Origin: Nitrospirota bacterium
Lineage (GTDB): Bacteria > Nitrospirota > Thermodesulfovibrionia > Thermodesulfovibrionales > UBA6898
DNA: 62,381 bases
Assembly: GCA_004321925.1 (NCBI GenBank)
Contig: SCQH01000041.1
Coordinates: 1-62,381, forward strand
Reading direction: 5' to 3'
The notes under the pieces were generated by a model, which saw nothing but the letters and a program-made list of their open reading frames with translations, had not been told where the DNA came from and did not search any database. Of the stretch, positions 1 through 62,381 are shown piece by piece. The position numbers and the translations under genes were made by a program. The first letter of the stretch is position 1, and each line of letters starts with the position of its first letter.

Positions 1-549
1 CTGAAATTTCTTGATTTCAGGGCTGTGGCGGGTGATGAGACCCTGACCGAGTCGCTGCGCGGTCATATCATGATGCTGGTCAAGAGACAGGATGAATTCC
101 TTTCTCGCATGGCCACCCTGATAGCCAGAAACAGACAACCCTCAGGAATTCTGAGGGTGTTAAGACTCCCGGGTCATCTCTCACTGGAAAAGACCGTCGA
201 TATTTCTGCCAGCGGCCTCGAACCGCTGACTGATGCGGCGAGACTCCTTGCCCTGGCTCTTGCGGTCCCGGAAAGCACTACGAAAGACCGCATCGTTGCG
301 GTAAGTAAAAAGGATCCGGGAGTTTCACGGCAATGCGACGAGATGTCAGAGGCCCTTGAACTGCTGCTGCAGCTTCAGATCCGGCATCAGGTTGAACTTT
401 TTGGGAAGGGTGAGGTCCCTCATAATGTCATCGAATATGGGCGGCTGAGTTCTTCTGAAAGGCATCACCTGCGGGAAGCCTTTCAGGCGATACACAGGAT
501 CGTCGACAATATTGCGGATCACTATCGTCTCAGGCTGATAGGTGTGTAG
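1..549 (+). CDS. DUF294-type putative nucleotidyltransferase, C-terminal part (5'-truncated by window edge)
   Basis: The reading frame is open from base 1, so the gene begins left of the window; the GTG at 25 is internal. The first residues read KFLDFRAVAGDETLTESLR, which matches the 'DFRxVxGD' junction of the DUF294 nucleotidyltransferase/C-terminal domain pair found in CBS-domain signalling proteins. The rest is a helical domain with the FLxRMA...R and LLLQLQIRHQ segments typical of DUF294_C, ending in an AFQAIHRIVDNIADHYRLRL helix. The family is thought to transfer nucleotides to, or regulate, an unknown partner, by analogy with GlnD-like proteins. The catalytic nucleotidyltransferase motif is not visible here because it lies outside the window. 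An exonuclease or ligand-binding role cannot be excluded. Confidence 0.7.
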   Translation: MKFLDFRAVAGDETLTESLRGHIMMLVKRQDEFLSRMATLIARNRQPSGILRVLRLPGHLSLEKTVDISASGLEPLTDAARLLALALAVPESTTKDRIVAVSKKDPGVSRQCDEMSEALELLLQLQIRHQVELFGKGEVPHNVIEYGRLSSSERHHLREAFQAIHRIVDNIADHYRLRLIGV

Positions 550-728
550 CATGTCCGGATCTGTTTTTGCGTTTGTAAGGATATTGAGCAGTACGAAATA
601 TTTAATTATGGAAGGAGGATGCAAAAGAACAAATAAGAGGTACCGGATTTACATGAGTATCTGATCGCAGCATCTTCGGTTTAATGTTTTCATGTTGAAA
701 ACATAACATGTTACGGGAGGTAACTATT
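550..728. other. Intergenic leader of the MFS gene, no gene seen
   Basis: This stretch has no supported ORF. It contains an isolated Shine-Dalgarno-like AAGGAGG near 611 that is not followed by a usable reading frame. The true ribosome site of the next gene, GGGAGG at 715-720, lies 8 nt before the ATG at 729. No convincing -35/-10 pair was found. Confidence 0.4.
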
Positions 729-2363
729 ATGGCAGTTGCAACAGAAGAAGTCCTCGAAAAAGCGCCACTAACAAAAGAAGAACGGATGGTCATCGTAGCC
801 TCATCCGTCGGGACCGTATTTGAATGGTATGACTTTTATCTTTACGCGACCCTTGCTCCTTTCTTTGCCGCCCTCTTTTTCCCGAAAGGTAATGAGACCG
901 CTGCTTTGATGTCGGCCTTTGCGACCTATGCGGCAGGCTTTCTGATCCGGCCTTTCGGCGCTATCGTTTTCGGCCGTATCGGCGACCTTATCGGACGCAA
1001 GTACACGTTCCTGGTGACCATCATCGTTATGGGTCTCGCAACCTTCGGCGTCGGTCTGCTTCCCACCTTTGAGGCCATTGGATGGGTAGCACCAATTATC
1101 CTGGTCACCCTCCGTCTCTGCCAGGGTCTTGCGCTCGGCGGTGAGTATGGCGGTGCTGCAACCTACGTTGCCGAACACTCTGCGCACCATCGTCGTGGTT
1201 ATAACACCAGCTGGATTCAGACGACGGCAACGCTTGGGTTCTTTCTCGCATTGTTCATCATCGGCGGCTGCCGGGTATGGATGACCAAGGAAATGTTTAC
1301 GTCATGGGGCTGGAGAATTCCTTTCTGGGTCTCTATTATCCTGCTCGGTTTCTCGATCTACATCCGCCTCAAACTGCATGAATCACCGATCTTCCTGAAG
1401 ATGAAGGCTGAAGGCAAGGGCTCCAAGGCCCCGCTTACGGACAGCTTCCTTCGCTACCCGAACAATAAATACGTTCTGCTCGCCCTTATCGGCGCAACCG
1501 CCGGCCAGGGTGTTGTCTGGTATACCGGTCAGTTCTATGCCCTTTTCTTTATGCAGATCACACTGAAGCTCGACTTCCTTACTACCTATATTCTTATTGG
1601 AGCCTCTCTGCTTCTTGGGACACCATTCTTTATATTATTCGGCTGGCTGTCGGACAAGATCGGCCGGCTCAAGATCATACTGCTGGGCTGTCTTATTGCA
1701 GCCGTGACCTACTTCCCGTTGTTCCAGGCCCTTACGCATTATGTGAACCCGGGTCTTGAAGAATTCCAGAACCGGACCAAGATCAGTGTTGCTCACGATC
1801 CTAAAGATGCGACCTTCAATCTTTTTGTCGGTCCGTGGTCCAAGTTTACCCAGGTTGACAAGGCAAAGGATTTCCTTACAAAACAGGGTATCAGCTTTAA
1901 GATCCTCCCTGCTGTTGCCGGCAAGACGATAGAGATAAGGATTGACGATACCGTGATCGACGGATGGGGCCCTGATCAGGAAAAACAGTTGAAGGAAGCT
2001 CTTAAGGCCAAGAATTTCCCTGAAAAGGCCGATCCAGCCAGGGTGAACTATCCTATGACCCTGCTGATCCTGTTTATCTTCCTTATCTATGTTACGATGG
2101 TGTACGGACCTATCGCGGCCTTCCTGGTCGAACTCTTCCCGACCCGGATACGCTACACCTCCATGTCCCTGCCGTATCATATCGGCAATGGCTGGTTCGG
2201 CGGTATGCTGCCGCTTACGGCTACAGCGATCGTGGCACTGAAGGGTGATATCTATTATGGTCTGTGGTATCCGATCATCGTATCACTCATTACGGTGGTC
2301 GTTGGCTTCCTCTTCCTGAAAGAGACCAAGGACCGCGATATTCACAACGTTGAACATGACTAG
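729..2363 (+). CDS. MFS transporter of the metabolite:H+ symporter type with a large extracytoplasmic insert
   Basis: This is a 544-residue major facilitator. The N-terminus has FEWYDFYLYATLAPFFAALF, the metabolite:H+ symporter (MHS) signature, followed by the loop 2-3 motif GRIGDLIGRKYTF and a second-half copy GWLSDKIGRLK. About twelve membrane segments are visible. Residues about 335-440 form an unusually long hydrophilic loop between predicted TM9 and TM10, where most family members have a short turn. An upstream ATG at 708 is possible, but the GGGAGG at 715-720 fits the ATG at 729. Substrates in this family are organic acids, osmolytes or shikimate; acs lies 2.8 kb downstream, so a short-chain carboxylate is plausible but not shown. 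A strong terminator follows directly. Confidence 0.85.
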   Translation: MAVATEEVLEKAPLTKEERMVIVASSVGTVFEWYDFYLYATLAPFFAALFFPKGNETAALMSAFATYAAGFLIRPFGAIVFGRIGDLIGRKYTFLVTIIVMGLATFGVGLLPTFEAIGWVAPIILVTLRLCQGLALGGEYGGAATYVAEHSAHHRRGYNTSWIQTTATLGFFLALFIIGGCRVWMTKEMFTSWGWRIPFWVSIILLGFSIYIRLKLHESPIFLKMKAEGKGSKAPLTDSFLRYPNNKYVLLALIGATAGQGVVWYTGQFYALFFMQITLKLDFLTTYILIGASLLLGTPFFILFGWLSDKIGRLKIILLGCLIAAVTYFPLFQALTHYVNPGLEEFQNRTKISVAHDPKDATFNLFVGPWSKFTQVDKAKDFLTKQGISFKILPAVAGKTIEIRIDDTVIDGWGPDQEKQLKEALKAKNFPEKADPARVNYPMTLLILFIFLIYVTMVYGPIAAFLVELFPTRIRYTSMSLPYHIGNGWFGGMLPLTATAIVALKGDIYYGLWYPIIVSLITVVVGFLFLKETKDRDIHNVEHD

Positions 2364-2414
2364 TATCACAATCCGGAAACAGCAGTACAACTGAGCATTA
2401 TTGAACAAATGCTG

Positions 2415-2451
2415 CCGGCGGATGAGCTGCCTCATCCGCCGGACTTTTGTT
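2415..2451 (+). terminator. Rho-independent terminator after the MFS gene
   Basis: A perfect 12-bp stem, CCGGCGGATGAG with CTCATCCGCCGG, has loop CTGC and is followed by ACTTTTGTT. It closes the MFS transcript, so the phosphoesterase-kinase pair downstream should have its own promoter or rely on read-through. Confidence 0.85.
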
Positions 2452-2464
2452 GACGGCCTCTCAT

Positions 2465-3208
2465 ATGAAAACAGGATTATTTGCCGATATACATGCTAAC
2501 CGTGAAGCCCTCGAGGCCTGTCTCAGGCATGCTGAGGCTAATCAGGTCGATGACCATATTTTTCTTGGCGATCTGGTGGGCTATGGGGCTGATCCTTCCT
2601 GGGTGATCGATACGGTCATGCAGTACCATGCCCGGGGTGCCGGCGTCATTCTTGGCAATCATGATGCAGCAGTTCTGAGCAAGCCGGAACTGACGATGGT
2701 CGAGGATGCCCGTCAGGCGATCGACTGGACCCGGCCTCGTCTGACCGATGACAACATGAAGTTCCTTTCGGGGCTGCCGCTGAGCATTGAAAAGAAAGAC
2801 CGCCTGTTCGTGCATAGCAGTGCCTTTAAACCTGCAGACTGGAGCTATGTTGCTGATGTACATTCTGCCAGGAAGTGTTTTGGAGCTACGTTCAGCCGTT
2901 TTATTTATTGCGGCCATCTCCATCAGCCGTTATTGTACCACCAGGGCTCGACAGGGAAAGTGGTCCAGTTCACGCCTGTAGCCGGGGTTGATATCCCTCT
3001 GGGAATGTACCGGCGCTGGCTCGCGGTCATCGGTGCCGTGGGACAGCCCCGGGACTCCAACCCCGCGGCATGTTATGCGGTGCATGATTCGGGGAAGAAT
3101 ATACTGACGTACTACCGGGTCGGTTATGATGTAACTGCGGCAGCACGGAAGGTCCGTGAGAGCGGGCTTCCGGTCTGGCTGGGTGATCGTTTGGAGAGAG
3201 GGGTATAG
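2465..3208 (+). CDS. Calcineurin-like metallophosphoesterase
   Basis: This 247-residue protein has the full set of metallophosphoesterase metal-binding motifs in order: DIHAN, GDLVGYG, GNHD, an HSS segment, and CGHLHQP. It belongs to the YfcE/ApaH-like superfamily of two-metal phosphatases. The TTG at 2447 lies inside the preceding terminator, so the ATG at 2465 is the better start. Only 3 nt separate its stop from the TTG start of the kinase-USP gene, so the two are probably co-transcribed and translationally linked. An adjacent kinase and phosphatase suggest opposing action on a shared target, but the substrate could equally be a nucleotide or a small phosphoester. Confidence 0.8.
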   Translation: MKTGLFADIHANREALEACLRHAEANQVDDHIFLGDLVGYGADPSWVIDTVMQYHARGAGVILGNHDAAVLSKPELTMVEDARQAIDWTRPRLTDDNMKFLSGLPLSIEKKDRLFVHSSAFKPADWSYVADVHSARKCFGATFSRFIYCGHLHQPLLYHQGSTGKVVQFTPVAGVDIPLGMYRRWLAVIGAVGQPRDSNPAACYAVHDSGKNILTYYRVGYDVTAAARKVRESGLPVWLGDRLERGV

Positions 3209-3211
3209 TTC

Positions 3212-4651
3212 TTGACAGAATCTGAGCTCGGAAAAGGCAGCCTGCTGGGAGGTTTCAAGCTGGAAGAGAGGATCCATGCCGGAGGCATGGCCACCATCTG
3301 GAGGGTTGTCCGGCAGTGGGACACGATGCCGATGGCCATGAAGATCCCCCGCCTCAAAGATGGTGATGATTCCTCTTTTATCGTCTGTTTTGAAGTCGAG
3401 CAGATGATCATGCCGAGGCTCTCGGGGAGGCACGTTCCAAAATTTATCGCGTCCGGTGATTTCAGCATGCAGCCCTTCCTGGTCATGGAGCATCTGCCGG
3501 GGAAATCGCTCGATGTCCTGATGAGAGAAGCGCCGCTTAGTCCTCAGGAGATCGCGGTCATCGGGGCAAAGGTCGCACGGGCGCTGCATGATATCCACCG
3601 GCAGCATGTCATTCATCTGGATCTTACCCCTGACAACATCCTGTTCCGGAAAAGCGGTGAGGCGGTGCTTATAGATTTCGGTCTCTCACGCCATGAGCAG
3701 CTTCCGGACCTGATGGCAGAGGAGTTCAGTCTGCCGATGGGGACTGCCCCCTATATTTCTCCTGAACAGGTATTGGGCATACGAAGTGATTTCCGCAGCG
3801 ACATCTTTTCCCTGGGAGTTATCCTTTACCGGTTAACTACCGGTGAATTTCCCTTTGACGATCCGAAGAGTATGGCAGGACTTAAAAGGAGACTTTACCT
3901 GGCTCCAGTCCCTCCCCGGGTGCTCAACAAAAAATGTCCCAACTGGCTGCAGGAGATAATCCTGAAATGCCTTGAAGTGGATTCGGATAAGAGATATGAC
4001 AGCGGGGCGCAACTGGCCCTTGCCCTTGAAAACCCCTGCCAGGTAATACTTACCTCACGCTCTGAACTGGACAAGAGCGACAGCCTCTGGACCGAGTTTA
4101 AGCGCTGGATCCGCTATTCCCGATCCGGACCATCTCAACTGCGTTCAGTTGCCCGGCATCTTGACACTGCGCCGATAATCATGGCTGCAGTGGATATCTC
4201 GCCCGGAGCAGAGGCCTTGTCGGATGCAATTCGACATGTAGTAAAGCGGATCTATCACGGAGAGAGGAATGCCAGGATCACCTGTGTTACGGTCAGGAAG
4301 ACGCGGCTCGTCGGTATTGACCTGGGACTGGATGAGGCCGGCAAGAATCTTTATGTGCAGTACCTCACTGCCTTGAAGCAATGGGCCCAGCCGATGGAAC
4401 TGCCTGCCGACAGGGTCTCCTTTCATGTGCTTGAGTCGCCTGATGCTGCTATGGCGCTTATAAATTATGCCAAGTCAAACCACGCAGAACATATTGTTAT
4501 AGGGGCACGCGGGAGTTCCATGTTGCGGCGCTTCCTCGGGAGTGTGTCTTCCCATGTTGTTGCGGAAGCCCCCTGTTCTGTGACGGTAGTGAGACTGCAT
4601 GATACCGGGGATTCCGGCGTTACCAGCGACGGATATTCAGGACATGGTTAA
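3212..4651 (+). CDS. Ser/Thr protein kinase fused to a universal stress protein (UspA) domain
   Basis: This 479-residue cytosolic protein has two parts. Residues about 10-280 form a eukaryotic-like kinase: a glycine loop around AGGMATIW, the ATP-anchoring K44 in AMKIP, the catalytic loop HLDLTPDN (D137), DFGLS (D155), the activation segment GTAPYISPEQ and SDIFSLGVILY. The usual HRD arginine is leucine (L136), making this a non-RD kinase. Residues about 320-479 form a Usp domain with the ATP-binding pattern GARGSSMLRRFLGSVSSHV starting at G431. No membrane segment is present. The TTG start is supported by GGAGAGAGGGG at 3193-3203. The fusion suggests phosphosignalling tied to nucleotide or stress status; the target is unknown. 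Confidence 0.88.
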   Translation: MTESELGKGSLLGGFKLEERIHAGGMATIWRVVRQWDTMPMAMKIPRLKDGDDSSFIVCFEVEQMIMPRLSGRHVPKFIASGDFSMQPFLVMEHLPGKSLDVLMREAPLSPQEIAVIGAKVARALHDIHRQHVIHLDLTPDNILFRKSGEAVLIDFGLSRHEQLPDLMAEEFSLPMGTAPYISPEQVLGIRSDFRSDIFSLGVILYRLTTGEFPFDDPKSMAGLKRRLYLAPVPPRVLNKKCPNWLQEIILKCLEVDSDKRYDSGAQLALALENPCQVILTSRSELDKSDSLWTEFKRWIRYSRSGPSQLRSVARHLDTAPIIMAAVDISPGAEALSDAIRHVVKRIYHGERNARITCVTVRKTRLVGIDLGLDEAGKNLYVQYLTALKQWAQPMELPADRVSFHVLESPDAAMALINYAKSNHAEHIVIGARGSSMLRRFLGSVSSHVVAEAPCSVTVVRLHDTGDSGVTSDGYSGHG

Positions 4652-4774
4652 GCAACCAGATGCAGGCAGGGCGTTACGGCAGACCGGGGAATTCGTCCTG
4701 GAGGCGTGTTAACAGGTTAAATCAACAATATAGCTGCAGTAAAAAAACAGAAATAAACAAAGGAGGAAGTACTT

Positions 4775-4990
4775 ATGCTGAAATGGATCATCATCGCAGT
4801 GGTAGCAGCACTTTTTATCGGAGCATCATATTACATCTTGACACATGGTGGAGCACTCGAAATGCAGCCGGAACATGCGGTTGAAGCTCCGGCAAAGGCG
4901 CCCGGAACTGAAGCCCCGGCAAAAGCCCCGGCAGCAGAGGCACCGGCAAAGACACCGGCAAAGGCGCCTGCAGCCGAAAACAGGAAATAG
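4775..4990 (+). CDS. Small single-pass membrane protein with Ala-Pro-Lys repeat tail
   Basis: This 71-residue protein has a well-placed AGGAGG (4761-4766) 8 nt before ATG. Residues 3-24 form one hydrophobic helix (WIIIAVVAALFIGASYYIL). The rest is a low-complexity tail of EAPAKAP-type repeats, about six copies. Such Ala/Pro/Lys tails usually act as flexible spacers across the periplasm, as in TonB or FtsN, but no functional domain follows here. It lies between the kinase-USP gene and acs on the same strand. The function is not recognised. Confidence 0.65.
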   Translation: MLKWIIIAVVAALFIGASYYILTHGGALEMQPEHAVEAPAKAPGTEAPAKAPAAEAPAKTPAKAPAAENRK

Positions 4991-5054
4991 CTGGTCAGGC
5001 TTTTTCGGCTGACTGCAAACCGGTCTGAACCGTTAAAATGCGGCCAGAAAGCTA

Positions 5055-5083
5055 TTGATTATTCTTATGGATAGATTTATAAT
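5055..5083 (+). promoter_or_regulatory. Sigma70-type promoter upstream of acs
   Basis: TTGATT at 5055-5060 and a consensus TATAAT at 5078-5083 are separated by 17 nt. This leaves a leader of roughly 60 nt before the acs ATG at 5153, which has an AAGGAGGAG ribosome site. It is the only good promoter between the small membrane protein and acs. Confidence 0.7.
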
Positions 5084-5152
5084 TATTATCGTTCCCGGGT
5101 TTTAAAAAGATCATCAGTATATACCTATTCTATATTAAGGAGGAGTTCAGTC

Positions 5153-7129
<1,977 letters not shown>

Positions 7130-7195
7130 ACTGCAGAAGCGGAAGGCGATGAAGTAGACGTTACGGAATACGTCATTCCGGACAATTCAGTATCA

Positions 7196-7239
7196 AAGCG
7201 CAGGGGCAGGTGAAGCCTGCCCCCTGCGCTTATTTTTTT
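7196..7239 (+). terminator. Rho-independent terminator after acs
   Basis: AAGCGCAGGGGCAGG pairs with CCTGCCCCCTGCGCTT (one bulged C) across the loop TGAAG and is followed by ATTTTTTTG. This is a long GC-rich stem with a clear U-tract. Confidence 0.88.
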
Positions 7240-7251
7240 GCTGGGAGGCAG

Positions 7252-7830
7252 ATGGCAATTTCTAATCTCAAGAAGGGCCTTTTCATTAAAGAAGAGGATA
7301 TGGCGCAGAAGAGCGTTCAGGTTCTCATGACACTGCCGCCGGAGGAACGCGACAGCGGAGTAAAAGAAGTTCTGTATAAATTCTGCACTGAGAGTGCAGA
7401 GCAGTTCGTGCAGGGGGAGGTGCAGTGTCAGGGGTCGCCCTTTGCTGACCTGCCACGGGCCCATTTTTTCAACGAGATGCTGCTTATCAACTTATGGATG
7501 ATCGACAAGGTCTTCAATAAATACAAACCTGAGCTTGTCGCAGGGATCCACCAGCACTACTCTGGCATGCCGCCCGATATGCCAGACAGGATTTCAGGCA
7601 TGGCAAGAAGGTTTAAGACCTACCATAACGAATGGGACGACTATACAGGCCATCAGGACCTCTTCGGCATCAAGGCAGGCGGACTGCTTTTCAGATCAAA
7701 GAACGGCTATCCCGTCAATGAGGTCTCCTTCCGGATCATCTCCTATTCCGAAGAGTCTATAGCCGTGCTGAAAAAGATAAGAAAGGCTTTCCGGGAAGCA
7801 AAACTGATCGCGGCGCCCGATAATGCCTGA
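7252..7830 (+). CDS. Conserved-looking hypothetical protein
   Basis: This protein is about 192 residues, soluble, and has no signal peptide or membrane segment. The in-frame GTG at 7210 lies inside the acs terminator, so it is not used. The ATG at 7252 follows GGGAGG closely (3 nt); a second ATG at 7300 after GAAGAGG is an alternative. It is mixed alpha/beta with two aromatic-rich stretches (AHFFNEMLLINLWMID and FKTYHNEWDDYTGHQDLF). I do not recognise the family. It is isolated between terminators and may be a single-gene unit. Confidence 0.6.
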   Translation: MAISNLKKGLFIKEEDMAQKSVQVLMTLPPEERDSGVKEVLYKFCTESAEQFVQGEVQCQGSPFADLPRAHFFNEMLLINLWMIDKVFNKYKPELVAGIHQHYSGMPPDMPDRISGMARRFKTYHNEWDDYTGHQDLFGIKAGGLLFRSKNGYPVNEVSFRIISYSEESIAVLKKIRKAFREAKLIAAPDNA

Positions 7831-7930
7831 AAGGAAGAACGGCTTTGACCGCTGATCCGGATTGTGGAAGTCATGATGTTCAGTTTCTGTCAATCGTTTT
7901 TATGGCTATTCCCGCATGAAGACCTGATTA

Positions 7931-7939
7931 TGATATAAT
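7931..7939 (+). promoter_or_regulatory. Extended -10 promoter
   Basis: TGATATAAT is a perfect extended -10 element (TGn plus TATAAT) with no clear -35 upstream. It lies about 57 nt before the TTG start of the small membrane protein at 7996. Confidence 0.5.
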
Positions 7940-7995
7940 AAAGCCTCGATCAATATGAAAATGTCGGGCATTTTCGCACACACAAGGAGATAATC

Positions 7996-8226
7996 TTGAA
8001 GTTAACAGCCCAGATGACCGCCGTGTTTGCAGCAATCTTCGCAACCATATGTTTCGGATTTGCGATAACCGGATTTATCGCCCTAAAAAGTATCACGGAC
8101 CCGGTCCAGGCAGCTGATTCAAAGGGGTATGCCCTGTTCTGGGCGTTCCTGGGGACCGTTGTCCTGTTGTTCGGAGTCTGGGCGACATGGATAGTTCGGA
8201 CAGAGAAGAACAAAGAAGAGTCCTGA
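7996..8226 (+). CDS. Small two-helix membrane protein
   Basis: This 76-residue protein starts at TTG with AAGGAGA (7984-7990) 5 nt upstream. Two hydrophobic segments, residues about 8-30 and 44-67, are separated by a short polar loop, and the C-terminus is charged (RTEKNKEES). The family is not recognised. An extended -10 promoter lies upstream, and the isochorismatase-like gene follows after 34 nt, so the two probably form an operon. Confidence 0.6.
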   Translation: MKLTAQMTAVFAAIFATICFGFAITGFIALKSITDPVQAADSKGYALFWAFLGTVVLLFGVWATWIVRTEKNKEES

Positions 8227-8260
8227 CAGATCGTTCGAAAGAATTCCGGCGTGGAGTGCA

Positions 8261-8812
8261 ATGGATAGATTCATACTGAAAAAGGATGACGCAGTGCTGG
8301 TGCTCGTGGATATCCAGGAGCGGCTTGCGGTTGTCATGAGCGAACGCCAGAAGGTCGTTGAAAACTGCCTGCATCTGATCGAACTCTGCAGGCTTCTGGA
8401 CATCCCGATCATCCTGAACGAGCAATATCCCAAGGGGCTCGGCCAGACAGTATCGGAGATCAGGGAGGCGCTCAAAGAGCACCAGCCTCATGAAAAAGTC
8501 ACCTTCAGCTGCTGTGCCATGGGAACATTCCCTGAGGCCCTTGCTTCGACCGGGAAAAAGAAGGTCATCCTTGTGGGCATGGAGACGCATGTCTGTGTGC
8601 TCCAGACCTGCGTTGATCTGCTGAAAGAGGGGTATGCCGTCCATGCTGTCAGTGATGCGATATGCTCGCGGACAGAGGGCAATTACCGCACCGCCCTTGA
8701 GTATATGCGGGATGCCGGTGCAGTCCTCACCTGCACCGAGACCGTGTTGTTCCAGCTGCTCGAAAAGGCCGGGACCGAAGAGTTCAAGACGATCTCAAAA
8801 CGGATCAAATGA
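8261..8812 (+). CDS. Isochorismatase-family cysteine hydrolase
   Basis: This 183-residue protein has the family's catalytic triad in the expected order: D17 in LVDIQE, K79 in HEKVTF, and C112 in GMETHVCVLQTC. The family includes YcaC-like hydrolases, nicotinamidases and isochorismatases, all using a nucleophilic Cys on an alpha/beta Rossmann-like core. The short form with GMETHVCVLQT is typical of YcaC-like members of uncertain substrate. A GGAG element precedes the ATG. It ends 17 nt from the convergently transcribed sensor kinase. Confidence 0.87.
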   Translation: MDRFILKKDDAVLVLVDIQERLAVVMSERQKVVENCLHLIELCRLLDIPIILNEQYPKGLGQTVSEIREALKEHQPHEKVTFSCCAMGTFPEALASTGKKKVILVGMETHVCVLQTCVDLLKEGYAVHAVSDAICSRTEGNYRTALEYMRDAGAVLTCTETVLFQLLEKAGTEEFKTISKRIK

Positions 8813-8829
8813 ACAGGCCGGCGGGCCTT

Positions 8830-11800
8830 TCACTGGTTTACCGGTAGGACAAAGATAAACCTGCTCCCTTTTCCTTCTTCACTTTCCACCCATATCTTTC
8901 CGCCGTGAAGTTCGATCAAACGCTTACAGAGGCTGAGGCCAAGCCCTGTACCGGCATACTTCCTGGTCAGACTTGTCTCTATCTGCTGGAATGGCTGGAA
9001 AAGCCTCTGCTGGTTTTTCATCGAGATGCCGATGCCGGTGTCGGCGACAGAAACTTCAACAAAGTTTTTGCCGGGTTCATAGTTCAAAGCTGATAGTTCA
9101 CTGCTTACATCGGTGCTGCCATGAGCTATGAGCCATGAGATGTCCACCAGGCGCGCAGCGACACGCACACTCCCCCCATCAGGCGTAAATTTGAAGGCAT
9201 TGCCTAAAAGGTTCACGATAACCTGTTTCAGCTTCTTCTTGTCAGCAGTAATGGTTGTTATCGTATCGTCGATTTCCGTCGTTGCTTTAATCGTATGTTT
9301 TAATGCCTTCTCCTTGAACATACCGAGAGAAGTCTCAATGATCTCTTTCAGGCTGACCATCCCGGGCTCAAACTCCAGCTTCCCTGCCTCGATCTTTGAC
9401 AGGTCAAGGATATCGGTGATCAGGGTCAGCAGGTGACGGCCGCTCTCGGATATATCGTTGAGGAATTCCTTTTGCTTGTGCGTGACAGGGCCTGCCATGC
9501 CCTGCTGCATGATATCGGAGAAGCCCATGATGGCATTCAAAGGAGTCCTGAGCTCATGGGACATGTTGGTCAGAAAATCTGTCTTAGACCTGCTTGAGTA
9601 ATCAGCCTCTTCCCGCCTCAGTACCAGTTCCTGGTTCACGCTATGAAGGTCCAGGTTTGCGTCCTCAAGCTTTCTTGTCCTTTCCTTCACCTTTCCCTCG
9701 AGCTCTTCAATAAGCCGCACATTCTCAATAGCAATTGCGGCCTGGTTGGCAAATATCTGGCATAGTTTCATCCTGTCGGGAGTAAAATAGTTGGGGCTGT
9801 AACTATAAAAGGTCAAAACTCCGGAACACTTGTCACGTGCATAGATAAGCGGTACCGACATAATATCAACATAGCCCCTCTTTTGTGCTTCTGATCTCCA
9901 TTGAGCAAATAAGGCATCGTTAATATTTTCCTTGAAGATCGCTCTGCCCTTAATGGCCATACCGGTCGGACCCATACCTGCGGGGGAATCGTCCCAGGTG
10001 GCCCTGATCGTTGCAATATAGCCGTCCTCAAACCCGGCGTGCGCGACCGGAATTACCTCGAAATGTTCTTCCCCGATCACACCAAGCCATACCATTTTCA
10101 GGTCAAACACCGTGTAAATGATATTACAGATCTCCGCATAGATGTCTTTGAGGTTCGTAATGAGCATCAGGGAATCGGATGCCATGCTCAGGCTGGTGAG
10201 CTCCGTGCTGTAAGAAGTCAGAGCATCCTCAGCCCTTTTACGCTCGATGCCCAGGGCAATGACATCAGCCACCGATGCCAGCGACGACATCGTCGCTTCT
10301 GTGATCTGCTTGCGGCTGAACATCGCCATGACCCCGACCAGCCTGTCCTGCACGATCAGCGGATACCCTGCAAACGCGACCATTGCTTCTTCTATTGCCC
10401 ATTGCTGATCGCCGACCTGGGGATCGCCGATGACCTGGTTGGTAAGATGGGGCTTACGTTCTTCGGCAATAAGTCCTATTTTGAACATGCCCACCGGCAC
10501 GCGGCCGTGGGCTCCGTCGATATGAGTATACATCCCGGCGCTCGCCTGCAACTCCAGCACCTTATCTTCTTCATTGAGCGTCCAGATCCGTGCAAATGCA
10601 GCATCAAGATGCTGCACCATGGCCTCAGAGCAGAACTGCAGGGTTGTTCGCAAGGCACCACCCCGGGTAAGGGCAATACCGATCTCTGCGCCTAAGGCAG
10701 CCTGATGGACCCGTTCGTTCAGCTCATTCTGAGCCTGCTTGCGCTCGGTTATGTCCTGATTCACGCCGTGCGTCTTTACCGTGCGGCCTTGGGCATCCTT
10801 CTCTATGCGGATATTAACGCTGATGTAGCCCGTAGAGCCATCGCCGCGGAGGATGCGATGATCCAACTGGCCCATGTAGTGCGGGTCTGTCGTCTCCAGG
10901 TTCTTCTGAATTTCAGCGCCGACCACGGCCCGATCCTCCGGAAAGAGGAACCGCTCGGCGTAACGCGCAGAGGGCATGACATAACCGCCTTCCTGCTCGG
11001 CCGTCGTGCGAAAGAGCGCATAGAACTGATCGTTGAACGTAAACTGATCGCGGATGACGTCATAATCCCATGCACCCAGCCGGGCAATCCTCAACGCCTC
11101 GGCCAGGCGGGCCTCGTTCTCCGCCAGCGAACTCTCCGCCAGTTTGCGCTCGGTGATATCCTCAAAAATAGCGACGAATTGCTCCCGGCGCGGGCTGTAG
11201 GCTGCGACCTGATAATGCCGTTTAAGCTCGCTCGAATAATTAATAAAATTGATCGGCTCGCCGGTCAATGCCACGCGGCCATAAGTATCGATCCAGTATG
11301 GTTCAGTACCCGGCATAACCTCAAGCACTGTTTTGCCGAGGAGATCTGCCGCACGGAGTCCGGTCAGCCGCTCAAAGGCCGGGTTGATTTTCAGAAAACG
11401 ATAGTCAACCGGCTTGCCTTTCTCGTCACAGATGATTTCGTGCAAGGCAAAACCCTCGATCATGCCGTTGAAAAGATCGGCAAACAGCCTTTCACTCTCG
11501 TGCAGCTTTGCCGCCGTCCTCTCCCGCCGCTTTTCGTAATTCCAAATGCCCACGGTTGCAACGGTAATGATAGAGATCAGGACAATCAGGATCCCCATGA
11601 AGAGTTGTCTTGATTTTTCCCAATTTCTCGCCATGCTCTTCCCTATAAGAACGTCTAATTTCTCAGCATCTCCGAAAATCCCATCGAAAACAGCGTCAAA
11701 CTTCTGATCGGCAGCCGAACCTATTTGGGATTTATCAGGGGCCTGCAGACGCTCCAAAGCGGTCGTTTTCAACGTCACAAGATTCTGCCTGATCGATTCA

Positions 11801-12168
11801 CCGAGGGCGCGCAGCACCGGATCATGCAGCGGCTCGGTGATCCGGCCATGGTCGGTTTCTCCTCCGTTGAGGGTCGAATCGTTGAGTATTATTGCAGCAT
11901 CGATATGCTTTATAATTTCCTTGATATCTGCCGTTGTATCTCCGCTGAGAGTCTCCTCTAATCTGAGATGGGCCGCTGCAACATTTATCTTTATGTCCAT
12001 GATCGCATCGACAATAAGAGAATCGCCGTGCTGCTGCCTGCTGATCTGGTTGACCCATAGAAGCAGTATAATTGAGAATATACCGATGGAGAAAACAGCT
12101 GTCGGCAACCAGTACCATTGCCGCGACTTTTTCCCGACAGCCCCGATCGCCGCAGATTTCTCTTTCAT
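8830..12168 (-). CDS. Membrane sensor histidine kinase, PAS-PAS-GAF-GAF-HisKA-HATPase
   Basis: This 1112-residue kinase has TM1 at about 22-42, an extracytoplasmic helical domain to about 190, and TM2 at about 192-212. Two PAS domains end in DITERK, followed by two GAF domains, a coiled coil, HisKA with H871 in [13 protein letters not shown], and an ATPase domain with [16 protein letters not shown] and GTGLGLSL. It has no receiver domain, so the phosphoryl acceptor is a separate protein. Its first GAF is strikingly similar to a GAF in the kinase at 45265 (for example the SAGMYxHIDG and EERKPHLTN segments). Residues about 1007-1035 are an insertion in the ATPase loop that the 45265 protein lacks. 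AGGGGGAACG precedes the ATG. Confidence 0.93.
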
Positions 12169-12294
12169 CGTTCCCCCTGTATCACCGGCACTTTCTCTGT
12201 AAAGCTCGTCTGTTTCCGACGTGAAGAGATTGTCAAGCGCGACATCTGAACATTCATAGCGCAGGATATAAGGGACCTCGACATCATAATAGAA

Positions 12295-12303
12295 ATTATA
12301 TCA
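12295..12303 (-). promoter_or_regulatory. Extended -10 promoter for the 8.8-12.2 kb sensor kinase
   Basis: On the minus strand TGATATAAT reads from 12303 to 12295. The -35 position is poor, but the extended -10 is perfect. It would give a leader of about 120 nt. The 330-nt gap between this kinase and dcd also carries a TATAAT at 12441-12446 facing dcd, without a good -35; nothing else was seen in the gap. Confidence 0.45.
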
Positions 12304-12497
12304 TCAATGAGTGATAAATAAGCCCTTCCCTGGAAACAGTCAAACGGGGGGAAAATTGCATACCCACACTAACCGTGCTGAGTTCTTCGATAAAATGAGG
12401 AAGCAGTGCTCAAAAGCCAAACTACTCAGCGTAATTAGGTTATAATACAGCCTGAAAAGTAGTACGATATTACAATTTCTGAGGCAGGTTATAATTC

Positions 12498-13061
12498 ATG
12501 GTAAAAAATGATGTCTGGATAAGAAATATGTCCGAAAAAGGGATGATCGAGCCCTTTAATGCGGATCAGGTCAGAAAAGGTGTCATATCGTCCGGTATCG
12601 GCTCATACGGCTATGACATGCGTATTGCGGATGAATTCCGGGTGCTGAGGCCCGAGCGGGTGGCGCTTATCGACCCCAAGAAGGTCGAAGAGGGCACCTT
12701 CGAGGACCTTAAGACCGATTTTTTTGATATACCGGCCAATTCGTATGTCATCTGCAGGTCCTTTGAATATTTCAGGATACCGCGCGAGACGCTGGCGATC
12801 TGTTTTGGCAAATCCACCTATGCACGAAGCGGGGTTATTGTGAACGTCACCCCGCTTGAGCCTGAGTGGGAGGGCTATATCACGATAGCGGTCTCCAACA
12901 CGGCCCCTGTCCCTGTCAGGCTCTATGCGAATGAGGGCATCGGTCAGGTCGTCTTTCTCGGGGCTGACGAGGTCTGCCGGGTATCCTATGCGGATAAAAA
13001 AGGAAAATATCAGGCCCAGAAGGGGATCGTCATGTCAAAGGTGGATGAGAAGCATTCATGA
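12498..13061 (+). CDS. dcd: dCTP deaminase family protein with catalytic Glu replaced by Ala
   Basis: This 187-residue protein matches the proteobacterial-type Dcd over its length: GMIEPF, SYGYDMR, NSYVICRSFEYFRIPR, FGKSTYARSGV, PLEPEWEGYITI and KGKYQAQKG. Dcd normally converts dCTP to dUTP for dTMP synthesis. In the family the strand after WEGY reads TLEF or TIEI, where the Glu (E138 in E. coli Dcd) is the general base. Here the codon at 12888-12890 is GCG, so the residue is Ala131. Unless another residue substitutes, the protein would be deaminase-deficient and could be regulatory or nucleotide-binding. Its TGA overlaps the ATG of pyrF. Confidence 0.88.
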   Translation: MVKNDVWIRNMSEKGMIEPFNADQVRKGVISSGIGSYGYDMRIADEFRVLRPERVALIDPKKVEEGTFEDLKTDFFDIPANSYVICRSFEYFRIPRETLAICFGKSTYARSGVIVNVTPLEPEWEGYITIAVSNTAPVPVRLYANEGIGQVVFLGADEVCRVSYADKKGKYQAQKGIVMSKVDEKHS

Positions 13062-13777
13062 ACCTCAATGAGAAACTGATCGTTGCCCTGGATGTCGATG
13101 AATTGGACTATGCGATTGAAATTGTCGATAAATTAGGCAGTTATATAGATATATTTAAAGTAGGACTTGAGCTATTTACGATAGCCGGCCCCTCGATAGT
13201 CAATGAGCTGCATAAGCGCGGCAAGAGAGTTTTCCTTGATCTTAAGTTCCATGACATCCCCACGACCGTAGCCCGGGCAGGTGTCGCTGCTGCCCGGCAG
13301 GGGGTCTTCATGTTCAATGTCCATGCCTCAGGCGGACTCGATATGATGCGGCGCTGCAGGGATGAGGTGGTCAATGTCTGCCTGAAGGAGAATCTCAGCA
13401 GGCCCCGGATCATCGGGGTGACCGTCCTGACGAGCATGTCGCAGGACGTCATGAAGGCCGAACTCGGCATTCAGCACAGCCTTCATACCCAGGTGAGGCA
13501 TCTTGCCGGGATGAGCCTCAAGGCCGGCCTTGACGGAGTTGTCGCTTCCGGACAGGAGACGGTGAAGATCAAGGGCCACTGCGGTGATAATTTCCTGATC
13601 GTCGCCCCAGGGATCAGGCCGACCTGGGCGCCGGTCGATGATCAGTCCAGGACCATGACACCAAAAGAAGCGCTCAGGGCAGGGGCTGATTATATCGTTA
13701 TGGGCCGCGCCATCCTTAACCAGTCCAATCCGGTCAATGCCGTCGAACTCATTGCGCGGGAGATATCCGCCTTATGA
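13058..13777 (+). CDS. pyrF: Orotidine 5'-phosphate decarboxylase
   Basis: This 239-residue enzyme makes UMP from OMP, the last step of pyrimidine synthesis. It has LIVALDVDE at the start, the catalytic DLKFHDIPTTVA motif, GVVASGQE, and the phosphate-binding APGIRP and GADYIVMGRAI segments. It overlaps dcd by ATGA, so the pair is translationally coupled and groups two pyrimidine-nucleotide genes. The next gene begins 46 nt later on the same strand. Confidence 0.96.
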   Translation: MNLNEKLIVALDVDELDYAIEIVDKLGSYIDIFKVGLELFTIAGPSIVNELHKRGKRVFLDLKFHDIPTTVARAGVAAARQGVFMFNVHASGGLDMMRRCRDEVVNVCLKENLSRPRIIGVTVLTSMSQDVMKAELGIQHSLHTQVRHLAGMSLKAGLDGVVASGQETVKIKGHCGDNFLIVAPGIRPTWAPVDDQSRTMTPKEALRAGADYIVMGRAILNQSNPVNAVELIAREISAL

Positions 13778-13823
13778 GATCGCAGCAGCCGGCCTGACAT
13801 CACCTTACTCAGGATCACGATAG

Positions 13824-15260
13824 ATGAGAACCTTTTCCCCGATCGTTAAGGAGATCCCTTTTGAGAGCCCCTGCAAGATGTACGGGGCGCTCAGGACCCC
13901 CCGGAGCTTTCTCTTTGAGAGTGTAAAAGGGGCAGGCCGGATTGCCCGCTACTCCTTTATCGGCATTGATCCCTATCTTGAATTCAGGGTAAAGGATGGC
14001 ACGGTTGAGATAGATGCCGGCGGCAGGAAGAGCATCTCTGCCCGCAAACCTCTGGAGCGGCTGCGGGAGCTGATCTCCTGTTACCGCCAGGCGCCGCTTC
14101 CGGGGCTGCCTCCTTTCCAGGGAGGCGCGGCAGGCATCTTCTGCTATGATTTTGTCCAGTATTTCGAACGGCTGCCCCATGCTGCCACGGATGACCTTGG
14201 CCTGCCCGATGCCCATTTCTTCATGATAGACCGGCTCATCGCCTTTGACCATGAGCAAAAGAAGGCCTGGATCATGGTCAGTCCGGGTGCGAGGGAGACC
14301 GTGCTCGGATTTTCTGATCCGGGCAGGACCCCTGAGACCGCCCTTGCAGAGGCGGCAGAGGTGCTCCAGGCCCTCGAGCTGAAGGTCCGTGCGATCCCTG
14401 CTCAGGCGGAAGTGAGTCCCCGTTCATCACAGAAGATCGATATACAGTACGATGTCTCAAAAGAGGCCTATATCAGTATGGTAAAAAAGGCGAAGGAGTA
14501 TATTGCTGCCGGCGATATCTTTCAGACCAACCTCTCGCTGCGCGCCTCTGCCGTGCTCAGGGACCATGACCCCTGGGAGATCTATACGGTCCTCAGGGAT
14601 ATCAACCCGTCTCCCTTTTCCTGCTACTTCGATTTCGGGGAGTACCAGATCGTCAGTTCTTCACCCGAGAGGCTGGTGCGCGTCATCGATGGGCTCATCG
14701 ATACCCGCCCGATCGCCGGCACCCGGCCGAGGGGAAAGGACCTCAGCGAGGACGCCAGCCTGAGGGCTGAGCTCCTGCTGAATGAAAAAGAGAGGGCCGA
14801 GCATATCATGCTGATAGACCTTGAGAGGAACGATATCGGCCGGGTTGCCGCGTATGGTACGGTCGAGGCGGATGAACTGATGGTGACCGAGGACTATTCC
14901 CATGTCATGCATATCGTCTCGAACGTCAGGGGCAGGCTTGCCCCCGGAAAGGACTGCTTCGACGTTGTCCATGCGGTCTACCCGGGCGGGACGATCACGG
15001 GCGTCCCGAAGGTTCGCTGCATGGAGATCATCGACGAGCTGGAACCCTTCAGGCGCGGCCCCTACACCGGATCGGTCGGCTATATCGGGTTTAACGGCAA
15101 CATGGACCTCAATATCATCATCAGGACCTTTCTTGTCAGGGATGGCAAGGCCTATATCCAGGCAGGAGCCGGCATCGTCGCCGATTCGGACCCGGAGCAG
15201 GAATATCATGAATGCATCAGAAAGGCCGAGGCGCTCCTCAGGACGCTCGAACGGCTGTAA
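13824..15260 (+). CDS. Anthranilate synthase / aminodeoxychorismate synthase component I (TrpE/PabB family)
   Basis: This 478-residue chorismate-binding enzyme has GDIFQTNLS, the active-site motif RPIAGTRPRG, MLIDLERNDIGRV, a YPGGTITGVPKVRCMEI motif and GFNGNMDLNIIIRT. The PIAGT alanine is TrpE-like, since classical enterobacterial PabB has a reactive Lys (PIKGT). The GFNGNMDLNI C-terminus resembles Bacillus-type PabB. No glutamine amidotransferase partner (TrpG/PabA) or other trp gene is adjacent, which favours PabB slightly. It probably lies in the dcd-pyrF operon and is followed 24 nt later by the ABC-F gene. Confidence 0.85.
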   Translation: MRTFSPIVKEIPFESPCKMYGALRTPRSFLFESVKGAGRIARYSFIGIDPYLEFRVKDGTVEIDAGGRKSISARKPLERLRELISCYRQAPLPGLPPFQGGAAGIFCYDFVQYFERLPHAATDDLGLPDAHFFMIDRLIAFDHEQKKAWIMVSPGARETVLGFSDPGRTPETALAEAAEVLQALELKVRAIPAQAEVSPRSSQKIDIQYDVSKEAYISMVKKAKEYIAAGDIFQTNLSLRASAVLRDHDPWEIYTVLRDINPSPFSCYFDFGEYQIVSSSPERLVRVIDGLIDTRPIAGTRPRGKDLSEDASLRAELLLNEKERAEHIMLIDLERNDIGRVAAYGTVEADELMVTEDYSHVMHIVSNVRGRLAPGKDCFDVVHAVYPGGTITGVPKVRCMEIIDELEPFRRGPYTGSVGYIGFNGNMDLNIIIRTFLVRDGKAYIQAGAGIVADSDPEQEYHECIRKAEALLRTLERL

Positions 15261-15284
15261 TATGAAGGAGAAGAGACTACACGT

Positions 15285-17135
15285 ATGATCCAGGTAAATA
15301 AATTATCAAAGGGCTACGGCCGCCAGACCATCTTCGACGAGGTCGATTTCATCATCAATCCGGGTGAGCGGGTCGGGCTTGTCGGCAGGAACGGGCACGG
15401 CAAGACCACGCTCTTTCGCATGATCCTTGGAGAGGAACACCAGGACTCGGGTACCATCACCATCCCCAACGGATACCGCATCGGTCATCTTTCACAGCAT
15501 ATCTCGTTCACCGAAAAAACGATCCTGAAAGAGGGCTGTCTTAATCTGCCTCATTCCGAGGACGGCACTGACGAGAGCTATAAAGTAGCGGCGATCCTCC
15601 ATGGGCTCGGCTTTTCTACAGAAGATTTCGACCGGCATCCCTCCTCGCTCTCCGGCGGGTTCCAGATCAGGCTGAACCTCGCGAAGGTCCTGGTCTCCGA
15701 ACCGAACCTGCTGCTCCTTGACGAGCCGACCAACTATCTCGACATCGTCTCTATCCGGTGGCTGACGAAGTTTCTCCGGTCCTGGAAAAATGAGCTGATC
15801 GTCATCACCCATGACCGGGACTTCATGGACGGCGTGACGACCCATACCATGGCGATCCACCGCCAGAAGATACGGAAGATCGAGGGCACGACCCAGAAGC
15901 TTTATGCCCAGATACTCCTCGATGAGGAGGTCTATGAAAAGACGCGCATCAATGACGAGCGCAAGAGGAAGGACGTTGAGCAGTTCATCAACCGGTTCCG
16001 GGCGCAGGCGAACAAGGCAAAGGCGGTCCAGTCCCGCATCAAGGCCCTGCAGCGGCATGAAAAGCTGAGCAAGCTCACAGAGGAAAAGACCCTGGACTTT
16101 GCCTTTCATTCGGCTTCGTTCACCGGCAAACAGCTCCTGAGCGCCGAAAATGTCTGCTTTACCTTTGACGCGGACGGTCCGCTCCTGATACAGGGCCTGG
16201 ACCTCCAGATAGGGAAGCACGACCGCATTGCGATCATCGGCAAGAACGGGAAGGGCAAGACAACGCTCCTGAACCTCCTTGCGGGAGAGCTTGAGCCGGT
16301 AAACGGGACCATAACCCCGCACCCCCAGCTGAAGACCGCCTTTTTCGGCCAGACGAACATCAACCGGCTGAACCTTTCAAGGACCATAGAAGAAGAGATC
16401 ATGGATGTCCATCCGGACCACAGCCGCGGCGCAGCCCGGAAGATCTGCGGGGCCATGATGTTCGAAGGGGATGCGGCGCTCAAGAAGATCAGCGTCCTGT
16501 CGGGCGGAGAGAGGAGCCGGGTCCTTTTAGGCAAGCTGCTGGTGAGCCCGGCGAACCTGCTCCTGCTGGATGAGCCGACGAACCACCTTGATATGGAATC
16601 GATCGATTCGCTCATAGAGGCGGTGGACGTCTTCAGGGGAGCTGTGGTGATCGTGACCCACAGCGAACTGGTGCTGAGCGCCATTGCCACGAAACTGGTC
16701 GTCTTTGACGGCGGAAAGATCACGTTCTTCGACGGCACCTATGAGGACTTCCTGAGCAGGGTGGGCTGGAGTGACGAGACGGCTGAGGCAGAGGACGCTC
16801 CCCGCAAGGAAGAGAGACAGAAGGGCGTCAACAAGAAAGAGGCAAGGCGGCTCCGGGCCGAGATCATCACCAACCGCTCAAAGACCCTCAATCCGCTCCA
16901 GAAAAGGATCGCCGAGCTCGAAGGGGAGATCAGCCAGCTCGAAAAGCGTGTCGACGAGGACACGGTCCGTCTCCTTAATGCCTCTGAAAAAGGCAATGTT
17001 TCTGAGATCAGGGACCTTACGAAGGCGATCTCCCATACCCGTGCTGAGATAGACAGGCTCTTTGCGAAGCTTGAGAAGAAGACCGCTCTTTTTGAGACAA
17101 AATCACGCGAGTTCGAGAAACTGCTCGGGGACTGA
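15285..17135 (+). CDS. ABC-F family ATPase (ribosome-associated, Uup/EttA-like)
   Basis: This 616-residue soluble protein has two ABC ATPase domains and no membrane segment. Domain 1 has GRNGHGKTT, LSGGFQIRL and LLLDEPTNYLD; domain 2 has GKNGKGKTT, LSGGERSRV and LLLDEPTNHLD. Between them is the charged ABC-F linker (about residues 190-280). The C-terminus (about 540-616) is a coiled coil rich in Glu, Lys and Arg, as in Uup/YdiF-type members. ABC-F proteins act in the ribosomal E-site to relieve stalls or give antibiotic resistance. GAAGGAGAAG precedes the ATG. Confidence 0.92.
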   Translation: MIQVNKLSKGYGRQTIFDEVDFIINPGERVGLVGRNGHGKTTLFRMILGEEHQDSGTITIPNGYRIGHLSQHISFTEKTILKEGCLNLPHSEDGTDESYKVAAILHGLGFSTEDFDRHPSSLSGGFQIRLNLAKVLVSEPNLLLLDEPTNYLDIVSIRWLTKFLRSWKNELIVITHDRDFMDGVTTHTMAIHRQKIRKIEGTTQKLYAQILLDEEVYEKTRINDERKRKDVEQFINRFRAQANKAKAVQSRIKALQRHEKLSKLTEEKTLDFAFHSASFTGKQLLSAENVCFTFDADGPLLIQGLDLQIGKHDRIAIIGKNGKGKTTLLNLLAGELEPVNGTITPHPQLKTAFFGQTNINRLNLSRTIEEEIMDVHPDHSRGAARKICGAMMFEGDAALKKISVLSGGERSRVLLGKLLVSPANLLLLDEPTNHLDMESIDSLIEAVDVFRGAVVIVTHSELVLSAIATKLVVFDGGKITFFDGTYEDFLSRVGWSDETAEAEDAPRKEERQKGVNKKEARRLRAEIITNRSKTLNPLQKRIAELEGEISQLEKRVDEDTVRLLNASEKGNVSEIRDLTKAISHTRAEIDRLFAKLEKKTALFETKSREFEKLLGD

Positions 17136-17143
17136 CAGCCTGC

Positions 17144-17174
17144 TTGAACTGTCGGGGGAATATTTTTTTATAAT
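17144..17174 (+). promoter_or_regulatory. Candidate promoter for htpG
   Basis: TTGAAC at 17144-17149 and TATAAT at 17169-17174 are 19 nt apart. The spacing is long but the -10 is consensus. The leader would be about 30 nt. No CIRCE-type heat-shock inverted repeat is visible. Confidence 0.4.
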
Positions 17175-17210
17175 ACTACATGCAAAAAAACTTACTGAGG
17201 TGAAGAAACA

Positions 17211-19121
17211 ATGACCGTACAGCAGATGGAATTCAAGACAGAGGTCAAGCAGCTCCTTGACCTGATGATACACTCACTTTATTCCCACAAGGAGATCTTT
17301 CTCCGGGAACTGATATCAAATGCATCTGACGCCCTCGACAAAGCACGCTACGAATCCCTGACCAACAGCAGCCTGCAGGAAAAGGCCGGGGACTGGACCA
17401 TACGGATCATTGCAGACCGCGCCGCCGGGACCCTCTCTGTCAGCGATAACGGGATCGGCATGACCAGGGACGAGATCATCGAGGCCCTCGGCACGATCGC
17501 GCATTCCGGGACCAAGGAGTTCCTCAAGGCGATGCAGGGCAGCGAGAAAAAGGATATGCCCGAGCTGATCGGTCAGTTCGGGGTCGGCTTTTATTCCTCT
17601 TTCATGGTCGCCGACAAGGTCACGGTACTTTCGAAGAAGGCCGGGACCGACGGTCTGGGTGTTAGATGGGAGTCGACCGCCGACGGGGCCTACACCCTCG
17701 AGGAGATCGAAAAGAAGGAGGCCGGCACCGAGGTCCTCCTGCATCTTAAAGCGGACGAAAAGAAATATGCTGAGGAGTGGGAGCTCAGGGAGGTTGTAAA
17801 GAAGTATTCCGATTATATCGAGTACCCGATCGTCATGAAGGTGGAGCGGCAGAAGCCTGATGCCTTTGATAAGGAAAAGACAATAACCGTGGAGGAAGAC
17901 GAGACCCTGAATTCACAAAAGGCGATCTGGCTGAAGGACAAGGCAGATATCACGGAAGATGCCTATGCGGAGTTCTATAAGCATCTGTCCCATGATTTCA
18001 ACGCCCCGGCCAAGGTCCTGCATTATAAGGCAGAGGGCACCTCGGAATTCACGGCCCTTCTCTTTATTCCGTCAAAACTGCCCCTGGGGATATTCTATAA
18101 GGACTATAAGATGGGGCCGACGCTCTATGTCAGGCGGGTACAGATCATGGACCATTGTGAGGAGCTCATCCCCCCGTACCTGAGGTTCGTCAAGGGGGTC
18201 ATTGATTCCTCCGACCTCCCTCTGAACGTCTCTCGTGAAATGCTCCAGTCGAACCGCCAGATCGGGGTCATCAGGAAGAACATCACAAAGAAGATACTCG
18301 ATGCGCTGGCAGACATGAAGCGGGACGAATACGAAAAATATACCGCCTTTCACCGGGAGTTCGGCCGGGTATTGAAGGAGGGGATCCACTTTGATTATGA
18401 GCGGCGCGAGCAGATCGCCGACCTGCTGCTGTTTCCCTCGACCAGGACCGCGGCCGGGTCCTTTACGACCCTGCAGGACTATCTGTCACAGATGAAAGAG
18501 GGCCAGGAGGATATCTATTATATAACCGGGACCAGCCTGCCAGAGGTCCTGAAATCACCGCATCTGGAGGTCTTCAGGGAAAAGGAGTACGAGGTCCTGG
18601 TCCTGCTGGACGACATCGACGACATGATCATGGCGGGCCTGCGCGAGTATAAGGGCAAAAAGATCAAGTCGGTCATTAAGGGTGATATTAAGCTGGACGT
18701 CCCGGACGGGGCGGAACAGAAGAAGGCGGCGGAAGAATTCGAAGGTCTGCTGGCTGCGATCAGGGAGCATCTGAAGGCGGATGTCAAAGAGGTGAGGCTT
18801 TCCGGCAGGCTCAAGGACTCTCCCTGCTGCCTGGTCATGGACGAAAGCGGCTTGGACCCCAATATGGAGAAGCTGATGAAGGCCATGGGGCAGGAGGTCC
18901 CGGTCAACCTGAGGATCCTCGAGATCAACCCCGGTCACCAGCTTTTCGGGGTGATGAGGTCCATGGTCCCGGACGACCAGCGCAGGGAACTGCTCGGGGA
19001 ATACATCGATATGGTTTACAATCAGGCGCTTCTGCTTGAAGGTTCGCCACTGAAGGACCCGGCAGGCTTTGCCCGGTCCATTGCTCGGCTTATGACGGAA
19101 CAGGGAAGCAGGCGCCCCTAG
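17211..19121 (+). CDS. htpG: Molecular chaperone HtpG (Hsp90)
   Basis: This 636-residue protein has the GHKL ATPase domain at the N-terminus (ELISNASDALDK, DNGIGM, GQFGVGFYSSFMVADKV), the middle domain with the catalytic-loop region SREMLQSNRQI, and the C-terminal dimerisation domain ending near RIARLMTEQG. The length is normal for bacterial HtpG. It refolds or remodels clients in the cytosol. AGGTGAAG precedes the ATG. A perfect terminator hairpin overlaps its stop codon, so it is a single-gene unit. Confidence 0.97.
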   Translation: MTVQQMEFKTEVKQLLDLMIHSLYSHKEIFLRELISNASDALDKARYESLTNSSLQEKAGDWTIRIIADRAAGTLSVSDNGIGMTRDEIIEALGTIAHSGTKEFLKAMQGSEKKDMPELIGQFGVGFYSSFMVADKVTVLSKKAGTDGLGVRWESTADGAYTLEEIEKKEAGTEVLLHLKADEKKYAEEWELREVVKKYSDYIEYPIVMKVERQKPDAFDKEKTITVEEDETLNSQKAIWLKDKADITEDAYAEFYKHLSHDFNAPAKVLHYKAEGTSEFTALLFIPSKLPLGIFYKDYKMGPTLYVRRVQIMDHCEELIPPYLRFVKGVIDSSDLPLNVSREMLQSNRQIGVIRKNITKKILDALADMKRDEYEKYTAFHREFGRVLKEGIHFDYERREQIADLLLFPSTRTAAGSFTTLQDYLSQMKEGQEDIYYITGTSLPEVLKSPHLEVFREKEYEVLVLLDDIDDMIMAGLREYKGKKIKSVIKGDIKLDVPDGAEQKKAAEEFEGLLAAIREHLKADVKEVRLSGRLKDSPCCLVMDESGLDPNMEKLMKAMGQEVPVNLRILEINPGHQLFGVMRSMVPDDQRRELLGEYIDMVYNQALLLEGSPLKDPAGFARSIARLMTEQGSRRP

Positions 19122-19137
19122 CGCCTGCTTATTTTTT
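19106..19137 (+). terminator. Rho-independent terminator of htpG
   Basis: A perfect 10-bp stem, AAGCAGGCGC with GCGCCTGCTT, has loop CCCTA and is followed by ATTTTTT. The htpG stop codon lies in the loop and first stem base. The U-tract runs into the 3' end of the convergent PilZ-REC gene. Confidence 0.88.
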
Positions 19138-19800
19138 GAGGATCCTTTTTATCTTCTCAGAAAAGAGGTTCGGGGTCGTGGTTGCCTTGACCATATAGTC
19201 CTTGCATCCGAGACCGAGCAGTTTTTCTGCCTCTTCAGGAACGAACCTGGTGGTCAGGATAAGGGTAGGGACCGACTTGAGGTCCTCTTTTGACTGCATA
19301 TACTGCAGTATCTTATAAACGCTGATGCCTTCCGTCTGCATGTCGATGATGACGATCATCGGCTTGGTAAGCTGGAGCGCCTTGATAGCCTCAGAGCCGT
19401 TTTCGGCCTCGATGACGCTGAAACCGTCATGCGTCAGCCGGTATTTATAGACTGCGCGAGTCTGCGTGCTGCTGTCTATGAGGACCGCTATCTTGAGGTT
19501 CGGTTCGCAGGTGCCTTTTCCGCTTATGAACCGTTTCAGGTTGATCCTGTCCTCGGCCGAAAGATTGATGAACTTTACGCCGAACCCGAACCCCTGCTCG
19601 ATATGCCGCACCGTTCCCTTGACCGTCATTTTCCTGCAGTCGAGGTCGAATTCAAGGTTGATGATCTCCTTGGACTTGAACACATCCTCGGTCTGGACAT
19701 ACATACCCTCTTCATTGATATCAAAACAGTTGGCTTTAACGCTGCCATTGATGGTCACCGGCAGTTGTGTGAGAACTCTTTGTTTGACCCTGTCTTCCAT
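19129..19800 (-). CDS. PilZ domain-response regulator receiver fusion
   Basis: This is a 223-residue protein. Residues 1 to about 92 are a PilZ domain with the c-di-GMP-binding RxxxR (R4/R8) and a D-x-N/S-x-x-G-like FDINEEGMY. Residues about 100-222 are a receiver domain with the acidic IAVLID, a phospho-acceptor in VIIDMQ and the lysine in MVKATT. It probably couples c-di-GMP level and phosphorylation to a downstream process. No Shine-Dalgarno precedes the ATG, and a promoter -10 lies exactly 6 nt upstream, so the transcript is predicted to be leaderless. The HD-GYP protein at 50.2 kb could supply c-di-GMP turnover, but no direct link is visible. Confidence 0.87.
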   Translation of the reverse strand: MEDRVKQRVLTQLPVTINGSVKANCFDINEEGMYVQTEDVFKSKEIINLEFDLDCRKMTVKGTVRHIEQGFGFGVKFINLSAEDRINLKRFISGKGTCEPNLKIAVLIDSSTQTRAVYKYRLTHDGFSVIEAENGSEAIKALQLTKPMIVIIDMQTEGISVYKILQYMQSKEDLKSVPTLILTTRFVPEEAEKLLGLGCKDYMVKATTTPNLFSEKIKRILKK

Positions 19801-19806
19801 AAGTAC

Positions 19807-19835
19807 AGTATACCCCGATATAAGAGATTTTATAA
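19807..19835 (-). promoter_or_regulatory. Promoter of the PilZ-REC gene, predicted leaderless
   Basis: Minus-strand TTATAA (19835-19830), a 17-nt spacer and TATACT (19812-19807). Only GTACTT separates the -10 from the ATG, which puts the expected start of transcription at the start codon. Confidence 0.6.
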
Positions 19836-19943
19836 CTAAAAAAAATATTACTGATCAAGAAGGCTGTGATACCGCCTGCTGCTGATAATTATGAAATAAA
19901 ATAATGCCAAATGCAAGCAAAAATAATCCATGATTTTAGCCGG

Positions 19944-20537
19944 TTACGACAGAAAGATGCCAAAGGTCTTAAGGTCTTCCGTCAGGGAGCACAGGGGGAG
20001 GCCGATGACATTGAAATAATCGCCGGATATCTTTTTTATGAAGAGGGAACCCCGCCCCTGTATGGCATATGCCCCGGCCTTGTCCAGTGGCTCCCCGGTG
20101 GCCACATAGGAGTCTATCTCCCTGCGGGTGAGCTCTCTGAAATAGACCTTTGTCGAGACTGCCCGGGTCACGCGGCGGCCATCTGAGGAATCGAGTATCG
20201 TATAGCCGGTTATCACCGTATGCACCCGGCCGCTGAGCAGGGTGAGCATCCTGGCGGCCTCCCTGGGTGTATGGGGCTTGCCGAGGATGGACCGATTGAA
20301 CAGGATGAAGGTATCTGCCGCAATAACGAGTGCATTCTTATATCCCCCGGCAACTGCTGCGGCCTTCTCACAGGAAAGAAATTTTGCGAGCCTCTGAGGA
20401 GGCAGGGGCAGGGTCATGTCCTCCTCGTAATCGCTCAGGGCCACCCGGAATTTCAGACCGGTCAGGCCGAGCAGCTCCCTCCGGCGCGGCGACCCCGATG
20501 CCAGGATGATCTTTCTTGCCTGGACCGATTCAGACAT
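19944..20537 (-). CDS. maf: Maf-family nucleoside triphosphate pyrophosphatase
   Basis: The ATG at 20537 gives a 197-residue protein starting MSESVQARKIILASGSPRRR, the hallmark Maf N-terminus. Other motifs are AADTFILFNRSILGKP and GRVHTVITGY. Maf proteins hydrolyse non-canonical or canonical NTPs (dTTP/UTP or m7GTP) and are linked to septum control. The longer form from 20606 would run far into the upstream flavoprotein gene, so it is rejected. The chosen start overlaps the end of that gene by 8 nt, consistent with an operon. Confidence 0.9.
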   Translation of the reverse strand: MSESVQARKIILASGSPRRRELLGLTGLKFRVALSDYEEDMTLPLPPQRLAKFLSCEKAAAVAGGYKNALVIAADTFILFNRSILGKPHTPREAARMLTLLSGRVHTVITGYTILDSSDGRRVTRAVSTKVYFRELTRREIDSYVATGEPLDKAGAYAIQGRGSLFIKKISGDYFNVIGLPLCSLTEDLKTFGIFLS

Positions 20538-21696
20538 GCAGCCCCGCAACATATCCGGAAGACCAGGCCCACTGGAGGTTAAACCCTCCGAGGTGGCCGG
20601 TGACATCGATCACCTCGCCGGCAAAGAAGAGCCCCGGAACCTTCTTGGCCTCCATGGTCTTGGAGGAGAGCTCATGCGTGTCTATTCCGCCGAGGGTGAC
20701 TTCTGCCTTTTGATAACCTTCTGTATCTTTTGGTTCCAGCCGCCACGTATGGACCCTTTCTGAAAGAACCTGCAGTTCTTTATTAGAAAGCTGACTCAGG
20801 GTTTTTGAGGCCTCCACAGGTTCAAGCAGGGTGCGGACAAAACGCCGGGGAAGGAAGTTCGCAAGGGCGTTGGCCACGGTCATCGTCGAAGGCCTTTTTG
20901 AGATGATATATTCCCTGAGATCCGTCCCGGGGAGGAGATCGATAACGATGCTCTCACCTTTATTCCAGTAGAGGGAGCTTTGAAGGACTGCCGGCCCGCT
21001 TATCCCCCGGTGGGTGAAGAGAATGCTCCCGGTAAAGGAGCGCTTCCCGCAGAAGAGCGTTGCGTTGAGAGAAAGACCGGAAAGCTGACCGAATACCATA
21101 AGGTCAGCCTGCCTGAACTCAAAGGGTACGAGTCCCGGCCGCAGAGGGATCACGCCGATGCCGAATTTCTTAGCAATGGCATACCCGAGGCCGGTCGCCC
21201 CCAGCGTGGGGTAGGAAAGCCCTCCGGTCGCTACCACCAGCGAATCAGCGGTAAATCTGCCCCTGTCGGTCAGCACATCAAAACCATGCTTCCTGTCGAC
21301 TGACAGGATATGGGCAGGCAAGAGGATCTCGGCGCCGGCCTCGGTGCATTCCTGCTGCAGCATCCCGATGATCTCCTCAGAGCTTTTCTCACAGAAGAGC
21401 TGTCCGTCCTCCTTTTCGCGGTAACGGATCCGGTGCTGTTCTACCAGGGCGATGAAGTCCGACGGTCCGAACTGCGACAGGGCTGATCTGCTGAAATGGA
21501 CATTCTCTGAACGGTAGTTCTCAGGCCCTGCGTGGAGGTTGGTAAAATTGCACCTGCCGCCGCCGGAGACCCTGATCTTGCCGGCGCATCTCTTCATATG
21601 CTCAAGTACCAGCACAGCGCGCTTCCGCCTGGCTGCAACGGCTGCGCAGACAAGGCCTGAAGCTCCCGCACCTATGATAATAACGTCCTTTTTCAT
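20530..21696 (-). CDS. FAD-dependent oxidoreductase, HI0933/YhiN family
   Basis: This 388-residue flavoprotein has the dinucleotide-binding VIIGAGASGLVCAAVAARR at the N-terminus, then KIRVSGGGRCNFTN, which is specific to the HI0933-like family, followed by VVATGGLSYPTLGATG. It ends with the flavin-contact segment LFFAGEVIDVTGHLGGFNLQ. The family is widespread and its substrate is uncertain ('aminoacetone oxidase family'). It is the first gene of a two-gene minus-strand unit with maf. A palindromic repeat lies just upstream, at 21734-21831. Confidence 0.92.
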   Translation of the reverse strand: MKKDVIIIGAGASGLVCAAVAARRKRAVLVLEHMKRCAGKIRVSGGGRCNFTNLHAGPENYRSENVHFSRSALSQFGPSDFIALVEQHRIRYREKEDGQLFCEKSSEEIIGMLQQECTEAGAEILLPAHILSVDRKHGFDVLTDRGRFTADSLVVATGGLSYPTLGATGLGYAIAKKFGIGVIPLRPGLVPFEFRQADLMVFGQLSGLSLNATLFCGKRSFTGSILFTHRGISGPAVLQSSLYWNKGESIVIDLLPGTDLREYIISKRPSTMTVANALANFLPRRFVRTLLEPVEASKTLSQLSNKELQVLSERVHTWRLEPKDTEGYQKAEVTLGGIDTHELSSKTMEAKKVPGLFFAGEVIDVTGHLGGFNLQWAWSSGYVAGLHV

Positions 21697-21733
21697 ATGA
21701 CAATGGGTACAAAGATGTGCTGATAATTATCAT

Positions 21734-21831
21734 AAAATCTCCCCTCACCCCTCTTTGCCAACCAACAGTAGGTGCTTAAGCAAGAGGGGGAAGATACCTC
21801 CCTTTGGCAAAGGGAGGCTGGGAGGGATTTT
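21734..21831. repeat. About 98-bp palindromic intergenic element (MITE/REP-like)
   Basis: The ends are imperfect 28-nt inverted repeats. The left end begins AAAATCTCCCCTCACCC and the right end finishes GGGAGGCTGGGAGGGATTTT. The middle contains CAACAGTAGGTGCTTAAGC and no ORF. It could fold into one long cruciform or RNA hairpin. The rest of the 21697-22045 gap holds only a short leader for the FKBP gene. Confidence 0.65.
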
Positions 21832-22045
21832 ACAATCAATGTCATTATTCTTATTTACTCCTTAACAACTTGCAGACGCAGGGTATGGTCAGGAAAATGG
21901 CTGACTTCATTATAATAGATAAACATCCTGATGAAAACAAGCCCGGAGTGCCCCGGTCTTGCTCTGTTTGCATTCTCGAATCGGCAGGGACTAAAATATC
22001 AATTGTCCGGTTAAGGAACCATTAATGTTACGAAAGGAGATAGGT

Positions 22046-22756
22046 ATGAAAAGGATCATTGTTGCAGCCGTATGTGTCATGGCAATGGCAGGCACTGTCT
22101 TAGCAGAGGAGCAGGCAGCCCTCAAGACCCAGAAGGATAAGGTCAGTTACATCATCGGGATGGATATCGGGAATAATTTCAAAAAGCAGGGCATCGAGAT
22201 CGATGCGGATATGCTGATGAAGGGGCTGAAGGATGTCCTGGCAGGCTCAAAGCCGCTAATCGCCGAAAAAGAGGCTGTCGATACCATGACCGCCTTTAAG
22301 CAGGAGTATATGGCAAAGCAGGCCGAGACAGCAAGGGTTCAGAGTGAGAAGAACAAGAAAGATGGCGAGGCCTTCCTGTCGGAGAACAAGAAGAAAGAGG
22401 GTGTGAAGACCCTACCGAGCGGCCTTCAGTACAAGGTCATTACCGAAGGGGCAGGCAAGACGCCGAAGGCCGCTGATACCGTGACGGTCAACTATCGCGG
22501 CACGCTGGTGGACGGCACCGAATTTGACAGCTCATACAAACGGGGCCAGCCGGCATCCTTCCCGGTGAAGGGTGTGATCCCGGGATGGGTCGAGGCCCTG
22601 CAGTTGATGAAGGAAGGCGACAAGTGGCAGCTCTACATACCTGCCAATCTCGCTTACGGCGACAAGAACGCCGGGTTGATCGGCCCCAACGCAACGCTGA
22701 TATTCGATGTAGAACTTATTACCGTGAAGGAAACTGCTGCAGCACCGGCAAAATAG
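22046..22756 (+). CDS. FKBP-type peptidyl-prolyl cis-trans isomerase, exported (Mip/FkpA-like)
   Basis: The start is ATG 22046, 8 nt after AAAGGAG, giving 236 residues; an upstream ATG at 22025 lacks that site. Residues 1 to about 20 are a signal peptide ending VLA-EE. Residues about 25-115 are the helical FKBP_N dimerisation domain (KVSYIIGMDIGNNFKKQ). Residues about 130-230 are the FKBP domain, with VTVNYRGTLVDGTEFDSS, VIPGWVEALQLM and IPANLAYG. It probably folds periplasmic or outer-membrane proteins. A terminator follows. Confidence 0.93.
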   Translation: MKRIIVAAVCVMAMAGTVLAEEQAALKTQKDKVSYIIGMDIGNNFKKQGIEIDADMLMKGLKDVLAGSKPLIAEKEAVDTMTAFKQEYMAKQAETARVQSEKNKKDGEAFLSENKKKEGVKTLPSGLQYKVITEGAGKTPKAADTVTVNYRGTLVDGTEFDSSYKRGQPASFPVKGVIPGWVEALQLMKEGDKWQLYIPANLAYGDKNAGLIGPNATLIFDVELITVKETAAAPAK

Positions 22757-22778
22757 AGAGGCTGCCGGCGTATTATTC

Positions 22779-22819
22779 AGCCCAGGCCGGTCTTCAGAGG
22801 CGGGCCTGGGCTTTTTATT
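22779..22819 (+). terminator. Rho-independent terminator after the FKBP gene
   Basis: AGCCCAGGCC (22779-22788) pairs with GGCCTGGGCT (22803-22812) around a 14-nt loop, followed by TTTTATT. Confidence 0.78.
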
Positions 22820-22874
22820 CCCGTAACCCCGGATCGTAAGAACAAATATCAGATCCAGGCTCTAACTTCTGCTG

Positions 22875-23639
22875 TTATTTCTTCTGCTGTTCTTTCTGCG
22901 CTTCTTTCTTGTAGATTGCATTCTCGACGATGATATCATACTTGTAGCCGGAGCCAAAATCCTTATCCTTAAAGAAGGTCCCGGTCATGGTCACCATATC
23001 GCCGACAACAGGAATCGGCTCGGCAGTGGAGGTTGTCACCAGATTATGCGTGCCCTTCTTTGCGTCTCCGGTCCCGTCCTGGATATGTACCCAGGTCCTC
23101 TGCATGATGCCCGGGGAGACCTTGACGACCTTTCCCTTTACGGTGACGTTCTTGTGCTGAAGGGTGGCCTTGTTCTTGAAGAGGTCTTCGACCGTATATG
23201 CATTAGCCGCCTCAGCCTTTTCGACCTTTATCTTCTCTTTCGTCTTGACCGCCTTGTCCTTGCTCCCCGTGGGTTTGGCCTCAGCTGCGGCTCCGCCCGG
23301 TGTCACAAGGCCGTCGCTGAAGACGATCCTGTCGAACTTGCGTTTAAGCGTCTTGCTCTCGAAATCCTCCATAACGGCGCCCGGCTTGAAGGAAACAACC
23401 TGCCCCTTGGTGATCTTTGCCTCGGTGACGGCAACCCAGATCTTCTCCTTCCCGCTTTCGAGCTGCACATAGGTGTACCCGCCGCTGTTCATCGTCTGGA
23501 CAACCTTCCCGGTGATGGCGGCCGGTGCCTGGGGCTGGGCCGCAGACTTTGACGGCGCTGCTTTCTTCGGTGCAGCGAAAGAGATTCCGGCTGTTGTCAG
23601 GCAGAGAGACACCAGCAAACATACAATAAACCTTTTCAT
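22875..23639 (-). CDS. Exported protein with two OB-fold-like domains (NrfJ-like N-terminal half)
   Basis: This 254-residue protein has a signal peptide ending SFA-AP. An Ala/Pro/Lys-rich linker precedes a first domain (about 43-110: GKVVQTMNSGGYTYVQLESG, IWVAV), similar to the small NrfJ-type periplasmic OB domains. After another Lys-rich linker a second domain (about 150-245) reads KNVTVKGKVVKVS, WVHIQDGTG and GDMVTMTGT, a classic OB pattern. OB domains bind oligonucleotides, metals or proteins; here the role is unknown. It converges on the FKBP gene. Confidence 0.7.
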   Translation of the reverse strand: MKRFIVCLLVSLCLTTAGISFAAPKKAAPSKSAAQPQAPAAITGKVVQTMNSGGYTYVQLESGKEKIWVAVTEAKITKGQVVSFKPGAVMEDFESKTLKRKFDRIVFSDGLVTPGGAAAEAKPTGSKDKAVKTKEKIKVEKAEAANAYTVEDLFKNKATLQHKNVTVKGKVVKVSPGIMQRTWVHIQDGTGDAKKGTHNLVTTSTAEPIPVVGDMVTMTGTFFKDKDFGSGYKYDIIVENAIYKKEAQKEQQKK

Positions 23640-23739
23640 GAATTAAGCTCCTTAAAGTTATTAACTGCCCATACGAGTCAGTATTACATGAGTTTATTAT
23701 AAAAGATTCAGGATGATTTCCACTATTTTTTCGGCAGGC

Positions 23740-23758
23740 TTGCACTATAATAGTGCAA
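23740..23758 (+). promoter_or_regulatory. Palindrome covering the -10 box and start codon of the RNA methyltransferase gene
   Basis: TTGCACTATAATAGTGCAA is a perfect 9+1+9 inverted repeat. It contains TATAAT (23746-23751), and its last A is the A of the ATG at 23758. The -10 lies 6 nt from the ATG and no Shine-Dalgarno is present. It may be an operator on a leaderless promoter. The -35 region is poor. Confidence 0.5.
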
Positions 23759-24912
23759 TGAAAAAAGATACCATAGTCATAACCTGCGCCAAAGGGATCG
23801 CGCCTTTCCTGAAAGAGGAGGTCCTCGGGCTGCAATTGCCGGTAAAGTCAGAATCCGTCGCCGGTATCATTACCGAGGGTGATATGCATGATGCGATGCG
23901 CCTGAACCTGCATATCCGGACCGGCCACAGGGTCCTGCTGCTGTTGAGGGAATTCAGGGCAGACGGGCCTGACGACCTATACCGCGAAACGGCCCAGATC
24001 AGATGGGAAGAGTATATCGCAGCAGACGGATATATTTGTGTTACCTCAAGCGTCGACAACGCAAGCATACGCGATTCGCGGTTCGCCAATGTGAAGGCTA
24101 AGGATGCGATCGTCGACCGGTTTGTCCGCACGAGCGGCAGGAGGCCTGACTCCGGACCTGAGAAGAACAGGACCGTGGTCTATGTTTATTGGAAGGACTC
24201 CTACTGTTCGGTCTACCTCGATACCTCGGGTGAACCGCTCTCGCGTCGCGGCTACCGGAAGCTTCCCTTCAGGGCCCCGATGCAGGAGACCCTCGCGGCT
24301 GCCGTTGTCATGGCGACCGGCTGGGATGGAACCATTCCCTTTGTCAATCCCATGTGCGGAAGCGGGACCCTCGCCCTTGAGGCTGCGCTGCTTGCACTCA
24401 GGCGACCGCCCGGCCTGCTCAGACTCAACTTCGGGTTCATGCATATTAAGGGGTATGACCGGCAGGCATGGGAAGAGATCAGGACCGAGGCAAAAAAGGG
24501 GATTCTCAAGGGGATCCCCGGAAAAATAATAGCCACGGACAGAGACCCCCAGGCCCTTGATGCTGCGCGCAGAAATGCCGCGACAGCCGGGGTGGATCAT
24601 CTGATAGATTTCAGCCAGTCTGCCTTTGAAGACACGCCGGTGCCGGCCGGAAACGGCGTCGTGCTCCTGAACCCTGAATACGGGGAGAGGATGGGTGACG
24701 CTGATGCCCTTGCTGTGGTATATAAAGGCATCGGCGATTTCTTTAAAAAGAGATGCCTGGGATACCGGGGGTATATCTTCACCGGCAACCTCACCCTTGC
24801 CAAGAAGGTGGGGCTGAGGGCAAAAAAGAAAACGGTATTCTTTAACGGCGACATTGAGTGCCGCCTTCTGGAATATGAGCTGTATGAAGGCAGCAGGGAT
24901 AAAAAGGCGTAG
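23758..24912 (+). CDS. THUMP-type class I SAM-dependent rRNA methyltransferase (RlmL/YpsC-like)
   Basis: This 384-residue protein starts at ATG 23758. The N-terminal half (about 1-165) is THUMP/ferredoxin-like. The C-terminal half is a Rossmann methyltransferase with GYRKLPFRAPMQETLAAA, the SAM loop NPMCGSGTLALEAA, IATDRDPQALDAARRNA, and a motif IV reading LLNPEYGERMG. In RlmL-type guanine-N2 methyltransferases motif IV is NPPYGER, so the second Pro is Glu here. The position 6 nt after a -10 box suggests a leaderless mRNA. The likely product is a modified 23S rRNA guanine, inferred from the family. Confidence 0.85.
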   Translation: MKKDTIVITCAKGIAPFLKEEVLGLQLPVKSESVAGIITEGDMHDAMRLNLHIRTGHRVLLLLREFRADGPDDLYRETAQIRWEEYIAADGYICVTSSVDNASIRDSRFANVKAKDAIVDRFVRTSGRRPDSGPEKNRTVVYVYWKDSYCSVYLDTSGEPLSRRGYRKLPFRAPMQETLAAAVVMATGWDGTIPFVNPMCGSGTLALEAALLALRRPPGLLRLNFGFMHIKGYDRQAWEEIRTEAKKGILKGIPGKIIATDRDPQALDAARRNAATAGVDHLIDFSQSAFEDTPVPAGNGVVLLNPEYGERMGDADALAVVYKGIGDFFKKRCLGYRGYIFTGNLTLAKKVGLRAKKKTVFFNGDIECRLLEYELYEGSRDKKA

Positions 24913-24949
24913 TCTCCGAAGTAACATCACAAATAAGAAAGGTTCCGCC

Positions 24950-26785
24950 ATGGCGCATAGACAAAATATAAATAAGAGAATGAAAGACAGAGCGGTCTGG
25001 GACCTGACCTCGCTGTTCGCATCGGATACTGATCCCCGCATCGAGGGGAACCTCAAGCAGGTGGAGCAGGCCTGCTCACGTTTCATTGACCGATGGAAGG
25101 ACCGGAAAGACTACCTGATCGACCCGGCCGTGATGAAGAAGGCCCTCGACGAATACGCTCGGCTCAGAAAGGATTTCGGCAGTGATGGCGACGCCGGCTA
25201 TTATTTCTGGCTCAGGACCCAGCAGGACATGAACGATCCGCAGCTCAAGGCGCGCTTCAACACGATCGAGGATTTCAGCCGCCGGCTCGAAAACGACCTC
25301 CAGTTCTTCCATCTCCGCATAGCAAAGATCCCGCCGGCAAAGCAGAAGAGGTTCCTTGCTTACAAGGCGCTGAAGCCTTACCGCCACTATCTGTGGCGGA
25401 TCTTCGCCGAGGCCCGGTATCTCCTGACAGAACCCGAGGAAAAGATACTGAACCTCAAGTCCTCGACCTCATATTCAAACTGGGTGCGGATGACCACGGG
25501 CTTTCTTGCGAAGGAAGAGAGGCTGGTGCTCCTTGAAAACGGTAAAAAAGGCACAAAGACCCTGTCCGATATAGCGAGCCTGATGAACAGCAAGGACAGG
25601 AAGGTCCGGGACTCGGCAGCGGCCGCATTTAACAGTATCCTCGAAAGGCACCTGGATGTTGCCGAGGCAGAGATCAATTCCGTGCTGGCCAACAAGAAGG
25701 TCGATGATGAGCTCAGGAAGATGTCCCGGCCGGACCTCTCACGGCATATCAGCGACGATATCGACAGCGGGATCGTGGATGCCCTGATCGGGACAGTCTC
25801 CCGGAGGTATCATATCGCATCCGAGTACTACCGGTTAAAGGCCGGACTGATGAAGATGAAGCGGTTGAGATATCATGACCGGAATGTCGAATATGGAGAG
25901 ATCAATAAACGATATCCGTATCCTGCCGCCTCAGCGCTGGTCCATAAGGTGATGGCCGGTCTTGATCCCGCATTTGCCCGCATCTACAGCCAGTTTGTTC
26001 AAAACGGCCAGATCGATGTGCATGCGCGCAAAGGGAAGGGCAGCGGTGCCTTCTGCACGCATCATCTCCTCTCTCAGCCCACCTACATCCTTCTTAACCA
26101 TACGGATACGCTGCATGATGTCCTGACCATTGCGCATGAGGCCGGTCACGGCATCAATAACGAGCTTATCCGGGAGAGGCAGAACTCCCTGAACTTCGGG
26201 ACCCCGACGTCCACTGCAGAGGTGGCCAGCACGTTCATGGAGGATTTTGTCCTGCAGGAGATCCTGAAGGGCTCTGATGATGAGGTGCGGCTTGCGATCA
26301 TGATGATGAAGCTCAACGACGATGTGTCGACGATCTTCAGGCAGGTCGCCTGCTATCAGTTCGAGCAGGAGCTCCACACTGAATTCAGGGCAGCGGGCTA
26401 CCTGTCGAAGGACCAGATCAACAGCATGTTCCGGCGGCATATGGCGGCCTATATGGGCGATCATGTCGAGCAGTCCCCGGGGTCCGAGTACTGGTGGGTC
26501 TACTGGGGCCATATCCGCTATTTCTTTTATGTTTATTCATACGCCGGGGGTCTGCTGATCTCAAAGTCCCTGCAGAGGTCTGTCAAGGAGGACCCGTCCT
26601 TCATCGGCAAGGTCAGGGAGTTTCTGTCAGCCGGCCTCTCGGATTCTCCGAAGAACATCTTTGATAAACTGGGCATTGATATATCCGACAGCAGCTTCTG
26701 GGACAGGGGCATCGACGAGGTCGAGGCCCTGCTCAGGGAAACGACAGCTCTGGCAAAGAAGCTCGGGAAGCTCGGCCGGGGCTAA
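24950..26785 (+). CDS. M3 family oligoendopeptidase (PepF-like)
   Basis: With start ATG 24950 (AAGG 9-12 nt upstream) this is a 611-residue cytosolic zinc peptidase. It shows the PepF N-terminal WDLTSLF, a long helical body, and the catalytic HEAGH in TIAHEAGHGINNEL followed by STAEVASTFMEDF, which supplies the third zinc ligand. The family cleaves short peptides of about 5-20 residues. The longer reading frame from 24854 overlaps the methyltransferase gene and is unlikely. Its stop overlaps the convergent LOG gene by 4 nt. Confidence 0.93.
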   Translation: MAHRQNINKRMKDRAVWDLTSLFASDTDPRIEGNLKQVEQACSRFIDRWKDRKDYLIDPAVMKKALDEYARLRKDFGSDGDAGYYFWLRTQQDMNDPQLKARFNTIEDFSRRLENDLQFFHLRIAKIPPAKQKRFLAYKALKPYRHYLWRIFAEARYLLTEPEEKILNLKSSTSYSNWVRMTTGFLAKEERLVLLENGKKGTKTLSDIASLMNSKDRKVRDSAAAAFNSILERHLDVAEAEINSVLANKKVDDELRKMSRPDLSRHISDDIDSGIVDALIGTVSRRYHIASEYYRLKAGLMKMKRLRYHDRNVEYGEINKRYPYPAASALVHKVMAGLDPAFARIYSQFVQNGQIDVHARKGKGSGAFCTHHLLSQPTYILLNHTDTLHDVLTIAHEAGHGINNELIRERQNSLNFGTPTSTAEVASTFMEDFVLQEILKGSDDEVRLAIMMMKLNDDVSTIFRQVACYQFEQELHTEFRAAGYLSKDQINSMFRRHMAAYMGDHVEQSPGSEYWWVYWGHIRYFFYVYSYAGGLLISKSLQRSVKEDPSFIGKVREFLSAGLSDSPKNIFDKLGIDISDSSFWDRGIDEVEALLRETTALAKKLGKLGRG

Positions 26786-27450
26786 GGGGAATTTTTTTTC
26801 TGCGGCTTAATGGTTTCAATCAACCGGTAATGCTCCCTGACCAGGAAAAGCACCTCCTCCGGCGTGTCCACGATCGAGAAAAGGGCGAAGTCCTCATTCA
26901 GGATCGTCCCAAGCGGCACCAGGGATTTCTTCATCCAGTCTATCAGCCCCTGCCAGTAGTCTGACCCATACAGGATGATCGGGAAGGAATCGATCCTTTT
27001 GGTCTGAGCGAGCGTCAGGGCCTCGAACATCTCATCCATGGTGCCGAACCCGCCGGGGAAGATGATGAAGGCGAAGGCATATTTAATGAACATGAGCTTG
27101 CGGATGAAGAAATACCTGAAGTGCAGGCTTATGTTGTGATACTGGTTTGGGGTCTGCTCGGTCGGAAGGTCTATGTTAAGGCCGACCGAAGGTGCCCTGC
27201 CCAGCTTGGCACCTTTGTTGGCCCCTTCCATGACACCGGGCCCGCCGCCGGTGATCACGGCAAAACCTTCGTCAGCAAGCATCCGCGCAACGGTCTCGGC
27301 ATCCTTGTAGTACTTGTTCTCAGGGGAAAGGCGCGCTGATCCGAAGATGGAGACGGCCGGGCCGAGGCTGTTGAGGGTCTCAAACCCTTCGACAAGCTCG
27401 GACTGTATCCGAAATACCCGCCATGTTTCTGATGTCTTAAGGTCTTCCAT
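26782..27450 (-). CDS. LOG-family protein (TIGR00730 Rossmann fold)
   Basis: Starting at ATG 27450 this is a 222-residue protein with GGGPGVMEGANKGA and the signature PGGFGTMDEMFE. LOG proteins hydrolyse cytokinin nucleotides or other nucleoside 5'-monophosphates (phosphoribohydrolase). A longer frame to 27528 would extend 78 nt into the neighbouring gene, so the internal ATG is preferred; it still overlaps that gene by 14 nt. It is the last gene of the three-gene minus-strand unit with the P-loop DRTGG protein and the ADP-forming synthetase. Confidence 0.9.
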   Translation of the reverse strand: MEDLKTSETWRVFRIQSELVEGFETLNSLGPAVSIFGSARLSPENKYYKDAETVARMLADEGFAVITGGGPGVMEGANKGAKLGRAPSVGLNIDLPTEQTPNQYHNISLHFRYFFIRKLMFIKYAFAFIIFPGGFGTMDEMFEALTLAQTKRIDSFPIILYGSDYWQGLIDWMKKSLVPLGTILNEDFALFSIVDTPEEVLFLVREHYRLIETIKPQKKNSP

Positions 27451-28528
27451 GCGTTTTCTCTCCCTTGTCAGGCAGATGCAGGTCCCTGACGAGCCTGGCG
27501 ATATCGAATTCCTTTGCGATGATCTCACGCGTCTTGAGGACCTTCTTCTGTTCCCTTATCCGTATCTTCCCCAGAACTGCCTCGATCTTCTCGACCGTCG
27601 AAAAGGTGTCGTCATGCACGGAGATGAACGGGACCCCTGCGAGCTTGGCCTTGCCGATGATCACGTCGTTCGTGTAGAGGCCGCCGGTGAGGATGATGCA
27701 GCGGGTAGAGGTCTCAAGCGCGGCGAGCTGGATATCGGAACGATGCGCGCCGGTAATGACCGCCTTGTTCGGGGTGCGTCTGAAATACTTCAGGGCGCTG
27801 TCAACGTCCATGGCCCCGATCGAAAAGTTCTCGATGAACTCATCCAGATGCTCTTCACAGCAGAGGACCTTGCCGCCCAGTATCTCATTGAGCTGGCGTA
27901 CGGTTATCGAATCCAGCAGTATGTCCTTATGGAGACAGGCATAGACAGGGATGCCGTGTTTTTCAAGATAGGGCCGGACAGACTTCTGTACATGATCATG
28001 GGCAGCCTGCGGCACCTTGTTGATGACCGCCCCGGCAAAATTATCTGCCAGGAGCTCTTTGGCGCCGAGCAGGGAGTCTATCGAGCTGTCCCCTGACCAG
28101 GGCTCCACGACGATAGTCCGGGCCTTCAGATGGCTGATGACCCTGAGCCCGTTTATCCCGAAGACCGAGCCCTCAAAAAGGTCTGCCGCCCCGCCGACGA
28201 TGACAATGTCCTTGCCGGTCATTGCCTGAAAGGCCTTTTTCAGCAGCTCGAATTTGTCCGAGGCCTTTCCCTTCAGTGCGCCGGTCTGTGCCTCGAAGGT
28301 CACCACGAAGGGCGAGACCACCTCGGGCGGCTCCTGGAGGTCAAGGGCCTTGAGCATGAATTCGGCGTCAGCGTCGATGACCCTGTTGCCGAGGGTCGAC
28401 GGGATATTTCCGAGGGGCTTTATATACCCGAGGCTGTAGCCTTTTTCCTTCAGGACGAGGCCAAGACCGAGGGCGACGAGGCTCTTGCCCGAAAAACCTG
28501 TCATGGAAGCGATATACAGGTGTACCAT
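27437..28528 (-). CDS. Phosphotransacetylase-family P-loop/DRTGG domain protein
   Basis: This 363-residue protein has an N-terminal P-loop GFSGKSLVALGLG of the dethiobiotin synthetase/CobQ type (AAA_26) and a C-terminal DRTGG-like domain (about 215-320). This is the regulatory half of long-form phosphotransacetylases without the catalytic PTA domain. AGGAGGAGTTTAG precedes the ATG, and the stop of the ADP-forming acyl-CoA synthetase gene abuts this start. The pairing suggests control of acyl-CoA/acetate metabolism; the enzymatic activity is unknown. Confidence 0.82.
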   Translation of the reverse strand: MVHLYIASMTGFSGKSLVALGLGLVLKEKGYSLGYIKPLGNIPSTLGNRVIDADAEFMLKALDLQEPPEVVSPFVVTFEAQTGALKGKASDKFELLKKAFQAMTGKDIVIVGGAADLFEGSVFGINGLRVISHLKARTIVVEPWSGDSSIDSLLGAKELLADNFAGAVINKVPQAAHDHVQKSVRPYLEKHGIPVYACLHKDILLDSITVRQLNEILGGKVLCCEEHLDEFIENFSIGAMDVDSALKYFRRTPNKAVITGAHRSDIQLAALETSTRCIILTGGLYTNDVIIGKAKLAGVPFISVHDDTFSTVEKIEAVLGKIRIREQKKVLKTREIIAKEFDIARLVRDLHLPDKGEKTHGRP

Positions 28529-30631
28529 CTAAACTCCTCCTTTTTGCCGGCTCAGTATTATCCGGGCGTCGAGAGCTGTTGCGCCGCTTTCCGCCGCGAC
28601 CAGCGGGTTTATATCAAGTTCTATGATCCCGGGAAAGTCCACGGCCAGGGATGAGAGGCGCAGGATCGCGTCAATGATTGCATTCAGATCGACCGGCTTT
28701 TCTCCCCGCGCCCCTTTCAGAAGTTCAAAGGTCCTGATCTCATGGATCATCTCGTCCGCGTCGTCTTCAGACAGGGGCACGATCCTGAAGGAAACGTCCT
28801 TCAAAACTTCTACATAGATCCCTCCGAGCCCGAACATGATCATATGTCCGAAGGTCCTGTCATAGGTGATGCCGAGGATCACCTCTTTGCCCTTCGGGAC
28901 CATTTCATAGACCGTGACGCCATTAATGAAGGCGTTCGGAATGAACTTTTTCGCATTGATGGTCAGAGCGGTGAAGGCCTCCTTTGCCTCGGCCTTCGAG
29001 GCGACCCCGACCTTGACCCCGCCGATATCCGTCTTATGCAGGATATCGGGCGACGAGATCTTCATCACCACCGGGAACCCGATCTTCGCAGCAGCAGCGG
29101 CAGCCTCATTCGGCGTGGCAGTGAGCAGTTTTTTGGGGAACCTGAAGCCGTATGCAGTGAGTATGTCCCTTGCCTCATCCTCCGCAAACTGATACTGCCC
29201 CCGGCCGAGGGCGTCATGGATCATCTGCGCCACGACAGCTCTGTCAGCATCAAGACGCGGGATGACCGGCTCTTTTTTTGCTCTCCAGGCCCCGTAGTTG
29301 TATAGTTTCTTGAAGGCCCGCACAGCCGGCTCCGGATAGGAAAAGTTCGGGATCGCCGCCGTCTTCAGCAGCTCGATCGAACTCCTGACCCGCTCTTCCC
29401 CCATAAAGGCGGTAATGAAGGGTTTGTCCGTCCTCTGAGACGAACTGATAACGGCCCTGGCTGCATCCTCCACCTTGATGGTCGCCTGCGGGGTCAATAT
29501 CACGAGAAAACCGTCGATGTTCGGGTCCGAAAGGGCATGATCGAAGACAGCAGCATATCTTTCTGCGGGTGCGTCCCCGATGATATCGACCGGGTTATAC
29601 AGCGAGGCGTTCTTCGGGAGTAACGCCGCGATGACCGATACGGTCTCGCGAGAGAGCTGCGGAAGGTTTATCCCGAGTTTCTCCGCCGTATCCGCGGCGA
29701 TGATGCCGGGGCCGCCTGCGTTGGTGATGATCAGGAGGTTATTGCCCAGGGGAACCTTTTTGGAGTTAAAGGCCTTTGCCGTTTCAAAGAGGTCTTCGAT
29801 ACCCTCGGCCCTCATGACACCGCTCTGCCTGAAGGCCGCGTTAAAGGCGTTTTCCGAGCCGGCGAGGGCTCCGGTATGGGAGGACGCGGCCCGAGCCCCG
29901 GCCTGGGTGCCGCCTGATTTTACCAGGATTATCGGCTTGACCTTTGAGGCCTTCCGGGCTATCTCAAGAAATCTCTTTCCGTCGACCACGTCTTCGATAT
30001 AACCGAGGATTACGTCGGTATCAGCGTCATTGACAAAGTATTCGATAAAGTCGGTCTCATTCAGATCAGCCTTGTTCCCGAGACTGATGAACTTTGAAAA
30101 ACCGATCCTGTTGCCGATCGCCCAGTCGAGGATAGCGATGCCGAGGGCGCCCGACTGGGAGAAAAAGGCGAGCCTGCCTTTAGGGAGCATCCCGGCAGCG
30201 AACGTGGCATTAAGGTCGTTGACCGTATTGATGATGCCGAGGCAGTTTGGCCCAAGGATCCGTATATGCCCTTCCCGTGAGATCGTCTTAAGCTCTTCCT
30301 CAAGCAAAATACCTTCTGAACCGGCCTCTTTAAAGCCGGCGGTTATGATGACGGCGCAACGGATACCCTTGCTGACACACTCGCGGATGGCAGCCGGGAC
30401 CAGAGGAGCAGGGATCGCTACCACTGCCAGGTCGACGGTCCCATCGATCTCTGAAATATTTTTATAGGTCTTCAGGCCGAGGATCTCGTCCGTTTTCGGG
30501 TTGACCGGGATGATCCGGCCTTTATACCCGAAACGCTGGAGATTGTTCAGGACAGCATAGCCGACCTTCTGCGGGTCCTTCGAGGCCCCTATGACCGCTA
30601 CCGATCCGGGATAAAAGAGAGTATCAAGCAC
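28529..30631 (-). CDS. Acetate-CoA ligase (ADP-forming), fused alpha-beta subunits
   Basis: This is a 700-residue NDP-forming acyl-CoA synthetase. Residues 1 to about 130 are the CoA-binding Rossmann domain (VAVIGASKDPQKVGYAVLNN). Residues about 150-290 are the succinyl-CoA-ligase-like domain (FFSQSGALG) with the phospho-histidine in SSHTGALAG. The C-terminal part (about 470-700) is an ATP-grasp domain (FPVVMKISSPDILHKTDIGGV). It interconverts acyl-CoA plus ADP and Pi with acid, CoA and ATP. The start is GTG with no Shine-Dalgarno and a -10 6 nt upstream, predicted leaderless. It is divergent from ihfA and heads the unit with the DRTGG and LOG genes. Confidence 0.93.
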   Translation of the reverse strand: MLDTLFYPGSVAVIGASKDPQKVGYAVLNNLQRFGYKGRIIPVNPKTDEILGLKTYKNISEIDGTVDLAVVAIPAPLVPAAIRECVSKGIRCAVIITAGFKEAGSEGILLEEELKTISREGHIRILGPNCLGIINTVNDLNATFAAGMLPKGRLAFFSQSGALGIAILDWAIGNRIGFSKFISLGNKADLNETDFIEYFVNDADTDVILGYIEDVVDGKRFLEIARKASKVKPIILVKSGGTQAGARAASSHTGALAGSENAFNAAFRQSGVMRAEGIEDLFETAKAFNSKKVPLGNNLLIITNAGGPGIIAADTAEKLGINLPQLSRETVSVIAALLPKNASLYNPVDIIGDAPAERYAAVFDHALSDPNIDGFLVILTPQATIKVEDAARAVISSSQRTDKPFITAFMGEERVRSSIELLKTAAIPNFSYPEPAVRAFKKLYNYGAWRAKKEPVIPRLDADRAVVAQMIHDALGRGQYQFAEDEARDILTAYGFRFPKKLLTATPNEAAAAAAKIGFPVVMKISSPDILHKTDIGGVKVGVASKAEAKEAFTALTINAKKFIPNAFINGVTVYEMVPKGKEVILGITYDRTFGHMIMFGLGGIYVEVLKDVSFRIVPLSEDDADEMIHEIRTFELLKGARGEKPVDLNAIIDAILRLSSLAVDFPGIIELDINPLVAAESGATALDARIILSRQKGGV

Positions 30632-30637
30632 AATAAG

Positions 30638-30666
30638 ATAATACTAAAGATGCAGGGGCAAGGCAA
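30638..30666 (-). promoter_or_regulatory. Promoter of the ADP-forming acyl-CoA synthetase, predicted leaderless
   Basis: Minus-strand TTGCCT (30666-30661), a 17-nt spacer and TATTAT (30643-30638). CTTATT (6 nt) then separates the -10 from the GTG start. No ribosome-binding site is present. Confidence 0.55.
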
Positions 30667-30713
30667 GGATTATAAAGAAAATCAAAAAAATCATAACTTA
30701 AACTAAATTATCC

Positions 30714-30742
30714 TTGACAATAGTCTATCTCCTTAATATAAT
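30714..30742 (+). promoter_or_regulatory. Consensus sigma70 promoter of ihfA
   Basis: TTGACA (30714-30719), exactly 17 nt, and TATAAT (30737-30742): both hexamers are perfect. The leader to the ATG at 30772 is about 23 nt and contains TGGAG. Confidence 0.85.
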
Positions 30743-30771
30743 TAAGAAAATTCATTACTGGAGCGCTACAC

Positions 30772-31056
30772 ATGACAAAAGCCGATATCGTTGACACAAT
30801 ATTCGAAAAGGTTGGGTTATCCAAGAAAGAGGCACAGGATATTGTCGAGATACTGTTTGATACCATGCGGCAGACCTTTGTGGAGGGTGAATCATTAAAG
30901 ATCTCAGGGTTCGGCACCTTCAATGTCAGGAAAAAGCTGGCCAGAAGAGGGCGCAATCCCAAGACAGGCCAGGACCTTGAGATAACGCCCCGCAGGGTGA
31001 TCACCTTCCGGGTCAGCAATCAGCTCAAGCAGGAGATAGAGAAGCTGGATGCATAG
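30772..31056 (+). CDS. ihfA: Integration host factor alpha subunit / HU-family DNA-binding protein
   Basis: This 94-residue protein has the HU/IHF fold: TKADIVDTIFEKVGLSKKEA, then KISGFGTFNVRKKLARRGRNPKTG, the beta-arm carrying the DNA-intercalating proline region, and ITPRRVITFR. Those features and the merR-like neighbour fit IHF-alpha. It bends DNA for recombination, replication and sigma54-type activation. It has a perfect consensus promoter and overlaps the next gene by 8 nt. IHF is also a cofactor for tyrosine recombinases, which is notable next to a tRNA flanked by integration scars. Confidence 0.9.
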   Translation: MTKADIVDTIFEKVGLSKKEAQDIVEILFDTMRQTFVEGESLKISGFGTFNVRKKLARRGRNPKTGQDLEITPRRVITFRVSNQLKQEIEKLDA

Positions 31057-31444
31057 CCATGCAGTCGACAAGGTAAAACCGTCGCTGCCGCTTCCTGATA
31101 AGCTTTTTTATAAGATCGGTGAAGTGAGCAAACTTACCGGTATCGAGGCATATGTGTTAAGATATTGGGAGACGGAGTTCCCTTTTCTCAAGCCGCGCAA
31201 GAATAAATCCGGCCAGAGGGTGTATACACGGAAAGAACTCGAGCTTGTCCTTCAGGTCAAGAAGATGCTGTACCAGGAAAGATATACCATCGAAGGCGTC
31301 AGAAAACGCTTTGGTGAGGGCACAACACAGTCACAGGAAATGAAGTTGCCTTCTGAGAAAAAGCAGCGGACCCCGGTCTCCCGTGAGGATGTCATCGGGC
31401 TTGTCAGAAAAAGGCTTCAGGAGATTCTGACCCAGATCAGATAA
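31049..31444 (+). CDS. MerR-family transcriptional regulator
   Basis: This 131-residue protein has a MerR winged helix at about 19-88 ([25 protein letters not shown], then [21 protein letters not shown]). A short dimerisation helix follows, with no cysteine metal site, so it is not a metal sensor of the MerR type. It overlaps ihfA (ATGCATAG), so the two are co-expressed. The tRNA-Pro gene starts 2 nt after its stop and is probably on the same transcript. Confidence 0.9.
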
Positions 31445-31445
31445 T

Positions 31446-31522
31446 CGGGGCGTAGCGCAGCCTGGTAGCGCACTCGCTTGGGGTGCGAGTGGTCGCCTGT
31501 TCAAATCAGGTCGCCCCGACCA
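31446..31522 (+). tRNA. tRNA-Pro (anticodon GGG)
   Basis: The 77-nt cloverleaf has acceptor stem CGGGGCG/CGCCCCG. The anticodon stem CTCGC/GCGAG carries the loop TTGGGGT (anticodon GGG at 34-36). The T-loop is TTCAAAT, and the CCA end is encoded in the DNA. A terminator follows directly. The anticodon arm is repeated exactly at 53402-53418. Confidence 0.95.
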
Positions 31523-31525
31523 ATA

Positions 31526-31567
31526 AAATCAAGGACTTACAGAGTATTGTAGGTCCTTGATTTTTTT
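31526..31567 (+). terminator. Terminator of the ihfA-merR-tRNA-Pro transcript
   Basis: AAATCAAGGACTTACA pairs with TGTAGGTCCTTGATTT, 16 bp with one G-U pair, and the T-run continues as TTTT. Confidence 0.85.
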
Positions 31568-31601
31568 ATGTCGCAAGAATGTCTCGACATTATTGCGACA
31601 T
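31568..31601. repeat. 34-bp composite palindrome just beyond the tRNA terminator
   Basis: ATGTCGCAA, then a nested ATGTC-TC-GACAT hairpin, then TTGCGACAT. The arms are perfect. It sits where integrative elements commonly join tRNA genes. The rest of the gap to mazE (31602-31870) contains widely spaced inverted repeats AATAGGT/ACCTATT and CAGGGCA/TGCCCTG but no gene. Confidence 0.5.
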
Positions 31602-31816
31602 GGGACGATGATATTTCTCTTCAGTGAATCTTTCTGTAAAAAATATTGTTGCATGACGCTGTGTTATCTTATGAGTGGGGTGTTAATAGGTTGCAGGGCA
31701 GTCGCATGAGGGACGAGTGCGCACTGTGCTACGCTTCACCCTTTTTGACAATTGCCCTGTCTACGGAAGTTATTACCTATTCCGGGATTATGCGTCCTGC
31801 CTGAACTTGTTGTTTT

Positions 31817-31835
31817 GTATATCCATCGGATATAC
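31817..31835 (+). promoter_or_regulatory. Probable MazE operator
   Basis: GTATATCC-ATC-GGATATAC is a perfect 8-bp inverted repeat about 36 nt before mazE. It overlaps a TATACT -10-like element. MazEF operons are normally autorepressed at such palindromes. Confidence 0.55.
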
Positions 31836-31870
31836 TATCTATAAGAAGAGCGACAAAAGGAGGTATAGAG

Positions 31871-32113
31871 ATGATTGCGAAGACAGCCCAATGGGGCAAT
31901 AGTATCGGCGTAAGGATCCCCCGATCCTTGGCCAGGAAGGCCGGAATCGATGTGGACTCCACTGTTGAGATTGATGAAGCAGATGAAGGGGTTATCATCA
32001 AGCCTGTAAGGAAGAAGGAGTATTCATTAAAGGAGCTTGTTAAAGGGATTACGCCTCAGAATAGGCAGGGGGAAGTTGACTTCGGACGACCAGTCGGAAA
32101 GGAACTCATTTGA
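31871..32113 (+). CDS. mazE: MazE-like antitoxin (AbrB-type DNA-binding)
   Basis: This 80-residue protein has the swapped-hairpin AbrB/MazE fold: KTAQWGNSIGVRIPRSLARKAG, then STVEIDEADEGVIIKPV. The C-terminal 30 residues would wrap around MazF. AGGAGG precedes the ATG. Its TGA overlaps the mazF ATG as TGATG, so the toxin is translationally coupled. It is the first gene of the accessory region downstream of tRNA-Pro. Confidence 0.9.
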   Translation: MIAKTAQWGNSIGVRIPRSLARKAGIDVDSTVEIDEADEGVIIKPVRKKEYSLKELVKGITPQNRQGEVDFGRPVGKELI

Positions 32114-32445
32114 TGAAAGTTATACCTGACCGGGGAGATGTTATCATGTTGAGTTTCGATCCTACATTAGGACATGAGCAGGCAGGATTCAGGCCAGCAG
32201 TTGTTCTGTCTCCGGACATATACAATAAGGCCTCCGGTCTCTGTCTTGTCTGTCCTGTAACTACAAAGATCAAAGGGTACCCTTTTGAAGTCCCTCTTGA
32301 TGGCGCAAAGAAGACGGCAGGTGTTGCCCTCGCTGATCAGGTCCGCTCTATCGACTGGCAGGTTCGAAAAATAAAGATTGTAGACCGCATTTCAACGACA
32401 TCCCTTGGAACAATTCTCGCCAAGGTCAAGCCATTGCTGTTTTAG
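32113..32445 (+). CDS. mazF: MazF-type mRNA interferase toxin
   Basis: This 110-residue protein has PDRGDVIMLSFDPTLGHEQ, the MazF/PemK N-terminal beta-strand with GHEQAGFRPAVVLSP (the catalytic Arg is in GFRP), and CPVTTKIKGYPFEV. VALADQVRSIDWQ carries the catalytic Thr/Ser-region strand. It is a full-length sequence-specific endoribonuclease. A TTG at 32110 is possible but the ATG at 32113 is coupled to the antitoxin stop. About 270 nt without a gene follow, up to tetR. Confidence 0.9.
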   Translation: MKVIPDRGDVIMLSFDPTLGHEQAGFRPAVVLSPDIYNKASGLCLVCPVTTKIKGYPFEVPLDGAKKTAGVALADQVRSIDWQVRKIKIVDRISTTSLGTILAKVKPLLF

Positions 32446-32675
32446 CCGAACACTAATTCTGACAACCCTGAGAAGTATCAGATCTTCCCAATGGCGCACA
32501 TGTAGGGAAGCGCAATGCTGAGTCATCTCATTTCCCGAACCTCCTGAAGTAGTTTAGTTCTCTTTATGGCTGGCGACTCCTCACACTTGACATCCAATCG
32601 TAACGGGGAAGTATATGTGTTCTTCAGAAAAAAAGTCGTTTTCTATTGTAATTTTAACATTTGCACAGTAAACTA

Positions 32676-32693
32676 TAAGTGAGTAGTCACTTA
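32676..32693 (+). promoter_or_regulatory. TetR-type operator
   Basis: TAAGTGA-GTAG-TCACTTA, a perfect 7-bp inverted repeat, lies 20 nt before the tetR start. Such sites are where TetR-family repressors bind their own promoter. The upstream 230 nt contain no other recognisable signal. Confidence 0.6.
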
Positions 32694-32713
32694 CATAATT
32701 CAGGAGCTATGCG

Positions 32714-33328
32714 ATGACAATGAATAACACTTCGAAAGTTAGTACGGACGTCAGACGGGCTCAGATAGTCGATGCAACACTCAGACTCATAGCCGCAAAA
32801 GGAGTGAGCGCCCTAACCACTGCACGTATTGCGCGGGAAGTTGGTATTTCAGAGGCGAATATATACAGGCATTTTACGAGCAAAGCTGAAATTCTTGCGG
32901 TAACTGTTGAAAGAATCGGAGAAGGAATGAAGCGAAACATTGAGAATGTGTTGAAGATGTGCATTTCTGATTCGCCGCTTGAACAACTGAAGAGGGCTTT
33001 CATGCTGCACCTTGATTACATAGAAAAAAATGAAGGCATTCCAAGGCTGGTCTATTCTGAAGAGATACATGTAAACAATGAAATTCTTAAAGACAAGCTC
33101 CTTTGCTCAATTAATGAATATGCTGTCTCTTTGGATGCCATCATAAAAAACGGGCAACAGATTGGTCAAATCAAAAAAGAGATCAATTCTAGAGAGGCGG
33201 CATTGACCCTTATTGGGATGATCCAGGTTACGGTCTTGCGGTGGTCGCTGAGCGGTTTTTCATTTTCCCTTGTTACGGAAGGGCTGAAGCTGTGGGAGAA
33301 TTATAAAAAATGCATAGAGACGGGTTAA
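32714..33328 (+). CDS. TetR/AcrR-family transcriptional repressor (CecR-like)
   Basis: This 204-residue protein has a helix-turn-helix at about 15-60: IVDATLRLIAAKGVSALTTARIAREVGISEANIYRHFTSKAEIL. The C-terminal helices form a ligand pocket. AGGAG (32702-32706) precedes the ATG. An operator-like palindrome lies just upstream. It heads an export operon arranged like E. coli cecR(ybiH)-ybhGFSR, so it probably represses efflux until a toxic ligand binds. Confidence 0.9.
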   Translation: MTMNNTSKVSTDVRRAQIVDATLRLIAAKGVSALTTARIAREVGISEANIYRHFTSKAEILAVTVERIGEGMKRNIENVLKMCISDSPLEQLKRAFMLHLDYIEKNEGIPRLVYSEEIHVNNEILKDKLLCSINEYAVSLDAIIKNGQQIGQIKKEINSREAALTLIGMIQVTVLRWSLSGFSFSLVTEGLKLWENYKKCIETG

Positions 33329-33372
33329 TTTTTGCTGAATTATCTCTAAGAAGTCACATGGGAGGATAGAGG

Positions 33373-34692
33373 ATGAAGATAATTTTATTGTTCTGCATGA
33401 TTGTAATGACAGGAACAGTATTTGCCGAGATGGATAAAAGTACCTTCACCATGTCTGAGGCGATCAGCTTTGCGCTCAAGAATAATCCCGGCATAATTGC
33501 ATCAGGAAAAGAGATTGACATGACAGCACTGGGAGTGGATGCAGCAAAGGCTGCCAAGATGCCGAAGATAGATTTAATCGGCAATGTGACAAGGTCCCGT
33601 TATCCGGCTGCCCTGACCCCTATATCCGGCTCGCCTCTTGCCGGGACCGAATTCCCTGAGTTCGACAATCCGGTATATGACTTTGGGATATCCTTTAGGC
33701 TGCCTTTATACAGGGGCGGTCGACTTGCAAGAGGAGTCCATATCGCAGAAGTCCAAAAACTGATCGCAGAAGATATCGATACCTTTAACAGGCAGGAACT
33801 GGTCTATAACATAACGAGTATTGTCTACAAAATCGCTCAGCTCGAAAAACTCCGGGAAGCTGCCGAGGCAGCGGAAAAACAGCTCGATAAACATAAAAGA
33901 AACGTTGAACTTTTTCTTGAGGCAGGCACAGTCCCCCGTGTTGAACTTTTGAAGACAGAAGTCGAACTTGGACGCACGCAGGAGAATGTTCTTCGTATGT
34001 CGAACAGCGTTGAAAGCGCTTACGAACTACTGAAGACACTTATGGGCATCGACGACAAGAGAAGACTAACCATTGTGAAGGAAGTCGCCCCGAATGACTC
34101 TTATCCTTCACTTGAGGAAAGCCTTGGCAGGGCCTTTGCCCGTAGATCTGATTATCAGGCTGTTTTAAAGAAACAGATGCTTACAGATGAAAAGATAAAG
34201 GTAACAGAGGGAAAAAGGCTTCCTGACATATATCTGGCTGCCGAATATCTGGACCGGGCGGGTGAGCAATTTGCTTTTAAGGAGAACTGGTCAGTTGCCT
34301 TGAAGCTTGCCTTGCCAGTGTTCGACGGCGGACTGATAAGCACAGAGGTGAAGCAGGGGAAAAAGGAGGCTGAAAAGGTCAGGCAAGAGGAGAGGTCCTT
34401 GAGGTTCGCAATAAGCCGGGAGATAAAAGACGCATATATGTCAATAGAGAATGCAAGACAGCGGACAGAGGTAGCGCAAAAGGCCGTTGAAACCGCGAAG
34501 GAGACGCTGCGGATTGAGATTCTAAAGTACGAAACAGGTACTGGGACGAGCACTGATGTGATCGATGCTGATGCAGCGCTTTTGAACGCGGAGACCGCCT
34601 ACCATCAGGCTGTTTTCGATAACAAACTTGCCGTAGCTGCGCTGAGAAAAGCGGTTGGCGAAGACATATACAGGGAGGTGGCAGTGAAATGA
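33373..34692 (+). CDS. TolC-family outer-membrane efflux protein
   Basis: This 439-residue protein has a signal peptide MKIILLFCMIVMTGTVFA and two long coiled-coil halves with TolC pseudo-repeats (ALKNNPGIIASGKEID and later SIENARQRTEVAQKAVETAKE). It forms the outer-membrane duct for the ABC exporter encoded next. GGGAGG precedes the ATG. It overlaps the HlyD gene by ATGA. Confidence 0.92.
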   Translation: MKIILLFCMIVMTGTVFAEMDKSTFTMSEAISFALKNNPGIIASGKEIDMTALGVDAAKAAKMPKIDLIGNVTRSRYPAALTPISGSPLAGTEFPEFDNPVYDFGISFRLPLYRGGRLARGVHIAEVQKLIAEDIDTFNRQELVYNITSIVYKIAQLEKLREAAEAAEKQLDKHKRNVELFLEAGTVPRVELLKTEVELGRTQENVLRMSNSVESAYELLKTLMGIDDKRRLTIVKEVAPNDSYPSLEESLGRAFARRSDYQAVLKKQMLTDEKIKVTEGKRLPDIYLAAEYLDRAGEQFAFKENWSVALKLALPVFDGGLISTEVKQGKKEAEKVRQEERSLRFAISREIKDAYMSIENARQRTEVAQKAVETAKETLRIEILKYETGTGTSTDVIDADAALLNAETAYHQAVFDNKLAVAALRKAVGEDIYREVAVK

Positions 34693-35672
34693 AAAAAAGA
34701 TTACTGATAATTGGAAGCATTATTCTCATTGTAGTAAGTGTCTTTCTATTCAGGAAATTAGGCAACAAACATGATGACGGAAAGCTTGTCTTGTCCGGGA
34801 ACGTTGAGGTCACAGAGGTCGATGCCGGTTTTAAATATGCGGGAAGGATCATAGAACTTCCTGTTGAAGAGGGGCAGAAGATTAAACAAGGTGAATTGCT
34901 GGCTACCCTTGACAGCGGCGAACTTGAAAGCCAGGTGCTGCAGGGAAGGGCATATCTGGATGAGGCACGTGCGAAACTTGACGAGCTGAAGTCAGGTTCA
35001 AGGCCCCAGGAAGTAGAACAGGCGAAGGCGAATGTCCGATATGCGGATGCAGACCTCAGCAAGGCAAAAAAGGACCATGAGCGGGCCGAGATTCTTTTTA
35101 AAAATGGCGCTATTTCGGCCCAGACCATGGATGCTGCCAGAAAGACGTCTGATTCAGCTGCAGCTCAGCAGCGGAAGGCGCTTGAAGCGTTGAGTCTTGT
35201 AAAAGAAGGCCCCCGGAAGGAGCAGATAACCGCTGCACAATATCGGACAAAACAGTCAGAGGCCGGACTGCGCGCACTTGAAAAACGGCTGAAAGACGCG
35301 GTGATCTATGCGCCTGTATCGGGAGTGATATTAAGGAAAAATGTCGAGAGAGGTGAGACCGTTGCGCCGGGAACCCCTGTCTGCACATTAGGGGATGTCG
35401 ATAATCCCTGGATAAAAGTATATGTAAAAGAGGATAAACTTGGCATCGTAAAACTCGGGCAGAAGGCAAAGATCAGTGTGGACTCATATCCAAATAAATC
35501 TTATGACGGAACCGTTACTTATATTTCGTCAGAGGCGGAATTCACGCCCAAGAACGTCCAGACGCAGGAAGAACGGGTCAAGCTGGTCTTTGGAGTTAAA
35601 GTGAGTGTGAAAAATAACAATGATGAACTTAAGCCTGGCATGCCAGCCGATGTGAAGATAATGCTGAAATAA
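34689..35672 (+). CDS. HlyD-family membrane fusion protein (YbhG-like)
   Basis: This 327-residue protein has an N-terminal membrane anchor (LLIIGSIILIVVSVFLF), a lipoyl/barrel-sandwich start (SGNVEVTEVDAGFKYAGRI), a coiled-coil hairpin at about 80-200, and the return half-barrel VIYAPVSGVILRKNVERGETV. It bridges the ABC transporter to TolC. The order tetR-tolC-HlyD-ABC-ABC-permease-permease matches YbhGFSR-type drug exporters. Confidence 0.92.
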   Translation: MKKRLLIIGSIILIVVSVFLFRKLGNKHDDGKLVLSGNVEVTEVDAGFKYAGRIIELPVEEGQKIKQGELLATLDSGELESQVLQGRAYLDEARAKLDELKSGSRPQEVEQAKANVRYADADLSKAKKDHERAEILFKNGAISAQTMDAARKTSDSAAAQQRKALEALSLVKEGPRKEQITAAQYRTKQSEAGLRALEKRLKDAVIYAPVSGVILRKNVERGETVAPGTPVCTLGDVDNPWIKVYVKEDKLGIVKLGQKAKISVDSYPNKSYDGTVTYISSEAEFTPKNVQTQEERVKLVFGVKVSVKNNNDELKPGMPADVKIMLK

Positions 35673-35705
35673 GCACGTATTTGCTTTATGAACAGAGGCT
35701 AAATA

Positions 35706-36644
35706 ATGGCGGTCATATCCAATATGGACAACACAGCAATAAAAACAGTTGACCTGAAGAAGGTATTTGGCGATGCGGTTGCGGTCGATAATCTCAACTT
35801 AAAGATAGGGCGGGGCGAATTATTCGGGCTGGTTGGTCCTGACGGCGCAGGCAAGACAACAACTATGAGGGTGCTCACGGCGATTATGGATCCGACTTCC
35901 GGGGAGGCATGGGTTTCAGGACTCTCCATATTGAGCGAGGGTGAAAAAATCAAGGAAAAGATCGGCTATATGTCCCAGAAGTTCGGTCTTTATGAAGATC
36001 TGACTGTCATGGAAAATATCATTTTTTATGCTGATCTATATGAAGTGCCGAAGAAAGAACGTCCCCAGCGCATTGAACGATTGCTTGGATTCAGCAACCT
36101 CACACCGTTTAAAGACAGACTTGCGGGAAGACTCTCAGGAGGGATGAAACAGAAGCTCGGGCTTGCTTGTGCGCTGATACATACACCGGAGGTCCTTTTC
36201 CTCGATGAGCCTACGAACGGAGTTGATCCTGTCTCGCGGAGAGATTTCTGGAGGATCCTCTATGACCTTCTCAAGGAGGGGGTGACCATATTTGTTTCCA
36301 CTGCCTATCTTGACGAGGCAGAACGGTGCACAAGGATCTGCCTCATGCATAAAGGGAAAATTCTTATGGATGACAATCCGGCAGCGATCAAACGGTCATT
36401 GGGCATACCGATGGTTGAGATGTGGTCAGATGATGCGCGGGACGCCGTTGATATAATCAAAGGCGTCGACGGTGTTCGGAGCGTGAGCCTGTATGGAAAT
36501 AAATTACACGTCGCCATTTTGAAAAGCGAACTTGTCGATGATATTATCATGAATTTGAGTCGTTCCGGGATAGTAATAAGGGGGCACAGGGAAATACTTC
36601 CGTCGATCGAAGACATATTCATTTCACAGGTGGAGGGTCAATGA
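35706..36644 (+). CDS. ABC exporter ATP-binding protein (YbhF N-terminal-half homologue)
   Basis: This 312-residue ATPase has Walker A GPDGAGKTT, the signature LSGGMKQKL, Walker B VLFLDEPTNGVDP and an H-loop-equivalent STAYLDEAERC, in which the usual His is Tyr. It overlaps the next gene by 4 nt (ATGA). In E. coli the two ATPases are fused in one protein, YbhF. Confidence 0.92.
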   Translation: MAVISNMDNTAIKTVDLKKVFGDAVAVDNLNLKIGRGELFGLVGPDGAGKTTTMRVLTAIMDPTSGEAWVSGLSILSEGEKIKEKIGYMSQKFGLYEDLTVMENIIFYADLYEVPKKERPQRIERLLGFSNLTPFKDRLAGRLSGGMKQKLGLACALIHTPEVLFLDEPTNGVDPVSRRDFWRILYDLLKEGVTIFVSTAYLDEAERCTRICLMHKGKILMDDNPAAIKRSLGIPMVEMWSDDARDAVDIIKGVDGVRSVSLYGNKLHVAILKSELVDDIIMNLSRSGIVIRGHREILPSIEDIFISQVEGQ

Positions 36645-37567
36645 TACTAAGCACTTTGGCGGTAAAAGTCCGTGGACTGACAAAAAGATTCGATGATTTT
36701 GTAGCCGTTAATACTGTAGATTTAAGCATCAAAAAAGGGGAGATATTCGGGTTCCTCGGTCCAAACGGTGCAGGCAAATCAACGACGATCAAGATGCTCT
36801 GCGGTCTGCTTCTTCCTACTGGCGGAGAAGGTTCAGTTGGCGGCTTTGATATCATGAAAGAATCAGAGGCGATAAAGAAGAACATCGGGTACATGTCACA
36901 GAAGTTCTCTCTCTATGATGACCTGACTGTTGAGGAAAACATCCGGTTCTTCAGTGGTGTCTATGGCGTTACAAACAGCAGAAAGAAAGAAAGGCTGGAA
37001 TGGGTCCTTGAAATGGCAGGACTCCAGGACAAAAGAAAGGCGGCAACAAAGACCCTTCCCGGCGGATTCAAGCAGCGGCTTGCCCTTGGCTGTGCAATAC
37101 TGCATGAACCGCCCATAATCTTCCTTGATGAGCCGACTTCGGGCGTTGACCCTATATCACGTCGTAATTTCTGGAACCTTATTAATGAGATGTCAAAGGC
37201 AGGAATCACGATCTTCGTCACTACACACTATATGGATGAGGCAGACTACTGCAACAGGCTTGCGCTTATCTACAGGGGGAAGATAATAGCGGAGGGAACA
37301 CCGAATGAGTTGAAGCAGAAATACATGATACGCTATGTCCTCGAAATAGAGGTGGACAAGGTTGTTGAAGCAATGGAGGTTATGTTCAATAACGGGATCG
37401 AAACAGCGATCTTTGGAAGCCTTCTCCATGCGACGGTGGACAATGTGGAAAAGGCGCTCCCGAGGATTAAAAAAGTCCTTGAAGAAGCCAGTATCCAGGC
37501 GCGGAGGATCGAGAGGATTGTGCCATCCCTTGAAGATGTCTTTGTGACCCTGATTGAGGTATCGTAA
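36641..37567 (+). CDS. ABC exporter ATP-binding protein (YbhF C-terminal-half homologue)
   Basis: This 308-residue ATPase has Walker A GPNGAGKST, Walker B IIFLDEPTSGVDP and a canonical TTHYMDEADYC. The signature is LPGGFKQRL instead of LSGGQ, so one ATPase of the pair has a Pro in place of the signature Ser. This fits an asymmetric heterodimer in which one site is degenerate. The ATG overlaps the previous stop, and the permease ATG follows 1 nt after its own stop. Confidence 0.92.
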   Translation: MILSTLAVKVRGLTKRFDDFVAVNTVDLSIKKGEIFGFLGPNGAGKSTTIKMLCGLLLPTGGEGSVGGFDIMKESEAIKKNIGYMSQKFSLYDDLTVEENIRFFSGVYGVTNSRKKERLEWVLEMAGLQDKRKAATKTLPGGFKQRLALGCAILHEPPIIFLDEPTSGVDPISRRNFWNLINEMSKAGITIFVTTHYMDEADYCNRLALIYRGKIIAEGTPNELKQKYMIRYVLEIEVDKVVEAMEVMFNNGIETAIFGSLLHATVDNVEKALPRIKKVLEEASIQARRIERIVPSLEDVFVTLIEVS

Positions 37568-37568
37568 T

Positions 37569-38678
37569 ATGAAACTGCTTAGAGTCAAGGCGGTAGCAAA
37601 AAAGGAACTCATCCAGATATGGCGGGACCCCCTGAGTCTTGCAATGGCTTTCCTGATGCCGGTAATGCTTCTTTTTATCTTCGGCTATGCGATAACACTT
37701 GATATCAACAACCTCACGACAGTTGTTTATGATCTCGACAAGAGCAGTTTGAGCCGTGAACTGGTTGAATCATTCGGGGCTTCAGGATATTTTTCGGTTG
37801 TCGGCAATATACATGAGCAGAAGGAGATCGACCAATACCTCGACTCAGGCAAGGCCTTTGTTGCCATTTCAATTCCAAAGGACTTTTCAGAGCATTTTAG
37901 AACAGGAAAGGGGCCCTCAATTCAGATTATTGTGGATGGCAGTGACTCCAACACGGCAACTATCGCCCTCGGCTATATGTCGGCCATAACCGAGAGATTT
38001 TCCCAGCGAATTAAGGGAGGCCGCATAACTCCACTCATAGACCCGAGAGGGCGTGTCTGGTATAACCCTGAACTGAAATCGAGAAATTTTATAATCCCCG
38101 GCCTCATCGCAGTTATCATGGCGGTCATAACCGCATTGCTGACCTCACTCACCATAGCGCGGGAATGGGAGAGGGGCACGATGGAACAGCTTATTGCCAC
38201 GCCGATAAAGACCCAGGAACTGATTCTCGGCAAACTCATCCCTTATTTTTTCATCGGTTTCGTGGATGTGATATTCTCTATACTCCTGGCTGTATTTCTG
38301 TTTGAGGTCCCTCTGAGGGGAAACCCTCTGTTGCTTATGATGCTATCAAGCATATTCCTGTTCGGAGGTCTTAGTCTCGGCATCCTCATATCCATAGTGG
38401 CAAAGTCCCAACTGGTTGCAAGCCAGATAGCGATGATAGTAACCTTTCTTCCTGCATTTCTCCTTTCAGGCTTCATGTATTCGATATCGAACATGCCGAA
38501 GCCTCTCCAGATATTCACCCTTGCCATACCCGCGAGATATTTTGTGACCATACTTAAGGGGATATTTCTGAAAGGCAGCACGCTGAAACTGCTTATGTTC
38601 GAGACCATTCTCCTTTCTGTTTTTGGTCTTTTTGTCTTTGCCGTAGCAAACAGGAAATTCAGGAAAAGGGTCATCTGA
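37569..38678 (+). CDS. ABC-2 type permease (YbhS-like)
   Basis: This 369-residue permease has an N-terminal TM (LSLAMAFLMPVMLLFIFGYAITL), a large extracytoplasmic domain (about 35-170), and five C-terminal TMs with WERGTMEQLIATPIKTQELILGK. The TTG 15 nt upstream lies inside the preceding gene, so the ATG at 37569 is used. It pairs with the next gene as a heterodimer. Confidence 0.9.
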   Translation: MKLLRVKAVAKKELIQIWRDPLSLAMAFLMPVMLLFIFGYAITLDINNLTTVVYDLDKSSLSRELVESFGASGYFSVVGNIHEQKEIDQYLDSGKAFVAISIPKDFSEHFRTGKGPSIQIIVDGSDSNTATIALGYMSAITERFSQRIKGGRITPLIDPRGRVWYNPELKSRNFIIPGLIAVIMAVITALLTSLTIAREWERGTMEQLIATPIKTQELILGKLIPYFFIGFVDVIFSILLAVFLFEVPLRGNPLLLMMLSSIFLFGGLSLGILISIVAKSQLVASQIAMIVTFLPAFLLSGFMYSISNMPKPLQIFTLAIPARYFVTILKGIFLKGSTLKLLMFETILLSVFGLFVFAVANRKFRKRVI

Positions 38679-38680
38679 CG

Positions 38681-39790
38681 ATGTTTGAAAGAATAAAGCA
38701 GATGGTGATAAAGGAATTTATCCAGGTCTTCAGGGACAAGAGGATGAAGGCGATCGTCTTTATCACTCCGATCATGCAGCTGATGCTCTTCGGGTATGCG
38801 GTCACTACCGACGTAAACAATATAACAACAGCAGTTTATGACCTGGATAAATCATACGAAAGCAGGGAACTTGTGCGGAGGCTTGAGTCGTCAGGCTACT
38901 TTAATGTTGCCTTCTTTCCGGAATCCCCGCAAGAGATCCAAACCCTGGTTGACAAGGGGAAAGTGCTCTGCGCAATCCAGATAAACAGAGGTTTTTCGAC
39001 TGATCTGAAAAGGAAGATACCAACGGAGATTCAGATTATCGTGGACGGCACGGATTCAAATACGGCAACAATCGCCATGGACTATGCAAGCAGAATCGTA
39101 GTGAAATACGCAAAAGAGTTCGGGGCCGATCAGCCTGTGAAGCGGGCGCAAATACAGGTAAACACACGCGCATGGTACAACCCTGACCTCAGGAGCAGGA
39201 ACTACAATGTCCCCGGGGTGATCGCGATCGTGATTATGCTCATCTGTCTTCTGCTCACCTCGATGGCTGTTGTAAGGGAAAGGGAGATCGGCACCATGGA
39301 GCAGCTTATGGTCACTCCGCTGAGACCGATAGAGCTGATGCTGGGAAAAACCATTCCTTTCGCCATCATAGGGTTCTTTGACGTCCTGCTCGTAACGCTC
39401 GTCGCAGTATTCTGGTTTGATATCCCGATCAAGGGGCCTTTGCAGGTCATGCCTTTGGCAACGGCAATATATCTTCTGTCTGTTCTGGGTATAGGGCTTT
39501 TCATCTCCACAATATCAAGGACACAGCAGCAGGCACTCATGGCGACTTTTCTTTTCTACATTCCGGCGGTTCTGCTTTCGGGTTTCATGTTTCCCATAGA
39601 AAACATGCCGACGGCAATTCAGTATGGAACGTATATTAATCCCCTGCGGTACTTTCTTGTCATCATCAGGGGAATTTTTTTAAAGGGCAATGGCATAGCC
39701 ATACTCTGGCCCCAAATGCTCTCGCTGTTTGTCCTGGGGATTACGGTCTTGACAATTAGCTCATTACGGTTTAAAAAGAGGATAGGATAG
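38681..39790 (+). CDS. ABC-2 type permease (YbhR-like)
   Basis: This 369-residue permease has the same architecture as its upstream neighbour: KAIVFITPIMQLMLFGYAVT, an extracytoplasmic domain, then REREIGTMEQLMVTPLRPIE and SGFMFPIENMP. The spacing to the upstream permease is 2 nt. It ends the exporter operon; the 141-nt gap after it has no clear terminator or promoter. Confidence 0.9.
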   Translation: MFERIKQMVIKEFIQVFRDKRMKAIVFITPIMQLMLFGYAVTTDVNNITTAVYDLDKSYESRELVRRLESSGYFNVAFFPESPQEIQTLVDKGKVLCAIQINRGFSTDLKRKIPTEIQIIVDGTDSNTATIAMDYASRIVVKYAKEFGADQPVKRAQIQVNTRAWYNPDLRSRNYNVPGVIAIVIMLICLLLTSMAVVREREIGTMEQLMVTPLRPIELMLGKTIPFAIIGFFDVLLVTLVAVFWFDIPIKGPLQVMPLATAIYLLSVLGIGLFISTISRTQQQALMATFLFYIPAVLLSGFMFPIENMPTAIQYGTYINPLRYFLVIIRGIFLKGNGIAILWPQMLSLFVLGITVLTISSLRFKKRIG

Positions 39791-39931
39791 AGAGGTATTA
39801 AAGATGAACAATATAACACTTCATTGCTCAATAATCAGGGGGATAAACCAGAGGCGGAAAGGAGGTCAGCAATAAGGAAATAAAGACGGTTTATTGCAAC
39901 TGCGATACAATGTACTAAAAGGAGACGTGAA

Positions 39932-41164
39932 ATGAAACTTTACAGGATAATACTTGTCGCTGGTTTGATCTTTACGCTTTGTGGTGTATCTCTTGCAGCA
40001 GGCCCCAAAAGTGTCTGTATAGACTGCCACAAGAAAGTTACCCCCGGTGTTGTGCAACAGCACCTTGAGGGCAAGATGTCGAAAAAGGGCGTTGACTGTT
40101 CATCCTGCCATGGGTCGGAGCACAAGAAGATGGATGACTCGAAGCTCGCCAAAATGCCTACCCCTGAGACCTGCTCAGGCTGTCACAAGAAGCAGACAGA
40201 CCAGTTCAAGGCAGGTAAGCACAATCTTGCATGGATCGCATCGAGTTCCATGCCGATGATGGGCCATCAGCCCTCTGCTATAGCAGGAGGCGACTACAAG
40301 GGCTGCTCAAGCTGTCACAGAATAGGTGTCCAGCCTGACGCTGAGAAGACAGGCTATCGATATGGTCATGCTCAGTGCGATTCATGTCATACAAGACATT
40401 CATTCAAGAAGTCCGAAGCCCAGGACCCCAGGGCATGCCAGACCTGCCATATGGGATTCGATCATCCCCAATGGGAGATGTACTCAACCTCAAAGCATGG
40501 GACTATCTGGCAGATAGAGGGCAAGGGCGGCAAAAGGGCCCCGACCTGCCAGACCTGCCATATGAGCGGAGGAGACCACAATGTTATGACCTCGTGGGGC
40601 TTTCTCGCTGTTCGGTTGCCTGAAGATGACAAGGACTGGATGAATGACAGGGTGGCTATACTCCAGGCACTCGGCGTTCTTGATGAGAAGGGCACTCCTA
40701 CTGCAAGGCTCGACCTTGTGAAGGCCGGGAAGGTCGCGCGTCTTACAAAGGAAGAGTTCCAGAAGGAGCGCGACAAGATGATAGGCATTTGTTCCAAGTG
40801 CCACGGAAAATCCTATGCAACGGCCCAGCTCGATGCAGGAGACAGGGTAGTGAAGGATGTTGACAAGGTTATGGCAGAGGCGATACGGGTTGTTCAGGCA
40901 CTCTATAAAGATGGCATACTGCAGAAACCCGCAGACTGGACCTTTGCGCCAGACCTGCTCCAGTTCTATGAGGCCAGGAGTTCAGTTGAACAGGAACTCT
41001 ATGTCATGTTCATGGAATACAGGATGAGGGCGTTCCAGGGTGCGTTCCATATGAACCCGGATTACATGCATTGGTACGGTTGGGCGCCTATGAAGGAGAC
41101 ACTTCAAAAGATTAAGGATGAGGCGGAAAAAATGAGAGCTGAAAAGTCTTCAGCAAAAAAATAG
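39932..41164 (+). CDS. Octaheme c-type cytochrome, hydroxylamine-oxidoreductase-like
   Basis: This 410-residue exported protein has a signal peptide ending SLA-AG and exactly eight CxxCH heme sites, at residues 29, 56, 81, 125, 149, 169, 206 and 287. The segment SGGDHNVMTSWGFLAVRLP and the C-terminal FQGAFHMNPDYMHWYGW are characteristic of HAO-family octaheme proteins. Family members oxidise hydroxylamine or hydrazine, or reduce nitrite/hydroxylamine. Whether a tyrosine crosslink forms a P460 heme, which decides the direction, cannot be told from sequence; no dedicated partner quinol oxidase or cytochrome c554 is adjacent. AAAAGGAGA precedes the ATG. Confidence 0.88.
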   Translation: MKLYRIILVAGLIFTLCGVSLAAGPKSVCIDCHKKVTPGVVQQHLEGKMSKKGVDCSSCHGSEHKKMDDSKLAKMPTPETCSGCHKKQTDQFKAGKHNLAWIASSSMPMMGHQPSAIAGGDYKGCSSCHRIGVQPDAEKTGYRYGHAQCDSCHTRHSFKKSEAQDPRACQTCHMGFDHPQWEMYSTSKHGTIWQIEGKGGKRAPTCQTCHMSGGDHNVMTSWGFLAVRLPEDDKDWMNDRVAILQALGVLDEKGTPTARLDLVKAGKVARLTKEEFQKERDKMIGICSKCHGKSYATAQLDAGDRVVKDVDKVMAEAIRVVQALYKDGILQKPADWTFAPDLLQFYEARSSVEQELYVMFMEYRMRAFQGAFHMNPDYMHWYGWAPMKETLQKIKDEAEKMRAEKSSAKK

Positions 41165-41174
41165 TATAAATCCT

Positions 41175-41210
41175 TAATGAAGGGGGAGACATGGGTCTCT
41201 CCCTTCATTA
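41175..41210 (+). promoter_or_regulatory. 16-bp hairpin between the octaheme and DUF6448-like genes
   Basis: TAATGAAGGGGGAGAC pairs with GTCTCTCCCTTCATTA (one G-U) across ATGG. It is not followed by a U-tract, so it is more like an mRNA-stabilising or processing element than a terminator. Confidence 0.55.
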
Positions 41211-41238
41211 GAAACAGTTAAGAACAAAGGAGAATTAG

Positions 41239-41853
41239 ATGGAAAAGCAGAGCATTTTCAGGATCATATTTGGATTGGCGGTTGTTGTGGGGATGTATAC
41301 GATACCTGGTATTGCGGGAGCGCACTGCGATACCCTCGATGGACCGGTCGTGATGACGGCAAAGGCAGCGCTGGGAAAAGGGGACATCACGCCTGTGCTG
41401 AAATGGGTGAAGAAGGAAGATGAAAAAGAGATCAGGGACCAGTTCGACAAGACACTTGCTGTAAGGAAGCAGTCCAAAGAGGCCAGGGAACTTGCCGATA
41501 TGTATTTCTTTGAAACCCTTGTCCGTATTCATAGGGCGGGCGAGGGAGCCCCTTACACCGGCCTCAAGGCCGCCGGTGTGGTCGAGCCTTCAATCGCCGC
41601 CGCTGACAAGGCACTGGAAAGCGGCTCTGCGGACAGTCTTGTGAAGATGGTGACCGCTGCCGCTGCAAAAGGCATCCGGGAGCGGTTTGCGCATGCCGCG
41701 GAGACTAAAAAGCATGCAGACCATGGGGTTGAATACGGCAGAAAGTTTGTTGCCGCCTATGTAGAGTTCACCCATTATGTCGAGAGGCTTCATATGGATG
41801 CAGAGCGCCCATCAGGCCACGGGAAGGCAGAACCTGCGGGACATATCCATTAA
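41239..41853 (+). CDS. Exported DUF6448-like protein
   Basis: This 204-residue protein has a signal peptide ending GAG/GAH and begins its mature part with AHCDTLDGPVVMTAK, a conserved pattern of the DUF6448 family. It is helical and ends His-rich (SGHGKAEPAGHIH). No heme or metal cluster motif is present apart from the His residues. AAAGGAG precedes the ATG. It lies between the octaheme cytochrome and the heme-motif sensor, so a periplasmic role in the same pathway is likely but undefined. Confidence 0.7.
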   Translation: MEKQSIFRIIFGLAVVVGMYTIPGIAGAHCDTLDGPVVMTAKAALGKGDITPVLKWVKKEDEKEIRDQFDKTLAVRKQSKEARELADMYFFETLVRIHRAGEGAPYTGLKAAGVVEPSIAAADKALESGSADSLVKMVTAAAAKGIRERFAHAAETKKHADHGVEYGRKFVAAYVEFTHYVERLHMDAERPSGHGKAEPAGHIH

Positions 41854-41892
41854 AACAATGCGCGCAACTACCCGCTGAGAGGTTATTTTATA

Positions 41893-44800
41893 ATGAGGAA
41901 TCTCGTGTCTTTCAGGTCCCTGGCAGCTAAATACATTTTTATGAGTTTGATCATCCTGCTTTTTTTCGCTGCCTATTCCCTTGCCGTCCTGGTCTTTGTA
42001 TATTTTATGAATGGGGATGCAAAGAAGATAAACCTTGCCGGCAGGGAGAGGATGCTCACCCTTGATTTTACATCGCACCTGCATTTTATAACGATCAGTA
42101 AGCCTTCCTCGGAAAGAGAGATCCATGCAAAAGGCGCTGAAAAGGCGATGGACGAATACGAGGAGATATTGTACGCACTCAAGAACGGCAGCGATAAGCT
42201 CGGACTTGAACCTGTCCATTCCCATGACCATGCGGCAATATCACAGCTGAAGGAACTGATAGACCTCTGGCAAACCACCCAGAGGCCCCTGCTGCGCAGC
42301 ATTCTCAGGAGTCCTGCAGCCGGAGGGAACGAGTCATGCAATGCCTGTCATTCAGCCGTCCGTGATAATACTGGCAAAATAGAGGCCTTGGTAAAGCATA
42401 TTGAGACGCATCATGACAGAGAAATAAGTCATTTCAATACTGCAGTCTTCTCGGCAAGCGGGTTGTTAGTTGCCATGACAATCTTCCTGTTTGCATTTGC
42501 AAGAAAGAGCCTTATCAAACCCGTACAGAGCCTGAAATATGCCGCGTCAGAAATTGAAAAGGGGAACTTTGGCGTCAGTGTGGACGTAAAGAGCAGGGAT
42601 GAGATAGGTGAACTCAGCGACACATTCAACAGCATGTCGCTTCGCCTGAAGATGCTCTTCAGCGAGCAGGAGGGGCATCTTTATGAAATGAACATGCTGA
42701 ACGAGATCGCACGGGTGGCAAGTCAGTCCCTCGATCTCTATATCATGCTCGGCCAGGTCATGGACGCGATACTGCAACAACCCGCATTTGCACGGGTGGG
42801 CAAGGGGGCGGTTTTTCTCGCTGATCCCGACAGCGGCGTACTCAGGATTGCCGTTGTGCGCAACTTTTCCGAGGCGCAGAAAGAAATGTGCGGCGTTCTG
42901 AGGCCTGGTGAATGCCTGTGCGGGCTCTGCTTCCGGGAAGGAGAGGTTATTCTGACGAAACAGAGTATGGGAGATGAACGGCACTCAATGACCTATGTGG
43001 GGATGCAGGAGCACGGACACGCGATCCTGCCGCTCAAGTCGCGTGGAAACATTCTCGGGGTCCTGAGCTTTTATCTTCCGGCGGGTGTTACGCTGCAGCC
43101 TGAGGAACAGAAGCTGTACCGTTCGATCGCCGATATTGTCGCTGTTTCAGTCCAGAATGCGCTCAATCACCGTCAGGTGGCGATGCTTGCCCAGGCGCTC
43201 GAAAGCAGCATGGATCTGATCGTCATCATAGATGCGGAGGGAAATATTTTGCATGTCAATCCACAGGCTGAAAAATATCTCGGTTATACGCACGATCAAC
43301 TGAAGGGTAAACACGTGTCTTTCATGCGGATCAGGCGCGGTTCTCAGGCGATGTGGGAGGATATTATTGCGCAGACCAAGATCTGCGGCAAATGGCAGGG
43401 CGAGGTCATCACCGTAAGAAAAGACGGGTCCGAATATCCTGTTCTTCTGTCCACGTCGCTTGTTAAGTACGAGACCAATGCGGTTATCGCGCTGATCGGC
43501 ATTGCACGAGACATTACGGAACAAAAGAGCAGTGAGGAAGCCCTGCGCGAGAGCGAAGCTCGCTACCACCTGTTGTTCGACCTGCTGCCTTATGGCGGAG
43601 AGGTATTGGATGTCGAAGGCCGCATCGTCGACTGCAGTATCAGCGATGCCAGGCTCCTGGGCTATGATGAGGACGAACTGATCGGAAAGCATATCCTCGA
43701 ACTGCTGCATCCCGCTTCTGTAGCAGAGTTCCGACAGAAGTTTCCGACACTCATGAAAGGCATAAATGTCGAAACTCAGGTGAAGATGATACGGAAAAAC
43801 GGGGTTATTATAGATGTGCTGCGCGCGGCCCGGCCCATCATGAATTCTGAGGGAACTGTCACGGGAGCTCTTGCTCTGAGTGTAGACATAACCGATAAAA
43901 TAAGGGCGGAAGATGAATATCGGAGGCTTCAATCGCAGTTCCTTCAGTCTCAGAAGCTGGAGTCCATAGGACGGCTGGCAAGCGGCATTGCACATGATTT
44001 CAATAATATTCTGTCTGTTATCATCGGCTATAGTGATCTTAGCCTCAGGGAGCTGCCTCCCGACTCCCCACTTCGGGCGTCATTTGACATCATCAGTGAT
44101 GCAGGTCTGAAGGCCGCGGCACTCACGCGGCAGCTTCTTGCGTTCAGCAGAAAACAGACGCTTGAATTAAAAGTGCTCAATCCTAAAGAGATCATCGAGA
44201 ATATGGTCAAAATGCTTGGCCGGATGATGGGCGAAGACATAGTAATGGATCTGAGTATGCATTCGACGCGCTATATATTGGCTGACATCGGCCAGATTGA
44301 GCAGATACTTATGAACCTCGTTGTAAATGCAAGAGACGCCATGCCGTGCGGCGGCAGGCTGATACTAAGTACGGAGGATTCGAGAATCGACGAAAATTAT
44401 GCACGTGGGTATGAAGATGTGAAGCCCGGGGACTATGTTCTTCTGTCGGTCACCGATACCGGCACGGGGATGAGCAAGGACGTGCAGGAGCATATATTTG
44501 AGCCGTTCTTCACCACTAAAGAGCAGGGGAAAGGCACAGGTCTTGGATTGGCGACAGTCTATGGCATTGTTAAGCAGCACAACGGTTACATCTGGGTCTA
44601 TAGCGAGCCGGGGAAAGGAACGACCTTTAAGGTCTTTTTGCCGGCGGTTACCGGGACGAGATCGTCAACGCATGCAGAGGTGGAAGGTCCGCTTGAACGG
44701 GGCAGCGAAACGATCATGGTCGTGGATGACGATCCTGCCGTACGAACAATGATCAGAGATGCGCTTCTTCAGCTCGGATATCACATAATTACCGCTTCCT

Positions 44801-45075
44801 GCGGTGAAGAGGCGTTACAGATCCTGGCCACGGAAGAGCGGAAACCGGAACTTCTCTTGACGGATGCGATCATGCCGCGGATGAGCGGAAAGGAACTTGC
44901 CGATGCAGCGCTTAAGATACTGCCCGGCATGAAGATTGTCTTCATGTCAGGATACCCTGATGAATCCATAGCTCATCAGGGTATCCTGATTCCAGGAGTT
45001 GTGTATATCCAAAAGCCGCTAATGCTTGACTCACTCGCCAGAAAGGTGCGGGTGGTGCTTGATGGGACTGGCTAA
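41893..45075 (+). CDS. Hybrid sensor kinase with NarX/PilJ-like P-box and periplasmic c-type heme motif
   Basis: This is a 1060-residue kinase. TM1 is at about 16-38. A helical periplasmic domain starts [20 protein letters not shown], matching the NarX/NarQ P-box that binds nitrate/nitrite, and carries CNACH at 149-153, a covalent heme c site. TM2 is at about 185-205, followed by HAMP, GAF (with an [15 protein letters not shown] Cys cluster), PAS and PAS. HisKA has H701 in IAHDFNN, then HATPase (DTGTGM, GTGLGLA) and a C-terminal receiver (LLLTDAIMP). It should sense redox state, NO or N-oxides in the periplasm. It is separated by 40 nt from the DUF6448-like gene. Confidence 0.92.
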
Positions 45076-45112
45076 GTTTTTAAGGGATATATATTCAAAA
45101 GGAGGTTAGTGT

Positions 45113-45244
45113 ATGAAAAGACCGGTTGTGGACTACGAAACATGTATAGGTTGTGGCTCCTGTGTCGAAATTTGTCCCGCGGTATTTGAACTGCGCAGTT
45201 GCACGGGAAAGAAGCCGGAACGGTCTGGACTTTTAACGGAGTAA
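45113..45244 (+). pseudogene. Truncated 4Fe-4S ferredoxin
   Basis: The ATG at 45113 follows AAGGAGG by 7-8 nt. The 43-residue product begins MKRPVVDYETCIGCGSCVEI, then CPAVFEL, which is the first half of a small single-cluster ferredoxin with CxxCxxC and CP. The sequence then turns into unrelated residues and stops; the distal half is missing and does not appear in other frames. It lies between the two P-box kinases, so it is probably a recombination remnant, although its ribosome site is intact. Confidence 0.7.
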
Positions 45245-45264
45245 GAGGGATAATAGGTCAAGAT

Positions 45265-48200
45265 ATGAAGTTTATTAATACACTTACCGGCAAGTACATC
45301 ATCGTCAGTCTCGTCATCCTGTCAATTCTGAGCGCCTTCATCTCCGCAAGCGTCACGTTCACCCGTCACATGGCGGGCGAGGCAGCGACGATCAATTCCG
45401 CGGGGCACCTCCGGTTCCGGTCCTATCAGATGGCCTGGCTTGCGCAGAGATATGCTGAGGAGGCATTTTCGCCGGAGATGAGGGCGCAGTCACAGGCGGA
45501 CCTCGGCTTTCAGATACAGCAATACGACAAGCTCATCCAGGAGCTCACGACCGGCAGCGCTGAGGTCAACACCAAGCCGATCAAGCATTATGCCGAGACA
45601 GTGCCGCTGCTTGAAAAGATCAGGGCAGAATGGGAACGAGACCTCAAACCGCCGCTCCAAAAGATATCCGTCCTCCCGGCAAATGCACAGGAAGCAAAGG
45701 TGCGGGCCCTACTTACCTCCTATGACGCCCGGATCCCGGGCTTTGTGGATAATGTGAACAGGTTTGTAAAAGCGCTCGAGCTCCATTATGACGGGGAACT
45801 GCGGCAATTCGTTCTGCAGAGGTTTCTGATCCTCGTTGTTTTTACGACCGCTGCGCTGTTAATCGTCCTCTATGTCCGGAAGAAGATCGTACTCCCCATG
45901 AAGCTGCTGACGCGCAGCGCCACGCAGCTTCAGAGCGGGGACTTCGATGTCCAGGCGCCTGCCCTGAGCAGCGACGAACTCGGGACTCTGGGCCGGGTGT
46001 TCAACGAAATGGCCGGCAGTCTGAAGACGCTGTTTGCCGAGAAGTCAAGGAAGCTGCGGGAGTTTGAAGCCCTGAATACGATCTCCCACGCCGCGAGCGA
46101 GTCCCTTAGTGTGGACATCATGGCCGGAAAGATCATGGATGCGATACTGGGCCTTGAACCGCTGGCCCTGGAGAAAAAGGGCGCCATCTTCATCAATGAT
46201 AAAGACAAGAAAATGCTGAGGCTCGTTGCATCGAGAAATTTCAGTCTTGAACAGGTCTCCGGGTGCGGCGTCGTCCCCCATGGGGAGTGTCTCTGCGGCA
46301 TCGCGGCGGAACAAGGCAAGGTCCTTCTGTCCGACAGCAATGTCCTCGATGCGCGGCATACGAAAGTCTATCCCGGCGCAAAAGAGCACGGTCATATCAT
46401 CCTGCCGCTCAGGTCCCGGGGCAAGATGATCGGCATCCTCTGCCTCTACCTTCCCGAGGGCGTGATGCCGTCTGATGAGGATACGCGTCTCTATGAATCG
46501 ATTGCCGATATCATTGCCGTCGCCCTCCAGAACGCGATCAACCACCGGCAGGTGGCCATGCTCGCCCAGTCGCTCGACAGCAGCGGCGACGTGATAGGCA
46601 TTACCGACACCGAGGGCAGGATGATCCACGTAAACCCGGAGGCGACAAGGGAACTCGGCTACTCCGTGGCTGAGTTGATCGGGCAGCCTGTTTCTCTGAT
46701 GCAGTCGCCCAATAATCCTCCGGGGCTTGGAGAGGAAATCTTTAGAAAGTCGCTCGAAGGCGGATGGCTGGGCGAGGTCATCAATAGAAGAAAGGACGGC
46801 ACTGAATATCCGGTTTTGCTTACTACCTCGCCGGTAAGAGATGCTGAAGGACAGATAATCGCCCTGGTGGGAATCGCCAGGGACATATCGATTCTCAAAC
46901 AGGCGGATGCTGCACTGCGCGTGTCAGAGGAAAAATACCGAAATCTTGTGCAAGAGATCAACGACGGTCTTTTTGAGATGGATGAGCGGGGGGCCTTCAC
47001 ATTTGTCAACAACGCCCTCGCGCGCATTCACGGATATGAAAAGCCGGACGACCTTATCGGCAAAAACTTCATTGAATTGACGCCTCCCGAGCGCCGCGAG
47101 GCCCTTCTTCAGGATTTCAGGAAGAATATCGAAAACGGTCAGGCGCCGGGCATATTGGATATCCCCATTGAGAGGCCGGACGGGAGCAGGGGCTATATCC
47201 AGGTCCATCCTGCGAATGTTGTCGAAAACGGCAGGCTCATCGGGACGCGGGGGATCGTTCGGGACATCACGGAGCAGAAGAAAACTGACGAGGCGTTGCG
47301 AAAGTATGAATACATCGTTTCTTCATCCAGCGACCACCTGTCATTTCTTGACAGGGATTTTGTCTATCAGGCAGTGAATGCAAAGTATCTTGACGCTTTC
47401 GGCAGGAGGAGGGAGGAGATCGTCGGTCACGGCGTGTCGGAGCTTCTGGGTGTGGAGACATTCGATCGGATGATCAAGCCAAATCTGGAGCGTTGCCTTG
47501 CAGGGGAAACAGTCCGGTACCAGGCCTGGTTCGATTTTCCCCGGACCGGCCGTCGCTACATGGATGCGATCTATTCTCCCTATCGGCATCATGAAGGCGG
47601 GGTCAGCGGCATCGTCGTGAGCTCCCGCGACATCACCGACCAGAAAAAGAGCGAGGATTTGCTCAGAAGGAGTGAAAGCAGCCTGATAAACGCCCAGCGC
47701 ATTGCGCACATGGGCAACTGGGAATGGGACATTGCCAAGAACGAGGCCTATTGCTCCGAGCAAATAGACCGTATATTCGGGTTCAAGCCCGGGGAGTTTG
47801 GCAGGAATTATGAAGCGCTCATGAAGACGGTTCACCCCGATGACCGTGAGATGGTCGAGCAGGCAATGCGCGAAGCTGTTCAGGGAATACGCCCCTTGAA
47901 TCTCGACCGCCGCGCGCTCCTGCCGGACGGCCGCGTACGCGTCTTGCACGAGGAAGGGGAGGTTATTTTTGATGCAGATGGGAAGCCGGTGAGGTTGGTC
48001 GGGACGACCCAGGATATCACGGAGCGAAAGAAGGCAGAGGAGGAACTGGGTGAGCGTGTGAATCATGCAAACCTGGAGGCGGAGGTCGGTTTTGCGCTGA
48101 CACGGGGAGATGATTTTCGCGCAATGTTACAGCGGTGCACTGAATCCATTGTGCGTCATACAGGGGCGGCCTTTGCCCGCATCTGGACATTGAACGAAGC

Positions 48201-49833
48201 CACAGAGACTCTTGAGCTTCAGGCAAGCGCAGGCATGTATTCTCATATAGACGGCGGACACAGCAGGGTACAGGTGGGGAAATTCAAGATAGGGCTGATC
48301 GCACAGGAGCGAAAACCTCATCTGACCAATAATGTTATTGGCGATTCCAGAGTGGGAGACCAGGATTGGGCAAGGCGCGAGGGCATGGTCGCTTTTGCAG
48401 GATATCCGCTTATTGTTGGAGAAAGACTAAATGGCGTTGTGGGGATGTTCGCCAAAAAGGCCTTAAGCCGGAGCACGATGGATGCTTTGGCTTCCATAGC
48501 CGCCGCCATCGCCCTTGGGATTGAACGAAAATACTCGGAAGATGCGCTGAAGAAATATACCTCTGAACTGCTTGCGCTCGCAGAAGCGTCCAATGTAATT
48601 ATTGCTTCCACGGAGAACATCTATGAGACGGTCTGTCATGTTGCTGTCGTAAAATTCGGACTTGAGTCCGTCTGGCTTGGTCTGATTGAAAAAGACGGCG
48701 GTATAAAGATTGTCTCCGGGACAGATCCTGAAGATAGCTGTCTTTCGGATCTAAGGACCGGAACAGACCGTCTGATGTATGAAACATGTCCGATAGTAAT
48801 TTCAATAAAGACAAAAGCGCCGCAAACGATAAATAATCTGCTCAAAGACCCATGTCCGGGCCCATGTGGAGGCAGAAGGGCTTTAAACAGGGGCTACAAA
48901 TCATTAATGGTCGCGCCCTTGATCAATGCAAGCGCGGAACAGACCGGAATAATGGGCTTTTACAGCAAGACTGCCGGCTTCTTCACGTCAGAAAAGAATA
49001 AGCTGCTTACGGTCTATTCAAACCAGGTCTCAGGTCTGCTGGAAAACAGGCACCTCATTGAAGGACTCGAAAACAAGGTGAACGACAGAACGCAACAGCT
49101 TGAAATTGTAAGGTTTCAGGCGGAGGAGGCGAACCGGGCCAAGTCCGATTTTCTCGCGAACATGTCGCATGAACTGAGGACGCCGCTCAACGCAATCATC
49201 GGGTTTTCCGATTTGATGAGAAACGGCATGACCGGCCCACTTACTGACGAGCAGGCCGACTTCCTCAACGATATAGCTGTGTCCGGCAAGCACCTCCTCA
49301 GTCTGATCAACGACATCCTCGATCTGTCGAAGGTGGAGGCCGGCAAGATGGAACTTGAGTTGGGTGAGGTCAATGTGGAGGAGCTGATCGAAAAAAGCCT
49401 CTCAATGTTTAAGGAGAAGTCCCTTAAGCATGACATTCAGATCAGACTCGATATAGACGGCACGCTTCAGGGCATGACGGCCGATGAAATCAAGCTGAGA
49501 CAGGTTCTGGTGAACCTGTTAAGCAACGCATTTAAGTACACCCCGGATCACGGAACTGTAACGCTCCGGGTGTGGAGAGAAGGGAAAGATCAGGCAGGGT
49601 TCAGTGTTACCGACACCGGGCCGGGAATTAAAGCGGATGACCTTCCGAAGCTCTTTCAGCCCTTCCAGCAGCTCGAAATGACTATTAGCGCGAAGCGGCC
49701 GGGCACCGGTCTGGGTCTGAATCTCTGCAAAAAGTTCGTAGAGCTGCATGGCGGTAAAATTTGGATTGATACTGAGGAGGGAAAAGGCAGTACGTTTTCC
49801 TTTGTCATTCCTCTGAAGAAAGAAGGTCGCTGA
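45265..49833 (+). CDS. Multidomain sensor kinase with NarX-like P-box, HAMP, GAF, PAS x4, GAF x2
   Basis: Starting at ATG 45265 (a TTG 66 nt upstream would run through the ferredoxin remnant) this is a 1522-residue kinase. A periplasmic helical domain starts GEAATINSAGHLRFRSYQMA, a close P-box match to NarX/NarQ, and it has no heme motif. Next come TM2, HAMP, a GAF with GCGVVPHGECLCG, four PAS domains (DISILK, DITEQK, DITDQK, DITERK ends), two GAFs and HisKA with H1302 in [11 protein letters not shown]. The HATPase has NAFKYTPD, DTGPGI and GTGLGLNL. It lacks a receiver, and the next gene is a stand-alone receiver that overlaps its stop (TGATG). Confidence 0.92.
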   Translation: MKFINTLTGKYIIVSLVILSILSAFISASVTFTRHMAGEAATINSAGHLRFRSYQMAWLAQRYAEEAFSPEMRAQSQADLGFQIQQYDKLIQELTTGSAEVNTKPIKHYAETVPLLEKIRAEWERDLKPPLQKISVLPANAQEAKVRALLTSYDARIPGFVDNVNRFVKALELHYDGELRQFVLQRFLILVVFTTAALLIVLYVRKKIVLPMKLLTRSATQLQSGDFDVQAPALSSDELGTLGRVFNEMAGSLKTLFAEKSRKLREFEALNTISHAASESLSVDIMAGKIMDAILGLEPLALEKKGAIFINDKDKKMLRLVASRNFSLEQVSGCGVVPHGECLCGIAAEQGKVLLSDSNVLDARHTKVYPGAKEHGHIILPLRSRGKMIGILCLYLPEGVMPSDEDTRLYESIADIIAVALQNAINHRQVAMLAQSLDSSGDVIGITDTEGRMIHVNPEATRELGYSVAELIGQPVSLMQSPNNPPGLGEEIFRKSLEGGWLGEVINRRKDGTEYPVLLTTSPVRDAEGQIIALVGIARDISILKQADAALRVSEEKYRNLVQEINDGLFEMDERGAFTFVNNALARIHGYEKPDDLIGKNFIELTPPERREALLQDFRKNIENGQAPGILDIPIERPDGSRGYIQVHPANVVENGRLIGTRGIVRDITEQKKTDEALRKYEYIVSSSSDHLSFLDRDFVYQAVNAKYLDAFGRRREEIVGHGVSELLGVETFDRMIKPNLERCLAGETVRYQAWFDFPRTGRRYMDAIYSPYRHHEGGVSGIVVSSRDITDQKKSEDLLRRSESSLINAQRIAHMGNWEWDIAKNEAYCSEQIDRIFGFKPGEFGRNYEALMKTVHPDDREMVEQAMREAVQGIRPLNLDRRALLPDGRVRVLHEEGEVIFDADGKPVRLVGTTQDITERKKAEEELGERVNHANLEAEVGFALTRGDDFRAMLQRCTESIVRHTGAAFARIWTLNEATETLELQASAGMYSHIDGGHSRVQVGKFKIGLIAQERKPHLTNNVIGDSRVGDQDWARREGMVAFAGYPLIVGERLNGVVGMFAKKALSRSTMDALASIAAAIALGIERKYSEDALKKYTSELLALAEASNVIIASTENIYETVCHVAVVKFGLESVWLGLIEKDGGIKIVSGTDPEDSCLSDLRTGTDRLMYETCPIVISIKTKAPQTINNLLKDPCPGPCGGRRALNRGYKSLMVAPLINASAEQTGIMGFYSKTAGFFTSEKNKLLTVYSNQVSGLLENRHLIEGLENKVNDRTQQLEIVRFQAEEANRAKSDFLANMSHELRTPLNAIIGFSDLMRNGMTGPLTDEQADFLNDIAVSGKHLLSLINDILDLSKVEAGKMELELGEVNVEELIEKSLSMFKEKSLKHDIQIRLDIDGTLQGMTADEIKLRQVLVNLLSNAFKYTPDHGTVTLRVWREGKDQAGFSVTDTGPGIKADDLPKLFQPFQQLEMTISAKRPGTGLGLNLCKKFVELHGGKIWIDTEEGKGSTFSFVIPLKKEGR

Positions 49834-50210
49834 TGACAGAGAGAATACTTATCGTTGAAGACAATGCGATGAACATGAAACTCTTCCGTTTTTTGCTTGT
49901 GACGGCGGGCTTTGAAGTAATCGAGGCGGACGACGGAGAGAGCGGGATGGAACTGGCAAAGATGTATATTCCCGACCTTGTGCTTATGGATATACAGATG
50001 CCGAAGATGGACGGCCTGACAGCCCTGCAGAACCTGAGGGCCGATGGGTCAACAAGGCGCATTCCGGTGATTGCGACGACGTCTTACGCTATGAAGGGCG
50101 ACCGGGAACGGTTTCTGACTGAAGGGTTCACGGATTATATCTCCAAGCCGATTGACAACGACGAGTTTCTGAAAACGGTAAAAACAACGCTGGAAAGGTA
50201 TCATGGATAG
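49833..50210 (+). CDS. Single-domain response regulator (DivK-like)
   Basis: This 125-residue receiver consists of RILIVEDNAMNMKLF, phospho-acceptor Asp in LVLMDIQMP, Thr/Ser in VIATTS and Lys in YISKPID. With no output domain it shuttles phosphate or acts by protein contact. It overlaps the kinase stop and is followed after 24 nt by the REC-HD-GYP gene, so the three probably form one phosphorelay operon. Confidence 0.9.
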   Translation: MTERILIVEDNAMNMKLFRFLLVTAGFEVIEADDGESGMELAKMYIPDLVLMDIQMPKMDGLTALQNLRADGSTRRIPVIATTSYAMKGDRERFLTEGFTDYISKPIDNDEFLKTVKTTLERYHG

Positions 50211-50234
50211 AAACGGGAATAGGAGGGCATTCAT

Positions 50235-51752
50235 ATGGATATAACCAGACCGAAAATATTATGTGTTGACGATGAGCCAGCTAATTTGAAAATTCTTGAG
50301 AAGCTTCTTGTCTCAAACGGCTATGAAGTGCTCAAGGCCAAAGACGGCGAGGAGGCCCTCGACGGGATCGTGAAAAGCATGATAGACCTTGTGCTTCTGG
50401 ATGTGATGATGCCGAAGATCGATGGCTTCGAGGTTTGCCGGAGAATCAAGCGGGACGAACGGCTCAGGAACATACCGGTCATCATGCTGACGGCGCTCTC
50501 CGCCACGTCAGACCGGATCAAGGGCATCGAGGCGGGGGCTGAAGACTTTATCTCAAAGCCTTTTGACCAGGGCGAGGTGCTTGCGCGCATCAGGATGCTT
50601 CTCAAAATGAAGACGCTGAACGACCGGCTCAATCATGCTTATGACGAGATCAACATGATGACGAACTTTGGAGAGGCAAGCATCCAGTCCTTTGATCCGC
50701 TGAATTTCGCTTTTTTCTCAAAGGTGGACGCCGTTGTGGAGCATATCATTCGCAAAGCAGCCGGCACCTTTGATGAGCCGCAGCTGGTCATTGTCGGCGC
50801 GCCGGATGAATGGCAGGCATGGCAATGGCTCCAGTACGAATATGTATCTTCAAAGCTCAATAGTCTGCCGCTGAATCTGGATCTCCGGCAGGGCCTGAAC
50901 ATACCGGCCCGATCGCGGACCGTCTTCTATAATGAGAACGACCGCGACCAGCCGGAATTCCGATGGTTTGTGGAGACCCTCGCTGGCGCTGGGATCGCCG
51001 TTGCCAACATGGCATGCTATCTCAGTAAAGCACTCTGCATTTTTGCGGTGAATTACGGCAGGGACGTCACCCGCCATGACGCCTCGGTCCTGAACAGTTT
51101 TGTGATGCAGACCCTGTTCCTGAAGTCCCTGTCCGGCCAGATACGGGAGACGGAACATGCCTTTGAATATACGGTTTATGCGCTTGCGAGGGCGTCAGAG
51201 GCAAACGACGAGGATACCGGCAACCACATTCTGAGGGTCGGTGAATATTGCAGCGCCATAGCCGCCGGGCTGGGAATGCCGAAGGCTTTTGCTGATGCAA
51301 TCTGTCTTCAGTCAACATTGCATGACGTTGGTAAAATCCATGTCCATCCGGATATTCTTAAAAAACCCGGCAAACTTACACCAGAGGAGTGGGCCGAGAT
51401 GAAAAAGCATACGACTTATGGCGCAACGATCATCGGTGAGCAGCCCAGGCTTGCCATGGCTCAACGCATCTCTCTATCACATCACGAACGCTGGGACGGG
51501 GGCGGCTATCCGAATGGGCTCAAGGGAGAACATATTCCAATTGAAGGAAGGATACTTAATATCGCGGACCAGTACGACGCCTTGCGCAACCGGCGTGCAT
51601 ATAAGCCGGCCTTCGACCATCAGACTACATGCAGGATCATTATCGAAGGCGACGGGAGGACTTTGCCGTCACATTTTGACCCGGATGTTTTGCGGATGTT
51701 TAAGGAGTCCCATGGCCGATTCGAGGAAATATACGAAAAAAGGAAGGATTGA
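50235..51752 (+). CDS. REC-HD-GYP c-di-GMP phosphodiesterase
   Basis: This is a 505-residue protein. Residues 1 to about 125 are a receiver ([46 protein letters not shown]). About 130-310 is an uncharacterised linker domain. About 315-505 is HD-GYP, with H363-D364 in [30 protein letters not shown] (G424-Y425-P426) and [15 protein letters not shown]. It should hydrolyse c-di-GMP when phosphorylated by the neighbouring sensors. AGGAGGGC precedes the ATG. Confidence 0.93.
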
Positions 51753-51815
51753 GGCACCTGGAGTCTGCCACAGCGATGCTATCTCATCGCCTGGAGAGAA
51801 TTTAATGGAGGACCA

Positions 51816-52502
51816 ATGAAAGTACATGTATTGCAGCATGTCCCGTTCGAAGGACTCGGCAGCATTGCTTCGTGGCTGAAGGACCGGAAGGCGGAGACGA
51901 CTTTCACCCGATTTTACGCCAGTCCCGCTCTCCCGCTATTAGGCGGCCTTGACCTCGTCATCGCGATGGGCGGGCCAATGAGCGTAAATGACGAAACGGC
52001 CCTGCCGTGGCTCCGGCCGGAAAAGCAGTTTGTTCGCGATGCAGTGGCACAGGGCATTCCCGTGCTTGGCGTATGCCTCGGCGCGCAGCTCATCGCCATC
52101 GCCCTCGGTTCTCGGGTCTATCGGAACCCCCAAAAGGAGATCGGGTGGTTCCCGATCGAGCAAACCCACTGTCCAGCTGAGGCATTTCACTTCCCTGAGA
52201 AGTGCATGGTGTTCCACTGGCATGGCGAGACCTTCGACCTTCCTGCCGGAGCTGTTCGTCTGGCGAAAAGCGCGGCATGCGAAAACCAGGCATTTCAGAT
52301 CGGCCGGTACGTCATCGGTCTTCAGTTCCATCTGGAAACGACGCTGGAAAGCGCGACGTCCATTTTAGTCAACTGCGCGGACGAGCTGTCGCCGGGTCCC
52401 TATATTCAAACCGAAGCGACATTGCGCGCAGCACCCCCCGCCGCATACGCGGAGATCAATGCGCTCATGGACAAAGTGCTTTCCTATTTGACGCGCGCAT
52501 AG
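51816..52502 (+). CDS. Class I glutamine amidotransferase (GATase1)
   Basis: This 228-residue stand-alone amidotransferase has GGPMSVNDE, the nucleophile elbow GVCLGAQLIA with the catalytic Cys, and the His/Glu pair in QFHLET. It is GuaA/YfeJ-like. Without an adjacent synthase domain it may act as gamma-glutamyl hydrolase or on an unknown amide. AATGGAGG precedes the ATG. It lies just before the hicAB operator. Confidence 0.88.
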   Translation: MKVHVLQHVPFEGLGSIASWLKDRKAETTFTRFYASPALPLLGGLDLVIAMGGPMSVNDETALPWLRPEKQFVRDAVAQGIPVLGVCLGAQLIAIALGSRVYRNPQKEIGWFPIEQTHCPAEAFHFPEKCMVFHWHGETFDLPAGAVRLAKSAACENQAFQIGRYVIGLQFHLETTLESATSILVNCADELSPGPYIQTEATLRAAPPAAYAEINALMDKVLSYLTRA

Positions 52503-52596
52503 AGCCGCTCGTCGCAATGACAGGAGAGTGGGCATTTTTCACGATTCATCTTTGGGAAAACGAAGTCGGATGCCCCCCCTTTGCGGCCGGGACACT

Positions 52597-52615
52597 AGTA
52601 TCACAATTTGATACT
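52597..52615 (+). promoter_or_regulatory. Probable HicB operator
   Basis: AGTATCA-CAATT-TGATACT is a 7-bp inverted repeat located 8 nt before the hicA ATG. HicB normally represses its own promoter at such sites. There is no Shine-Dalgarno before hicA. Confidence 0.5.
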
Positions 52616-52623
52616 TGTAATAT

Positions 52624-52878
52624 ATGGCTGCTAAGCATCAAAAGACACAGGCCTTGATCTTTGACAACCTGATCAGGTCGGATGTCAATTGGGCAGATAT
52701 TATTGCTTTACTGCAGTACAGAGGAGCTGAAATAAGTGAAGGAAAAGGATCGAGGGTGCGAATTGCCCTCAATGGGATTAGTGCGGTATTTGACCGTCCA
52801 CACCAAGGAAAGGAAACCGACAAGGGCGCGCTTAAGTCAATGCGCCGTTTTCTTGTCGAAGCAGGAGTGAAACCATGA
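52624..52878 (+). CDS. hicA: HicA-family mRNA interferase toxin
   Basis: This 84-residue protein has the double-stranded-RNA-binding-like HicA fold with AEISEGKGSRVRIALNGISA, VFDRPHQGKETDKGALK and RRFLVEAGVKP. This matches the subfamily in which the catalytic His is in RPH. The ORF is intact. Its TGA overlaps the hicB start (ATGA). A degraded copy of the same gene is at about 59453-59560. Confidence 0.88.
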   Translation: MAAKHQKTQALIFDNLIRSDVNWADIIALLQYRGAEISEGKGSRVRIALNGISAVFDRPHQGKETDKGALKSMRRFLVEAGVKP

Positions 52879-53221
52879 TGGAATATAAGGGATACACGGC
52901 AAAGGTGGAATTTGATGATGAGGCTGAGATTTTTCACGGCGAAGTGATTGGCATAAGAGATGTCGTAACCTCCAGGGGAAGACCGCCAGGGAGATTAAGA
53001 AGGTTTTTAAAGAATCAGTGGACGATTATCTTTCCTTCTGCAGTGAGCGAGGCGAGGCCCCGGATAAGCCCTTTACAGGGAAGTTTGTTGTCCGTATTTC
53101 ACCTGAGTTGCACAGAAGAATTTACCTGTCCGCTAAGCTTTCCAATGAAAGTATTAACGCATGGCTGAATGAGAAGCTGGATCGGGTTGTTAATGAAGAA
53201 CTGAAGGAATGTGGTGCATAA
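52875..53221 (+). pseudogene. hicB: HicB-family antitoxin with a -1 frameshift
   Basis: The first frame starts at 52875 with MMEYKGYTAKVEFDDEAEIF and runs to about codon 32. From about 52970 the homologous sequence continues in another frame: KTAREIKKVFKESVDDYLSF, later GKFVVRISPELHRRIYLSAKLS. The rejoined protein would be a complete HicB with its C-terminal ribbon-helix-helix (NESINAWLNEKLDRV). A 1-nt deletion at about 52968-52972 (ACCTCC for an expected ACCTTC/ACATTC context) explains it. A sequencing error cannot be excluded. Confidence 0.8.
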
Positions 53222-53401
53222 TTTTTTGAAAGCGCGGGTCTGGTCACGAGAAAAATGGCAGATCGGACCGAGATGTGAGGGAAAACCCTTTGATTTTCCA
53301 TGTCGTGAAAATGACGTACAAATTATGATAAATAGTGCAAAAATAGAGCAAATCAGGACAAGATAAAGCAAGTAAAATCAAATAGATAGGGCTTTTAATA
53401 G
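53222..53401. other. Gap before the scar, no gene recognised
   Basis: No family match was found. It contains an open 49-codon stretch starting near 53227 with no ribosome site. It is AT-rich and ends directly against the tRNA-derived block at 53402. Confidence 0.35.
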
Positions 53402-53418
53402 CGCTTGGGGTGCGAGTG
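53402..53418 (+). repeat. 17-nt copy of the tRNA-Pro anticodon arm
   Basis: CGCTTGGGGTGCGAGTG is identical to 31475-31491 in tRNA-Pro(GGG), in the same orientation. The preceding TAGCGC is also shared with the tRNA (with a 6-nt deletion between). The remaining arms of the tRNA are absent, so it is not a tRNA gene. Confidence 0.75.
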
Positions 53419-53495
53419 AGGTCGGAAAGGGAACGGGGCTTGGACTTTCGTCGAAAGATCTGTTGGAAAAGGTGAGGGAGATTTTGGACAGATGA
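53419..53495 (+). pseudogene. Histidine kinase-receiver relic
   Basis: In frame from 53419 the sequence encodes [10 protein letters not shown], the G2 box of a HATPase domain, directly joined to SKDLLEKVREILDR-stop, the last helix of a receiver domain. The intervening receiver is deleted. The ending closely resembles the end of the kinase at 53666-56698 ([14 protein letters not shown]). It follows the tRNA-derived block with no gap. Confidence 0.7.
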
Positions 53496-53566
53496 GTGAA
53501 AAGATACTTATTGTTGACGAAAGGGAGGGATTAGGTGTTAATCCAGGAAGACTATTCCAAGAATAA
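53492..53566 (+). pseudogene. Receiver-domain start fragment
   Basis: ATG 53492 overlaps the stop of the kinase relic as ATGA. The sequence MSEKILIVDE is the first strand of a receiver domain, after which it diverges and stops. It has an AAGGTGAGGG ribosome site upstream. Confidence 0.55.
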
Positions 53567-53669
53567 ATTTAACGCAGTTCGTGATCCTATTCTCATTCTG
53601 GATGAAAACATGAGAGTTCTGCTGGCCAATCACAGTTTTATCACTATTTTCAAAGAGAATACACGGTGA
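53535..53669 (+). CDS. 44-residue PAS-domain fragment micro-ORF coupled to the next kinase
   Basis: GTG 53535 follows GGGAGGG (53523-53529) by 5 nt. The product contains FNAVRDPILILDENMRVLLA and NHSFITIFKE, the start of a PAS domain that resembles the first PAS of the kinase immediately downstream. Its TGA overlaps that kinase's GTG start (GTGA). The kinase has no ribosome site of its own, so translation of this fragment probably delivers ribosomes to it. Confidence 0.5.
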   Translation: MLIQEDYSKNKFNAVRDPILILDENMRVLLANHSFITIFKENTR

Positions 53670-56600
53670 AGAACAAACCAGTAATATTAGTTGTCGATGA
53701 CCAGCTCCAGAACATTGAACTTCTCGAAGCACATCTTGTCACGCAGGGGTATGAAATTATCCAGGCGGAAAGCGGGCAAGAAGCGCTGGAAAAACTTTCC
53801 GTCAATCAAGTTGATCTGGTCCTGCTGGACGTAGTGATGCCAGTCATGTCCGGCTTCGAAGTACTGGCGAAATTACGCGCCAATAAAAAGACAGAGCGTA
53901 TCCCGGTAATTATGATCACGGCGCATAGGGAGACCGAAGACAGGGTAAAAGCCCTTGAGGCTGGATGTGATGATTTTATCTCCAAGCCTTTTGATAAACA
54001 TGAGCTTTTAGCCAGGGTAAAATCGCTTCTCAGAATAAAGTTTCTCAATGACGAAGCAGATGAAGCACGCGAGTACGCCGAGAACATCATCGACACTGTG
54101 CGTGAACCCTTAATTGCTCTGGACCAGGATTTAAGGGTAGTCGCTGCCAGCCGTTCCTTTTATGTATTCTTTAAGGTAACCCCCAAAGAGACAGTAGGAC
54201 AACTTATCTATGACCTGGGCAATAAACAGTGGGACATTCCCAAGCTGCGGGAACTGCTGGAGACCATCCTTCCCCAACAAGCAACCTTTGACAACTATGA
54301 GGTTGAACACGATTTTTCTACCATTGGCAGGCGCATAATGCTTCTGAATGCCCGGCAAATTCATAGAGTGTGGGGAAAGGAACTGATCATCCTCCTTGCC
54401 ATCGAGGACATCACCGAGCGCAAACGACTGGAAGATTTGTTGACAGAGTCGGAATTACAGTACCGGCGACTTTTTGAGACCGCAAGCGACGGGATCGTGC
54501 TTCTCGAAAAAAGCGAAGGACATATAATCCATGCTAACCCAGCTGCAGGGGGAATGCTGGGTTATTCTGAGAAGGAGTCTGTCGGGAAAAAGCTGTGGGA
54601 TATCGGCGTATCGCTCGATATGAGTGATTTCCCAAAGATAATGCAAAGTTTGAGAAAGAGCGGCATTCTTAATTACGAGGATGTTCCGGTAAAAACCAGG
54701 TCCGGACAAGAACTCTACACGGACATTTATATGGTCGACAGGGCAAAGCTGGCACAATGTAATATTCGCGATGTCACTGAACGGAAGCGGGCGGCTGAAA
54801 TACTTAAAGAAGAGAAAAGATTCATTGAAAATGCATTAAATTCGCTACACGACATATTCTTTGTTTTTGATTTAGAAGAAAGATTCCTCAGATGGAATAA
54901 GACTTTGAATACTGTCACCGGCTGCCTCGACTCGGAGATTGCCTTGATGAAGCTTACTGATTTCTTCAGAAATGATGATGTAGCGCGAGTATCCGAGACC
55001 ATACGGAAAGCTGTTAAAGAAGGCATTTCCAGTGTTGATGCACTACTCGTTGCCAAAGACGGCCGGGGAATCCCTTATGCGTTCAATCTGGCGCTCCTGA
55101 GAAATCTTCAGGGTAATTCAATAGGTATCAGCGGTGTAGGCAGAGACATCACCGAGCTCATAAAGGCTGAGGTAGCCCTGCGTGAAAGCGAGGAACGGTT
55201 CATTCAGATAACTGAAAGTACCAAAGAGTGGATATGGGAAGTCAATAGTGACGGGTTATTCACCTATACAAACCATGTTGTAGAAGAACTTCTGGGCTAC
55301 AAGCCTGAAGAGGTTGTGGGGAAAAAATATTTTTACGACTTTGTTCCTCCTGAACAGAGAGAACAACTTAAAAAAGAAATTAATGGTTTTTTTGCCAAAA
55401 GAGGAACATTTGCAAAATATCCCAGTACTAACGTGCATAAGAATGGGAGCATCGTCTTAATGGAGACAACCGGTCTGCCGATCTTGAACAGCAAGGGAGA
55501 CCTGCTTGGATATAGAGGTATAAAAGTTGACATCACCGAACGTCAAAAGCTCGAAGACCAGCTCCGCCATGCCCAGAAGATGGAGGCAGTCGGCACCCTG
55601 GCAGGGGGGATTGCGCATGATTTCAATAATATCCTCAATGTGATTATGGGATATGGCGGAATGGTGTATGCCAGCCTTGAGGCCGATAGTCCTTCAAAGG
55701 AGCAAATGACTGAAGTCCTCACTGCTGCCGAGAGGGCTGCGGCTCTTACCAAGAGACTGTTGGTCTTCAGCAGAAAACAGGTTGTTGAAATGAAGCCCGT
55801 TAACATCAATGAGCTTATCCTGGGCTTGCAGAAAATGCTTGCCCGGATTATCAGAGAGAATATCGAATTGAATCTGGACCTTGCTGAAGGACAGCTGCAG
55901 GTAATGGCAGATGGCGGTCAGATGGAACAAGTGCTGATGAACCTTGCCTCAAATGCAAAGGACGCAATGCCGGAGGGCGGTCGCCTGACAATCGGCACCG
56001 GGCTTAAGGTAATGGACGAGGAATATGTTGCAGCCTATGGGTATGGAAAGCCCGGGAAATATGTGCTTATCAGGGTTGCTGATACAGGGCAGGGCATTGA
56101 TGAGGAAACCAGGGAGAAGATCTTCGAGCCTTTTTTTACAACCAAAGGAGTCGGAGAAGGAACAGGCCTTGGTCTTGCAATCTCCTACGAGATAATAAAA
56201 AAACACGATGGATACATCAATGTATACAGCGAACCGGGAAAAGGCACTGAATTTAAAATATATCTGCCGCTAATTGAAGCGGCGGCGGTCCTGGAAGAAA
56301 AGACAGCTGCCACTGTCCCTGCCAAGGGCGGTAATGAGACGATTCTCCTGGCTGAGGACGACGCAGCTCTTCGGAAATTGGAAAGGATAGTCCTGGAGTC
56401 CCACGACTACACGGTCATAACCGCAGAGGACGGGGAAGAAGCGATCACAAAATTCATGGAAAACAGGGAAAAGATCAGTCTTGCCCTGATCGATATGATC
56501 ATGCCGAAGAAGAACGGGAAAGAGGTTGTTGAGGAGATCAGAAAAGTGAGTCCACAGACAAAGATACTTTTTGCCAGCGGATATACCATGGATATTATCA

Positions 56601-56698
56601 AGACCAGGGAATTGACAGAAGCCGGCTTTGATTTCATCCTCAAACCGGTCCTGCCGAGAGACCTTTTGAAAAAGGTGCGGGAGATTTTGGATAAATGA
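53666..56698 (+). CDS. Hybrid histidine kinase REC-PAS x4-HisKA-HATPase-REC
   Basis: This 1010-residue soluble kinase has an N-terminal receiver ([42 protein letters not shown]). Four PAS domains follow (ends DITERK, DVTERK, DITELI, DITERQ). HisKA has H651 in [10 protein letters not shown], the HATPase has DTGQGI and GTGLGLAI, and a second receiver carries LALIDMIMP and ILKPV. The absence of transmembrane segments implies cytosolic input through the first receiver and PAS ligands. GTG start; see the coupled micro-ORF. Confidence 0.92.
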
Positions 56699-56807
56699 GG
56701 GAAAAAAGAATTCAGAATCCGGGGGCCAGAATGAACAGCAAGGAATATAATGCCTTTCTTCTGAATTCAGGATTCTGCCATCTGAGTTCTGCTTATGAGG
56801 CAATTAA

Positions 56808-59387
56808 ATGAAGGAATGGCTGCTGAAGAAGCGATGGAGGATTATCCTGTCAGGGACTTTGATTGTAACGATACCTCTTATTGTCCTTTCCACATATATT
56901 TACCTGAAGGTAACATCTGTTCTTGAAGAAAGGCTGTTAAAAGAAAACGAGCGTCTTGCTCAATTCACGGCCCATACAATCGAGGAAAAGTTAAGGGCAG
57001 AGATAGCATTCGGTAAATCGTATGCGGCAAGGCCTTATTTTCTGGAAGGTTTGATAGGTGGGAACAAAAAAGAAATACGCAGACATTTAATGAGTCTTAT
57101 AGAAAATTCCAATACAATTGAGCGGGTATTCATAACTGACCACTCAGGAGCTCAGGTTGACAATTATCCCTTTACACCTGAAACCATAGGCAAGACTTTT
57201 TCAGCCAGAGACTGGTATAAGGGCCTCTCAAAAAACTGGACGCCTTATGTGTCTGAGTTTTATATGAGAACGGCAAAACCGCAACGGTATCTTTTTGCTA
57301 TCGCAATACCGATGAGATATAACGGGAAGATTGTAGGATGCCTCGTGATGCAGCCCCGGGATGATTTTATTAAAAATGCGGTCGGCAGCGTGGACCTTGC
57401 CGAGGCTCTGCAAGAGCATATGCATATAGGCCATATCTACGTGGTGGACAGAAAAGGGAATCTTGTTTATCATCCTGATTATAAGATGGACAGAATAATT
57501 GATTTTTCCAATGTCCCTCCCGTCAGAAATGTATTAAAAGGCATGGAGGGCATTGAAAAGATGATAGGCCCGGTGCATAAACTACCGGTTCTCGCTGCCT
57601 ATCATCCTGTTTCCGGGTGGGGATGGGGCGTGGTCGTGGAGCAGCAGAGTGCTGCTGTCCTTGCGCCTGCAAGAAAGATACGTTTGGCACTCTTTATTAT
57701 TACAGGATTTATGCTTCTGTTGGGTGGATTTATCGCTTATAAGGCATCAGCGCTTTTGGCTTCGGTGAAAATGGCAGAGGAAAACCTTGCGGTTACGCTT
57801 CATTCAATTGGCGATGGCGTGCTTGTTGTTGATGTTGATCAGGAGATCGTCAGGCTCAACCCTGTTGCCGAGCAGCTTACAGGCTGGACAGAGGCGGAGG
57901 CCAGAGGCCGGAAGGTCGAAGAAGTCTTCAGAATAATAAGCGAAGAAACCCGGCTGCCTGCGGCCATTCCGATAGAGGAAGTCCTCAGTACCGGACTGAT
58001 TACAGGCCTGGCAAACCATACGGTATTGATTGCGAGAGATGGGACTGAACGGCCCATAGCTGACAGCGCTGCGCCTATCTACGACCGAAGCAATGAGATG
58101 TTTGGCGTTGTTATGGTTTTTCGCGATGTGACGCCGGAACGCGATGCTGAAAAGTCCATACTCAAGGCTTCTGAGCAGGCGGAGGCAGCCAACAAGGCAA
58201 AATCCGATTTCCTTGCCAACATGTCGCACGAGCTCAGAACGCCGTTGAATGCGGTTATCGGTTTTTCCGAGGTCCTGCAGGACGAGATGTTCGGCACGCT
58301 CAACGAAAAACAGAAGGAGTATATTACTGACATCCTCGTCAGCGGCCGGCACCTGCTGAATCTCATCAATGACATCCTTGACCTCTCCAAGGTCGAGGCA
58401 GGCAAGCTGGAGCTTGAACTGTCAACATTTCCGCTCAAGGACGCCCTCAATGCGGCCCTGTGCATGTTTAAGGAAAAGGCTATGAAACACAGCCTGAAGC
58501 TTGACCTTGAAATAGAGCCGGAAGCAGAAATCGAGATTGAGGCTGACGAGAGGAAGCTCAAACAGATCATGTTTAATCTGTTAAGCAATGCGGTGAAGTT
58601 CACGCCGGATGGGGGAAGTGTAAGCGTGCAGACACGCTTGATTTCTGATGTAGGGGCGATCCGGCGGGTCGCCCAGGAAGAAGGGCGAGGCAGCGCCTCG
58701 CCCCGACAAGACAGCGATTTCATCGAAATCTCTGTCACCGACACCGGCATAGGCATAAAACCGGAGGACATTCCGAAACTCTTTATCGAGTTCAGCCAGC
58801 TTGGGTCAGCCTATACCAAGGAATATGCAGGGACCGGCCTAGGGCTTGTGCTGACTAAAAGGCTGGTAGAGTTACACGGCGGCATGATCTGGGTAAAAAG
58901 CGAATCAGGGAAGGGCAGCACGTTTGCTTTTTCGCTGCCGGTCAGGCAGGCGTCAAAACCCCTGCCCTTTGCTGAAGAGCATCTTCAAATGGAAAAGAAG
59001 CCGATGACAGGAAAGCGCACGCTCATAATTGATGATGATCCCAAGACTATTGAGCTCATGCAAAAGGCGTTGATGACGGAGGGCTATACGGTGCTCTCAG
59101 CCCCGGAGGGAAAGACAGGCGTGATGCTCGCGAAGCAGGAGAAGCCTGATTTTATCGTGCTTGATCTGCTGATGCCAAGAATGAATGGGTTTGAAACAGT
59201 GGAGGCGCTGCGGAATACCCCGGATACGGCATCTGTCCCTATCATTATCCTTACGGGAATGGACCTGTCTTTAGCTGACAAAAACAAGCTGAAAGACCAG
59301 GTTCAACGTATCATTGAAAAAGGACATCTCGATAAAAAGCAGTTTGTCGAAATGGTGAAGGAAACAATTGAAGGGATAACGTCATAA
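56808..59387 (+). CDS. Cache-domain hybrid sensor kinase Cache-PAS-HisKA-HATPase-REC
   Basis: This is an 859-residue kinase. TM1 is at about 12-33. A double Cache sensor domain (about 45-280) includes DWYKGLSKNWTPYVSEFYM and HIYVVDRKGNLVYHPD. TM2 is at about 290-310, followed by one PAS, HisKA with H474 in [11 protein letters not shown], a HATPase (NAVKFTPDGG, DTGIGI, GTGLGLVL) and a receiver (FIVLDLLMPRMNGFETV). Residues about 615-632 (RRVAQEEGRGSASPRQ) are encoded by a palindromic repeat inserted in frame in the ATPase. Cache domains bind small amino acids or carboxylates in the periplasm. The ATG at 56808 lacks a strong ribosome site. Confidence 0.92.
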   Translation: MKEWLLKKRWRIILSGTLIVTIPLIVLSTYIYLKVTSVLEERLLKENERLAQFTAHTIEEKLRAEIAFGKSYAARPYFLEGLIGGNKKEIRRHLMSLIENSNTIERVFITDHSGAQVDNYPFTPETIGKTFSARDWYKGLSKNWTPYVSEFYMRTAKPQRYLFAIAIPMRYNGKIVGCLVMQPRDDFIKNAVGSVDLAEALQEHMHIGHIYVVDRKGNLVYHPDYKMDRIIDFSNVPPVRNVLKGMEGIEKMIGPVHKLPVLAAYHPVSGWGWGVVVEQQSAAVLAPARKIRLALFIITGFMLLLGGFIAYKASALLASVKMAEENLAVTLHSIGDGVLVVDVDQEIVRLNPVAEQLTGWTEAEARGRKVEEVFRIISEETRLPAAIPIEEVLSTGLITGLANHTVLIARDGTERPIADSAAPIYDRSNEMFGVVMVFRDVTPERDAEKSILKASEQAEAANKAKSDFLANMSHELRTPLNAVIGFSEVLQDEMFGTLNEKQKEYITDILVSGRHLLNLINDILDLSKVEAGKLELELSTFPLKDALNAALCMFKEKAMKHSLKLDLEIEPEAEIEIEADERKLKQIMFNLLSNAVKFTPDGGSVSVQTRLISDVGAIRRVAQEEGRGSASPRQDSDFIEISVTDTGIGIKPEDIPKLFIEFSQLGSAYTKEYAGTGLGLVLTKRLVELHGGMIWVKSESGKGSTFAFSLPVRQASKPLPFAEEHLQMEKKPMTGKRTLIIDDDPKTIELMQKALMTEGYTVLSAPEGKTGVMLAKQEKPDFIVLDLLMPRMNGFETVEALRNTPDTASVPIIILTGMDLSLADKNKLKDQVQRIIEKGHLDKKQFVEMVKETIEGITS
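58651..58704 (+). repeat. In-frame palindromic repeat inside the Cache kinase gene
   Basis: Two adjacent GC-rich hairpins: GGCGATCC-GGC-GGGTCGCC (58655-58673, one G-T) and GGGCGAGGC-AGC-GCCTCGCCC (58683-58703, perfect). Together they encode about 18 residues between two conserved parts of the HATPase domain without breaking the frame. Confidence 0.7.
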
Positions 59388-59389
59388 GG

Positions 59390-59458
59390 ATGAATGCTGA
59401 TAACGATCTGGAGCAGAAATACATGGCACTTGTGGAAACCACAGGCACCGGCGCTTAA
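59390..59458 (+). pseudogene. PAS-domain start fragment
   Basis: The 22-codon frame MNADNDLEQKYMALVETTGT-GA-stop looks like the first helix and strand of a PAS domain. It begins 3 nt after the Cache kinase stop and is fused to the hicA relic at 59453. Confidence 0.45.
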
Positions 59459-59560
59459 ATAAGTGAAGGAACGGGGGCCCGGATTGCCCTCAACGGAATG
59501 AGGGCGATATTTCACCGTCCACACACAGGAAAGGAACCCGTCAAGGGCGCTTTACGCCAG
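59453..59560 (+). pseudogene. Decayed hicA
   Basis: Translation gives ISEGTGARIALNGMRAIF, then HRPHTGKEPVKGAL. This aligns with intact HicA (ISEGKGSRVRIALNGISAVF, then DRPHQGKETDKGAL) with a 6-nt deletion. Both the 5' third and the C-terminus are missing, and no hicB is present. Confidence 0.7.
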
Positions 59561-59734
59561 CGTCATCGCACGCCTTTTCCCATACCCTAAACAAACACTT
59601 CTTGCCCAGGGGGTTGATGCCGTCGGGTGAAAAGATAAAATCAGATGGCTGTTTGTCCCTGACGCTGTCTCTTAAATCATCCCATAGATCCACACGAATA
59701 GAGCATTGTCTTTCAAGTGCGGCCGCATATAAGT
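59554..59734 (-). pseudogene. Possible tyrosine-recombinase (integrase) fragment
   Basis: The minus-strand open stretch between TAG and TGA encodes SDFIFSPDGINPLGKK followed by FRVWEKACDDAGVKRP. This resembles the segment just before the HxxR box of phage-type tyrosine recombinases (FPxxGxPx...FRRAWEKACKKAGI). No catalytic box follows because the hicA relic interrupts it. The remaining 59735-59849 holds no gene, only the leader of the RND adaptor. The assignment is tentative. Confidence 0.35.
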
Positions 59735-59849
59735 GCTACGCTGTGAATGAAGCGGTGAATGCATGCCGGGACAATCATGAAAGTTAAAATGACTGCCCGG
59801 TTCGGATAATGTTACCATTAATTTTTACAGAGATCAGGAGGAATATACT

Positions 59850-61070
59850 ATGACTTTCGACGAACTGAATAAGCAAAGCAGGAGCAGGGCCGGACTCATG
59901 CTTATTACGGGTATCATGGCGGCAGGCCTGATCCTGACCGGGTGCGGAAAAAAGAACGAACCCGCAAAGGCGCCGGGCGCGCCACACGAAGTGGGTGTTA
60001 TTGTTGTCCAGCCGCAACGCGCTACACTGACTACGGAACTTGCCGGCCGCACTTCTGCCTACCTGATCGCAGAGGTCCGTCCGCAGGTCGGCGGCATCAT
60101 CCAGAAACGGCTTTTCACTGAAGGAGCTGATGTCAGGGCCGGCGAGGTGCTCTACCAGATAGATCCAGCTCCCTTCATGGCGTCATTCAGCAGCGCAAAA
60201 GCGGTGCTTGCCAGGTCTCAGGCCAATCTTGTCCCTGCCCGGCTCAAGGCCGAGCGCTACAAGGAACTCGTTAAGATCAATGCGGTCAGTAAGCAGGACT
60301 ATGATGAAGCGGACGCCGCACTGAGGCTGATCGAGGCAGATGTCGAGGCAGGCAAGGCAGCACTCGATACTGCATTGATCAACCTGGAATATACGAAAGT
60401 ATCAGCCCCCATATCAGGCAGGATAGGCCGGTCGTCCGTAACCAACGGGGCCCTCGTGACCGCAAACCAGTCCGCATCGCTTGCCACCATTCAGGAGCTC
60501 AGCACCATATATGTGGATGTCACCCAGACCAGTGCCGAGTTGCTGCGCCTGAAGCAGAACCTCGCCAAGGGGTTTCTGAAAAACAGCGGGGCAGCACAGG
60601 CAGAGGTCAGACTGCTGTTGGAAGACGGCAGTTTCTATCCATTGCAGGGAAAACTCAAGTTTTCTGAGGTCACGGTGGATCCCGGCACCGGTTCCGTTAC
60701 GCTTCGGGCCATATTCCCGAACCCGAAGCAGCTCCTCCTGCCGGGCATGTTTGTCCGCGCAGTGCTTGAAGAAGGGGTAAATGATAAAGCGATCCTCATT
60801 CCCCAGCGGGGGGTGACACGCAACCCGGCCGGCAATGCCATGGTCATGGTGGTTGGGGCAGAAGAGAAGGTAGAGCCGCGGGTCATCAGGGTCGAACGGA
60901 CGGTCGGCGACAGCTGGCTGGTAAGCGAAGGTCTTAAGCAGGGGGACCGTGTGATCCTCGAAGGGCTGCAGAAGGCGCGTCCGGGAACTACGGTCAAGGC
61001 CGTTCCGTTTGGCAGCAAGTCCGAACCGGCCCCTGCCGCCGCAACGAAGCCCGACGCAGCAAAAAAATAG
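59850..61070 (+). CDS. RND efflux periplasmic adaptor lipoprotein (AcrA/MexA-like)
   Basis: This 406-residue lipoprotein has a lipobox LILTGC (C32). An acidic/Pro linker precedes VQPQRATLTTELAGRTSAYLIAEVRPQVGGII. The coiled-coil hairpin and barrel-sandwich closure YTKVSAPISGRIGRSSVTNG follow, and FSEVTVDPGTGSVTLRA is typical of the HAE1 group. AGGAGGAATA precedes the ATG. It feeds the pump encoded 12 nt downstream; no TolC gene is adjacent, but the TolC homologue at 33.4 kb could serve. Confidence 0.94.
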   Translation: MTFDELNKQSRSRAGLMLITGIMAAGLILTGCGKKNEPAKAPGAPHEVGVIVVQPQRATLTTELAGRTSAYLIAEVRPQVGGIIQKRLFTEGADVRAGEVLYQIDPAPFMASFSSAKAVLARSQANLVPARLKAERYKELVKINAVSKQDYDEADAALRLIEADVEAGKAALDTALINLEYTKVSAPISGRIGRSSVTNGALVTANQSASLATIQELSTIYVDVTQTSAELLRLKQNLAKGFLKNSGAAQAEVRLLLEDGSFYPLQGKLKFSEVTVDPGTGSVTLRAIFPNPKQLLLPGMFVRAVLEEGVNDKAILIPQRGVTRNPAGNAMVMVVGAEEKVEPRVIRVERTVGDSWLVSEGLKQGDRVILEGLQKARPGTTVKAVPFGSKSEPAPAAATKPDAAKK

Positions 61071-61082
61071 AGGAGACGCTTC

Positions 61083-62381
61083 ATGCCAAGATTCTTCATA
61101 AATCGCCCTATCTTCGCCTGGGTCATCGCCATCATGGTCATGCTGGCCGGCCTCCTGGCTATCAAGAAGCTTCCTGTTTCCCAGTATCCACCCATCGCGC
61201 CCCCGCAGATAGCCATTAACGCCACCTATCCGGGCGCTTCGGCCCAGACCGTTCAGGACACCGTGACCCAGGTGATCGAACAAAAGCTGAACGGCATCGA
61301 CAACCTGATCTATATGTCCTCTACCAGCGACTCGGCCGGGGCTGTTTCCATCACCCTGACCTTCAAGGCCGGCACTGACCCCAACATCGCCCAGGTGCAG
61401 GTGCAGAACAAGCTGCAGCTGGCGATACCTCTTTTGCCCCAGATCGTCCAGCGATCCGGGATCCAGGTGGTCAAATCCACCAGGAATTTCCTGCTGATCG
61501 TCGGCCTGGTGTCGGAAGACGGCTCGATGGACAGGAACGCCCTGACCGACTACATGGTCTCCAACCTCCAGGACATCATCAGCCGGCTGGAGGGGGTCGG
61601 CGAACTGCTCCTCTTCGGTACACAGAATGCTATGCGCATCTGGCTGGACCCTGCCAGGCTGAATAATTATCACCTGACGACCAATGACGTGATCGCGGCG
61701 CTGCAGTCACAGAACGTCCAGGTGTCGGCCGGTCAGTTCGGAGCCGTTCCCGCGCCTAAGGGACAGCAGCTGAACGCCACCATCAATGCCCGGTCCCTGT
61801 TGCAGAACACGGATCAGTTCGATGCCATTGTGCTGCGCACCAACCCGGATGGCTCCACGGTGAAGCTGAAGGATGTGGCTGAAAGCAGGATCGGCACCGA
61901 GAACTACGAGGTCCAGTCATACTATAACGGCAAACCGCTGGGCGGCATGGCGATCAGGCTTGCATCCGGAGCCAACGCCCTGGAGACCGGCGAACGGGTC
62001 AAGGCCAAGATGGCGGAGTTGTCCAGATACTTTCCGCCGGGCATGAAGGTGGTCTATCCTTACGACACGACACCGTTCGTCAGGATCTCGATCTCGGAAG
62101 TGGTCGAGACCCTGGTCATAGCGGTCTTCCTGGTCTTCATCATCATGTTCCTCTTTCTGCAGAACCTGCGCGCCACCCTCATTCCGACCATTGCGGTCCC
62201 GGTGGTGCTCCTGGGGACCATGGGAGTGCTCGCCGCCGCCGGGTTCTCGATCAATACCCTGACCATGTTCGCCCTGGTCATCGTCATCGGTCTGTTGGTT
62301 GACGATGCCATTGTTGTGGTAGAGAACGTGGAACGTATTATGTCCGAGGAAGGGTTATCGCCGCATGACGCCACCATCAAA
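61083..62381 (+). CDS. RND efflux transporter permease, HAE1 family (3'-truncated by window edge)
   Basis: The frame is open from ATG 61083 to the last base (433 codons). It begins [20 protein letters not shown], then [23 protein letters not shown], the porter-domain start shared by AcrB/MexB. The last part reads [21 protein letters not shown], containing the paired Asp of the TM4 proton relay. The remainder, about 600 residues, lies outside the window. AGGAGACGC precedes the ATG. Confidence 0.95.

Follow-up and report, generated by a model that had tools for sequence, protein, structure and literature searches.

The described heme-c sensors Tll0287, GSU0582, GSU0935 and DcrA are of the Cache/PAS type (PMC12889525, PMC8396549, PMC3831638). 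Also named in PMC8396549 are MsmS of M. acetivorans and, in G. sulfurreducens, eight two-component proteins with heme motifs, to which this Cache/PAS assignment does not extend. In the sCache_heme group (DUF3365/Tll0287, GSU0582, GSU0935; PMC12889525) an exported sensor of Cache alpha/beta fold, for which an inserted cytochrome fragment has been proposed, carries a CxxCH, which is followed by TM2-HAMP and by signalling modules. Tight NO binding has been reported for a heme-c Cache sensor, and NO-sensor properties have been shown for one sCache_heme protein (PMC12889525). DcrA of Desulfovibrio vulgaris, a signal transducer with periplasmic heme c, has a chemoreceptor output; it is placed among PAS-type heme-c sensors and described as a redox and oxygen sensor in PMC8396549. 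NarX and NarQ (IPR029095; 5iji, 5jef, 3ezh) consist of TM1, a four-helix bundle with a P-box GxxR on helix H1, TM2, HAMP, a GAF-like domain and a kinase; in both, nitrate is bound by the G-x-x-R core of the P-box, which nitrate chemoreceptors also conserve (PMC8199190). PilJ, NarX and helical bundles are not mentioned in PMC12889525, nor is CXXCH mentioned in a review of NarX/NarQ, whose heme passages concern GAF domains. No report of heme c on a PilJ/NarX fold was found in a literature search that most subscription papers lay outside, and priority is unproven.

In the window (the whole 62,381-nucleotide stretch of DNA analysed here), a hybrid sensor kinase of 1060 amino acids has the same TM1, helical bundle, TM2 and HAMP order as NarX and NarQ, and bears a CxxCH motif in the bundle. 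The features of this kinase and of the signalling genes that follow it are these:

41893..45075 (+), hybrid sensor kinase: TM1, PilJ/NarX-type sensor with the heme motif, TM2, HAMP, GAF, PAS, PAS, HisKA, HATPase, REC
41932..42006 (+), TM1, about residues 14-38; hydropathy peak, within model helix 10-68
42013..42054 (+), P-box [14 protein letters not shown], residues 41-54, with G50-x-x-R53
42076..42084 (+), H62 and H64, possible distal ligands of the heme, towards the upper end of helix H1
42124..42126 (+), H78, towards the upper end of helix H2, a possible distal ligand in their place
42337..42351 (+), CNACH, residues 149-153, predicted site of heme c attachment, where helix H4 begins
42361..42369 (+), R157 and N159, fixed in the heme clade only (alignment)
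42442..42507 (+), TM2, about residues 184-205; hydropathy peak and model helix
42499..42651 (+), HAMP, residues 203-253 (Pfam)
42889..42921 (+), GAF cysteine motif C333-x6-GE-C341-L-C343 (sequence)
43969..45048 (+), HisKA, HATPase_c and C-terminal REC, the output part (Pfam)
45199..49833 (+), second PilJ-type sensor kinase, without CxxCH (Pfam and alignment)
49833..50210 (+), CheY-like receiver (Pfam)
50235..51752 (+), REC-HD-GYP response regulator ([11 protein letters not shown]), likely a c-di-GMP phosphodiesterase (Pfam); homologues lie beside heme kinases

Codons 42337-42351 of the open reading frame encode C149-N-A-C152-H153, and its translation together with hydropathy analysis confirmed the sequence-only reading, which had placed CNACH between TM1 and TM2. 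The motif can be assigned to an exported domain because of the positions of the TM1 and TM2 hydropathy peaks, of HAMP and of the PilJ match (PF13675, residues 39-141). This match scores 36.7 bits with the whole protein and 39.6 bits with residues 1-259, against a curated cut-off of 26.6, and all ten heme-clade members that were scanned also match PF13675 (at E 0.1). The two cysteines of CNACH are the only ones in the sensor domain. The GAF domain has a cysteine motif of its own, C-x6-GECLCG, which might bind a metal or Fe-S cluster or act through its thiols; it recurs in the second kinase of the window and is common to heme and non-heme relatives (L033, L034, L039, L040, L210, L213, L044).

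An AlphaFold2 model of residues 1-259 (mean pLDDT 93; helices 10-68, 73-98, 113-139 and 145-222) shows a four-helix bundle between two transmembrane helices, followed by HAMP. In this model the CxxCH occupies the opening turns of H4, the last helix of the bundle, at the membrane-distal end, and H4 runs without a break through TM2 into HAMP. The best matches among solved structures are NarQ (Z 16.3 over 218 residues, 3.2 A), McpN (15.4), PilJ (15.2) and NarX (12.4); the four-helix receptors MCP2201 and Vc1313 likewise score Z 15-16, so that NarQ is singled out not by the fold alone but by sequence, the profile of A4 matching NarQ at 1.7e-26 with the P-box aligned. Class II cytochrome c-prime is a four-helix bundle with CxxCH in the last helix, near its C-terminus. 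The motif of the window sensor is at the start of the last bundle helix; no cytochrome c-prime is among the 50 fold matches listed.

Homologues were sought in 295 genomes of the phylum and then in 230 genomes of the class. Eighteen homologues, 37-61% identical to the window kinase, make up with it a set of 19 sequences that all have CxxCH at the same spot; absence of the motif from all homologues, which would have counted against the sequence-only reading, is thus not what the alignment shows, the motif being kept in 19/19 clade members. Of the relatives without CxxCH, which include the neighbouring kinase at 45199, one is 41% identical (L013) and the others are between 37% and about 21%. In a tree computed with the motif columns left out, the 19 rows with CxxCH (window included; 0/29 other relatives) form one side of a branch with support 97/97, and the motif needs one change. 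A twentieth member, L043, has CNRCH in a gene (9105-9584) that looks broken, being split by a frameshift; the clade gene of L007 also looks broken, with an in-frame TAA just ahead of the motif. The members span about ten families of one phylum, two of them (L005 and L014) outside the class of the window, and the kinase is uncommon, occurring in roughly 20 of the 230 genomes of the class. PilJ relatives were found in other phyla, with no further CxxCH members among the matches listed. Six other CxxCH kinases (L046-L050, L052) match residues 146-252, in alignments that begin at or near the CxxCH and extend through TM2-HAMP; homology was rejected, the sensor part upstream of the CxxCH being unaligned.

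Several residues besides C149, C152 and H153 are fixed in the heme clade and not in its relatives: A155, R157, N159, E88, Y89, L93, Y94, L125 and Q130. R157 is present in 19/19 clade members and N159 in 18/19, where the non-heme relatives mostly have H/Q and Y, respectively; position 152 is tyrosine in 23/24 non-heme relatives. The spacing between W126 and E164 is 38 residues in 19/19 heme members and also in nine non-heme members, so no insertion is required to account for the motif. Towards the other face of the putative heme, H62, H64 and H78 occur together in the window and in five related members (L136, L005, L007, L147, L148). Residue 64, which would lie at about the level of the CxxCH as judged from helix positions in the model, is H, M, K or Y in 17/19 members, R or A also occurring; there is no invariant distal ligand among the 19. 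The P-box core G-x-x-R is kept in 16/19 members, including the window (G50, R53), while three have lost G50 or R53 yet keep CxxCH. It had also been claimed from the letters that the CxxCH shares its domain with a NarX/PilJ-type P-box, and this too is supported: the pairing is conserved in the clade and stands on a NarQ-like fold. None of the 19 members matches the strict McpN N-box, [IVL]-[ND]-x-A-G-x-Q-R-M-L-[ST]-Q (PMC6381276), so that nitrate binding is unsure.

The described systems each share part of this arrangement. NarQ, the best structural match, has no CxxCH at the aligned place. To our knowledge none occurs in NarX either. The window kinase differs further from NarQ/NarX in having HisKA, two PAS domains and REC; since its dimerisation domain is HisKA PF00512, with no HisKA_3-type DHp domain found by Pfam, it is kin to them by its sensor domain and not an orthologue. 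McpN and PilJ share both Pfam domain and fold with the window sensor, but McpN binds nitrate at the N-box, which in its strict form the window kinase lacks. We know of no heme reported for McpN or PilJ. The sCache_heme proteins share the exported sensor and the placing of CxxCH ahead of TM2-HAMP, but theirs is an alpha/beta fold and that of the window an all-helical bundle, with the motif at ungapped columns of helix H4 and no insertion evident. The Tll0287-like profile PF11845 has no match in the window kinase (E 0.01) or in the clade members scanned (E 0.1); it does have matches on other contigs of the same genome, one Tll0287-like domain lying over the cut-off.

Five matches of PF01578, a cytochrome c assembly family, lie in the genome. 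It also encodes an NrfA-family protein, and no narG lies over the family cut-off in it; no nitrate respiration genes were found beside heme kinases among the neighbours annotated. Upstream of the kinase lies the gene for an octaheme cytochrome (39932-41164, 8 CxxCH, PF13447), and between the two one for a DUF6448 protein (41239-41853). Copies of the octaheme cytochrome, 48-87% identical, occur in 44/295 genomes of the phylum, and above expectation in those with a heme kinase (9/13 against 35/282; within the order 7/9 against 28/91, p 0.008, uncorrected for kinship). The two genes adjoin in the window only, however, and in L044 the octaheme cytochrome adjoins a non-heme PilJ kinase. A functional unit of heme kinase and octaheme cytochrome was therefore rejected, adjacency not being conserved in the 295 genomes; the suggestion from the sequence-only reading that the sensor might follow electron flow from this cytochrome is unsupported, and any link between the two is weak.

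Downstream, the CheY and REC-HD-GYP genes of the window come after the second sensor kinase. Elsewhere a REC-HD-GYP homologue lies no more than three genes from the heme kinase itself (L035, L037, L038, L040, L042, L054, L209), often with a CheY as well, and in L211 (5203-7062) a single 620-residue protein joins heme-PilJ, HAMP, GAF and HD-GYP with no kinase. The recurring neighbour and this fusion point to c-di-GMP as the probable output for some of the clade. Elsewhere in the clade, L041 (50-1111) encodes a protein of heme-PilJ and HAMP in which no kinase domain is recognised, adjoining several Mrp/NADH-dehydrogenase-type antiporter subunits, and L034 (4379-5272) a protoglobin-PsiE protein, another possible gas sensor, two genes from its heme-PilJ kinase.

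The explanation we favour, with reasonable rather than high confidence, is that the sensor is a PilJ/NarX-type bundle in which each subunit holds a single covalent heme c where H4 begins, with the P-box anion site kept on H1, and that a change at the tip signals to the kinase. In its favour are the single-clade retention of CxxCH and of the residues fixed with it, the constant W126-E164 spacing, the model and its structural matches, the P-box core, the c assembly and NrfA-family genes, the HD-GYP partners and fusion, and the tight NO binding of a heme-c Cache sensor (PMC12889525); against it count the variable distal ligand, the missing strict N-box, the absence of a narG over the cut-off and the confinement of the members found to one phylum. 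That the window sensor carries covalent heme c is very probable, and that the heme serves in sensing is likely; because the whole family keeps the attachment site, its members probably read a second chemical signal, for example nitric oxide or redox state. To name NO as the main ligand is a guess, and one that could readily be wrong. By analogy with NarX/NarQ the sensor would be dimeric. Going by what is established for c-type cytochromes, their maturation machinery would attach heme to the exported domain at C149 and C152, and H153 would be the proximal ligand. The sixth position would be open or weakly held, in the window by H64 or H78 and in other members by M or K, and NO or a redox change could then displace the upper end of H4 against H1, a movement that would run down through TM2 into HAMP and on to GAF, PAS and HisKA. 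Nitrate or nitrite, through the P-box below the heme, could be a second input. The signal would leave by phosphotransfer to the fused REC here, and in many relatives to CheY and REC-HD-GYP, hence to c-di-GMP.

Other explanations can be set against this. The heme might report the redox state of the periplasmic cytochromes, being reduced by a respiratory cytochrome and signalling through a change of spin or ligand with no gas ligand. The position at the tip in the model would expose it to periplasmic cytochromes, H62, H64 and H78 of the window and the five related members would suit a six-coordinate heme, the octaheme cytochrome co-occurs with the kinase as given above, and DcrA is described as a heme-c sensor of redox state and oxygen (PMC8396549). 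The isolated adjacency of the octaheme gene and the variable second ligand speak against this explanation, and we consider it unlikely, though a serious contender. A structural heme, with sensing by the P-box anion only, would agree with retention of the P-box core in most members, but sister sensors manage without a heme motif and the three members lacking G50 or R53 retain CxxCH, which makes it improbable.

CxxC can also act as a redox switch. Heme attachment is not provable from the motif alone, and the two cysteines and the histidine might instead form a thiol-disulfide or metal (Zn, Fe) site. Against this stand the exact CxxCH spacing, the exported location, the invariance of H153 along with both cysteines (19/19), the co-fixation of R157 and N159 and the c assembly genes in the genome, so that such a site is quite improbable. 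A chance CxxCH without function has no point in its favour: given how frequent C and H are in this protein, 0.0003 such motifs are expected in the 146-residue domain, and retention of the motif in every clade member refutes it.

A bolder reading of the covalent heme c would be an independent second origin of heme-c sensing, in which substitutions in H4 made a nitrate-type bundle into a dual detector, of N-oxide anions at the P-box and of NO or redox state at the tip heme, feeding c-di-GMP; the chances of this seem to us a little short of even. If heme c is indeed carried on a NarX/PilJ bundle, covalent heme sensing would gain a new scaffold, and the site apparently arose by substitution, as against the inserted cytochrome fragment proposed for sCache_heme. 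Since the NarQ structures show how such a bundle signals, coupling of a cofactor at the tip to kinase output would be directly testable. Also at stake is whether one domain combines an input of nitrate or nitrite with one of NO or redox state.
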